Below are positions 1 through 41,626 of a DNA stretch of 41,626 nt, one piece after another (positions within the stretch are counted from its first letter, which is position 1; every line of letters starts with the position of its first letter). The notes beneath the pieces were generated by a model, which searched no databases, was not told the origin of the DNA, and was given only the letters and a program-made list of their open reading frames with translations. The DNA is from an uncultured Negativicutes bacterium (GTDB lineage Bacteria; Bacillota; Negativicutes; Acidaminococcales; Acidaminococcaceae). The DNA is taken from assembly GCA_947074185.1 (NCBI GenBank), contig CAMTOO010000009.1, forward strand, positions 1-41,626, in the 5' to 3' direction. A program made the position numbers and the translations under genes.

Positions 1-2
1 TT

Positions 3-176
3 TTTGTTTTTGTGCGTAAGTTTTTTTGTTTGATTACTCTTTTCTCAATGTCAGTACCTCTTATCATGATCTTTTCTAGACTTATTCACTTTTTATTTAT
101 TGTATACATTTTATTATTGCCTAGGAAATATGCTATTAGTAATACCTGTTGGCAAAGTTATGCTTTGGATAGATAA
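3..176 (+). CDS. Possible C-terminal end of a membrane protein (MreD-like?), partial
   Basis: A reading frame with no visible start enters from the left edge and stops at 174-176. Its 57 residues are mostly hydrophobic, with a stretch that could be one or two membrane segments followed by a short polar tail. The next genes encode PBP2 and RodA, and in many bacteria mreD sits directly upstream of them, so the end of MreD is the likeliest identity. This rests on position and hydrophobicity alone, because too little is present to show a family motif. The remaining 59 bases before mrdA hold only its ribosome binding site. Confidence 0.3.
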   Translation, partial: FVFVRKFFCLITLFSMSVPLIMIFSRLIHFLFIVYILLLPRKYAISNTCWQSYALDR

Positions 177-235
177 CTGGATTACCAAAGAAGACGGAAA
201 TTATTAGTTAGATATAGGTAGTAGGGGGAAAAACC

Positions 236-2038
236 GTGCTTAATAAGAAGTATGAGGGTAGATTAAAAAGTATATTGATTCTCGCTACTGTTGTATTTCT
301 CATACTATTTGTTCGTATGGCCTATTTACAACTTTTTAGGGGCGATTATTATAATAAACAGGCAGAAGGTAATAGAACTCGTGAAACTAAAATTGTAGCG
401 CCGAGAGGACTACTTTTAGATAGAAAAGGTAGACGTATTGTAGATAGTGCGCCAGGTTTTGCACTATCGCTAAAACGCGGGTTTAAATATAATGAGGATA
501 TGGTTGCAATCTTAAGTGGGATTACTCATATCCCAGAAGAGCAAATTAGAAACCGTATTAAAAACGCTGGTGCTGGTTATGAAGCAATTCGTATTAAAAG
601 TAATTTGTCTCAAGAAGAATTAGTGCAATTTGAAGAACGTCGCAAAGATTTACCAGGTGTTTCTTTAGAAATGCAACCTTTGCGTAGATATATTAATAAC
701 GAACTTGCTGTACATGCTTTAGGTTATGTAGGGGAAGTTAGTGAGTATGATATTGAAAATGGCAGATTTAAAGGCATGGCACCAGGCAGTATTGTAGGGA
801 AGACTGGTGTAGAAAAAGCTTATGATGATATTTTGCGTGGCGAAGATGGCAAAATTTTTGAAGAAGTAGATGCTAGTGGTAAAGTTATTCAAGCACTTAA
901 TACGGTTTATCCTATTGCGGGTAAAGATTTAGTGCTAACAATAGATTTAGATTTACAAGAGACTTTAGAAAAAGCGGTAGATGAAGGCTTGAAAAGTTAC
1001 CGTGATTCTGGTTGGGCACCTAATGCTTATGCGGCAGCGATTGTAGCAATAGATCCAAAAACAGGTGCTATTAGAGCAATGGTTAGTAGACCAGCCTTTA
1101 ATCCTAATTTATTTGTTAAGGGTATTTCCGAAAAAGATTGGGCTGAAATTAATAATAATCCTTTTAATCCAATGGCAGATCGGGTTATTAGTGGTGAATA
1201 TCCACCAGGTTCAACTTTTAAAGTTGTCACAGGAACAGCTGCCTTAGATATGAAAAAAGTATTACCTACTGAACTAGTAAATGATCCAGGTTATCACTGG
1301 ATGATTCCTAGTATGGGTAATGCTGGCGGCAAAGCACTTGGTTTGATTAATTTTCAACAAGCTTTTACTGCTTCAGATAACGTTTATTTTTATGAAATGG
1401 GTAGACGTATTGGTGGTAAAGGGCTAGAAGATTATTCAACAAAATATGGCTTTGGAGCACCTAGCGGTATTGAGATTGACGGGGAAAATCTAGGTATGGT
1501 TCCTTCTCCTAAGAATAAAGAGAAATACTATGATTCAGAATGGACTGTAGGTGATACCTTTAATGCTGCAATTGGTCAAGGTATAACACTTGCTACTCCT
1601 ATTCAATTAGCACAAATGCTTTCTACAATTGCAAATAATGGTGTAAGACATAAACCATATTTAGTAGAACAAGCATTAAATTTAGATGGAACTGTTTTTA
1701 AAAAGCATGAAGAAGATAAAGGCACAGTTTCTGGTATATCTCAAGAAACTTTAAATATCCTTAAAGAAGGACTAAGAGGTGTAACAAAACCAGGAGGAAC
1801 AGCATCTTATTTTGCGGCTCTACCTAAAGCGGTAGGGGCAAAAACAGGTACTGCAGAAAATCCTCATGGGCAAGATCATGGTGTTTTTGTTGCTTATGGT
1901 CCTATAGATAATCCTGAACTTGCTATTGCAGCAGTTGTTGAGCAAGGTGGCTATGGTTCTGTTTCAGCAGGGCCAATAGCTTATAAAGTATTTGAAAAAT
2001 TATTTGAGCAAGATAAGGTGGCCAAGGAAGGGAAGTAG
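236..2038 (+). CDS. mrdA: Penicillin-binding protein 2 (elongasome transpeptidase)
   Basis: Class B penicillin-binding protein that cross-links peptidoglycan during lateral wall growth, as partner of RodA. The 600 residues give a short cytoplasmic N-terminus, one membrane anchor at about residues 13-34, a dimerisation/pedestal domain, and a transpeptidase domain. All three active-site motifs are present: the STFK nucleophile at S326, SDN at about 380-382, and KTG at about 536-538. Translation starts at GTG, preceded by the purine-rich site AGGGGGAA. rodA follows after one base, so the two are surely cotranscribed. The length is normal for the family and the identification is secure; the symbol pbpA is also used. 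Confidence 0.95.
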   Translation: MLNKKYEGRLKSILILATVVFLILFVRMAYLQLFRGDYYNKQAEGNRTRETKIVAPRGLLLDRKGRRIVDSAPGFALSLKRGFKYNEDMVAILSGITHIPEEQIRNRIKNAGAGYEAIRIKSNLSQEELVQFEERRKDLPGVSLEMQPLRRYINNELAVHALGYVGEVSEYDIENGRFKGMAPGSIVGKTGVEKAYDDILRGEDGKIFEEVDASGKVIQALNTVYPIAGKDLVLTIDLDLQETLEKAVDEGLKSYRDSGWAPNAYAAAIVAIDPKTGAIRAMVSRPAFNPNLFVKGISEKDWAEINNNPFNPMADRVISGEYPPGSTFKVVTGTAALDMKKVLPTELVNDPGYHWMIPSMGNAGGKALGLINFQQAFTASDNVYFYEMGRRIGGKGLEDYSTKYGFGAPSGIEIDGENLGMVPSPKNKEKYYDSEWTVGDTFNAAIGQGITLATPIQLAQMLSTIANNGVRHKPYLVEQALNLDGTVFKKHEEDKGTVSGISQETLNILKEGLRGVTKPGGTASYFAALPKAVGAKTGTAENPHGQDHGVFVAYGPIDNPELAIAAVVEQGGYGSVSAGPIAYKVFEKLFEQDKVAKEGK

Positions 2039-2039
2039 C

Positions 2040-3140
2040 ATGAGAAGATATTTGCGTAATACGGATTGGATATTAGTAAGTGCAGTATTAATGCTATCTG
2101 CTATAGGCATTTTGCTGATTGATAGTGCAACTCATTCCTACTCTCAAGTTACTGGGAGTGGCTGGTATACTAATCGCCAAGCTATATTTCTTGCTGTAAA
2201 TATACTTTTAATAATGGTATCTTTGCAGTTTGATTACAAGCTTTTAAATCGTATTGCGATACCTTTATATGTTATAAATATTCTGCTTTTGGTAGCAGTA
2301 ATGTTTGCAGGAAAAACTATTTTAGGTGCACAAAGATGGCTACAGATTGGACCTATTGCTTTTCAACCAAGTGAGTTTTCGAAAGTAATAATGATAATTT
2401 GCCTAGCAGCATTTTTGGAATCTAAGGCAAAATACTTGCATAGTTTTACTGAGTATTTACCAACCTTTGCTGTTGTATTTATACCGTTTTTCTTAGTTCT
2501 AAAACAACCTGACCTTGGAACAGCGCTAGTATTTATTGCTATTTTATTAGCTATATTATTTGTTTCTGGTTTTAGAATAAAATGGTTAGCTTGGGGTGCA
2601 GCTGGATTTGCTGCGTTAACACCGGTGTTTTGGATGTTCTTAAAAGAATATCAAAAAAATAGAATCAGAGTATTTTTAGATCCAGAAAAAGATCCGTTTG
2701 GGGCTGGGTATCACGTTATTCAATCTAAGATTGCTATCGGTAGCGGGATGTTTTCTGGTAAAGGTTTGTTAAATGGGACTCAAAGTCAGCTTAACTTTTT
2801 GCCGGAGAATCATACAGATTTTATTTTTGCAGTAGCTGGTGAAGAATTTGGATTTATTGGTACTTTTATCATATTGCTTTTATATTTAGTAATTATTTGG
2901 AGAGCGCTTACTATTGCTCTTAATGCAGAAGATGATTTTGGAACTTTACTTGCAGTTGGAATAACGGGTATGTTTATGTTCCATGTAATTGTTAATATAG
3001 GTATGACTACTGGTATCATGCCGGTGACGGGTGTACCACTACCGTTTTTAAGTTATGGGGTAAGTTCGCTAACTGCTAATATGATATTGGTGGGGCTATT
3101 ATTAAACATTAATATGAGACGCAAGCAGTTGCAGTTTTAG
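2040..3140 (+). CDS. rodA: SEDS peptidoglycan glycosyltransferase RodA
   Basis: Polytopic SEDS protein that polymerises lipid II into glycan strands for cell elongation, working with the PBP2 encoded just upstream. The start chosen is the ATG right after the mrdA stop, preceded by AAGGAAGGG; it gives 366 residues, and an earlier in-frame start would lie inside mrdA. Visible family marks are about ten hydrophobic segments, KQPDLGTA in the middle, the LPENHTDFIFAV motif containing the catalytic-type Asp at residue 260, and the C-terminal signature GVPLPFLSYG. It could only be confused with FtsW or SpoVE; adjacency to PBP2 favours RodA. Confidence 0.94.
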   Translation: MRRYLRNTDWILVSAVLMLSAIGILLIDSATHSYSQVTGSGWYTNRQAIFLAVNILLIMVSLQFDYKLLNRIAIPLYVINILLLVAVMFAGKTILGAQRWLQIGPIAFQPSEFSKVIMIICLAAFLESKAKYLHSFTEYLPTFAVVFIPFFLVLKQPDLGTALVFIAILLAILFVSGFRIKWLAWGAAGFAALTPVFWMFLKEYQKNRIRVFLDPEKDPFGAGYHVIQSKIAIGSGMFSGKGLLNGTQSQLNFLPENHTDFIFAVAGEEFGFIGTFIILLLYLVIIWRALTIALNAEDDFGTLLAVGITGMFMFHVIVNIGMTTGIMPVTGVPLPFLSYGVSSLTANMILVGLLLNINMRRKQLQF

Positions 3141-3149
3141 GAGGAAAAG

Positions 3150-5003
3150 ATGAAAAAAGAATTAGGTATTGATATTTTAAATAGCATACAGAAACCGGCT
3201 CGTTATACTGGCGGCGAATTTTCCTCTGTGATTAAAGAAAATGCCACGGTTAGAATGGCACTAGCTTTCCCTGATATCTATGAAGTTGGAATGAGTTATC
3301 TAGGCTTTAAAATTTTATATCATTTAGTAAATAAAATGGATGATGTGGCAGCAGAACGTGTTTATGCACCTTGGGTAGATTTAGAAGAAAAAATGCGTGC
3401 AGAAGATATTGTGCTTTCCACTTTAGAAACTAAGCAAGCTCTTTGTGAATGTGATTTAGTAGGTTTTACTTTGCAGTATGAACTTTCCTATACCAACATT
3501 TTAAATATGCTTGATTTAGGTAAAGTTACTGTGCTCGCAGCAGATCGCAAGGAAGATGAACCGTTTGTTGTGGTGGGTGGTCCTTGTGTATATAATCCAG
3601 AACCATTAGCAGAAGTTTTTGATTTTGCTATTGTTGGTGAAGGTGAAGAAGTTTTAATTGAAGTATTAGAATGTTATAAAAATTGGAAAGTTGCTGGAAA
3701 ACCTGGTGGCAGAAAAGGATTTTTAGAAAAAGTAGTAACAATAAAAGGTATTTACGTGCCTGCTTTCTATGATGTTTCTTACAATGCAGATGGTACTGTG
3801 GCAGAGGTTACTCCTAATAATGCTTTAGCACCAAAAACTGTTGAAAAACGCGTTGTAAAAGATATGAATAGCATTGATTTTCCTACTGCTCCAATAGTTC
3901 CATTTAATGAAATAGTACACGATAGAATCATGCTCGAAGTATTTAGAGGCTGTAGTCGTGGTTGCCGTTTCTGTCATGCTGGTATGGTTTATCGCCCTGT
4001 GCGTGAAAGAAAGCCAGAAGTATTAAAAGAATTGGCTAGAGAACTTGTGAAAAATACAGGCTATAATGAAATCTCTTTGGTTTCCTTAAGTACTGCTGAT
4101 TACTCTTGTCTTGGACCTGTTATTGAAGATATGATTGCAGAGTTCAAAAAAGATAGAGTAAGTGTATCTTTACCAAGTTTGAGAATAGATAGTTTTGACG
4201 TGGAACTTGCCAAAAAAGTGCAAGAAGTTCGCAAAAGTGGTTTGACTTTTGCTCCTGAAGCAGGTAGTCAAAAGATGCGTGACGTTATCAACAAAGGCGT
4301 TACAGAAGAAGATTTAATGAATGCTGTTGGTGCGGCATTTGAATCTGGTTGGAAAAAGGTTAAACTTTACTTTATGATTGGTTTGCCTGAAGAAACCGAC
4401 GAAGATATTTTAGCTATTGCTGATTTAGCTAGAAAAGTTCAATGGAAATATAAAGAAGTTGTGGGCCAAGGTGGCGGTCAAGTAACAGTAAGTGCTTCTG
4501 GTTTTGTACCAAAGCCATACACACCTTTCCAATGGTCAGGGCAAACTGAACTTGAAGAATTAAGAAGAAAGCAATTTTTACTTAAAGATGCATTGAAAAT
4601 GAAAAATGTATCTTTCCAATATCATGATGCACGTACTAGTATCATCGAAGGCGTTTTTGCTCGTGGTGATAGACGTTTAGGAAAAGTTCTTTATGAAGCT
4701 TGGTCTAAAGGTGCGCGTTTTGATGGCTGGATCGAACATTTCTCTTATGATAATTGGTTAGAAGCATTAGCTAGTTGCGGGCTTTCTCAAGAGTTTTATG
4801 CGCAAAGAGAACGTGGTGAAAATGAAGTTTTCCCTTGGGAACATTTAGAACCTGCAATTTCTCGCAAATTCTTGTGGAATGAATACCAAAAAGCATTAGC
4901 TCAAACTTTAACTCATGACTGTAGACACGGTACATGTACTGGTTGCGGTGTGTGTCAGCAATTAGGTGTAGAAGTGGTAGATTGGAGTGAGCAAAAATCA
5001 TGA
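3150..5003 (+). CDS. Radical SAM protein, TIGR03960 type
   Basis: A 617-residue protein of the family found beside DUF2344 proteins in many Firmicutes. Residues 1 to about 200 form a B12-binding-like Rossmann domain, without an obvious cobalamin-binding histidine motif. A radical SAM domain follows, with its iron-sulfur cysteines at C268, C272 and C275 in RGCSRGCRFCH. The C-terminus carries a second cysteine cluster, CTGCGVC, near residue 600. The ribosome binding site AGGAGGAAA fits the ATG. The gene overlaps the next one by four bases (ATGA). Its substrate is not established; the constant company of rng and ribosomal protein genes suggests an RNA or ribosome modification role, which is inference. 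Confidence 0.85.
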   Translation: MKKELGIDILNSIQKPARYTGGEFSSVIKENATVRMALAFPDIYEVGMSYLGFKILYHLVNKMDDVAAERVYAPWVDLEEKMRAEDIVLSTLETKQALCECDLVGFTLQYELSYTNILNMLDLGKVTVLAADRKEDEPFVVVGGPCVYNPEPLAEVFDFAIVGEGEEVLIEVLECYKNWKVAGKPGGRKGFLEKVVTIKGIYVPAFYDVSYNADGTVAEVTPNNALAPKTVEKRVVKDMNSIDFPTAPIVPFNEIVHDRIMLEVFRGCSRGCRFCHAGMVYRPVRERKPEVLKELARELVKNTGYNEISLVSLSTADYSCLGPVIEDMIAEFKKDRVSVSLPSLRIDSFDVELAKKVQEVRKSGLTFAPEAGSQKMRDVINKGVTEEDLMNAVGAAFESGWKKVKLYFMIGLPEETDEDILAIADLARKVQWKYKEVVGQGGGQVTVSASGFVPKPYTPFQWSGQTELEELRRKQFLLKDALKMKNVSFQYHDARTSIIEGVFARGDRRLGKVLYEAWSKGARFDGWIEHFSYDNWLEALASCGLSQEFYAQRERGENEVFPWEHLEPAISRKFLWNEYQKALAQTLTHDCRHGTCTGCGVCQQLGVEVVDWSEQKS

Positions 5004-5707
5004 AACTAAGATTACAAATTACTAAAGATCAAGATATTCGCTTCATTTCTCATTTAGAATATGCACGTACTATTGAAAGAGCTATTAGAAGAGCTGGTTT
5101 ACCAGTTGCTTATTCTGAAGGCTTTAATCCACATATGAAGTTTTCACTAGCATCTGCTCTTGGTGTTGGTGTTGTTAGTAAAGCTGAATTTGTAGAAATT
5201 GAATTAGCTGAGCCAACAAGTCCTTTAGATGCTGCAAATGCTCTAAATGATGCATTGCCAAGAGGTATTCAAGTATTAGCAGTAGATGCTGTAGAAAATA
5301 GTGCAGCAAAATTAATGAGTGTTGCTGGTGGTGCAGAATATGAAATATTCTTACCGTACGATAAAGATATGAGTACTGCTGTAGAAAAGTTTAATGCTGC
5401 TACAGAATTAACTTATGAAAAGGCGGCTCCTAAAGCTCGTAATAAAGTAAAACTCATTGACGTAAAGAAATTTATTCCTGCTATTGGTTTGACTGCAGCT
5501 AATGGAGTAGTGAGACTACATTTTCATTGTAAAATTACGCCAAGTGGAAGCATGAAAGCTGTTGATTTATTAAATACTTTAAATCAGTATTATGCATTAG
5601 AATTACCTATAAATAAGGCGGATGTTAGACGCTTAGATTTATATCGTAGCGATGAAGACGGTCATATATGGCCTATGCTAGATAGTATTTATAAAAGTAC
5701 TAAATAA
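5000..5707 (+). CDS. Radical-SAM-associated protein, TIGR03936/DUF2344
   Basis: A 235-residue protein of the DUF2344 family, which occurs either fused to or immediately after TIGR03960 radical SAM proteins. The N-terminal sequence with FISHLEYARTIERA and the later segment EGFNPHMKFSLASALGVGV are characteristic. There is no catalytic motif I can point to, so it is probably a substrate-binding or scaffolding partner of the upstream enzyme. Start and stop codons overlap (ATGA), which implies translational coupling and fixed stoichiometry. Its molecular function is unknown. Confidence 0.83.
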   Translation: MKLRLQITKDQDIRFISHLEYARTIERAIRRAGLPVAYSEGFNPHMKFSLASALGVGVVSKAEFVEIELAEPTSPLDAANALNDALPRGIQVLAVDAVENSAAKLMSVAGGAEYEIFLPYDKDMSTAVEKFNAATELTYEKAAPKARNKVKLIDVKKFIPAIGLTAANGVVRLHFHCKITPSGSMKAVDLLNTLNQYYALELPINKADVRRLDLYRSDEDGHIWPMLDSIYKSTK

Positions 5708-5725
5708 TTTAAGGAAGGGAAATAT

Positions 5726-7135
5726 ATGTCTACAAAAATTATTATCGGCAGTTCGTCGGACGAGACTCGTATGGGTCTTGTGGAAGACGGAGTATTAAAA
5801 GAATATTTGGTAGAACGGAATATAGAAACTCATTTAGTAGGCAGTATTTTCCTTGGTAAAGTTTCTAATGTGGTTGCTGGTATTCAAGCAGCATTTATCG
5901 ATATTGGCTTAGAAAAAAATGCGTTCTTGTATCTAGGTGAAGAAAACAATATTACAGAAGGTGCTTCTGTGCTAGTTCAAATAGTGAAAGATGCACGAGG
6001 AACTAAAGGTCCTACAGCTGTAAGAGAAATTACTTTGCCAGGTAGATATGTAGTTTTATTTCCAAAAGCAGATTATATTGGTATTTCTCGTAAAATTGGA
6101 AGTCAAGATGAGAGGGACCGGTTAAAAGAAATAGTTAGTAGTTATAAACCTGAAAATATGGGAGTAGTTATTCGAACTGTGGCAGAAGGTGTTGAGGAAG
6201 CAGCATTACGAGAAGATATTAAGCGACTAGTGGATAGCTGGAAAGTTATAGAAGCTAGGCAAAAAGTATCTAAAGCCCCAGCCTTTTTATATCGAGAATT
6301 AGATTTATCAGTGCGTATTGTTCGCGATTATCTAAATGATGATGTTAAAGAAATAATTCTTGATAATAAAAACGTATATATGCGAATAGAGAGTCTACTA
6401 GAGGGCTTTGGTGACATAAATGTTGAAAAAATATCCCTTTACGAGGGTAGTGAAGATGTTTTTTCTAATTTAAAATTAACAGAAGAAATTGCTGCAATTT
6501 CTAATAGAAGAGTAGAGCTTACTAATGGTGGTTATCTCATCATAGATCATACAGAAGCTATGACAGTTATTGATGTTAATAGCGGTAAATATAGTGGTAA
6601 AGAAACTTTGGAAGCTACTATTATGGAAATTAATATTGCGGCAGCAAAAGAGATTGCTAGACAGCTCAGATTGCGTGATATTGGGGGAATTATAGTAGTA
6701 GACTTTATAGATATGCATAGTGATGAGCATCGTAATGAAGTGCTAAGTGTTCTTAAAGAAGCATTTGTAGGGGATAAAATGAAACCGAAAGTGCAAGACA
6801 TTACAGTACTTAATTTAGTGGAAATCACAAGAAAAAAATCTAGACAAAATTTATCAGCAGTATTATATTCTCCTTGCCCTACTTGTCAAGGTAGTGGTAG
6901 AGAACAATCTTCTGAAACTATTGCTTTAGAAATTAAAAGAAGAATTAATACTTTGTTAGTGAAACAAAACACCACTAAAGATATTTTAGTAGTTGCAAAC
7001 CCAATTTTATCTGATTATCTCAAGATGAATGTTGTGAAAGATTGGAATAGAGAAATGCCATGCACTATAACTGTTGAATCTGATCCAACACTACATGTTG
7101 AAACATTCATGATTTTGGATAATACAAGTAGATAA
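5726..7135 (+). CDS. rng: Ribonuclease G/E family endoribonuclease
   Basis: A 469-residue RNase of the E/G family, which cleaves single-stranded AU-rich RNA at 5'-monophosphorylated ends in mRNA turnover and rRNA maturation. An S1 domain at about residues 35-120 is followed by the DNase I-like catalytic domain with metal-binding Asp at D283 (VIDVNSG) and D326 (VVDFIDM), then the zinc-link cysteines C384 and C387 in CPTCQGSGR. It lacks the long RNase E C-terminal scaffold, so it is RNase G-sized. It is preceded by AAGGAAGGG. The neighbourhood radical SAM-DUF2344-rng-rplU-prp-rpmA is widely conserved in Firmicutes. Confidence 0.92.
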   Translation: MSTKIIIGSSSDETRMGLVEDGVLKEYLVERNIETHLVGSIFLGKVSNVVAGIQAAFIDIGLEKNAFLYLGEENNITEGASVLVQIVKDARGTKGPTAVREITLPGRYVVLFPKADYIGISRKIGSQDERDRLKEIVSSYKPENMGVVIRTVAEGVEEAALREDIKRLVDSWKVIEARQKVSKAPAFLYRELDLSVRIVRDYLNDDVKEIILDNKNVYMRIESLLEGFGDINVEKISLYEGSEDVFSNLKLTEEIAAISNRRVELTNGGYLIIDHTEAMTVIDVNSGKYSGKETLEATIMEINIAAAKEIARQLRLRDIGGIIVVDFIDMHSDEHRNEVLSVLKEAFVGDKMKPKVQDITVLNLVEITRKKSRQNLSAVLYSPCPTCQGSGREQSSETIALEIKRRINTLLVKQNTTKDILVVANPILSDYLKMNVVKDWNREMPCTITVESDPTLHVETFMILDNTSR

Positions 7136-7153
7136 AAAGTAGCATTGTTATTA

Positions 7154-7182
7154 TTGACAAAACCCTTTTGTCATGATATATT
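7154..7182 (+). promoter_or_regulatory. Promoter of the L21 operon
   Basis: TTGACA (7154-7159) and TATATT (7177-7182) are separated by exactly 17 bases. The -35 is perfect for a sigma-A promoter. Transcription should begin near 7189, just where the L21 leader starts. Confidence 0.8.
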
Positions 7183-7189
7183 ATTTCAG

Positions 7190-7280
7190 TATGGATATTA
7201 GTGTCCATCTCCGACCGCGCAGAGAGGTTCGTAAATCCCGCAAGGGTACCGTATTTGGCGAGTTTTAGAATAAGGGAGGT
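7190..7280 (+). promoter_or_regulatory. Ribosomal protein L21 leader (autoregulatory RNA)
   Basis: The 5' untranslated region of rplU contains the GC-rich, structured stretch around CCGACCGCGCAGAGAGG and TCCCGCAAGGGTACCG, which resembles the L21 leader class known upstream of rplU in Firmicutes. It stands out sharply from the surrounding AT-rich DNA and lies between a strong promoter and the rplU ribosome binding site GGGAGGT. In the known class it is thought to bind L21 to repress its own operon. Recognition is by context and memory of the motif, not by a covariance search. Confidence 0.75.
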
Positions 7281-7289
7281 GCAAGGAGA

Positions 7290-7601
7290 ATGTACGCAAT
7301 CATTAAAACAGGCGGCAAACAATATCGCGTTAGCGAAGGTGACGTTTTAAACATTGAAAAATTAAATGTTGAAGAAGGTTCTGAAGTAGTTTTCGACGAA
7401 GTTTTGACTGTTGTTGAAGGTAGCGACGTTAAAATTGGTAAACCAGTTGTTGAAGGTGCAAAAGTTACTGCTAAAGTAGTTGAGCACGGTAAAGCAGCTA
7501 AGATTCTTGTTTTCAAATATAAAGCAAAATCTAACTACCGTAAACGTCAAGGTCATCGTCAACCATTCACTACTGTAGAAATCGCTTCTATCAAAGCATA
7601 A
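7290..7601 (+). CDS. rplU: 50S ribosomal protein L21
   Basis: Large-subunit protein L21, 103 residues, the usual bacterial length. It begins [14 protein letters not shown] and ends with the basic RNA-binding segment [13 protein letters not shown], both typical. The ribosome binding site is GGGAGGT nine bases upstream; a second AGGAG immediately adjacent to the ATG is too close to be the main one. First gene of the rplU-prp-rpmA operon. Confidence 0.97.
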
Positions 7602-7605
7602 GATT

Positions 7606-7944
7606 ATGATTAAGATAGATGTCTATAGAAATGGTGCAGGAAAAATAAATGCATATAAGGTAGCTGGTCATTCGGAGAGTGCTCCGCAGGGCGAAGATAT
7701 CGTATGCGCATGGGTTTCTGCAACGACTCAAATGGCACTTATTGGTTTAGAAGATCATTTGAAATTTCCGGTGAAATATCACACGGATGAAGAAAATGGC
7801 ATTTTAGAAGTAAAGCTCGAGAAAGAGCCTAACGATTTTTCGGAAGCTCTTCTTGGAAGTATGTTATGTACTTTAAAGCAGATTGAAGAAAAATGTTTTA
7901 AATATGTTCAAGTAAAAGAACATGGAGGTGAAAATGATGTTTAA
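7606..7944 (+). CDS. prp: Ribosomal-processing cysteine protease Prp
   Basis: A 112-residue cysteine protease that removes the N-terminal extension of ribosomal protein L27 before ribosome assembly. The catalytic pair is visible: H22 in GHSESA and C34 in EDIVCAWVS, at the same positions as I recall for the characterised Staphylococcus aureus enzyme. It lies between rplU and rpmA as in other Firmicutes. It starts four bases after the rplU stop without a strong ribosome binding site, so coupled translation is likely, and its end overlaps the start of rpmA. Family also called YsxB/DUF464. Confidence 0.93.
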
Positions 7945-8227
7945 AATTATATTGCAATTACATGCACATAAAAAAGGTACTGGTAGTTCCCACAATGGTC
8001 GTGACTCTAACGCTCAACGTCTAGGAACAAAAGCTCATGACACTCAATTTGTTACTGCTGGTAGCATCATCGTTCGTCAACGTGGAACTAAATTCCATCC
8101 TGGTAAAAACGTAGGCATGGGTAAAGATTACACAATTTTTGCAACTGTTGATGGTCGCGTTAAATTTGAACGCAAAGGCCGCGATGGACGTCAAATCAGT
8201 GTATATCCTGTTGAAGCAGCGATCTAA
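7937..8227 (+). CDS. rpmA: 50S ribosomal protein L27 with Prp-cleavable N-terminus
   Basis: L27 lines the peptidyl-transferase tunnel region of the large subunit. I chose the second ATG of the pair at 7934/7937 because it is best spaced from GGAGGTG; this gives 96 residues beginning [18 protein letters not shown]. The first ten residues match the Firmicute-type extension cut by Prp after the alanine, so mature L27 would begin HKKG. The usual LQLFA is LQLHA here. The body ([36 protein letters not shown]) is typical. Confidence 0.95.
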
Positions 8228-8238
8228 TAACAAACATG

Positions 8239-8269
8239 AAAAGCCTATCCTTTTGGATAGGCTTTTTTT
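8239..8269 (+). terminator. Terminator after rpmA
   Basis: A perfect 10-bp stem (AAGCCTATCC with GGATAGGCTT) with a TTTT loop runs straight into a run of seven T. It is an intrinsic terminator ending the ribosomal protein operon. Confidence 0.92.
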
Positions 8270-8270
8270 A

Positions 8271-8299
8271 TTGCTTTTAACTCTAGAAAACGGTATAAT
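8271..8299 (+). promoter_or_regulatory. Promoter for the SGNH hydrolase gene
   Basis: TTGCTT (8271-8276) and a perfect TATAAT (8294-8299) are 17 bases apart, directly after the rpmA terminator and 33 bases before the next start codon. Confidence 0.65.
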
Positions 8300-8331
8300 T
8301 TAAGGGTATATAGGTTTTAATGGAGGAGTAT

Positions 8332-8889
8332 ATGAAAAGGATATTTTGTTTTGGTGATTCGCTTATTCAAGGGTTTCCCTATAACTCTGAATATTCATGG
8401 ATTAAAACTGTAGAAAAAGAAACTGGTATACAAATGCTTAATTATGGTGTTTGTGGCGAATGTTGTGATGAAATTTTTTATAGAATGAATCATAATTTTC
8501 GAGCAGATAATTGCACTCATGTCTTGTTTTTTGGTGGTATGAATGACATTATTCAAGGAAAACCATTAAAATTTATTTTAGAGGATTTAACGCAAGTAGT
8601 TGCTTGGAGTAAGGCTCAAGATTATAAATTATGTTTAGTCTTGCCATGGTTTTGTAGTGAAAAAGTGTTAAATAAAGAAATAGAATTAGTACGTACTGGT
8701 ATTTTGGAACAGTTTGGAACTAGTGAATTTATACTAGATTTCGAAAATTGTTTTTCAGAAGGCCTGTCTGAGCGTAGTATATGCTTTTTAGATGGTGTAC
8801 ATCCATCCTCAGAAACTTATACTAGACTAGGAGAGTATGCTGCTCCTATTTTAAAAGAATGGGTAGAAGGAGAAGGAAATGTTAAATAA
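8332..8889 (+). CDS. SGNH/GDSL-family hydrolase
   Basis: A 185-residue esterase/lipase-type hydrolase. The start at 8332 is chosen because GGAGGA lies just before it; an ATG at 8320 overlaps that site. Family blocks are visible: FCFGDSLIQG with the nucleophile Ser in block I, YGVCGEC for the block II glycine, GGMND for block III Asn, and DGVHPS with the Asp and His of block V. There is no signal peptide, so the enzyme should be cytoplasmic. The substrate is unknown; relatives deacetylate or de-esterify small molecules and carbohydrates. Its last 11 bases overlap the following gene. Confidence 0.85.
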   Translation: MKRIFCFGDSLIQGFPYNSEYSWIKTVEKETGIQMLNYGVCGECCDEIFYRMNHNFRADNCTHVLFFGGMNDIIQGKPLKFILEDLTQVVAWSKAQDYKLCLVLPWFCSEKVLNKEIELVRTGILEQFGTSEFILDFENCFSEGLSERSICFLDGVHPSSETYTRLGEYAAPILKEWVEGEGNVK

Positions 8890-9529
8890 ATTTTTAACAA
8901 TTTTAGCTGTGCTAGTAATGAATGTATCAGTTGGATTAGTGGCAGAAGCAAATGCAGTTACTATTTCTAATGAACCTACAATGAGTGTAGGGACTCGTGC
9001 AGGTACTAATAGCGATGTTACTGTTATTAAAACAGCAACTAATACAAATAAAACAGCAACAATCTTATTCGTGAATGATGCGAATACAACTTATGATAAA
9101 GCAATTGAAAAGAAAATCACTGAGGATATTACAAAAACTCTAAAACTTAGAGGCTACACTTGTGTAGATGGTAAAACTTTTATCAAGAAGTTTAATCAAC
9201 TAGGTATAGGTGATTTGACAACAGCAGAACGCGAAGATTATGCAACGGTGTTTAAAGGTTCTAATCTTGGCTACAGCATTTATGTAGAAGTTATGCCAAT
9301 TACTGTTCGTGAGAAATCTACCATGCTTTCAAAAGGTAGAATAGTTAGCGCAACAGTTGTTTTTAGAATAATGGATTTAAAAACTAATAAATATATTTAT
9401 ACAGATAGATTTGCAGAAAGAGTTTCAGATAGCTCAATGGTTGGTTCTGTAGGGAATAGATCAGTTACCATGTCTGCAATAAATCGCATTAATAAACAAA
9501 TAAGAGCAATTCTTAATGAACGCATGTAG
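8879..9529 (+). CDS. Secreted or periplasmic protein of unknown function
   Basis: A 216-residue protein with a clear signal peptide: basic start MLNKF, a hydrophobic core, and probable cleavage after AEANA near residue 26. A Thr/Asn-rich spacer follows to about residue 60, then a mixed alpha/beta domain with a hydrophobic strand ATILFVNDAN, a helix with ITEDITKTLKLRGY, and a C-terminal helix. The pattern loosely recalls periplasmic CsgG/LPP20-like domains, but I do not recognise the family and assign no function. There is no lipobox cysteine. It overlaps the SGNH hydrolase gene by 11 bases and is surely cotranscribed with it. Confidence 0.75.
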   Translation: MLNKFLTILAVLVMNVSVGLVAEANAVTISNEPTMSVGTRAGTNSDVTVIKTATNTNKTATILFVNDANTTYDKAIEKKITEDITKTLKLRGYTCVDGKTFIKKFNQLGIGDLTTAEREDYATVFKGSNLGYSIYVEVMPITVREKSTMLSKGRIVSATVVFRIMDLKTNKYIYTDRFAERVSDSSMVGSVGNRSVTMSAINRINKQIRAILNERM

Positions 9530-9555
9530 TAATTTTTAAAAGGAGTATTGATATT

Positions 9556-10830
9556 ATGTTTATCGACAGAGCGCGAATTTATGTTGAAGCCGGTAAAGGT
9601 GGAGATGGTAGTAGTAGTTTTAGAAGAGAAAAGTTTGTAGAGCGTGGTGGTCCTGACGGCGGTAACGGCGGTAAGGGTGGCGATGTTATTTTACTTGCAG
9701 ATGAAAATATTAACACCTTAGTAGATTTTAGATATCAAAGAAAATTTGTAGCTAAGCGCGGTAATGGCGGTGGTGCTAAAAATTGTTCTGGTGCTAAAGC
9801 TGAAGATGTTATTGTTAAAGTGCCGTTAGGTACTTTAGTTAAAGATGATGCGACTGGTGCAGTTCTTGCAGATTTGACTGAAAATGGTCAAACTTATAAA
9901 GCAGCAAAAGGTGGTCGTGGGGGTAAAGGTAATGCTTGTTATGCTACAGCAACTAATAGAGCGCCTACTTTCGCTGAAAAAGGTGAGCCTGGTACTGCTA
10001 CTTGGCTTAAACTCGAAATGAAATTATTAGCAGATGTTGGGCTTGTAGGTTATCCAAGTGTTGGTAAATCTAGCATTATTTCTCAAGTAAGTGCTGCTCG
10101 TCCAGAAGTAGCAGCATATCACTTTACGACCTTAACACCTATCTTAGGTGTGGTACGTATAGATACTGAAAACAGTTATGTTATGGCAGATATCCCAGGG
10201 CTTATTGAAGGAGCTCATACAGGAGTTGGTTTAGGACATGACTTCTTGCGTCATATCGAAAGAACAAAAATCATTTTACATGTACTTGATGTGGCAGGTG
10301 TAGATGGTCGCGATCCTATTGATGATTTTGAAAAAATAAATTATGAATTATCTCAATACAGCGAAAAACTTTCAAAACGTAAACAATTAGTTGTTGCAAA
10401 TAAAATGGATGTTCCTGAAGGGCAAAAAAATTTTGAGCGTGTTAAGGAATATGTAGAGGCTAAAGGGTATGAAATCATGCCAGTTTCTGCAGCGACTGGT
10501 GAAGGTCTTAAAGAACTGGTTTATAAAGCGGCACAAATGATTAAGGAATATGTTCCAGATCCTGCAGAAGATCTTGTTGTTGGTATAGAAGAAGCTGATC
10601 CAGATAGTTATGAAATTGTACCAGGCAATGATACAGATTATGAGGTGCGTGGTAAAAACATTGAAAGATTGGTTGCTATGACCAATTTCGATAACGATGA
10701 AGCGATTTATCGTTTCCAATTAATTTGGAGAAAACTTGGTATTGATGCTGCGTTAAAAGAAGCGGGCTGTGAAGAAGGTAATACAGTTCGTATTTTAGAT
10801 ATGGTATTTGAATACAAAGAAAATTATTAA
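9556..10830 (+). CDS. obgE: GTPase ObgE/CgtA
   Basis: Essential GTPase that checks late assembly of the 50S subunit and links it to nutrient status. The 424 residues show the glycine-rich Obg fold (1 to about 158), the G domain with P-loop GYPSVGKSS from G165, switch/G3 DIPGLIEGAHTGVGLG, G4 NKMD from N282 and G5 near SAATGEG, and the C-terminal OCT domain from about residue 345. It is preceded by AAGGAG. proB and proA follow closely, forming an obgE-proB-proA unit. Length and motifs are standard. Confidence 0.96.
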   Translation: MFIDRARIYVEAGKGGDGSSSFRREKFVERGGPDGGNGGKGGDVILLADENINTLVDFRYQRKFVAKRGNGGGAKNCSGAKAEDVIVKVPLGTLVKDDATGAVLADLTENGQTYKAAKGGRGGKGNACYATATNRAPTFAEKGEPGTATWLKLEMKLLADVGLVGYPSVGKSSIISQVSAARPEVAAYHFTTLTPILGVVRIDTENSYVMADIPGLIEGAHTGVGLGHDFLRHIERTKIILHVLDVAGVDGRDPIDDFEKINYELSQYSEKLSKRKQLVVANKMDVPEGQKNFERVKEYVEAKGYEIMPVSAATGEGLKELVYKAAQMIKEYVPDPAEDLVVGIEEADPDSYEIVPGNDTDYEVRGKNIERLVAMTNFDNDEAIYRFQLIWRKLGIDAALKEAGCEEGNTVRILDMVFEYKENY

Positions 10831-10850
10831 ATATGTAAGGAGCGCTAGCG

Positions 10851-11975
10851 ATGAAACGTGAGTCATTAAAAACCGTAAAAAGAATAGTGGTTAAAGTGGG
10901 TACTAGTACTATTACATACCCTAATTGCACACGTAATTTTACGCAAATTGACCGTCTAGCACGAGAATTATCTGACCTTAGTAATAGGGGGTTTGAAGTG
11001 ATTCTTGTAACTAGTGGCGCAATTGCTGTAGGGGTAGAAAGATTAGGGTTAAGCGAAAAGCCTAAGACAATCCCCGGGAAGCAAGCTGCAGCCGCTGTAG
11101 GTCAAGGGATTTTAATGAATACTTACGAAAGAGCTTTTGCTGATTATGGAAAAATAGTTGGGCAAGTTTTACTCACTAAAACTGAGATGCTTGATCGTCA
11201 GCGCTATACTAACTCTCGTAATACTTTGACAGAATTATTGCGTCAAGGAGTTATTCCCATTGTTAATGAAAACGATGCAGTAGTTTTAGATGAACTTAAA
11301 ATAGGAGATAATGACAATATGTCGTCTCTAGTAGGCGGGATTGTAGATGCAGATTTAATAGTAATATTATCAGATGTAGCTGGTTTATATACTGCTAATC
11401 CTAATACAAATCCAGATGCCGAGCTTATTTACGAAGTGCCAGAAATAACACCAGAAACTTTTAAACGTGCTGGTGGTAGCGATAGCTCTTTTGGTACTGG
11501 CGGAATGTTTACTAAGATTCAAGCAGCACAAGCGGCAACTAGTTCAGGTATCAACTTAGTTATTGCTTCTAGCGAAGAAAAGAATGCTATTTCTCGTATT
11601 TTAGATGGAGAAATGCTTGGGACTTTATTTGTTTCTAAAGAAAATCGCTTGCAATTTAGAAAGAAATGGCTCGCTTTCGCTGCTCATATTGAAGGTAGCA
11701 TTGTAGTAGATAGCGGTTGTCTTAAAGCATTGCATAAAGAAGGTGGCTGTAGTATATTGCCAGCTGGTATTGTGGATGCAAAAGGAGCCTTTGAAGCAGG
11801 TCATACGGTAAGTGTTTTAAGTGAAACTGGAGAGGAAGTGGCTCGCGGTCTTAGTCATTACTCTTTTGATGAAATATTAAAAATTAAAGGTTGTAAAACT
11901 AGTGAAATTGAAAATATATTAGGAACTAAAGTTTATGATGAAGTTATTCATCGTGATGATTTAGTAATACTGTAG
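10851..11975 (+). CDS. proB: Glutamate 5-kinase
   Basis: Phosphorylates glutamate to gamma-glutamyl phosphate, the first step of proline synthesis in the cytoplasm. The 374 residues include the amino-acid-kinase domain (VVKVGTSTIT at the N-terminus, VTSGAIAVG, VNENDAV, IGDNDNMSSLV, GTGGMFTKI) and a C-terminal PUA domain from about residue 280. The PUA-containing long form is the usual feedback-sensitive enzyme. The gene is followed 15 bases later by proA, the next enzyme. Confidence 0.96.
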   Translation: MKRESLKTVKRIVVKVGTSTITYPNCTRNFTQIDRLARELSDLSNRGFEVILVTSGAIAVGVERLGLSEKPKTIPGKQAAAAVGQGILMNTYERAFADYGKIVGQVLLTKTEMLDRQRYTNSRNTLTELLRQGVIPIVNENDAVVLDELKIGDNDNMSSLVGGIVDADLIVILSDVAGLYTANPNTNPDAELIYEVPEITPETFKRAGGSDSSFGTGGMFTKIQAAQAATSSGINLVIASSEEKNAISRILDGEMLGTLFVSKENRLQFRKKWLAFAAHIEGSIVVDSGCLKALHKEGGCSILPAGIVDAKGAFEAGHTVSVLSETGEEVARGLSHYSFDEILKIKGCKTSEIENILGTKVYDEVIHRDDLVIL

Positions 11976-11990
11976 AAACGAGGTGCTAAA

Positions 11991-13247
11991 ATGGATTTGC
12001 GTGAAGAAATATTACAACAAGCGAAAAAAGCTATGGTTGGCGCGCGTGAACTAGGCATTATTTCTACTGAGGTGAAAAATCAAGCGCTTGTAGCTATGGC
12101 TACAGCTTTAGAAAGTTCTGCAGAAGAAATTATCGAAGCTAATAAAAAAGATTTAGAGGCTGCAAAAACTAAAGGTATGAAAGAATCTATGCAAGATAGA
12201 TTGTTGCTAACAGAAAAAAGAATTTCTGATATGGCAGAAGGCTTAAGACAAGTTGCTGAACTAAAAGATCCTGTGGGAGATATTCTTTCTAAAAATAAGC
12301 TTACTAATGGTTTAGAAGTAACTAAAATTAGCGTACCAATGGGTGTTGTGGGTATAATTTACGAAGCACGTCCTAATGTTACTGCCGATGCAATCGGTTT
12401 ATGTGTGAAATCTGGTAATGCAGTAGTGCTTAAAGGTGGTAGTGAAGCACTCTTATCCAATAAAGCTATTGCAGAAGTTTTAACTAAAGCTGCTGAAGCA
12501 AATGGTATTCCAAAAGGTAGTATTCAACTTATTGAAAGCACAGATAGACAAGCTGTTAAAGAATTAATTACTCTCAATGGTATTGTGGATGTAGTTATTC
12601 CTCGTGGTGGTGCTGGACTTATTCAAATGGTAGTACAAACTGCAACTGTACCAGTTATTGAAACAGGTATTGGGGTATGTCATGTTTATGTAGATGCTGG
12701 TGCTGATTGTAAAATGGCAGCAAACATTATTATAAATGCTAAAGTGCAGCGACCTTCTGTTTGCAACGCTTTAGAAACGTTGCTAGTTAATAAGGATATG
12801 GCAGATGAATTTTTTGCAGTAATGTTAAAAGAACTAAAAGATAATAAAGTGGAAATTTTTGCAGATGAAAAAACTAGAGGCTATGATAACACCTTAGCAG
12901 TTGCTACTGAAGAAGATTGGCAAGCTGAATATGGTGATTTGCGCCTTGCAGTAAAAGTCGTAGATAGCCTAGAGGAAGCTTTAGAACATATTGCTAAATA
13001 TGGTACTAAACATAGCGAATGTATAATCACTAATGACCATGAACATGCAGCTAGATTCCAACTTTGCGTGGATGCTGCAGCGGTATATGTTAACGCATCA
13101 ACTAGATTTACAGACGGTTTTGAATTTGGCTTTGGTGCAGAAATTGGTATTAGTACTCAAAAATTACATGCTCGTGGACCAATGGCTTTACCAGAATTAA
13201 CGACTTATAAATATCTAATTACCGGTAACGGTCAAACAAGAAAATAA
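11991..13247 (+). CDS. proA: Gamma-glutamyl phosphate reductase
   Basis: NADPH-dependent reductase converting gamma-glutamyl phosphate to glutamate-5-semialdehyde, the second step of proline synthesis. It has 418 residues of the aldehyde dehydrogenase superfamily; the catalytic cysteine is in QRPSVCNALETLLV and the conserved EARPNVTADA and ETGIGVCHVYVD segments are present. The ribosome binding site GAGGTG precedes the ATG. It ends the obgE-proBA unit, with a hairpin following. Confidence 0.96.
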   Translation: MDLREEILQQAKKAMVGARELGIISTEVKNQALVAMATALESSAEEIIEANKKDLEAAKTKGMKESMQDRLLLTEKRISDMAEGLRQVAELKDPVGDILSKNKLTNGLEVTKISVPMGVVGIIYEARPNVTADAIGLCVKSGNAVVLKGGSEALLSNKAIAEVLTKAAEANGIPKGSIQLIESTDRQAVKELITLNGIVDVVIPRGGAGLIQMVVQTATVPVIETGIGVCHVYVDAGADCKMAANIIINAKVQRPSVCNALETLLVNKDMADEFFAVMLKELKDNKVEIFADEKTRGYDNTLAVATEEDWQAEYGDLRLAVKVVDSLEEALEHIAKYGTKHSECIITNDHEHAARFQLCVDAAAVYVNASTRFTDGFEFGFGAEIGISTQKLHARGPMALPELTTYKYLITGNGQTRK

Positions 13248-13251
13248 CCTT

Positions 13252-13283
13252 AACAAACATCGGCATATTGTCGATGTTTTGTT
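13252..13283 (+). terminator. Probable terminator after proA
   Basis: AACAAACATCG pairs with CGATGTTTTGTT (one bulged T) around an eight- or nine-base loop. The T-rich strand forms the end of the stem instead of a separate tract, so strength is uncertain. Confidence 0.5.
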
Positions 13284-13300
13284 GTAAAATTAACATAAAT

Positions 13301-13329
13301 TTGACACAAAAAGGGGTTATAGTTAACTC
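13301..13329 (+). promoter_or_regulatory. Candidate promoter of the MacA/MacB-type exporter
   Basis: A perfect TTGACA at 13301-13306 is followed 17 bases later by TAACTC (13324-13329), a poor -10. The -35 and the position after the proA hairpin favour a promoter; the weak -10 might mean an activator is needed. Confidence 0.35.
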
Positions 13330-13360
13330 AAGGAATAAAAGATCGAAAGGTGCTGATATT

Positions 13361-14437
13361 ATGAGTTGGATTAAAAACAATAAATATATGCTAGCGTTTT
13401 TAGTTATAATAGGGCTTGTAGCTTACGGTGGATATCGCTATTATGAATCCACAACGACGGTAGAAGAAAAAGTTAGAACGGCGACAGTTGAACACGGAGA
13501 TTTGAAAGAAACTGTCTCAGCAACTGGTAGTTTAAGTGCTGCTGATAATGTTGATATAAGTTCTAAGATTACTGGACGTATCGTGGAAGTGCCTGTTAAT
13601 GAAAATGATCATGTTAGTGCAGGACAAGTTTTAGTACGCTTAGATGATACAGCTTTACGCGCGACTTTAACTGATAAAGAGTCACGTTTAGAAGAAGCTG
13701 CTAAGACTTTAAATAGATATAAAACTCTTTTAAGTACGGGAGCTATTTCTCAATCAGTTTATGACACAGCAGATATGAACTATGTTGTAGCAAAATCAGC
13801 TTATGAACAAGCAGAATCAAATGTCAATGATACAGTGATTGTTTCTCCTATTTCAGGCTATGTTATTGGAAAACCGACTCCAGTTGGTCAAACAATCAGC
13901 TCTGGTATTTCTACACCACAAGTAATTATGTCAATTGCTAACTTAGATAAAATGCAAATTGAAGCTATGGTAGATGAATCTGATATCGGTCAAGTTAAAG
14001 TTGGACAACATGTTGAATTTGATGTAGACTCTTATCCTGATAAAACATTTAAAGGTGTAGTAAGCCTTATTTCAAAAAGTGCTGTAACTACTAATAATGT
14101 TGTGTATTATACTACTTATGTAGATGTTGAAAATACTGACGGCTTGCTTTACCCAGGTATGACTGCAAGAGCAGATATGATTTTAAATAGACAAGATGAT
14201 ACTTTGATGGTGCCAGCTAATTGCGTCTATACTGATAAAGGTCGTACTTATGTAAAACTTTATGATGAAAAAAATAAAAAAGAAACTGAAATAGATGTTA
14301 AAGTAGGTCTTACAGGTGATGATAAAGTAGCTGTTGCTTGCGAGGATTTGCGCCAAGGCGATAAAGTAGTTGTTAAGACCACTCGTACAGCTTCTACTAA
14401 CACACCAAACATGATGGGCGGACCACCAATGCGTTAG
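13361..14437 (+). CDS. Periplasmic adaptor protein, MacA/HlyD type
   Basis: Membrane fusion protein bridging an inner-membrane ABC exporter to the outer membrane. The chosen ATG (after GAAAGGTG) gives 358 residues with one N-terminal membrane anchor at about residues 8-22. Then come a beta-barrel/lipoyl half motif (LKETVSATGSL, VPVNENDHVSAGQVLVRLD), a short alpha-helical hairpin, the second lipoyl half (DTVIVSPISGYV), and the C-terminal barrel and membrane-proximal domain. An upstream in-frame start lies inside the terminator and promoter region and is unlikely. The next two genes supply the ATPase and permease. The substrate is unknown. Confidence 0.88.
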   Translation: MSWIKNNKYMLAFLVIIGLVAYGGYRYYESTTTVEEKVRTATVEHGDLKETVSATGSLSAADNVDISSKITGRIVEVPVNENDHVSAGQVLVRLDDTALRATLTDKESRLEEAAKTLNRYKTLLSTGAISQSVYDTADMNYVVAKSAYEQAESNVNDTVIVSPISGYVIGKPTPVGQTISSGISTPQVIMSIANLDKMQIEAMVDESDIGQVKVGQHVEFDVDSYPDKTFKGVVSLISKSAVTTNNVVYYTTYVDVENTDGLLYPGMTARADMILNRQDDTLMVPANCVYTDKGRTYVKLYDEKNKKETEIDVKVGLTGDDKVAVACEDLRQGDKVVVKTTRTASTNTPNMMGGPPMR

Positions 14438-14470
14438 TTTAGAAAATTAGAAAGAAAGGAGCTTGATAGA

Positions 14471-15154
14471 ATGAAAGAAATAATACGATTAGAAGATATT
14501 ATGAAAACTTATATCATGGGTGATGTAGTTTTACATGCACTTAATCATGTTAATCTGTCAGTTCTTGAAGGCGACTTTATAGCAATCATGGGTGCATCTG
14601 GTAGTGGTAAATCCACAATGATGAACATCTTAGGTTGTTTAGATAGACCAACTTCAGGTCAATATTATTTAGATGGAAAAGAAATTGCTGGTTATAATGA
14701 TGATGAACTAGCAGTAACTCGTAATGCAAAAATTGGCTTCGTATTCCAAAACTTTAATTTACTTCCAAAACTGACTGCACAAACCAATGTGGCATTGCCT
14801 TTAGTTTATGCAGGAGTAGATGAAGAAGAAAGAATGGAACGTGCTAAAAAAGCTTTAGAACAAGTTGGTTTAGGTGATAGAATTGATCATAAACCTAGTG
14901 AAATGAGTGGCGGTCAAAGACAACGTGTTGCTATTGCTAGAGCACTTATTAATAAACCTGCTATTATTATGGCAGATGAACCAACTGGTAATTTAGATAC
15001 AAAGTCTAGTTATGAAATTATGGATATATTTAAAGAAATGAATGATTCCGGTAAAACGGTAGTTATTGTAACTCATGAACCAGATATTGCTGAACAGACA
15101 AAGCGTGAATTAGTTATGCGTGATGGTCAGCTTATTAAAGATGAGCGGAGGTAG
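14471..15154 (+). CDS. ABC transporter ATPase, MacB/LolD type
   Basis: A 227-residue nucleotide-binding subunit. Visible are Walker A GASGSGKST near residue 38, the Q-loop in VFQNFNLL, the signature MSGGQRQR, Walker B AIIMADEPTGNLD and the switch histidine in VTHEP. This is the mechanotransmission class of ABC systems (MacB, LolD, FtsE). It is separate from the permease here, whereas Escherichia coli MacB is a fusion. The ribosome binding site AAAGGAG is good. It is coexpressed with the adaptor upstream and permease three bases downstream. Confidence 0.92.
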   Translation: MKEIIRLEDIMKTYIMGDVVLHALNHVNLSVLEGDFIAIMGASGSGKSTMMNILGCLDRPTSGQYYLDGKEIAGYNDDELAVTRNAKIGFVFQNFNLLPKLTAQTNVALPLVYAGVDEEERMERAKKALEQVGLGDRIDHKPSEMSGGQRQRVAIARALINKPAIIMADEPTGNLDTKSSYEIMDIFKEMNDSGKTVVIVTHEPDIAEQTKRELVMRDGQLIKDERR

Positions 15155-15157
15155 CCT

Positions 15158-16372
15158 ATGTTTAATGAATCGATAAAAATGGCTATTGATGGGATGCTCA
15201 GCAATAAATTAAGAACCTTGTTGACACTTTTAGGTATTATAATTGGTGTAGCAGCAGTAATAGCTATGGTTAGTTTAGGTTTTGGCGTTAAGGAACAAGT
15301 TAAAGAAAATATTTCCAGATTAGGTAGTAACCTTTTGATAGTAATGCCTGAAGGCCGTACTGCAAGTGGTGTTAGATTATCTTCTGGCTCTGGTGCTCGT
15401 CTTACTTATGATGATGCTAAGGCTATTGAAAAACAAGTAGAAGGTATAAAATATGTAGCCCCTATGGTATCTCGTGGGTATCAAATGGTTGCTGGTAATC
15501 AAAACTGGAATGCTAATGTTCAAGGTACCACACCTAATATTTTAGATATTCAAGATTATACTTTAGATGAAGGTCGCAATATTTCGGAAAAAGATTTAAC
15601 TAGTAAAGATAGAGTTTGCGTAATTGGGCAAACTATTGTTGAAAATTTATTCCCAGATGGAAATGCGTTAGGTAAGATTATTCGTATCAATAAAGCACCT
15701 TTTAAGATTATTGGTATCTTGAAAGAAAAAGGTCAGTCTGCTGGTGGTCAGGATCAGGATGATGTTGTTTTTGTTCCATTAACAACTGCACAAAATAGAA
15801 TGATGGGTATAACTTATATCAATCGTCTTATGATCCAAGCAGAAAATGAAGATGTTATAAATGATGTACAAGCTGATGTAGAACAAGTTTTAAGAACTCG
15901 TCACAGAATTAAACCTGGCGGCGATGATGATTTCACTGTGCGTAATTTAGCAGCCTTGATGGATACAATGATGGAAACAGCTAATACAATCACCGTTCTT
16001 TTAGGCTGTATCGCAGCTATTAGTCTGTTAGTTGGTGGTATTGGTATAATGAATATAATGCTAGTTTCTGTAACAGAAAGAACTAGAGAAATTGGTATAC
16101 GAAAAGCTTTAGGTGCAACTTATAATAATATTTTGTTGCAATTTTTAATAGAAGCGATGGTGATAGGTGTGTTTGGTGGGCTTATAGGTGTTGTTCTAGG
16201 TGTAGGCTCCTCTTATGCAATTAGTTATTTTGCAGAGTGGAAGACAGTTATTTCAATACCAACCATTGTTATTGCAGTAGTATTTTCAGTAGGCATAGGA
16301 TTATTCTTCGGGATTTATCCCGCAAGAAAAGCAGCTTTGCTAGATCCTATAGATGCGTTACGTTATGAATAG
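15158..16372 (+). CDS. ABC transporter permease, MacB/FtsX type
   Basis: A 404-residue inner-membrane subunit. There is one N-terminal membrane segment (LRTLLTLLGIIIGVAAVIAM), a large periplasmic MacB-type domain at about residues 45-265, then three C-terminal membrane segments containing the family motif VTERTREIGIRKALGA. With the preceding adaptor and ATPase it makes a complete MacA-MacB-like exporter lacking only an outer-membrane channel, which is not encoded nearby. The substrate could be a peptide, lipid or drug and cannot be inferred. A short open frame overlaps its last eight bases. Confidence 0.92.
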   Translation: MFNESIKMAIDGMLSNKLRTLLTLLGIIIGVAAVIAMVSLGFGVKEQVKENISRLGSNLLIVMPEGRTASGVRLSSGSGARLTYDDAKAIEKQVEGIKYVAPMVSRGYQMVAGNQNWNANVQGTTPNILDIQDYTLDEGRNISEKDLTSKDRVCVIGQTIVENLFPDGNALGKIIRINKAPFKIIGILKEKGQSAGGQDQDDVVFVPLTTAQNRMMGITYINRLMIQAENEDVINDVQADVEQVLRTRHRIKPGGDDDFTVRNLAALMDTMMETANTITVLLGCIAAISLLVGGIGIMNIMLVSVTERTREIGIRKALGATYNNILLQFLIEAMVIGVFGGLIGVVLGVGSSYAISYFAEWKTVISIPTIVIAVVFSVGIGLFFGIYPARKAALLDPIDALRYE

Positions 16373-16517
16373 GTGGATAGAATATAGTAAGGCCTTTTTA
16401 GAATATCTAAGAAGGCCTAAAACTATTTTTGATATTAAAGATAGATTAAAGGCCTTATTATTATTTATTGTTATATGTTTAATACTACAAATGGTTGTTA
16501 AATACCTAATAAATTGA
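16365..16517 (+). CDS. Possible 50-residue membrane mini-protein
   Basis: A short open frame starts with an ATG inside the last codons of the permease gene and ends at 16515-16517. Residues 1-29 are polar and basic with Trp, Tyr and several Arg/Lys, like an amphipathic helix. Residues about 30-48 form one strongly hydrophobic segment (ALLLFIVICLILQMVVKYLI), so the product would be a tail-anchored single-pass protein. There is no Shine-Dalgarno site, and translation would need reinitiation after the permease stop. Against it, a strong RNA hairpin (16390-16401 with 16407-16418) lies within the frame and AT-rich DNA readily encodes hydrophobic stretches. Confidence 0.35.
   Translation: MNRWIEYSKAFLEYLRRPKTIFDIKDRLKALLLFIVICLILQMVVKYLIN
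16390..16418 (+). terminator. Strong hairpin after the exporter permease, possible terminator
   Basis: AGGCCTTTTTAG pairs with CTAAGAAGGCCT: 12 bp with one G-U and an AATAT loop. It is followed by AAAACTATTTTT, so the T run starts eight bases late for a standard intrinsic terminator. Another AAGGCC copy lies at about 16449. It may end the exporter transcript or be an mRNA-stabilising stem. Confidence 0.45.
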
Positions 16518-16523
16518 TATAAT
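16495..16523 (+). promoter_or_regulatory. Promoter of the nadD operon
   Basis: TTGTTA (16495-16500), a 17-base spacer and a perfect TATAAT (16518-16523) lie 45 bases before nadD. Confidence 0.7.
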
Positions 16524-16567
16524 ATATTGATATAAAATAATTAAGTTATACAATTTAGGAGGAAGCT

Positions 16568-17179
16568 GTGAATAATACCAGTATTGCTATTATGGGTGGA
16601 ACTTTTGATCCAATACATATTGGCCATTTAGAAACAGCCAAAGCTGTTTGCGAGAAAATGGGGTTTGAAAGAGTTATTTTCATGCCTGCTTTTATGCCTC
16701 CGCATAAGCTTAATACACAAGGTGCTACTGCTGAAGAACGATTTGCAATGGTTGAATTAGCATGTAATCACCATCCTATTTTTGAACCAAGTAATCTAGA
16801 AATACTTAAAGGTGGATTATCTTATACCTATGATAGTATTTTAGAAATTAAGAAAAATCATCCAAACAAAAAAGTCTATTATATTATTGGTGCTGATACC
16901 TTGCCATTACTTAAAGCTTGGCATGAAATAGGCGGTCTTTTAAATGAGATGACATTTATTGTCGCTACAAGGCCAGGATATCTTAATAGAAAAATTGAAT
17001 TTTTAGATGATTTAAAAGCATTAGCAAAAGAGAAAATAATTTTTCTAGATACTCCAGAATTTGATGTTTCTTCTACGCGGATAAGAGAATTACTTGCGGA
17101 AGGAAAAAGCATTAAAGGTCTTGTGACACCTGCTGTAGAAGAATATATTATTAAACATAAACTATACTCTAAGAATTAA
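16568..17179 (+). CDS. nadD: Nicotinate-nucleotide adenylyltransferase
   Basis: Transfers AMP from ATP to nicotinate mononucleotide, the penultimate step of NAD synthesis. The 203 residues start at GTG, preceded by TTAGGAGGAAGC. The nucleotidyltransferase motif GGTFDPIHIGH spans residues 10-20, and the second motif VSSTRIREL is near the C-terminus. In Firmicutes it is usually followed by the HD-domain gene yqeK and rsfS, as here. Confidence 0.95.
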   Translation: MNNTSIAIMGGTFDPIHIGHLETAKAVCEKMGFERVIFMPAFMPPHKLNTQGATAEERFAMVELACNHHPIFEPSNLEILKGGLSYTYDSILEIKKNHPNKKVYYIIGADTLPLLKAWHEIGGLLNEMTFIVATRPGYLNRKIEFLDDLKALAKEKIIFLDTPEFDVSSTRIRELLAEGKSIKGLVTPAVEEYIIKHKLYSKN

Positions 17180-17192
17180 GGATGGTGAAGAA

Positions 17193-17768
17193 ATGATTTC
17201 TCTTGATGAAATGCGAGTTTTATTAAAAAAATCATTGCCCCAAAAAAGATTCGAACATTCTCTTAGAGTTTACGAATTGGCAATAAAATTAGCTGAAATT
17301 CATAAAGTTGATATTGAAAAAGTAGGTATTGCGGCTCTTTTGCATGATTGCGGCAGAGAAGTTCCAACATCAGACAGTATTATTCATGCTATCACTCTAG
17401 GTATGGACATTGATGTAGTAGAACGTAATCAACCAATTTTATTGCACGCTAAACTAGGTGAATACTATGCTAAAGAAAAGTATGGTGTGGAAGACGAAAC
17501 AATATTAAAAGCCATTAGGGAACATACTACTGGTGCTGCTGATATGGCGGAGGTTTCCATGATAGTGTATCTAGCAGATTTATTAGAGCCTAAGCGTAAT
17601 TTTCCCAATATAGATAAGCTAAGAAAATTAGCGGAAACAAATTTGTCCAAAGCAATGCATAAAGCCTTTGAAGAAACAATTTGTTACTTGCTTGATGATA
17701 ATTTATTAATACATCCAGACTGTATTGATGGCTACAATGATTTGGTTTTGAAAATGAAAAAGAATTAA
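17193..17768 (+). CDS. yqeK: HD-domain symmetrical Ap4A hydrolase, YqeK family
   Basis: A 191-residue HD-superfamily phosphohydrolase that splits diadenosine tetraphosphate into two ADP in characterised members. The metal-binding pattern is visible: H22 in RFEHSLRV, H51-D52 in ALLHDCGRE, further His in LLHAKLGEYYA and REHTTGAADM, and Asp in IVYLADLLEP. Placement directly after nadD is the standard Firmicute arrangement and supports the family assignment. Confidence 0.9.
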   Translation: MISLDEMRVLLKKSLPQKRFEHSLRVYELAIKLAEIHKVDIEKVGIAALLHDCGREVPTSDSIIHAITLGMDIDVVERNQPILLHAKLGEYYAKEKYGVEDETILKAIREHTTGAADMAEVSMIVYLADLLEPKRNFPNIDKLRKLAETNLSKAMHKAFEETICYLLDDNLLIHPDCIDGYNDLVLKMKKN

Positions 17769-17792
17769 TATTGACATAAGTGAGGGATATTA

Positions 17793-19148
17793 ATGATCGA
17801 TGAAGAAAATCAACAACCGAAAGGACCACAGAGACCACCTCGTAAGAAGCGGTTGCGTTGGGGTAGAATAGTACTCTTATTAATGGTGCTTGCAGTTGTT
17901 GTAACAAGCATCTTTTGGGGCACAGTATGGGTTTATCATACTTTTATCAATCCAACCAAGGTTGATGTAGTTGCTTCTAATAGTGCGATAGGTACTGACG
18001 AAGTGTTAAATAAACGCATTAATGTATTGGTTTTAGGTACAGATGATGGGGACAGCGAAGCTGAGGCAGATGAACCTAAACGTACAGATGCTATATTAAT
18101 AGCAAGTTTTGATCCTGAAAAAAATGAAGTATCTCTATTATCTATTCCTAGAGATACAAAAGTTATTTTGCCAGGACATAGTTCTTGGGAAAAAGCTAAT
18201 GCTGCCTATGCTTATGGTGGAGTTACCATGGCTAAGCAAACAATGGCAAATCTTTTAAGAATTCCTATTCACTATTATGTGCTTGCAGACTGGGAAGGCT
18301 TTATTAAAGTAATTGATTTAATTGGTGGCGTGGATTTATATGTTGAAAAAGACATGAAATACGAAGATCCTTATGCTGACTTAGTTATTGATATCAAACA
18401 AGGCTATCAACATTTAGATGGCAAAAAAGCTGGTGAATATGTTCGTTTCCGTAATGATGAGCTAGGTGACATTGGACGTGTTCAAAGGCAACAAAGATTT
18501 TTAAAAGCTTTAGCAATGCAAATGTTCTCCTTACAAAACATTGCTAAAATACCGGCAATATTTACCACCATTGGCGATTATGTCCAAACAGACATGACTA
18601 CTTTGACAATTTTAAGAGCAATTAATAGCTTTAAAATTTTAGATGGCAATAAAGTTAAGTCAGGTATGCTTTATGGTGATTTTGACGATGAAACTGGAAT
18701 CAGTTATTGGAGAACCAATCGTACTTTAGTAGAGGAATCTTTACGTGAAGTAGATATTCCGTTTTTTGATAAACCAGATGGTTTAACACAAGATCCTCTT
18801 GCAGGTTCAGAATATGCTCCTATTTATAATATTCCTCCTAAATCTAATGCTGATGAAGATGATAAAAAGGAAGATGATAAAAAGGTTGAGGAAAAAGCTA
18901 GTTCAGATGAAAAAACCACTACTGAAAAATCAAGTAGCAGTTCTACAACTACTGAAAAACCAACTATTAGCAATACACCAACCCCTAGTGCGGTGCCAAA
19001 ACCAAGCACTAGCCCAAGTACAAATACTAACACAGCTCCAAGTAATAACACAGCTCCAAGTACTAGTACTAATAAACCAGCAAGTTCAGGTAACACATCT
19101 ACAAGTAAACCGGTAATATCTAATAAACCAACTAATGCTACAAGATGA
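17793..19148 (+). CDS. LytR-CpsA-Psr (LCP) family glycopolymer transferase
   Basis: A 451-residue LCP protein. LCP enzymes move glycopolymers from lipid carriers to peptidoglycan or other wall acceptors on the outer face of the membrane. After a basic cytoplasmic tail there is one membrane anchor at about residues 27-50, then the LCP catalytic domain with NVLVLGTDDG, RTDAILIASFDP, LLSIPRDTKV, the IGGVDLYVEKDM segment and RVQRQQRFL. From about residue 345 the protein becomes low-complexity: an Asp/Lys/Glu stretch, then about 80 residues of Ser, Thr, Pro and Asn, resembling a flexible extracytoplasmic linker. It shares an operon with nadD, yqeK and rsfS. Confidence 0.92.
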   Translation: MIDEENQQPKGPQRPPRKKRLRWGRIVLLLMVLAVVVTSIFWGTVWVYHTFINPTKVDVVASNSAIGTDEVLNKRINVLVLGTDDGDSEAEADEPKRTDAILIASFDPEKNEVSLLSIPRDTKVILPGHSSWEKANAAYAYGGVTMAKQTMANLLRIPIHYYVLADWEGFIKVIDLIGGVDLYVEKDMKYEDPYADLVIDIKQGYQHLDGKKAGEYVRFRNDELGDIGRVQRQQRFLKALAMQMFSLQNIAKIPAIFTTIGDYVQTDMTTLTILRAINSFKILDGNKVKSGMLYGDFDDETGISYWRTNRTLVEESLREVDIPFFDKPDGLTQDPLAGSEYAPIYNIPPKSNADEDDKKEDDKKVEEKASSDEKTTTEKSSSSSTTTEKPTISNTPTPSAVPKPSTSPSTNTNTAPSNNTAPSTSTNKPASSGNTSTSKPVISNKPTNATR

Positions 19149-19180
19149 TTAAATTTTTTAAAAATGAAAGGAAGTAATCT

Positions 19181-19534
19181 ATGAAAATGAATCCACAAGA
19201 AATGGCGCGCCAAATAGCAGTATTTGCGGATGACAAAAAAGCAAAGGATATTTTACTATTGAATATGGAAGGCGTTTCTTTTGTAACAGATTATTTCGTA
19301 ATTTGTAGTGCAAGTAATAATACCTTGGTAAAAGCTATTGCTGATAACATTGAAGATAAAATGGATGAACTTGGTGTTCATTTCCAAAACAAAGAAGGCT
19401 ATAGCGAAGGCAAATGGGTGCTTTTAGACTATGGCAATGTGGTAGCACATGTATTTTTAGAAGAAGAAAGAGAGTTTTATAACTTAGAACAGTTGTGGGC
19501 AGATGCCCCATCTGAAGTTTTTACGGTGGAATAA
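19181..19534 (+). CDS. rsfS: Ribosome silencing factor RsfS
   Basis: A 117-residue protein that binds L14 on the 50S subunit and blocks subunit joining under starvation. The family segments are present: AKDILLLNMEGVSFVTDYFVICSA split over residues 20-43, EGKWVLLDYGNVVAHVF, and REFYNLEQLWADA near the C-terminus. AAAGGAAG precedes the ATG. The stop codon shares a base with the next start (TAATG). Confidence 0.94.
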   Translation: MKMNPQEMARQIAVFADDKKAKDILLLNMEGVSFVTDYFVICSASNNTLVKAIADNIEDKMDELGVHFQNKEGYSEGKWVLLDYGNVVAHVFLEEEREFYNLEQLWADAPSEVFTVE

Positions 19535-20553
19535 TGATTGATAAAAAAGAAAGATTTAATGGGAGAAAGCCTAGCGATGGTAAGAGAAGTAGTTTTCCGG
19601 CACGCAGCTCTGCTCCTAAAAAGAATATAGTAGTAACTAACAACACTAGCTTTAGTCCTGGTGATGTAGTTACTTTGAAAGTTGTACGTGTTAATGAAAT
19701 GGGTGCATTCCTTGATGGTCAAACAGGGAATACTTCCGATGATATTTTATTGCACAAATTACAACAAACTTCTCCTGTTGCGGTAGGAGACGATGTAGAA
19801 GTATACCTTTATCTTGACCCTAACAAACGTTTAACGGCAAGCCAGAAGCTTCCTAAGATGCGTGAAGGGCAGTTGGGATACGTTAAAGTAATTCATGTTA
19901 CTAGAGATGGTGGTTTCGTAGATATCGGCGCAGAACGTGGTATTTTTTTACCGTATAGCGAAATGCGTGGTCATGTAAATAAAGACCAAATGGTATGGGC
20001 GAAACTATATCGTGATAAATCTGGTAGACAAGCTGTAACAATGCGTGTTGAAGAAGATTTAGTAAAGGCGTCTAAGCCTGCTGCTGAGGATCTTAAAATA
20101 GGCAGCATGGTTACAGGAACGATATATAATATTTTACCAGAGGGATTTTTTATCTTTACTACAGATCGCAATATTGCATTCTTGCATCGTAGTGAAGCTC
20201 CTCACAAACGTCGTTTAGACTTTGGCGAAAAGTTAGACTTGCGCGTTACTAAAGTGCGTGAAGATGGTAGAATAAATGTTTCTATGCGTGAACAAAAGGA
20301 AAATGCAATGGTTTCTGACTCGCAAGCTATTTTAGATTTATTGAATAATAGAGAAGGCAGAATGCCATATTGTGATGGTACACCAAAAGAAATTATCATG
20401 GAAAAATTTGGTATCAGCAAAGCAGCATTTAAGCGTGCTCTAGGAACATTGATGAAAGAAGGTAAGGTTAAGCAAGAAGACGGTTGGACCTTGCTTCTAG
20501 AAGGAACGGTTGAGCAAGAAGCTGATAAGGACTTGCTTTCAGAAGAAAAATAA
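19534..20553 (+). CDS. cvfB: S1 RNA-binding domain protein, CvfB family
   Basis: A 339-residue protein with tandem S1-like OB folds and a C-terminal winged-helix domain, the layout of CvfB/YitL. After a basic, Ser-rich N-terminus of about 40 residues, S1-like modules begin at about 45 (GDVVTLKVVRVNEMGAFLDG), 113 (GQLGYVKVIHVTRDGGFVDI) and 190 (GSMVTGTIYNILPEGFFIF). The wing (MEKFGISKAAFKRALGTLMK) lies near 290-310. CvfB binds RNA and affects virulence-factor expression in Staphylococcus; its role here is unknown. Start and stop overlap both neighbours, so it is translationally coupled in the operon. Confidence 0.85.
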   Translation: MIDKKERFNGRKPSDGKRSSFPARSSAPKKNIVVTNNTSFSPGDVVTLKVVRVNEMGAFLDGQTGNTSDDILLHKLQQTSPVAVGDDVEVYLYLDPNKRLTASQKLPKMREGQLGYVKVIHVTRDGGFVDIGAERGIFLPYSEMRGHVNKDQMVWAKLYRDKSGRQAVTMRVEEDLVKASKPAAEDLKIGSMVTGTIYNILPEGFFIFTTDRNIAFLHRSEAPHKRRLDFGEKLDLRVTKVREDGRINVSMREQKENAMVSDSQAILDLLNNREGRMPYCDGTPKEIIMEKFGISKAAFKRALGTLMKEGKVKQEDGWTLLLEGTVEQEADKDLLSEEK

Positions 20554-21302
20554 TGGGCGTTTTAGAATTAACATTAGTATCAATAGTAATTATTGCTGCT
20601 TCATTTTTTAATACAGTATCAGGATTTGGTTTTGCTTTAGTAGCTATGCCATTTCTTGCGGAATTAGTAGGACCGAAAGCTGCCGTAGTCTTTATTATGG
20701 TAGCTTCTTCTTGTATGCGAGCAATTATGCTTTGGCGTACACGTAAGGATTTTGAATTTAATATTGTTGCAGTAGCGGCAATGGGTTCACTGATAGGCGT
20801 AGTTCCAGGAACATACTTTTTAAAGGTGATAGATAGCGCAGATTTAAAGATATTTCTTGGAATTGTTCTATTAATTGCAGTGTTTCTGATGAAAAACGAG
20901 TTCAAGTTACCAATAAAAAATATGACTTTAGGAAGATTTTCGGCTGGGGCCTTATGTGGCTTTTTTAGTGCAGCTACTAGTGTTGGTGGACCACCACTTG
21001 CACTATGGTTTGTTAATGAAAATATGTCTAAAGAAAAGATGCGTGGTAATTTAGTTTGGACTTTTGCTTTTAGTGGTATATTTACTTTAATAGGATTATT
21101 TTTAGCTGGTACAACTAATAGTGTTGGTGATTGGACAAATTTATTGTATATCTTACCGAGTATGTTGCTTGGTTTGAAATTAGGTGAAATATTTTTCACT
21201 AAAATAAATAAGCATTTATTTGATCGAATTGTTCTTTTAATAATTTTATTCGGTGCTCTTAGCGCACTGGCAAGCGGTATATTAGCAAAAAATATTTTTT
21301 AA
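20553..21302 (+). CDS. TauE/SafE family membrane transporter
   Basis: A 249-residue integral membrane protein with about eight hydrophobic segments in two related halves. The half-repeat signatures NTVSGFGFALVAMP near residue 22 and GFFSAATSVGGPPLALWF near residue 138 identify the TauE/SafE family, which exports sulfite or organosulfonates and perhaps other small anions. The substrate cannot be told from sequence. It begins within the preceding stop codon (TAATG) without a strong ribosome binding site, so expression is probably coupled to cvfB. Confidence 0.88.
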   Translation: MGVLELTLVSIVIIAASFFNTVSGFGFALVAMPFLAELVGPKAAVVFIMVASSCMRAIMLWRTRKDFEFNIVAVAAMGSLIGVVPGTYFLKVIDSADLKIFLGIVLLIAVFLMKNEFKLPIKNMTLGRFSAGALCGFFSAATSVGGPPLALWFVNENMSKEKMRGNLVWTFAFSGIFTLIGLFLAGTTNSVGDWTNLLYILPSMLLGLKLGEIFFTKINKHLFDRIVLLIILFGALSALASGILAKNIF

Positions 21303-21306
21303 CACT

Positions 21307-21334
21307 AAAACTGTAACAATGTTTACAGATAGTT
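21307..21334 (+). terminator. Weak hairpin after the TauE/SafE gene
   Basis: CTGTAA (21311-21316) pairs with TTACAG (21323-21328), and flanking AAAA can pair with the following TTTT across a small bulge. It is a possible but weak terminator separating the nadD operon from the aromatic operon promoter. Confidence 0.3.
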
Positions 21335-21373
21335 TTGAGAAAAAAATATAAAAATTTTTTTTGTAGCAATTGC

Positions 21374-21402
21374 TTGACTTTACTTAAACGAAGGTCTAAA
21401 AT
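21374..21402 (+). promoter_or_regulatory. Promoter of the aromatic amino acid operon
   Basis: TTGACT (21374-21379) and TAAAAT (21397-21402) are 17 bases apart. Transcription should start near 21409, leaving a leader of about 270 bases before aroF1 that holds a leader peptide and a terminator. Confidence 0.78.
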
Positions 21403-21440
21403 GACAACAAGTTTTAAAATAATACATATAGGTGGTTATC

Positions 21441-21581
21441 ATGAAATCTGCATTACAGATGAATGTAACAAATGCATATGGTTTTTCTTACCAAAGCTAT
21501 TACTTTTTTAGCTTTGGCTATTTTGCTTGGGAAAATCAAGATGTTAACATTCACGTAAACAGATGCCGATACTGTAGTTGA
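21441..21581 (+). CDS. Aromatic-rich leader peptide (attenuation sensor)
   Basis: A 46-residue frame preceded by the site AGGTGG with good spacing, about 30 bases after the predicted transcription start. Residues 13-30 read YGFSYQSYYFFSFGYFAW: five Tyr (13, 17, 20, 21, 27), five Phe (15, 22, 23, 25, 28) and Trp30, so 11 of 18 residues are aromatic. A terminator lies 26 bases after the stop and the aromatic biosynthesis operon follows. By analogy with the enterobacterial pheL and trpL leaders, ribosome stalling at Tyr/Phe/Trp codons under starvation would prevent termination. Within the RNA, CCAAAGCT (21491-21498) pairs perfectly with AGCTTTGG (21510-21517), and 21461-21470 can pair with 21543-21553. 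The peptide itself probably has no other role. Confidence 0.82.
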   Translation: MKSALQMNVTNAYGFSYQSYYFFSFGYFAWENQDVNIHVNRCRYCS

Positions 21582-21605
21582 TACATGTATTTTATAAACG
21601 CTTTC

Positions 21606-21639
21606 AAGGCGGGCTCTTTTGCGAGAGTCCGCTTTTTTT
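21606..21639 (+). terminator. Attenuator terminator before aroF1
   Basis: GCGGGCTCT (21609-21617) pairs with AGAGTCCGC (21624-21632), nine pairs with one G-U, extended by flanking A-U pairs and followed by seven T (21633-21639). It sits between the leader peptide and aroF1 with no gene end immediately upstream, which points to conditional termination. I could not find one convincing antiterminator by eye; a 4-bp stem at 21599-21611 would compete with the 5' arm. Confidence 0.85.
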
Positions 21640-21678
21640 ATTGATATAAAAAATATAAATATAAAAGGAGATTTTAAA

Positions 21679-22692
21679 ATGGTAATCGTAACAAAACCAG
21701 GTACAAGAAATGAGGACATCTTAAGATTAAGGATGGAAATTGAGTCAAAGGGATTTATTATTCATGAAAGTCGCGGCGAGAACTTCTGCGTTTTAGGTGT
21801 AGTCGGAGACACTGCAAAATGCGATATTAGAAACATCATGGTGCATGAGTTTGTTGAAAAGGTGCTTAGAATTCAAGAACCTTACAAAAAGGCAAATCGC
21901 TTATTCCATCCAGAAGATAGCATTATAGATGTAGCAGGTGTTCCTATTGGTGGGAAAAAAATTCAAGTAATTGCAGGGCCTTGTAGTGTTGAAACAAGAG
22001 ATCAAATAATCTCTGTAGCAGAAGATGTAAAAGCTGCTGGTTCTTTATTATTACGCGGTGGTGCTTACAAACCAAGAACTTCACCATACTCTTTCCAAGG
22101 TTTAGAAGAAGAAGGTTTGGACTTGTTAAAAGAAGCTAGAGCAGCAACTGGTATGCCAATTGTTACTGAAATCATGAGCGTAGATAAATTAGATCGCTTT
22201 GTTGAAGATGTAGATATGATTCAAGTTGGTGCACGTAATATGCAAAACTTCGATTTACTTAAACAATTAGGAAAAACTAATAAACCAATTCTTTTAAAAA
22301 GAGGTTTGTCAGCTACTATTGAAGAATGGGTAATGAGTGCTGAATACATTATGGCAGGCGGTAATAATAATGTTATCCTTTGCGAACGCGGTATTCGTAC
22401 TTTCGAAACTTATACTCGCAACACTTTAGATTTAAGTGCTATTCCAGCAGTTAAGAAAATATCTCATTTACCAGTTGTAGTTGATCCAAGTCATGCAGCA
22501 GGTTTGTGGTGGATGGTAGAACCACTTGCTAAAGCAGCAATTGCCATTGGCGCAGATGGTCTTATTATTGAAGTACATAATGATCCAGAAAATGCTCTTT
22601 GCGATGGAGCACAATCTTTAAAACCAGATCGTTTTGAAAAACTTATGAAATCATTAAAAGTTATTGCAGAAGCAGTAGATAGAACGATATAA
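21679..22692 (+). CDS. aroF: DAHP synthase, type I-beta, first copy
   Basis: 3-deoxy-7-phosphoheptulonate synthase joins phosphoenolpyruvate and erythrose 4-phosphate, the entry step of the shikimate pathway. The start at 21679, after AAAAGGAG, gives 337 residues, exactly the length of the next gene product; an earlier in-frame start would lie inside the terminator. Residues 1 to about 65 form the ferredoxin-like regulatory domain seen in Tyr/Phe-inhibited I-beta enzymes, and the TIM barrel follows with AGPCSVE, GGAYKPRTSP, QVGARNMQNF, LLKRGLSATIEEW and DPSHAAG. By hand count it is about 87% identical to the second copy over residues 85-337, but only about 36% over residues 1-58. Confidence 0.95.
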   Translation: MVIVTKPGTRNEDILRLRMEIESKGFIIHESRGENFCVLGVVGDTAKCDIRNIMVHEFVEKVLRIQEPYKKANRLFHPEDSIIDVAGVPIGGKKIQVIAGPCSVETRDQIISVAEDVKAAGSLLLRGGAYKPRTSPYSFQGLEEEGLDLLKEARAATGMPIVTEIMSVDKLDRFVEDVDMIQVGARNMQNFDLLKQLGKTNKPILLKRGLSATIEEWVMSAEYIMAGGNNNVILCERGIRTFETYTRNTLDLSAIPAVKKISHLPVVVDPSHAAGLWWMVEPLAKAAIAIGADGLIIEVHNDPENALCDGAQSLKPDRFEKLMKSLKVIAEAVDRTI

Positions 22693-22731
22693 TAACTGTA
22701 TATAAATAATTTGAATTAAGGAGTGTAAATC

Positions 22732-23745
22732 ATGATTATAGTAATGAAACCAGGTGCACCTGTAGAAGAAAGAGAAAAAATCAAAGAAGGTCTAATAAAA
22801 CAGGGCTTCCAAATTAATGAAATTGTTGGTACTCAAATGGCAGTACTTGGTATTATTGGTGATACTAGTGTTTTAGATATCAACCTTTTACGTGTTAATG
22901 ATTGGGTAGAAAAAGTTATGCGTGTACAAGAACCATTCAAACGCGCTAATCGTGCTTTCCATCCAGATGCAAGTGTTATAAATGTTGCTGGTGTTCCTAT
23001 TGGTGGAGATAAAATTCAAGTAATTGCTGGTCCTTGTAGTGTTGAGTCTAGAGAGCAAATTATCTCTGTAGCACAAGATGTCAAAGCTGCTGGTGCTCAC
23101 CTTTTACGTGGTGGTGCATTCAAACCTAGAACTTCTCCATATGCATTTCAAGGCTTAAAAGAAGAAGGTCTTGATTTGTTAAAAGAAGCAAAAGCTGCAA
23201 CCGGTATGCCTATTGTTACTGAAATCATGAGTGCTGATAAAATAGATCGTTTTGTTGAAGATGTAGATTTGATTCAAGTTGGTGCCCGTAATATGCAAAA
23301 CTTTGAATTATTAAAAGAATTAGGAAAAATCAATACGCCAATTCTTTTAAAACGTGGCTTATCTGCTACTATTGAAGAATGGGTAATGAGCGCAGAATAC
23401 ATTATGGCAGGTGGAAATAGCAATGTTATTCTTTGTGAACGTGGTATTCGTACTTTCGAAACTTACACTCGTAATACTTTAGATTTAAGTGCAATTTGCG
23501 CAGCTAAGAAAATGAGTCATTTACCAGTTGTAGTTGATCCAAGTCATGCGGCAGGTTTATGGTGGATGGTAGAACCACTTGCTAAAGCAGCAGTGGCAGC
23601 AGGCGCAGATGGTCTTATTATCGAAGTTCATAATGATCCGGAAAATGCTCTTTGCGATGGTGCGCAATCTTTAAAACCAGATCGTTTCGCACAACTTATG
23701 AAGGAATTAAAAGGCATTGCAAACATTGTAGGCAGAGATGTGTAA
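22732..23745 (+). CDS. aroF: DAHP synthase, type I-beta, second copy
   Basis: Tandem paralogue of the upstream DAHP synthase, also 337 residues, with its own good ribosome binding site AAGGAG. All catalytic-barrel motifs are kept (AGPCSVE, GGAFKPRTSP, VGARNMQNF, LLKRGLSATIEEW, CERGIRTFETYTRNTLD, DPSHAAG), so it should be active. The N-terminal regulatory domain differs at most positions. The natural reading is a recent duplication in which the barrel stayed the same while the inhibitor-sensing domain changed, giving isozymes with different feedback effectors. Recent gene conversion restricted to the barrel would give the same pattern. Confidence 0.95.
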   Translation: MIIVMKPGAPVEEREKIKEGLIKQGFQINEIVGTQMAVLGIIGDTSVLDINLLRVNDWVEKVMRVQEPFKRANRAFHPDASVINVAGVPIGGDKIQVIAGPCSVESREQIISVAQDVKAAGAHLLRGGAFKPRTSPYAFQGLKEEGLDLLKEAKAATGMPIVTEIMSADKIDRFVEDVDLIQVGARNMQNFELLKELGKINTPILLKRGLSATIEEWVMSAEYIMAGGNSNVILCERGIRTFETYTRNTLDLSAICAAKKMSHLPVVVDPSHAAGLWWMVEPLAKAAVAAGADGLIIEVHNDPENALCDGAQSLKPDRFAQLMKELKGIANIVGRDV

Positions 23746-23785
23746 TAACCAACTAATTGTAGAATTGTAGGAAGGTAGGCATAAA

Positions 23786-24661
23786 ATGGAAAGTGGTTTT
23801 AAGGACACTCAAATAGAAGATTTAACTTTTGCAATTATTGGCATGGGACTTATTGGAGGCTCTTATGCCAAGGCTTTGCGAAAACTTAAAGTTAAAAAGA
23901 TTTTAGGGATGGATATTAGTCATGGTATTTTAAAAGCTTGTCTTAATTCACACCTAATAGATGATATGGTTGAGGAAGAAAATAGACAAATATTGTCTAC
24001 TGCAGATGTAGTTATTTGCTGCGTATATCCTAGCGATATAGTTGATTTTGTGAAAGCAAATAAAGAACATTTGAAACCAGGTGTATTAATTACAGATGCA
24101 ACTGGTATAAAAGGTGATATGTCTGAAAAAATTCAAGCAGAATTACCACAAGGTTGTGAATTTATTGCTGGACATCCTATGGCAGGAAGACAAGGAAGTG
24201 GGCTTGCTATGGCGGCTGCAGAAATCTTTGATGGTTCTAACTACATTATTGTTCCTGCAAGTCACAATACAGAAGCTGCTATTGTTTGGCTTGAAGAGTT
24301 TGCAGCAACTTTAGGTTCTAAAGCGGTAGTTCAAGTTAATGCGAAAGAACATGATGAAATAATTGCTTATACTAGTAATTTGCCACATGTCTTAGCAGTA
24401 GCGCTAGTAAATAGTGCTTCTTACGATGATAATACTAAGTATTTTATTGCAGGTAGTTTCAAAGACGGAACTCGTGTTGCAGATATCAACCCAGAGTTAT
24501 GGAGCGATTTATTCTTATCTAATAGAGAAAATGTTGTCATTGAAATAGAAAAGTATAAACAACAATTAGATAAATGGTGTAAAGCTCTTAAAGAAAATGA
24601 TGCGGAAGCTCTAAAAGATATGATGAAAGAAGCTTCTGTTAAAAGACGAGAATTATATTAA
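23786..24661 (+). CDS. tyrA: Prephenate dehydrogenase
   Basis: NAD-dependent oxidative decarboxylation of prephenate to 4-hydroxyphenylpyruvate, the tyrosine branch. The 291 residues begin with a Rossmann motif (IIGMGLIGGSYAKAL, about residues 17-31), followed by the catalytic region GHPMAGRQGSG and the helical dimerisation domain with SNLPHVLAVAL. There is no C-terminal ACT domain at this length, so direct feedback by Tyr through ACT is not expected. Preceded by GGAAGGTAGG. Confidence 0.93.
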   Translation: MESGFKDTQIEDLTFAIIGMGLIGGSYAKALRKLKVKKILGMDISHGILKACLNSHLIDDMVEEENRQILSTADVVICCVYPSDIVDFVKANKEHLKPGVLITDATGIKGDMSEKIQAELPQGCEFIAGHPMAGRQGSGLAMAAAEIFDGSNYIIVPASHNTEAAIVWLEEFAATLGSKAVVQVNAKEHDEIIAYTSNLPHVLAVALVNSASYDDNTKYFIAGSFKDGTRVADINPELWSDLFLSNRENVVIEIEKYKQQLDKWCKALKENDAEALKDMMKEASVKRRELY

Positions 24662-24681
24662 GACTGAGAGAGGAAATGATT

Positions 24682-25740
24682 ATGCGTAAAGTACACGTTG
24701 ACTTAGGTAGTAAAAGTTATGATATTGAAATAAAAAATACTATCCTAGATGAAGTGGGTAAAAAATTGCGTGAGCTTTCAAAAGCAGAAGCAGCAGTTAT
24801 TGTTACTGATAGTAATGTTGGTCCTTTGTATGCTCAGCGCTTAAATGATTCTCTGACTAAAGAAGGTTTTAAAGTAAGTGTTATCACTTTCCCTGCAGGC
24901 GAAGAAAGTAAGAATATCAACGTTTTAAATGATATTTATAATAAAATGGCAGAAGCAGGTATTACTAGAGGTGATGTTTTAGTTGCTTTAGGTGGTGGTG
25001 TTACAGGAGATATGGCAGGGCTTGCAGCTGCAACATTCCTTAGAGGAATTGATTTTGTGCAAGTGCCAACAACTCTTTTGGCGCAAATTGATAGCAGTGT
25101 TGGTGGTAAAGTAGCGATAGATTTACCTGCTGGGAAAAACTTAGTAGGTGCTTTTTATCAACCAAAAGCTGTTTATATTGATCCAGAATTATTAAGTACT
25201 TTATCAGATAGATTCTTATATGATGGTATGGCAGAAACTATTAAATACGGTTGTATTAAAGATAGTAATTTATTTGCAATGCTTGAAGGCTATCAAGATA
25301 AAGAAGAACTTTTAGAAAACATTGCAGAGATAATTGAACTTTGTTGCAATATAAAAGCCCGTATCGTAGAAGAAGATGAGTTTGATACAGGCTTACGCAT
25401 GATTTTAAACTTTGGTCATACTTTAGGTCATGCAGTAGAGAAGAAATTCAACTATACCACTTATACGCATGGTGAAGGCGTGGCAGTAGGCATGGCGATG
25501 CTAACTGCTAAATCAGAAGCTATTGGTATTGCAAAAGCTGGTACAAGTGAACGCTTGAATAAACTTTTGGTGAAATATAAATTGCCTTTGGTTGCAGAAA
25601 TGAAAACGGAAGATTTTATTGCTGCAATTAAATTAGACAAGAAAAAAGCAGGTAGTAGTTTAACTTTAGTTTTAATTAAAGATATAGGAACTAGTATTTT
25701 GCAAAAAATAGATTTCAAGGATTTGGAGAATTATCTATGA
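24682..25740 (+). CDS. aroB: 3-dehydroquinate synthase
   Basis: Converts DAHP to 3-dehydroquinate with catalytic NAD and a divalent metal. I chose the ATG at 24682, seven bases after AGAGAGG; an ATG at 24676 is too close to that site. The product has 352 residues with GGGVTGDMAGLAAATFLRG, VPTTLLAQIDSSVGGK, and metal-ligand region NFGHTLGHAVE and HGEGVAVGMAMA-like segment. Its last four bases overlap the aroA start (ATGA). Confidence 0.95.
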   Translation: MRKVHVDLGSKSYDIEIKNTILDEVGKKLRELSKAEAAVIVTDSNVGPLYAQRLNDSLTKEGFKVSVITFPAGEESKNINVLNDIYNKMAEAGITRGDVLVALGGGVTGDMAGLAAATFLRGIDFVQVPTTLLAQIDSSVGGKVAIDLPAGKNLVGAFYQPKAVYIDPELLSTLSDRFLYDGMAETIKYGCIKDSNLFAMLEGYQDKEELLENIAEIIELCCNIKARIVEEDEFDTGLRMILNFGHTLGHAVEKKFNYTTYTHGEGVAVGMAMLTAKSEAIGIAKAGTSERLNKLLVKYKLPLVAEMKTEDFIAAIKLDKKKAGSSLTLVLIKDIGTSILQKIDFKDLENYL

Positions 25741-27041
25741 CGACTTTAAAAATATCACCTGTGAAGCTTAAAGGAACAGTGCAAATTCCATCATCCAAAA
25801 GTATGGGGCATAGAGAAATTATTTGTTCTGGTTTAGCAGCAGGCATAAGTATAGTTGATAATATAGCGATATCTGAAGATATAAAAGCGACTAATCGTTG
25901 TTTAGAAGCGTTAGGTGTTAAAGTGAGTGAGGTAGTTTCTAACTTTAATAATCGTTGCGCTTTTAAGTATGAAACAGGAACAGAACTTCAAGTAGCAAAG
26001 AAAGAAGTAGATTGTAATGAATCTGGATCTACTTTGCGTTTCTTTATTCCCTTAGGTGCTTTATGTAATTCGGAAATAACCTTTACTGGTAAAGGTAAAT
26101 TAGTTTCGCGTCCGCTAAATGCTTATTATGATATTTTTGATGAACAAAACTTAACTTATAAAACAGCAGCAGAAGGACATTTACCTCTAACAATAAATGG
26201 AAAACTAAAGCCAGGTCATTATAAATTACCAGGCAATGTTAGTTCCCAATTTGTATCAGGTTTAATGTTCGCCTTGCCGTTATTAGCGGAAGATTCTATT
26301 CTTGAAATTCTGCCGCCTATTGAATCAGAAAGTTATATTGATTTAACAAAAGAAGCATTAGGTCGTTATGGAATCAAGCTAGAACTTTTAGCGTCGCACA
26401 AATATTTAATTCCTGGTGGGCAAAGTTATAAAGCAAGTGGCAGAGCTATAGTAGAAGGTGACTGGTCACAAGCAGCATTTTGGTTTGTAGCAGGCAGTTT
26501 AAATGAAAAGATTACTTGCTTAGGGTTAGACAAAAACTCTTTGCAGGGTGATAAAGTAGTTGCTGATATTGTTAATCGTATGGGTGGTAAAGTAACTGTT
26601 CCAACTAGCGATGAAGGTTATATCGTAAATCCAAGTGCTACAAAAGAAACTATTATTGACGCTACCGATTGTCCTGATATAATTCCTGTACTTACAGTGC
26701 TTGCTGCAGTAAGTGAAGGCACGACTAAAATAATTAACGCAGGTAGATTGCGTATTAAAGAATGTGATCGCTTGGCAGCAACTACTTCTGAACTTAATAA
26801 ACTTGGTGCTGAGGTAGAAGAATTGGCAGAAGGTTTAATTGTTAAAGGCAAACCAGAAGGCTTGCAAGGCGGCGCAACAGTAGATGCTTGGAATGATCAC
26901 CGCATTGCTATGAGTCTTGCTATAGCAGCAACAGTTTGTAAGGAACCGATTATTTTGACAGGTGCTGAAAGTGTAAGTAAATCTTATCCGGAATTTTGGC
27001 AAGATTATTTAGCACTTGGTGGAGTTTTTGAAAAGGTGTAG
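25737..27041 (+). CDS. aroA: EPSP synthase (3-phosphoshikimate 1-carboxyvinyltransferase)
   Basis: Adds the enolpyruvyl group of PEP to shikimate 3-phosphate. The 434 residues contain recognisable but clostridial-style versions of the family motifs: IPSSKSMGHREII near residue 18, CNESGSTLRFFIP near residue 97 where many enzymes have GNAGTAMR, GNVSSQFVSGL near 168, DWSQAAFW, RIKECDRLAAT and DHRIAMSLA. The catalytic Lys and Arg/Asp positions are present, so it should be active. The altered glycine-rich motif is at the site that affects glyphosate binding, so sensitivity cannot be assumed. Translationally coupled to aroB. Confidence 0.94.
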   Translation: MTTLKISPVKLKGTVQIPSSKSMGHREIICSGLAAGISIVDNIAISEDIKATNRCLEALGVKVSEVVSNFNNRCAFKYETGTELQVAKKEVDCNESGSTLRFFIPLGALCNSEITFTGKGKLVSRPLNAYYDIFDEQNLTYKTAAEGHLPLTINGKLKPGHYKLPGNVSSQFVSGLMFALPLLAEDSILEILPPIESESYIDLTKEALGRYGIKLELLASHKYLIPGGQSYKASGRAIVEGDWSQAAFWFVAGSLNEKITCLGLDKNSLQGDKVVADIVNRMGGKVTVPTSDEGYIVNPSATKETIIDATDCPDIIPVLTVLAAVSEGTTKIINAGRLRIKECDRLAATTSELNKLGAEVEELAEGLIVKGKPEGLQGGATVDAWNDHRIAMSLAIAATVCKEPIILTGAESVSKSYPEFWQDYLALGGVFEKV

Positions 27042-27087
27042 AATAGAAGTTAAAGAATGTAAATATCACAGGCAAAAGGAGAAAGCT

Positions 27088-28170
27088 ATGAGTGCAACAT
27101 TTGGGAAAAAATTAAAAATGACTATCTTCGGAGAATCTCATGGTACAGCTATAGGTTGCGTTATTGACGGAATGCCAGTAGGTGTAACTATTGATGAAGA
27201 GTTTATTAAGTCAGAAATGGAACGTCGTGCTCCAGGTAAAAATCTTATGAGTACTCAGCGCCAAGAAACAGATGCTTTTCAAATTCAAAGTGGTATTTTT
27301 GAAGGCAAAACAACAGGTGCTCCTCTTTGCGTGATAATTCCAAATAGTGATAAACATTCTAAAGATTACAGTATATTGAAAGCAAAAATGAGACCAGGTC
27401 ATGCAGATTATGCAGGCAAGGTGAAATATAAAGGCTTTAATGACTACCGCGGAGGAGGTCATTTTTCTGGAAGATTGACTGCACCATTAGTGTTTATGGG
27501 GGCTCTTACTAAATTAGCGTTACAAGAAAAGGGAATCATAGTAGGTTCGCATATCGCTTCTATTGGCAAGCTTGCAGATAAAAAGTTTAATTTATTAGGT
27601 GAAACTAAAGAAGTATTAGAAGCTTTGAGAACTAAAGTGTTACCTACTTTAGATGAAACCCTTGCTCCAAAAATGGAAACAGAAATTATGGCAGCTAGAG
27701 AAGGTCAAAACAGTATTGGCGGCACTATTGAGTGTATGGCAATTGGCGTTCCTGCAGGTGTGGGAGAACCGTTTTTTGATTCTCTAGAAAGCCGCTTAGC
27801 TCATGTGTTGTTTTCTATTCCTGCTGTTAAAGGTGTTGAATTTGGTTTAGGATTTGGTATTTCAGAACTTAAAGGTTCTGAATCAAATGATCAAATGCAT
27901 TACGAAGCTGGAGAAGTGAAAACTTTAACTAATAATAATGGTGGTATTACAGGCGGTATAACTAATGGCATGCCAGTTGTATTTAAAGTAGCTATTAAGC
28001 CTACACCATCAATTAGTTTAGCTCAAAAGACAGTAGATGTTGAGAATAAATGTGATACGGTGTTAGAAATTGTAGGCAGACACGATCCTTGTATCGTACA
28101 ACGTGCAATCCCGGTAGTTGAAGGTGTTGCAGCGTGGACTATTTTAGATATGCTCTTAGTTAGCGAATAA
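27088..28170 (+). CDS. aroC: Chorismate synthase
   Basis: FMN-dependent trans-elimination of phosphate from EPSP to give chorismate. The start at 27088, after AAAAGGAGAAAGCT, gives 360 residues beginning with the typical segment FGKKLKMTIFGESHGTAIGC; an earlier in-frame start would overlap aroA and add a non-family extension. Signatures RPGHADYAG, GGGHFSGRLTAPLV, NNGGITGGITNGMP and GRHDPCIVQRAIPVVEG are present. Confidence 0.95.
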   Translation: MSATFGKKLKMTIFGESHGTAIGCVIDGMPVGVTIDEEFIKSEMERRAPGKNLMSTQRQETDAFQIQSGIFEGKTTGAPLCVIIPNSDKHSKDYSILKAKMRPGHADYAGKVKYKGFNDYRGGGHFSGRLTAPLVFMGALTKLALQEKGIIVGSHIASIGKLADKKFNLLGETKEVLEALRTKVLPTLDETLAPKMETEIMAAREGQNSIGGTIECMAIGVPAGVGEPFFDSLESRLAHVLFSIPAVKGVEFGLGFGISELKGSESNDQMHYEAGEVKTLTNNNGGITGGITNGMPVVFKVAIKPTPSISLAQKTVDVENKCDTVLEIVGRHDPCIVQRAIPVVEGVAAWTILDMLLVSE

Positions 28171-28189
28171 TAATAGGTAGGGTGAAAAG

Positions 28190-29320
28190 ATGAAAGAACT
28201 TGATTTAGAAGCAATGCGAAAAGAGATAAATCAATTGGACGAAGAGTTTGTACGTATCTTTGAGAAACGTATGAATATCGTGCTTCAAGTTGCTGAATAT
28301 AAAGACAGTAAAAAGATGCCAGTTTTAGATCGAGATCGGGAACTTAAAGTTATTGCGCGAGCAGTGGAAAGCTTAAAAGATAAGAAATATACTGAAAGCT
28401 TACGCATTGTTGTTGAAAAGCTTATGGAAGTAAGTCGGCAATTACAAGTAGATGTTTTGGCTGAACATATTAAAGAACGTGAGCAAACTGGAGATCCTAT
28501 TAGAGTAGGGTATCAAGGTGTTAATGGTTCTTATAGTCACCAAGCATTAACTTCTTACTTTAATGGCATTCCTAAAGTAGAACTTAATTACACTCAATTC
28601 GAAGATGTTATCTTGGCTGTTAAAAATGGCGAAATAAGATATGGTGTTCTACCTATTGAAAATTCTTCTACAGGTGGTATTAACGAAGTATATGATCTTA
28701 TCAGACAATATGATTGCCACATTGTAGGGGAAAAATGCGTGCGCGTAGAGCATAATTTATTGGCTTTGCCAGGTGCAGACATTGAAAAAATTAAAAAAGT
28801 TTTCTCTCATCCTCAAGGGTTTGAGCAATCAAGAGAATTCTTTAAAAATTATCCGCAAATGGAATTAGTGCCTTACTTCAATACTGCACATAGTGCGAAA
28901 ATGGTTAGTGAAGGTAAGGATTTAGAAGTGGCAGCAGTTGCGTCTGCACAAGCGGCAAAACTTTATGGTCTAGATATTTTAGCAAGTAATATAAATTATA
29001 GTAATACTAATCACACAAGATTTATAGTTATTGCTAATGAAGTAGAAGAAAGACCGGATGCAGATAAAATTACTATAGTTATTGCAGTTAAGCATGAAGC
29101 TGGTTCTTTGTACAATGCATTAGGTGTTTTAAATAGTTGCGGTTTGAATATGCTAAATATTGAATCTAGGCCTATTCAAGGCAAGTCTTGGGAATATTTC
29201 TTCCATATCGATTTAGATGGTAATATGCAAGATCAAGCAATTAAAGATGCTTTGAAAATTTTAGCAAGTCATTGCGCATATTGTAAGGTGTTAGGTAACT
29301 ACGTAGCAGATAAAGATTAA
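28190..29320 (+). CDS. pheA: Bifunctional chorismate mutase / prephenate dehydratase
   Basis: The P-protein makes prephenate from chorismate and then phenylpyruvate, the phenylalanine branch. Of 376 residues, about 1-90 are an AroQ-type helical chorismate mutase (KEINQLDEEFVRIFEKRMNI), about 105-280 the dehydratase with the catalytic Thr in PIENSSTGGINE, and about 290-370 an ACT domain with GSLYNALGVL and ESRP, the Phe-binding segments. Allosteric inhibition by Phe is therefore expected. Since TyrA in this operon is monofunctional, this mutase must also serve the tyrosine branch unless another is encoded elsewhere. Confidence 0.95.
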   Translation: MKELDLEAMRKEINQLDEEFVRIFEKRMNIVLQVAEYKDSKKMPVLDRDRELKVIARAVESLKDKKYTESLRIVVEKLMEVSRQLQVDVLAEHIKEREQTGDPIRVGYQGVNGSYSHQALTSYFNGIPKVELNYTQFEDVILAVKNGEIRYGVLPIENSSTGGINEVYDLIRQYDCHIVGEKCVRVEHNLLALPGADIEKIKKVFSHPQGFEQSREFFKNYPQMELVPYFNTAHSAKMVSEGKDLEVAAVASAQAAKLYGLDILASNINYSNTNHTRFIVIANEVEERPDADKITIVIAVKHEAGSLYNALGVLNSCGLNMLNIESRPIQGKSWEYFFHIDLDGNMQDQAIKDALKILASHCAYCKVLGNYVADKD

Positions 29321-29336
29321 TCTTGGTGAGGTATTT

Positions 29337-30161
29337 ATGAAATTTGGATTATTAGGAGAAAAGCTAGGTCACAGTCTATCTCCTTTCATTCACGAAGAAC
29401 TATATAAAGCAATAGGGTTAGAAGCTTCATATGAACTCATAGAAGTTCTAAAAGAAGAATTAGGTATCAGAGTTCAAGAATTGAGCAAAACTTATGTAGG
29501 GCTTAATGTAACTATTCCACATAAAGTGGAAGTTATGAAGGCATTAACAGAAGTTGAAGCTTCGGCAATAGCTATTGGTGCAGTAAATACCATTCACTTT
29601 ACTGAAAAAGGAATTTATGGTTATAATACTGACTACTTTGGGTTTGCAAAAACATTAGAATATAATCACATTGACGTTAAAGGTAAACAAGTAGTTGTTT
29701 TAGGTACTGGTGGAGCTTCGCGTGCTATTATTTGCTGTTTAGAGAATAAAGGTGCGGCGAAAATAATATTGGTAACTCGTAGCATCTCTACTGTGCCAGA
29801 AGATTTCAAAGAAAAAACTACACAAACTAATTTTGAAATTTGCACTTATGAACAAGAGGAGAATTTAACTGGTGATTTAATAGTTAATTGCACACCTGTA
29901 GGTATGTATCCTAATGTAGGTGTGAGCCCCATTTCCGAGGAAATAATAAAAAGATTTGTGGCAGCAATTGATTTGATTTACAATCCACAAGAAACAGAAT
30001 TTTTAAAACTTGCGAGAGTAAATAATAAAAAAGCTGTAAATGGATTATTGATGCTAGTTGCACAAGCAATTAAGGCAGAGGAAATTTGGTTAGGGCGTAC
30101 TTTTGAGGATAAGTTGGCAATAGCTATTTTAAAGAAATTAGAAGAAAAGCTTTATCTTTAA
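29337..30161 (+). CDS. aroE: Shikimate dehydrogenase
   Basis: NADPH-dependent reduction of 3-dehydroshikimate to shikimate. The 274 residues show the substrate-binding start GEKLGHSLSPFIHE, NVTIPHK with the catalytic Lys, YNTDYFG with the catalytic Asp, the Rossmann motif GTGGASRAI, and NGLLMLVAQA near the C-terminus. The ribosome binding site is GGTGAGG. Standard length. Confidence 0.95.
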   Translation: MKFGLLGEKLGHSLSPFIHEELYKAIGLEASYELIEVLKEELGIRVQELSKTYVGLNVTIPHKVEVMKALTEVEASAIAIGAVNTIHFTEKGIYGYNTDYFGFAKTLEYNHIDVKGKQVVVLGTGGASRAIICCLENKGAAKIILVTRSISTVPEDFKEKTTQTNFEICTYEQEENLTGDLIVNCTPVGMYPNVGVSPISEEIIKRFVAAIDLIYNPQETEFLKLARVNNKKAVNGLLMLVAQAIKAEEIWLGRTFEDKLAIAILKKLEEKLYL

Positions 30162-30199
30162 AATCTTTTGTAAGGTAGAAATTAGAAAGCTGGTGAAGA

Positions 30200-30703
30200 A
30201 TGAAGAACATTGTTTTGATTGGTATGCCAGGAGCAGGTAAAACAACATTTGGTCGGTATTTAGGCGAACTTTTGGGTAGAGAGTTTATTGATGCAGATGA
30301 AGTAGTTGTTGCTCGTAGCGGTAAAACAATAAAAGAACTTTTTGATATCAGTGAAGATGTTTTTCGAGATGCTGAAAGTGAAACAGTACAGCATTTAGCT
30401 ACACATGAAAATAAAGTCCTTGCTATGGGTGGGGGGGTAGTGAAACGCAGAGAGAATATGGAAGTTTTGAAAAAAACAGGGGTTATTATTTTTCTAGATA
30501 GATCTCCTGAAGCGATTATTAGTGATGTGGATACTACTGAAAGACCTCTTCTAGCAACAGGTAAAGAAAAGATACACGAGCTATATAAAGAACGCAAAGA
30601 CTTGTATGAAGGTAGTTGTGATCATATAGTTAAGGCAGAAGGTACAGTTAAAGACGTATTGCAGGAATTACTTAGAATAGCAAGAGAATGTGAGGCAGAC
30701 TGA
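30200..30703 (+). CDS. aroK: Shikimate kinase
   Basis: Phosphorylates shikimate at the 3-position with ATP. The 167 residues contain the P-loop GMPGAGKTT (residues 8-16), the substrate-binding DADE segment near residue 31, GGGVVKR near residue 78, and the lid arginine in TERPLLA. The stop codon shares its last base with the aroQ start. Confidence 0.94.
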   Translation: MKNIVLIGMPGAGKTTFGRYLGELLGREFIDADEVVVARSGKTIKELFDISEDVFRDAESETVQHLATHENKVLAMGGGVVKRRENMEVLKKTGVIIFLDRSPEAIISDVDTTERPLLATGKEKIHELYKERKDLYEGSCDHIVKAEGTVKDVLQELLRIARECEAD

Positions 30704-31128
30704 TGAAAAAAATCTTAGTTATCAATGGACCTAATATAAATATGCTAGGTATTAGAGAAACTTCTATTTATGGTGGCGGAACTTATCAAGACTTGTGTGA
30801 CTACATAAAAAAAGAAGCTCAAGAACTTCAAGTCGAAGTAGAACTTAAACAAAGCAATTATGAAGGTGAGATTGTAACTTTCATTCAAGATGCTTACAAA
30901 AAAGTTGATGGAATCGTTATTAATCCAGCTGCTTATACTCATTATAGTATTGCTATTTTAGATGCGCTAAAAGCAGTAAGTATACCTACTATAGAAGTTC
31001 ATTTAAGCGATATTCACTCTAGAGAAGAGTTTAGACATCATTCTGTAACGGCAGCTGCTTGCGTAGAGCAAATCTCAGGACTTGGTTTTGAAGGTTACGC
31101 ACTAGCATTAAAAAAAATAGCTGAATAA
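30703..31128 (+). CDS. aroQ: 3-dehydroquinate dehydratase, type II
   Basis: Dehydrates 3-dehydroquinate to 3-dehydroshikimate; the small dodecameric type II enzyme. The 141 residues include INGPNINMLGIRE with the catalytic Arg, SIYGGGTY with the nearby Tyr, NPAAYTHYSIAILDAL, and EVHLSDIHSREEFRHHS. It is the last gene of the operon, directly before a strong terminator, and completes the seven steps from DAHP to chorismate. Confidence 0.95.
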   Translation: MKKILVINGPNINMLGIRETSIYGGGTYQDLCDYIKKEAQELQVEVELKQSNYEGEIVTFIQDAYKKVDGIVINPAAYTHYSIAILDALKAVSIPTIEVHLSDIHSREEFRHHSVTAAACVEQISGLGFEGYALALKKIAE

Positions 31129-31129
31129 T

Positions 31130-31167
31130 AAAAAGACTGAAGCCATTAGGCTTCAGTCTTTTTTAAT
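31130..31167. terminator. Bidirectional terminator, copy 1 of a 38-bp repeat
   Basis: AAAAGACTGAAGCC and GGCTTCAGTCTTTT form a perfect 14-bp stem around ATTA, with A and T tracts outside it, so it can stop the aromatic operon and the convergent lysR gene. The last codons of lysR (KKTEA and stop) lie within it. The same 38 bases recur exactly at 35195-35232. Confidence 0.93.
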
Positions 31168-32075
31168 AGTGATTTGATATTTTCGATATATTCAGTTGCT
31201 AATTCTGAAAGCTTGTGATTTTTCTTTTTAACAAAACCAATTTCTATTTTAAAATTAGCATCGTTGATAAAAGTGTGTTTTAAATTAGGATAATAAGGAA
31301 GTTCACGATAAGCTTGAGTTGCATAGGTTGCTATATAAACATGTGGAGTTTGAGCTAATAAACTTGTCAAAGTACCGCGATCAGATACATTTATATAGTT
31401 AGAAGGTCGTACGATATTAATAGTATGCTCATTTAGAGAAGATAAAAAAGAGTTATCTTCTGAAAAAACAATAATAGGACGATTAAAAAGCTGACTGATA
31501 GAAAATTCTGTTATGTCTTTCTCGTAGAAATCGCAATTTGGTCCGTAAATTGCACAAGGAACCACTGATGTGAAACATACATATTCTAAATCTAGGTTGC
31601 GAAGGAGTTCTAAATACTCTTTTTGTCTAATTGCTGGAATGGTTAAGACTCCTAATTCATAAGTTTCGTTTGCTACGCCTTCTAAAATACGACTGCGAGT
31701 GTCTTCTACATAGTTAAATAAAATGTTTTTGTTTGCGTATTTATTAACCATTCTAGAAAAAAGTTTACTAGCAAAAAATAAGTAATAAACAGCTATACTA
31801 AGTGATTCTTTATTAGGTGAATTTTTGATTGCAGCACTTTCTATTGCAGTAACGTGTTTTAGAATTTCGTGGCTATGTTCTATTAGCTCCATGCCAAAAG
31901 GAGTGGCTGAAATACCTGTTTGGGTGCGAGTGAAAATCTCTTGGCCTAATTCTTTTTCTAAAGCTTTAAGTGATGAACTTAAAGTAGATTGAGAAATGTA
32001 GAGGTTTTGCGCAGCTCGGTTAATAGAACCGAAGTTACTAATTTCTATAATTTGTCGTAATTGTTCTATTTTCAT
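31146..32075 (-). CDS. LysR-type transcriptional regulator
   Basis: A 309-residue regulator. The start is the ATG at 32075, preceded by AGAAGGA; a longer in-frame version would run upstream through the predicted promoter. The N-terminal winged HTH (MKIEQLRQIIEISNFGSIN, AAQNLYISQSTLSSSLKALE) is followed by a linker helix and a periplasmic-binding-like effector domain from about residue 90. It is divergent from the transporter-aminoacylase pair and probably controls it, with an effector related to their substrate. That role is inferred from gene layout. Confidence 0.9.
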   Translation of the reverse strand: MKIEQLRQIIEISNFGSINRAAQNLYISQSTLSSSLKALEKELGQEIFTRTQTGISATPFGMELIEHSHEILKHVTAIESAAIKNSPNKESLSIAVYYLFFASKLFSRMVNKYANKNILFNYVEDTRSRILEGVANETYELGVLTIPAIRQKEYLELLRNLDLEYVCFTSVVPCAIYGPNCDFYEKDITEFSISQLFNRPIIVFSEDNSFLSSLNEHTINIVRPSNYINVSDRGTLTSLLAQTPHVYIATYATQAYRELPYYPNLKHTFINDANFKIEIGFVKKKNHKLSELATEYIENIKSLLKKTEA

Positions 32076-32126
32076 AAATTTATCCTTCTTTAAATTAGCG
32101 AAAAACTTGATAATATAAAAAAATAA

Positions 32127-32155
32127 TGTATACTTTGCATAGTTAATTCTATCAA
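32127..32155 (-). promoter_or_regulatory. Promoter of the lysR-type gene
   Basis: Reading the minus strand, TTGATA (32155-32150) and TATACA (32132-32127) are 17 bases apart, about 50 bases before the lysR start. Confidence 0.62.
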
Positions 32156-32295
32156 AAAGACAAATAAACTGCAATAGATGTAAAACAAGTTACAATAAAT
32201 AACAAGAAAAAGAGTAAAAAAAGATAAAAAACATAAAAATGTAAAGAATATTACAACGTGTTAACGAGAAAGTCGATAATAAGTAACGGAAAGAT

Positions 32296-32353
32296 ATATT
32301 ATCTTACCCTGCTTTAATATGCTAAAATTTAGTCAACAACGGAGAAACGTTGT
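32296..32353 (+). promoter_or_regulatory. Candidate control region of the DUF819-aminoacylase operon
   Basis: The 299-base gap between the divergent genes holds, on the transporter side, an inverted repeat ATATTA-N13-TAATAT (32296-32320), a TAAAAT that could serve as -10 (32323-32328) with no good -35, and a 6-bp hairpin ACAACG/CGTTGT (32336-32353) in the predicted untranslated leader. A weak -35 beside a dyad fits activation by a LysR-type protein, but this is an assignment by eye. Confidence 0.3.
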
Positions 32354-32374
32354 ATTATTTTAGGGGGGATGAAA

Positions 32375-33562
32375 ATGAGTTCAATTATTTCAGGCGATCA
32401 AACGTGGCTCATGTGGATGATGGTAGCAGTGTTAGCAGCATTCTCAATCTGGGCGGAGCAAAAAACAAAATGGGGGGCTAAAATGGGTGGCGCTATTTTG
32501 GCGATTTTTATTACCATGTTCTTGGTTAATATCAATTTTTTGCCTTCAAAATCACCAGTTTATTCAGCTGTTGGTGGTTATATCTTGCCGTTATCTATTC
32601 CGTTACTTTTATTTCAATGCGATTTGAAGAAAATTATTAAAGGTTCTGGTAAATTATTCTTGGTATTCCATGTGGCAGCAATTGGTACAATGATTGGTGC
32701 AATGGCAGCAGGCTTTATTTTTAGTGATGCTCCTGATATTGGCGGTATCGTTGCAATGGAAGTTGGTGCCCATGTAGGGGGTACTGTCAATCTTGTTGCA
32801 TCTGGTAAAGCTTTTGGTCTTGATCAAACTTATATCAGTGCAGTTGCAGTTGCAGCAAATTTATTAGTTGCTATATTGATGTTAGCTCTTGGTGCAATGA
32901 GTGATAGCAAATGGGTTCGCAAGAACTTCAACCATCCTCATATTCAAGAATTTGAATCATCTATTGATGCTGATGCTGGGTCTCTTGCAGAACAATATTG
33001 GAAACCAAAAGATGTATCTTTATTAACAATGGCATTAGCGCTAGCAACAACTTTTGCTATTTGTGGTTTGGGCGATTTAATTGCAGCATTTGTTAGATCT
33101 CTTAACCCACCAATGATTATCGGACAATTATTTGGTTCTATTTATTTGGTAATTTGTACTTTAACTATAATTTTAGTTACTATTTTACCTAAGTTTTTCC
33201 AAAAATTACAAGGTGCAGAAGAAATTGGTACTTTCATGATTATCATGTATTTTGTTACTATCGGTGGTGCGGCAAACTTAAGCGAACTTGTAAAAGTTGG
33301 TGGTATTATCATCAGTTCCATTATATTCATTACTATTGGTAACCTTGGAACACTCTTTATTTGTGGTAAAATCTTCAAATGGGATTGGGAAGAACTTTGT
33401 AATGCTTCTTGCGCAACTATTGGTGGTCCTACAACAGCAGCTGCATTCTCTATCAATAAAGGTTGGAATGCTATGATTGTTCCTGGTATCTTAGTTGGTC
33501 TTTGGGGTTACTCAATCGGAAACTATATAGCTATTATTGCAGGGAATTTCTTTGTTAAATAG
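32375..33562 (+). CDS. DUF819 family membrane protein, probable transporter
   Basis: A 395-residue polytopic protein with about ten membrane segments, related to Bacillus YjcL (DUF819). I chose the ATG at 32375, which is well spaced from AGGGGG; an ATG at 32369 is too close. Family-like segments include EVGAHVGGTVNLVASGKAFG near residue 130 and CATIGGPTTAAAFSINKGWN in the last quarter. DUF819 proteins have no firmly established substrate. The downstream N-acyl-D-amino acid deacylase suggests import or export of an acylated or D-amino acid compound, which is inference. Confidence 0.82.
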   Translation: MSSIISGDQTWLMWMMVAVLAAFSIWAEQKTKWGAKMGGAILAIFITMFLVNINFLPSKSPVYSAVGGYILPLSIPLLLFQCDLKKIIKGSGKLFLVFHVAAIGTMIGAMAAGFIFSDAPDIGGIVAMEVGAHVGGTVNLVASGKAFGLDQTYISAVAVAANLLVAILMLALGAMSDSKWVRKNFNHPHIQEFESSIDADAGSLAEQYWKPKDVSLLTMALALATTFAICGLGDLIAAFVRSLNPPMIIGQLFGSIYLVICTLTIILVTILPKFFQKLQGAEEIGTFMIIMYFVTIGGAANLSELVKVGGIIISSIIFITIGNLGTLFICGKIFKWDWEELCNASCATIGGPTTAAAFSINKGWNAMIVPGILVGLWGYSIGNYIAIIAGNFFVK

Positions 33563-33585
33563 TTTAAAATAAAGGGGTCTTTCTA

Positions 33586-35184
33586 ATGTATGATTTGCTT
33601 ATAAAAAATGCCAAAATAATAGATGGAACTGGTAGTCCAGCTGTTGATGGTACGGTAGCAAGTTTAAATGGTAAATTGCATATTTTGCCTGTTGGTGACA
33701 CTAGCGATGCTAAAGAAGTCATTGACGGTGCAGGTTTAATCGTAAGTCCTGGATTTGTAGATGTACATTCTCATGGGGATGTTCCATTAGGAAAAGAGTT
33801 TAGCTCTGTGTCTAAGGTTTCTCAAGGTATTACTACACAAATTGCAGGTCAATGCGGATTCTCTATGTTTCCTGTTAATCCTAAAACCATGCATTTAATG
33901 CAAGAAGGCATGGCGATTTTTACAGATGATTTCCCAAAGGAAATGGAAACTTTTACTAGTTTCGAGAATTATTTAAAATATGCTAATAAAATAAAATTGC
34001 CTGAAAACGTGAAGTTTTTAACAGGCCATGTATCTTTAAGAATAGCAGCAATGGGCTTTGACAATCGTGCTGCTACTCCAGCTGAATTAGAACATATGAA
34101 GAGTATGTTAAGAGAAAGCTTGGAGAATGGTTCTATGGGACTTTGCACAGGGTTAATTTATATTCCAAGTGCTTTTTCTGATGTTGAAGAAATTGCTGAA
34201 CTTTGTAAAGTAGTTGCAGAATATGATGGTGTTTATACAACTCATATGCGTAATGAATCTAATGAAATTGCGAAATCTGTCGCAGAAAGTATTGACGTTG
34301 GTAGACGTAGTGGTTGTAAAGTGCATATTTCTCATTTGAAAATTTGTGGTAAGCCTCATTGGGGTGGCGCAAAAGATATTCTTAAAATGATAGAAGATGC
34401 TCAAAAGGAAGGGGTTAAAGTATCTGTTGATCAATATCCATACACAGCCTCTATGACACACCTAAGTGCGTCTGTACCACCTAAATATTTTACTAATGGT
34501 ATTTCTGGTATGGTAGAATTTCTTAAAAATCCAGAGTTAAGAGAAGTAATCAAAAAAGAAATAATGGATCCTAATGAGCCATTTGAAAATCAATATGTAA
34601 ATTGTGATGGTTTTGACAATATCTTTATTTCTAAATGTGCTGCAACACCTCAGTATGAAGGTATGACCATAGGGGATTCAGCACGCAAGTTTGATAAAGA
34701 TGGCTTCGATGTATTTTTTGAAATTTTAATTGAAAACAAAGGAATTGCAACAGCTATTTATTTCTGTATGTGCGACGAAGATGTTTTTGAAATTATTAGT
34801 TTTAAAGATACTATGCCAGGCACAGATGGTATTGTAAAATCTGAGTTTGATAGAGCGCATCCTCGTGCTTACGGTACTATGCCAAGAGCAATTGATTACT
34901 TTACTAAAAGAAATAAAGTATTGCCGTTAGAAAAAATGATTTACAAGATGACTGCTTTGCCAGCGGAAAAGTTCCAGTTAAAAGGTAAAGGTATAATTGC
35001 CGATGGAATGGATGCTGATTTAGTAGTATTTAATCCAGAAACAGTTTGTGATACAGCAGATTTCTTAGATTCTAATAAAAAATCTGATGGTATTGAATAT
35101 GTTATTGTAGCTGGTGAGGTTATTTACAAGGATAAACAATTAACAGGTGCAACGCCTGGTAAGGTTATTCTGCATAATAAATAA
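33586..35184 (+). CDS. N-acyl-D-amino-acid deacylase (D-aminoacylase), amidohydrolase family
   Basis: A 532-residue zinc amidohydrolase that removes the acyl group from N-acyl-D-amino acids in characterised relatives. Metal and catalytic positions are visible: H61 and H63 in DVHSHGD, C90 in GQCGFSMFP (the bridging Cys typical of D-aminoacylases), H220 in THMRNES, H250 in ISHLK, and the catalytic Asp D414 in PGTDG. The N- and C-terminal beta-sandwich segments (IIDGTGSPAVDG; GMDADLVVFNPE) are typical. No signal peptide, so it is cytoplasmic. The exact acyl-amino acid preference cannot be read from sequence. Confidence 0.88.
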   Translation: MYDLLIKNAKIIDGTGSPAVDGTVASLNGKLHILPVGDTSDAKEVIDGAGLIVSPGFVDVHSHGDVPLGKEFSSVSKVSQGITTQIAGQCGFSMFPVNPKTMHLMQEGMAIFTDDFPKEMETFTSFENYLKYANKIKLPENVKFLTGHVSLRIAAMGFDNRAATPAELEHMKSMLRESLENGSMGLCTGLIYIPSAFSDVEEIAELCKVVAEYDGVYTTHMRNESNEIAKSVAESIDVGRRSGCKVHISHLKICGKPHWGGAKDILKMIEDAQKEGVKVSVDQYPYTASMTHLSASVPPKYFTNGISGMVEFLKNPELREVIKKEIMDPNEPFENQYVNCDGFDNIFISKCAATPQYEGMTIGDSARKFDKDGFDVFFEILIENKGIATAIYFCMCDEDVFEIISFKDTMPGTDGIVKSEFDRAHPRAYGTMPRAIDYFTKRNKVLPLEKMIYKMTALPAEKFQLKGKGIIADGMDADLVVFNPETVCDTADFLDSNKKSDGIEYVIVAGEVIYKDKQLTGATPGKVILHNK

Positions 35185-35194
35185 TTAACAAAAC

Positions 35195-35232
35195 AAAAAG
35201 ACTGAAGCCATTAGGCTTCAGTCTTTTTTAAT
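35195..35232. terminator. Bidirectional terminator, copy 2 of a 38-bp repeat
   Basis: Identical base for base to 31130-31167: a perfect 14-bp stem with ATTA loop and A/T tracts on both sides. It lies between the convergent aminoacylase and RND pump genes and can terminate both. Confidence 0.93.
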
Positions 35233-38200
35233 TTATTCTTTTGGTTTAATTTTAAAAGCGATGCAATACAGCACTGGTAAAACAATAAGAGTTATAATCG
35301 TTGCTATTGTTAAACCAGAAGCCATACCTACTGCCATGCTGCGCCAAAAAGCACTTGCAAACATTGGGATTAACCCTAAAACAGTAGTTAAAGCTGCAAG
35401 CATAATTGGTCTGAAACGAACTATTACAGATTCAACAACTGCATCGTAAGGCAACATGCCCATTGCTAAATGTTGATCTATTTGGTCTATAAGCACAACG
35501 GAGTTTCTAATAATAGTACCTACAAGTGCCAAAGTACCTATTTGAGCCATAATACCCATACTAGAGTTGAATAACACTAAACCAAGTAATACACCGATGA
35601 GACCAAGTGGTGCAGTGCAGAAAACAATAATTAATTTCTTTATATCTTTTAGTTGAATCATGAGAAGAATTAACATTATTACGAGCATTAAAGGAACAGG
35701 AGTTAGAAGCGATTTTAAAGTGTTAGCGCTATCTTCAGAAGAACCGCCTATTTCTATTGTAACACTTGGTGGTAAATTCTTGCGTAAATCAGCGGCAGCT
35801 TCATAAATCTCTGTCGTTACATCATTGCCAGTAATACCATCGCCAATATCACCATTAACAGTGATTGTAGGTAATAGGTTTCTTCGCCAAATCATACCTT
35901 CTTCTGTATCAAAACTTAGATTAGCGACTTGGTTAAGTTGTACCGCACCAGTAGCAGTAGGGATGGAAAGAGTTCCTAAGTCCTCGAGGTTTGCGTGATC
36001 TACTGGTTCTAATCTAAACACTAAGTCTATAGCTTGATCATTTTCATAATATTGACTAATGGTATAACCACTTATTTCAGCTTGCAAGGCTAAAGCAACT
36101 GTTTTTCTAGTTAAGCCCATTTGGCGTAATTTGTCATTGTCGATTTCGATTTTAACCGCCTTGCTGCGTTCCATCCAATCATAACGAACTAAAGTTATGT
36201 TTTTATTTTCCCACATAATATCACGCAATTTACCTGCATATTCACGAGCTAGTTCAGCATTTGCAGCTCTTACTCTAAACATAACAGGGTAGGGTGATGG
36301 AGGCCCTAATGGGATTGAACGACAGTAACTAGTAACATCTGGCAAATTATCTTCTGCCAATTTATCAACAATGGACTCAAGACGAATTCTTGACTCTAAG
36401 TCTTTTGCAACAATAACAAGCTGCGCGTAATTACTGCGCGGTTGAACAGGATCTAAAACTAATACAAATCTTGGAGCACTCTTGCCGACATAAGTACTAA
36501 TGCTTTTAACATTTTCGTTATCTTTTAAAAGAGCAGTTAACTTTTGCGCCGCGTCATCAGAAGCTTTAATGCTAGAACCTTCTGGTAAATTGAGCTCTAC
36601 TAAGAGTTCTGGCCTTACTGAGGCAGGGAAAAATTCTTTTGGAATTATTGTTATTAGACTTAAGGAAAGAAGAAAGATTGCAATTGTAGCAAAAATTACT
36701 TTCTTTGGATTGGCGATTGCCCACACAACGGTTGTGCGGAAAGTTTTGTAAAAAGGGCTATCAAACATAGAAGTTTTTTCAGTTTCAGTAGAGTCCTTAG
36801 TTGCTTTAGGTTTTATCCACGCATAACCAAGTACAGGGGCTAATGTTGCAGAAACAACCCAACTTAACATTAGAGTAACTGTTATAACAGGGAATAAACT
36901 GCCTGCAAATTCACCTGCATTAGATTTGGCAAAAGCAATAGGCATGAAACTTATACATGTAATTGTTGTGCCAATTAATAGTGGTTTAGCACAAGTTTCG
37001 AAAGCAAAAGTTGCTGCTTTTAATCTATCCCAACCTTCTTCTACTTTAAGTTCGATAAGCTCTACAACTACTATAGCGTCATCTACCAACATCCCTAACG
37101 AAAGGATAAGAGCACCTAAGGAAATTTTATGAAGATTGATATCAAGTGCGTACATACCTGCAAAACTTCCTAAAAGCACTAGTGGAATACAAGCAGAAAT
37201 AACATAACCACTTTGTCTACCAAGGGTTAGTAAACTTACACAAAGTACGATTGCAATAGCCTCAAAAAGACTTTCCATGAATTCGCCGATAGCGTTTTCA
37301 ACAACTTTTGGCTGATCTGCAACTTGATTTAGTTCGAAACCTAAAGGTAAAGTATGGCGTATTTCATCTATTTTAGCTTCTAGGTTTCTACCAAGCTGGA
37401 TATTATCGCCGCCATCTTCCATAGAAATTGCAAGTCCTACAGAAGGTTTTCCGTTAACATACATTTTAGGTTCTGCTGGATCAGCATAGTCTCTTTTTAT
37501 AGTAGCAACATCACCTAATCTAAAAGTACGATTATTTGCGCTTAAAGGTAAACTTTCAATATTAGCAACAGTGTTAGGCAAGCCGGTTAGTCGCAAATAA
37601 GTATTTTCTTCATTGTTTTCTACCATGCCCGCAGGAACAACAGCAGTTTCTGCCTGAATAATAGTAGCCAAAGTATCAATGGAAATACCTAATTGTGCTA
37701 ATTTATTATTTGAAACTTGAATATAAATTTTTTCTGGTTGAACTCCGACTAATTCTACTTTTTTTACATCTTTGATAAGGACTAATTGATTTTTAATGGA
37801 GGAAGCAATTTTACGCATGTCCTCATAAGAAAAGCTATCTGAAGTAACTGCATAAACATTACCGAATACATCATCGAAATGGTCGTTAAAGAATGGACCA
37901 CGAACATCAGCAGGTAAATCACCTTTAGCATCAGCAACTAGATTTCGGACTTCCTGCCAAAGATCACGTATTTTGGAACCAGGAACTTCATCTTTAATAT
38001 AGACGGTAACGACAGCAACACCAGGTCTAGAATAACTAGTTATATATTTTACATTTTTTACTGTCTGGATAGTTTTTTCTAGTTTATCAGTGACATGCTG
38101 CTCCATTTCTTGAGCAGTTGCCCCTGGCCAAGCAGCAGAAACAACCATTTGTTTAACGGTAAAATTAGGATCTTCACTACGTCCAAGCATGTTGTATGAG

Positions 38201-38286
38201 AAAATGCCCATAACAAGAACAAGTATCGCAAAAAAGTAAACAACTTGTTTGTTTTTTATAGACCATTCTGCCCAATTGCTTTTCAT
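35233..38286 (-). CDS. RND efflux pump inner-membrane transporter
   Basis: A 1017-residue proton-driven exporter of the AcrB/HAE superfamily. There is a membrane segment at residues 12-31, two large periplasmic loops, and two groups of membrane segments (about 12 in total). The proton-relay acidic pair D402-D403 in GMLVDDAIVVVE corresponds to D407/D408 of AcrB. In the partner helix near residue 925 the segment reads TIIRNSVVLID, with Arg where AcrB has the relay Lys. Its start overlaps the adaptor stop by four bases. No outer-membrane channel gene is present, so it would share one encoded elsewhere. Substrates could be drugs, bile salts or metabolites. Confidence 0.93.
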   Translation of the reverse strand: MKSNWAEWSIKNKQVVYFFAILVLVMGIFSYNMLGRSEDPNFTVKQMVVSAAWPGATAQEMEQHVTDKLEKTIQTVKNVKYITSYSRPGVAVVTVYIKDEVPGSKIRDLWQEVRNLVADAKGDLPADVRGPFFNDHFDDVFGNVYAVTSDSFSYEDMRKIASSIKNQLVLIKDVKKVELVGVQPEKIYIQVSNNKLAQLGISIDTLATIIQAETAVVPAGMVENNEENTYLRLTGLPNTVANIESLPLSANNRTFRLGDVATIKRDYADPAEPKMYVNGKPSVGLAISMEDGGDNIQLGRNLEAKIDEIRHTLPLGFELNQVADQPKVVENAIGEFMESLFEAIAIVLCVSLLTLGRQSGYVISACIPLVLLGSFAGMYALDINLHKISLGALILSLGMLVDDAIVVVELIELKVEEGWDRLKAATFAFETCAKPLLIGTTITCISFMPIAFAKSNAGEFAGSLFPVITVTLMLSWVVSATLAPVLGYAWIKPKATKDSTETEKTSMFDSPFYKTFRTTVVWAIANPKKVIFATIAIFLLSLSLITIIPKEFFPASVRPELLVELNLPEGSSIKASDDAAQKLTALLKDNENVKSISTYVGKSAPRFVLVLDPVQPRSNYAQLVIVAKDLESRIRLESIVDKLAEDNLPDVTSYCRSIPLGPPSPYPVMFRVRAANAELAREYAGKLRDIMWENKNITLVRYDWMERSKAVKIEIDNDKLRQMGLTRKTVALALQAEISGYTISQYYENDQAIDLVFRLEPVDHANLEDLGTLSIPTATGAVQLNQVANLSFDTEEGMIWRRNLLPTITVNGDIGDGITGNDVTTEIYEAAADLRKNLPPSVTIEIGGSSEDSANTLKSLLTPVPLMLVIMLILLMIQLKDIKKLIIVFCTAPLGLIGVLLGLVLFNSSMGIMAQIGTLALVGTIIRNSVVLIDQIDQHLAMGMLPYDAVVESVIVRFRPIMLAALTTVLGLIPMFASAFWRSMAVGMASGLTIATIITLIVLPVLYCIAFKIKPKE

Positions 38287-39386
38287 TTTGAAGCTCCTTC
38301 CTCAAGTTTTACTTCTTGGTTTTCTGAAAGTTTATTAAGTCCACCGATAACAATGATGTCTCCGTTATTAAGTCCGTTAGAAATCGTAACATTATTGCCA
38401 GCATAGCCGCTTATAGTTACAGGTAGAAGAACTGTTTTATTATCTTTAACAACCCAAACTTTAGGTGTATTATCTGTTTGATAAATAGCATTAGTTGGTA
38501 TTTGGATATTGGTAGAAACACCGTTATCGAGGAATACTTTTGCTGTCATGCCTAGTTTTGCATCTGCTGGCATTTGATCAACAGTAACTTTTACAGTGTA
38601 GGTACGAGTAGCTGGGTCAGCCATAGGTGCTATTTCAGCAATATGACCTGCAACAGATACATCTTTTAAAGCCCAGAAAGTAACAGTGGCTTTTTGACCT
38701 AAAGAAATTTTATCTAATTGATTTTCAGGAACATGAATTTTAATTTCTCTTTGACCATCTTCGACAATGGTAATCATTGGCGTTCCTGCCGCAACAACTT
38801 GACCTATTTCACCATTGATGGCAGCAATACTGCCAGAGAAATTTGCAACTAACTTGGTATAAGATAATTGATTTGAACTAGAATTATATTGTGCTCTAGC
38901 TTGACGCAAGGTAGCATCAGCTGCTTCAAATTGAACTTTATATTGCTCTAAGACCATTTGACTAACAGCGCCACTTTCATAAAGTTTAGAAAAGCGACCA
39001 TAATTATCTTTTGCTAATTTATAATTTGCTTCAGCACTAGCAAGTGCAGCAGAAGCACCTTCATAGGCTTGACTCACGTCGATAGGGTCGATTTCCATTA
39101 ATACTTGCCCTTTATTAACATTGTCTCCTAAATTTACGTAACGATTAATGATTTTTCCGGATGTTTGAAATGCGAGATTACTTTCGTATTTGCCTCGAAT
39201 TTCACCAGGATAGGAAGACATATGATCATTAGAACTTGCTCCAATGGTTATGGTTCGAACTATTGGTATTGGTTTTGCGATTTCAGGAGAGCTAAATAAA
39301 GCAGTACCTACTCTCCAAACAAATAGGAGAAATAATAATACGCCAAGTATAATAAAATGATTTCTGTTTAATGTAGGTAATTTCAT
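38283..39386 (-). CDS. RND efflux periplasmic adaptor
   Basis: Membrane fusion protein linking the RND transporter to an outer-membrane channel. The ATG at 39386 is preferred because AGGAGGA lies seven bases before it; an in-frame ATG at 39407 overlaps tetR. The product has 367 residues: a membrane anchor at about 11-28, a lipoyl/hairpin core (NLAFQTSGKIINRYVNLGDN, GQVLMEIDPID), an alpha-helical hairpin with LASAEANYKLAKDNYGR, the second lipoyl half LVANFSGSIAAINGEIGQVV, and barrel and membrane-proximal domains. No lipobox cysteine is seen. It forms a tetR-adaptor-pump operon. Confidence 0.92.
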   Translation of the reverse strand: MKLPTLNRNHFIILGVLLFLLFVWRVGTALFSSPEIAKPIPIVRTITIGASSNDHMSSYPGEIRGKYESNLAFQTSGKIINRYVNLGDNVNKGQVLMEIDPIDVSQAYEGASAALASAEANYKLAKDNYGRFSKLYESGAVSQMVLEQYKVQFEAADATLRQARAQYNSSSNQLSYTKLVANFSGSIAAINGEIGQVVAAGTPMITIVEDGQREIKIHVPENQLDKISLGQKATVTFWALKDVSVAGHIAEIAPMADPATRTYTVKVTVDQMPADAKLGMTAKVFLDNGVSTNIQIPTNAIYQTDNTPKVWVVKDNKTVLLPVTISGYAGNNVTISNGLNNGDIIVIGGLNKLSENQEVKLEEGASK

Positions 39387-39396
39387 TATTTTCCTC

Positions 39397-39996
39397 CTAA
39401 TTTTCAATGGTATTTAAATAACTTTCGTAAAGAGAATTAACATATTGTTCTTCTTCAGCTTTATTAGACAAGTTTTGAGAAATTTTAATTTGTGCTCTAG
39501 CTAAAAGATAGAAGACAATCATACTTTCTAGAGTGTGAGTAACTTGTTGAGGGTTTAAATCTTGTTTGAAAGATTTTTCCTCGATAGCTGCTTTTACCAT
39601 TTGGAATAAAAATTCATATATTTTGAAGAATTTCTTTTGGATAACTACACTACCAACTTCAGTTGGCGTTAGAAGTTCTCTATAAACAATGTGCATGGTC
39701 ATAGTATTACTTAATTGGATTTTTATTTGAGCTTTTACAAACAAGTTGATTTTTTCTTTTGCAGATAAATCCTTTTTGTTAGAAACTTCTTCTATAGATT
39801 TCAGGAAGATATTAGCTTGATCATTAAGAACTTCTTGATAAAGTTTTTTCTTGCCCCCGAAATAATAGGAGATAAGGGCACTATTAACCCCTGCAAGAGA
39901 TGCTATACGTTTTATAAACACAGAATCAAAGTGCTCTTCTGCAAAAAGTTTTGTTGCTGCTACAAGAATTTTATGAGGTGTATTGGCCATTGTCAT
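39397..39996 (-). CDS. TetR-family repressor of the RND pump
   Basis: A 199-residue regulator. The N-terminal HTH spans about residues 10-55 (ILVAATKLFAEEHFDSVFIK, then IASLAGVNSALISYYFGGKK), and the rest is an all-helical ligand domain. The start at 39996 follows AAGGAG; an ATG two codons later is equally in frame. It is the first gene of the pump operon and probably represses it until a pump substrate binds. An 8-bp palindrome overlapping its own promoter supports autoregulation. Confidence 0.9.
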   Translation of the reverse strand: MTMANTPHKILVAATKLFAEEHFDSVFIKRIASLAGVNSALISYYFGGKKKLYQEVLNDQANIFLKSIEEVSNKKDLSAKEKINLFVKAQIKIQLSNTMTMHIVYRELLTPTEVGSVVIQKKFFKIYEFLFQMVKAAIEEKSFKQDLNPQQVTHTLESMIVFYLLARAQIKISQNLSNKAEEEQYVNSLYESYLNTIEN

Positions 39997-40034
39997 AATA
40001 TAGGTCTCCTTTGTAAATAAGATGAAAATATGGT

Positions 40035-40077
40035 ATTATATTGCTGTAAGAAATGTTAGAGAAAAGTCTTAACATTT
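40035..40077 (-). promoter_or_regulatory. tetR-pump promoter with candidate TetR operator
   Basis: On the minus strand a perfect TATAAT (40040-40035) has a poor -35 (TTCTCT at 40063-40058, 17-base spacing). A perfect inverted repeat AAATGTTA-N11-TAACATTT occupies 40051-40077 and covers that -35. Symmetry, size and position fit a TetR operator. Confidence 0.55.
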
Positions 40078-40179
40078 AAATTAAACGATTAATTAAAAAC
40101 ATAAGTTATTATATCATATTTTTAGATGTTTGTTAATGTTATTTTTGAAAAAAATATATATTTCTAAGGAGGATTTATT

Positions 40180-40611
40180 ATGAAAAAACGTATTATTGTA
40201 GCAACGCTATTATGTGGGTTTATTTTAGGAAATGCTATGCCTAAAGTTAATGCTGGAGTAATAACTTCAATATTAAAAACAGGTGGTGTTGCAGTATTAG
40301 TTGATAGATATGCTGGAGATCTTAATGTTTTCATAAATAAATTAACTGCTAAATATAGCATCAGTGATGAATATGCAACAAAAGTTGTTCCAATCATTGC
40401 AGTTGGTAGCAAAGGTTATGTTGGCGCAGCACAAGTAAGTGGCCCTAAAAGTGCAGTTGATAGAACTCAAGCAGCTCTTGCACTTGAAGGGGATTTCATG
40501 AATAGAAGTTTTAGAATTCAAGCATTAATTCCTATGGATAGTAAAAATCCAACTAGCTTTAATAGAGTTCAAGGTGTAGGCGTAAGTGCAAAAATTGATA
40601 TTGCTATCTAA
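40180..40611 (+). CDS. Secreted or periplasmic protein of unknown function
   Basis: A 143-residue protein with a strong ribosome binding site (AAGGAGG) and a classic signal peptide: MKKR, a hydrophobic core, and likely cleavage after KVNA at about residue 25. The mature part of about 118 residues starts with a short hydrophobic, Gly-rich helix (GVITSILKTGGVAVLVDRYA), then a globular region rich in beta-type sequence ending RVQGVGVSAKIDIAI. There is no cysteine in the mature part and no motif I recognise. It is transcribed divergently from tetR, so the pump repressor might also influence it; that is only a positional hint. Confidence 0.75.
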   Translation: MKKRIIVATLLCGFILGNAMPKVNAGVITSILKTGGVAVLVDRYAGDLNVFINKLTAKYSISDEYATKVVPIIAVGSKGYVGAAQVSGPKSAVDRTQAALALEGDFMNRSFRIQALIPMDSKNPTSFNRVQGVGVSAKIDIAI

Positions 40612-40617
40612 ATGTTG

Positions 40618-40643
40618 ATTTGTGTATCAAACATTACACAAAT
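40618..40643. repeat. Inverted repeat upstream of the serA T-box promoter
   Basis: ATTTGTGTA (40618-40626) and TACACAAAT (40635-40643) are perfectly complementary around an 8-base spacer. It starts six bases after the preceding stop and ends five bases before the -35. It lacks a T tract on the plus strand, so it may be a poor terminator or an operator. Confidence 0.45.
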
Positions 40644-40648
40644 ACAAA

Positions 40649-40677
40649 TTGACTTTTGTACATTTAAAGCCTATAAT
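40649..40677 (+). promoter_or_regulatory. Promoter of the serA T-box transcript
   Basis: TTGACT (40649-40654) and perfect TATAAT (40672-40677), spacer 17. Transcription should start near 40684, shortly before the T-box stem I. Confidence 0.82.
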
Positions 40678-40699
40678 CCTAATTAAGTAATTAAATATT

Positions 40700-40928
40700 T
40701 TAAATCGATGAAAGAGCCTGTTAGTTTCGATTGTACAGAAAGACGGTGGTTAGTGCGAACCGTTCATGAGAAAATAACAATTCCACTCTGGAGAAGATAG
40801 GGGTAGCAACCTATCCGGGTATGACCGATATATCATAAATGAAGGCTGCAGTTGCAGTGAAAAAAGGTGGCACCACGTGAGTAACCATACTCTCGTCCTT
40901 GATTAATAATCAAGGATGAGAGTTTTTT
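40700..40928 (+). promoter_or_regulatory. T-box riboswitch, serine (UCC) specifier
   Basis: A tRNA-sensing leader ahead of serA. The T-box sequence AGGTGGCACCACG (40865-40877), which pairs with the uncharged tRNA acceptor end, is followed by a strong terminator. Stem I begins with AGAG (40713-40716), pairing with CTCT (40786-40789). The triplet just before that closing strand, followed by A, is TCC (40782-40784), a serine codon. The specifier matches the downstream gene, D-3-phosphoglycerate dehydrogenase, so uncharged tRNA-Ser should turn on serine synthesis. Confidence 0.9.
40889..40928 (+). terminator. T-box terminator
   Basis: ACTCTCGTCCTTGATT (40889-40904) pairs with AATCAAGGATGAGAGT (40908-40923), 16 pairs with one G-U, followed by a run of six T. 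Binding of uncharged tRNA to the T-box would favour the alternative antiterminator. Confidence 0.92.
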
Positions 40929-40967
40929 GTTTATAAACATCCTTGGAATTCTTAGGAGGAAGAAAAA

Positions 40968-41531
40968 ATGAAAATTATTGTAACTGAAAAAATTTCTGAC
41001 AAAGGCATTGAAGTTTTAAAAAACGCAAAAGACTTTCAAGTTGATGTATGCACAGATATTACAAGGGAAGAACTATTAAAAGTTATTCCTGAGTATGATG
41101 CAATTGTTGTGCGTAGTGTGACTAAAATTAATGAAGAGTTTTATGAACATGCAACTAATTTAAAAGTTGTTGGTAGAGCTGGTAATGGTGTAGATAATAT
41201 TGAAATGGAAGGCGCTACTAATCGTGGTGTTATTGTTGTAAATACTCCAGAATCAAATATCGTATCTACAGCAGAACATACTATTGGTTTATTACTATCA
41301 TCTTCTCGTAATTTAGTTCGTGCACATAAAATGATTGAATCTAGAGTGTGGGATAGAAGTGGTTTAAAAGGTAGTGAATTATTTGGTAAAACTTTAGGTA
41401 TTATTGGTCGTGGTCGTCTCGGTAGTCTTGTAGCTACAAGACTTGAAGCATTTGGAATGAAACTTATGGCTTATGATCTATATATTGCCGATGCTCGTTT
41501 TAAAAAGTTTAATGTTGAAAACTTCCAATAA
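40968..41531 (+). CDS. serA: D-3-phosphoglycerate dehydrogenase, interrupted and partial
   Basis: First enzyme of serine synthesis, oxidising 3-phosphoglycerate with NAD. The N-terminal 187 residues are clear: MKIIVTEKISDKGIEVL, VVRSVTKIN, VGRAGNGVDNIE, NTPESNIVSTAEHTIGLLL, and the Rossmann motif GIIGRGRLGSL. A TAA at 41529-41531 then stops the frame, far short of the normal length (about 400-530 residues). After it the same frame still reads like SerA (FEHILKQTDFIN, PPKTEAPFIISLATK) to a second stop at 41619-41621. Either the gene is broken by point mutations, or the last hundred bases contain sequence errors at a contig edge. Identity is certain; the stop may not be real. Confidence 0.85.
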   Translation: MKIIVTEKISDKGIEVLKNAKDFQVDVCTDITREELLKVIPEYDAIVVRSVTKINEEFYEHATNLKVVGRAGNGVDNIEMEGATNRGVIVVNTPESNIVSTAEHTIGLLLSSSRNLVRAHKMIESRVWDRSGLKGSELFGKTLGIIGRGRLGSLVATRLEAFGMKLMAYDLYIADARFKKFNVENFQ

Positions 41532-41626
41532 TTCGAACACATTTTAAAACAAACTGACTTTATTAATATCATTCCACCAAAAACCGAAGCACCCTTCATT
41601 ATAAGTTTAGCAACAAAATAACCAAA

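Follow-up and report, generated by a model that had tools for sequence, protein, structure and literature searches.

Leader-peptide attenuation of biosynthetic operons is classical: in the trp, pheA, pheST and his attenuators of enteric bacteria a short open reading frame (ORF) rich in end-product codons is combined with mutually exclusive 1:2, 2:3 and 3:4 pairings, and a terminator stands before the operon. The leader described here comes from a stretch of 41,626 nucleotides (the window) of an uncultured Negativicutes bacterium of the Acidaminococcaceae, and in a comparison made through Rfam it is like the enteric attenuators in its ORF of end-product codons, in the exclusive pairings and in the terminator before the operon. 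It differs from them in that its region 1 is formed by the first codons and precedes the control codons, in that these control codons are placed inside a rod with its own apical hairpin, and in that it precedes an aroF-type operon in Acidaminococcaceae and has no Rfam match at threshold. No Rfam 15 family reached its gathering score in the window, where the best sub-threshold hit was L20_leader (24.8 versus 58.7 bits); a T-box leader (RF00230), considered as an explanation of the window leader, gave no match at threshold. Among the loci of 20 relatives no Rfam 15 match fell on the leaders, and three matches were located elsewhere (T-boxes in L030 and L060, cobalamin in L071). On the single contig of L060 a T-box (286-521) precedes a DAHP synthase gene at 580, and an aromatic leader peptide precedes the copy at 3001.

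Candidate leaders of comparable kind are already in print. The uORFC-13-1 motif (PMC8632094) is described upstream of aroF (DAHP synthase) as an upstream ORF that contains one or more Phe codons and immediately precedes a terminator; attenuation was proposed and a further base-paired substructure mentioned, the motif being given there for the genus Acholeplasma and environmental DNA only (24 sequences). Unlike in the model presented here, a partner exchange with the terminator is not spelled out in that description. In view of three loci with our leader that bear an Acholeplasmataceae label (L009-L011), uORFC-13-1 and our leader may be the same element. Two candidate upstream ORFs of shikimate genes with Phe/Tyr codons (PMC6429828, Fig. 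6b) share with our leader an ORF of Phe and Tyr codons before shikimate genes, and may represent the Clostridium form of the element. The His leader peptides and attenuators of Firmicutes (PMC2965389, PMC9413887), as outlined in these sources, share the leader-peptide attenuation and differ in the regulated genes, which are those of histidine. In the literature as covered by titles and the openings of abstracts, with few subscription papers, we did not recognise a description of this three-way pairing in the DAHP synthase leaders of Negativicutes or Clostridium. Taken together, this looks like an attenuator type that is already known, with candidate leaders published and a classical mechanism.

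The leader ORF and the aromatic operon

All features given here are on the forward strand. The source genome of the window has 1.57 Mb and is the only one of its genus in the sample. A sigma-70-like promoter (TTGACT-17-TAAAAT, 21374-21402), predicted from its consensus match in 10 of 12 positions, is followed by the Shine-Dalgarno sequence AGGTGG (21430-21435; nearly every aligned relative has AGGTG or GGCG) and by the leader ORF of 46 codons and a TGA (21441-21581), the same kind of leader being found in relatives. Its peptide, MKSALQMNVTNAYGFSYQSYYFFSFGYFAWENQDVNIHVNRCRYCS, gave no match in Pfam or NCBIfam. This short translatable ORF clusters codons for the end product of its operon: it contains 12 aromatic codons (Tyr 6, Phe 5, Trp 1), of which 11 fall in the aromatic control-codon run at 21477-21530. 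The claim of the initial annotation that the loop of the long-range pairing encloses all aromatic codons is thereby true for 11 of the 12, one Tyr codon (21570-21572) lying outside. The similarity of the leader peptides exceeds Tyr and Phe, and from Acidaminococcaceae to Clostridium FS.GYF, then C or W, then K is often found.

An intrinsic terminator (21606-21639; a stem of 13 bp at 21606-21635 and a T run at 21633-21639) sits between the leader ORF and the first DAHP synthase gene, and its arms covary in relatives (z -8.4, 25 representatives). The genes behind it encode DAHP synthase (21679-22692), a second DAHP synthase 77% identical to the first (22732-23745), a tyrA-like prephenate dehydrogenase (23786-24661), 3-dehydroquinate synthase (aroB, 24676-25740) and EPSP synthase (aroA, 25737-27041). 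The tandem DAHP synthase copies stand in one operon in the window and were also seen in several relatives. Upstream of the leader, on the same strand, there is a gene of the TauE/SafE-type sulfite exporter family (20553-21302).

By the rule of at least 6 aromatics in 14 codons, 51 of the 59 Acidaminococcaceae genomes have such a leader, the loci having been assigned to genomes by the analyst; the 51 consist of 50 aligned leaders and of L137 (genome G036), which was recognised by eye. In the other eight genomes contig ends intervened (G032, G055), or the copy with upstream DNA followed a copy cut by the contig end (G030), or only remote or fragmentary hits were obtained (G029, G033, G039, G040, G041). 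By a stricter rule (at least 7 aromatics and a terminator) the leader was present at 61 of 80 loci, these 80 being the best of 571 relatives and overlapping with the 59 genomes in some cases; the 19 loci without a leader by this rule include L046, with only 27 bases upstream. The starting set comprised 129 distinct upstream regions, from which the 50 Acidaminococcaceae leaders were aligned. Fourteen upstream regions of the family without a leader by the rule were omitted; the majority precede a second gene copy, and one of them, L087, comprises only 113 bases (its leader is in L137). The second copy of the window itself was omitted as well. The truncated leaders L092 and L098 were left out of the region 1 tests, and L136, having no aligned start, out of the codon-shuffle and ribosome-fold tests. 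The Firmicutes-wide set retained 87 of the 129 regions, 42 being dropped for fewer than 7 aromatics in 14 codons, for a missing terminator or for insufficient length.

The same layout in other letters was detected upstream of DAHP synthase genes in Clostridium, Pelosinus and others. Three loci labelled as Acholeplasmataceae metagenome-assembled genomes (L009, L010, L011) carry a DAHP synthase 72-73% identical to that of the window and the same kind of leader; these labels look doubtful, and this may matter for the uORFC-13-1 motif reported from Acholeplasma. By eye, the leader and apical hairpin (CCAAAG.UAUUGG...UUUAGCUUUGG) of the Acetobacterium-like loci L059, L071 and L077 closely resemble the Acidaminococcaceae form despite the distant taxonomy, a hint that transfer may have occurred.

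The rod and its conservation in relatives

In the predicted fold the leader ORF forms a single rod made up of an outer helix, an inner helix, a middle stem and an apical hairpin. The inner helix is the long-range pairing of 6 plus 4 base pairs with one bulged A that had been drawn in the initial annotation: it is present, predicted and conserved, with the correction that its 3' strand occupies 21542-21552 and not 21543-21553. In it GAAUGUAACA (21461-21470, the inner part of region 1) is paired with UGUUAACAUUC through Watson-Crick pairs only (GAAUGU:ACAUUC and AACA:UGUU); when 21409-21640 is folded, the 6-bp part has a probability of 0.93 and the 4-bp part one of 0.45. The pairing belongs to a longer helix, whose outer half had been missed: the outer part of region 1 (21446-21456) consists of AUCUG (21446-21450) and UUAC (21453-21456), which pair in the same segment with CAGAU (21560-21564; probability 0.88) and GUAA (21555-21558; 0.87) of region 2. 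The perfect internal hairpin noted within the loop was found as described, with 9 bp at 21491-21517, a probability of 0.99 and Tyr/Phe codons in its loop.

Taken from the window itself, the evidence for the rod is moderate, and the relatives carry the weight. Minimum free energy folding of 21409-21640, a check suggested in the initial annotation, gave -59.1 kcal/mol (z -3.31), and 1 of 200 shuffles was as good. The duplex of 21441-21470 with 21536-21569 had -16.0 kcal/mol, where dinucleotide shuffles gave -8.0 +/- 3.1 and were as good in 8 of 500 cases; with a broader choice of strands the duplex in the window was unexceptional (z -0.61), and peptide-preserving codon shuffles of the window were as good in 15 of 100 cases, which is not significant.

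RNAalifold, run on a MAFFT alignment of 38 leaders, returned the terminator and a 3-bp stem and no rod, probably because indels shift the register. Since the registers differ between genera, alignment-free tests were used, in which the strands of a leader were paired with their own partners or with swapped ones. For the inner strands of 48 Acidaminococcaceae leaders the energies were -9.58 kcal/mol (own) and -5.94 kcal/mol (swapped), with z -10.7 for these leaders and -6.8 for 23 representatives (leaders under 70% identity), 0 of 20000 in each set. The outer strands gave z -9.1 (48 leaders) and -5.0 (23 representatives), the apical hairpin -9.4 (50 leaders) and -6.3 (25 representatives), again with 0 of 20000 in each case, and the middle stem -9.8 (48 leaders) and -5.9 (23 representatives). 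In an earlier test of the 1:2 pairing in the family, made with other cuts, the corresponding counts were 0 of 5000 (all 46 leaders), 9 of 5000 (22 representatives) and 85 of 5000 (19 representatives at less than 60% identity), so that the support drops with stricter thinning. When the peptide was preserved, 41 of 47 leaders folded better than shuffles with pooled synonyms (mean z -1.79), and 43 of 47 better than shuffles with codons permuted inside the leader (mean z -1.89).

The search for covariation in homologous leaders, likewise suggested at the outset, revealed that the letters of the inner helix can be fully replaced with retention of the pairing. GAAUGU:ACAUUC of the window stands beside GGGUA:UUACC (L084), AACUGC:GCAGUU (L094) and GAAUUGGA:UCUAAUUC (L099), and within one genus UUCCAUG:CAUGGAA (L114) beside UUCUAUG:CAUAGAA (L121).

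Region 2 and its alternative partners

After the inner 3' strand lies region 2, CGUAAACAGAUGCC (21554-21567), which can pair alternatively with region 1 or with region 3, GGCUCUUUUGCG (21612-21623), the latter comprising the 5' arm and loop of the terminator. The 2:3 pairing has 12 bp (CGUAAA:UUUGCG, AGA:UCU and GCC:GGC) with two single-base bulges, and its probability is 0.96-1.00 in the transcript to 21623; region 2 is likely the antiterminator strand. Its motif, CGUAA(A)CAGAUGCC, is kept at the RNA level: in the window it is read in frame as VNRCR, in several other genera it lies beyond the stop codon, and it is retained despite a change of frame (by eye) or a position past the stop codon. 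In Acidaminococcaceae region 2 CGUAA.AGA.GCC goes with GGC.UCU.UUACG in the terminator arm. In Clostridium region 2 is CUAAUGAG, found by eye to be read in either of two frames (as SNE or as LMS), and is matched by CUCAUUAG in the terminator arm; Pelosinus L021 has AAAUGAG with the arm CUCAUUU, L060 has UAAGGGAU with GUCCUUUG, and L050, by eye, AAAGGA with UCCUUU as 2:3 partners. It was also observed by eye that in Clostridium leaders such as L022 and L033 the codons near the start (IIRKG/LIRKG) spell AUCAUUAG or CUUAUUAG, which are nearly identical to the terminator arm CUCAUUAG, and therefore region 1 imitates region 3 in this genus.

The protector (1:2) pairing excludes the antiterminator and is conserved; the antiterminator (2:3) pairing excludes the terminator and is conserved across Firmicutes. 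Own partners were superior to swapped ones both for 1:2 (z -18.6 in 87 leaders, -9.1 in 20 Firmicutes representatives) and for 2:3 (-9.0 and -4.7, with 0 of 20000 in each set), whereas the control 1:3, where no pairing is expected, was flat (+0.5 in 87 leaders, +0.7 in 20 representatives). Dinucleotide shuffles within each of the 87 leaders gave a mean z of -2.31 for 1:2, -1.45 for 2:3 and +0.04 for the 1:3 control, with p<=0.05 in 62, 32 and 8 leaders, respectively. Within the Acidaminococcaceae alone 2:3 had no significant advantage of own partners (8 representatives, 2557 of 20000), because 2:3 hardly varies there; other tests in the family gave 144 of 2000 and 479-1291 of 5000, with imperfect cuts of region 3.

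Two further pairings had been proposed downstream of the rod. Six pairs between CUUGGG (21526-21531) and UUCAAG (21603-21608) can indeed be drawn, two of them G-U, but their probability was 0.00 in all eight transcripts that were long enough, and own partners brought no advantage (z +0.8 in 48 leaders, 15480 of 20000; +1.1 in 23 representatives, 17383 of 20000), so this pairing was rejected as an antiterminator. The small stem at 21599-21611 (CGCUU/AGGCG, 5 bp), which overlaps the foot of the terminator, is predicted as a transient structure, with a probability of 0.87-0.90 in transcripts ending at 21612-21628 and at most 0.01 from 21632 on. Support for it across the family is weak: apart from lookalikes in three g14 leaders (L086, L088, L092), it gave z -2.9 in 50 leaders (38 of 20000) but -0.5 in 25 representatives (6438 of 20000), and was rejected as a family-wide element.

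The proposed attenuator and the alternatives

We propose, with a probability of about 0.8, that this element is a ribosome-mediated transcription attenuator of the aroF-aroF-tyrA-aroB-aroA operon, responding to Tyr/Phe (charged tRNA). The RNA of the Tyr/Phe-rich leader would probably stop transcription unless a ribosome stalls for want of Tyr or Phe. The first codons of the leader (region 1) would pair with its last codons (region 2), with the Tyr/Phe codons and the apical hairpin in the upper part of the rod. As long as region 2 is held by region 1, as also in the untranslated, folded rod, the terminator would be free to form; the same would follow when a ribosome reads through to the stop codon and covers region 2. 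A stall on the Tyr/Phe codons would open the rod and leave region 2 unpaired, which could then grab the 5' arm and loop of the terminator before the 3' arm exists, and transcription would continue. The pairings, their mutual exclusion and their conservation in relatives were computed directly; stalling, its timing, the read-through and Tyr/Phe as the signal are what we infer from them.

Folding was predicted for the window at increasing transcript length. The 1:2 pairing is present up to 21620, with only GCC:GGC of 2:3, then 2:3 appears at 21623-21628, 1:2 returns at 21632, and the terminator reaches 0.95 from 21636. In masked folding of the window 2:3 was abolished once the A site of the ribosome reached 21552; with the ribosome at the stop codon, 40 of 47 leaders had region 2 overlapped by its footprint, and in 5 of 47 the 2:3 pairing was still above 0.4. 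Other results argue against reading the model too simply. At equilibrium and with the terminator complete, all 47 leaders had the terminator at more than 0.4 and none had 2:3 at that level, whether or not a ribosome was placed on the core; the finished terminator thus wins at equilibrium and the control must be kinetic, decided during RNA synthesis. Ribosome-free window RNA cut at 21623 also favours 2:3 (0.77 with region 2 taken as 21555-21568, and 0.84), therefore the folding model cannot separate an absent ribosome from a stalled one, and the protector role of 1:2 depends on its forming earlier. Prior to the synthesis of region 3, 1:2 exceeded 0.4 in only 18 of 47 leaders; with a ribosome on the core, 2:3 did so in only 22 of 47 and 1:2 in 16 of 47. 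By the assumed footprint, a ribosome held at the first Tyr codon (A site 21477) would cover the inner strand of region 1, one at the first Phe codon (21483) a part of it and those at later codons none, while the outer strand is uncovered by a stall at any Tyr/Phe codon. Ribosomes stalled at later Tyr/Phe codons would accordingly leave region 1 exposed behind them; queued ribosomes, or the bulk of a ribosome inside the rod, are possibilities by which later stalls could keep region 1 from region 2.

The general idea of the initial annotation, a 1:2-type pause and protector element around the Tyr/Phe codons, is supported by the covariation in relatives, but the key strand is probably another one, namely region 2 (21554-21567) instead of 21542-21552. 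In its specific form, where a stall frees 21542-21552 and CUUGGG:UUCAAG acts as the competitor, it has next to no chance of being correct: both pairings can be drawn and the inner helix is conserved, but the competitor had zero probability and no advantage of own partners, and 2:3 accounts better for the terminator arm. In addition, the 6-bp inner helix is predicted to persist when 2:3 is formed (0.91 in the transcript to 21623, 0.41 to 21628), therefore opening that helix alone does not free the antiterminator strand. It is very improbable that repeated codons and an AT-rich composition produce the pairing as a by-product, with only the leader peptide and the terminator being of importance. 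The missing rod in RNAalifold and the two weak tests of the window alone would fit such a by-product, but the own-versus-swapped and shuffle tests on relatives, with their flat control, and the peptide-preserving shuffles speak against it.

Two other explanations leave the RNA pairings in place and concern what is sensed. An arrest peptide, the nascent chain of which would stall the ribosome in response to free Phe, Tyr or another ligand with the RNA switch unchanged, could explain why the peptides are alike beyond Tyr and Phe from Acidaminococcaceae to Clostridium; we consider it improbable, since much of the similar stretch lies in RNA stems supported by the own-partner tests, which also fix codons, since tRNA limitation would make use of just such runs of Tyr/Phe codons, and since arrest by plenty would presumably act in the wrong direction for a biosynthetic operon. 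There is a small chance that the 1:2 rod chiefly senses the translation of the leader as such, its rate or initiation, with the Tyr/Phe codons being secondary: region 1 is located in the first codons, where a ribosome sits on initiation or in a queue, and its outer part is the one that the assumed footprint of a Tyr/Phe stall leaves uncovered, but the dense Tyr/Phe codons and the aromatic operon would otherwise be hard to explain. The reading as a Tyr/Phe-sensing attenuator remains the preferred one. Only tentatively can it be suggested that a single ancient attenuator design extends over Negativicutes, Clostridia and other Firmicutes, with a rod leader, a region 2 choosing between the start-proximal strand and the terminator arm, pairing letters replaced wholesale in each lineage, and a response both to leader translation and to Tyr/Phe supply.

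A leader RNA that recurs widely and has no Rfam 15 family in the window and in the loci of 20 relatives would be useful for annotation. The element would also be useful for the study of attenuator evolution, as one RNA must both encode the peptide and switch folds. It offers a testable three-strand model, together with natural compensatory variants from different genera, of how Acidaminococcaceae and clostridia control the initial step of aromatic synthesis.
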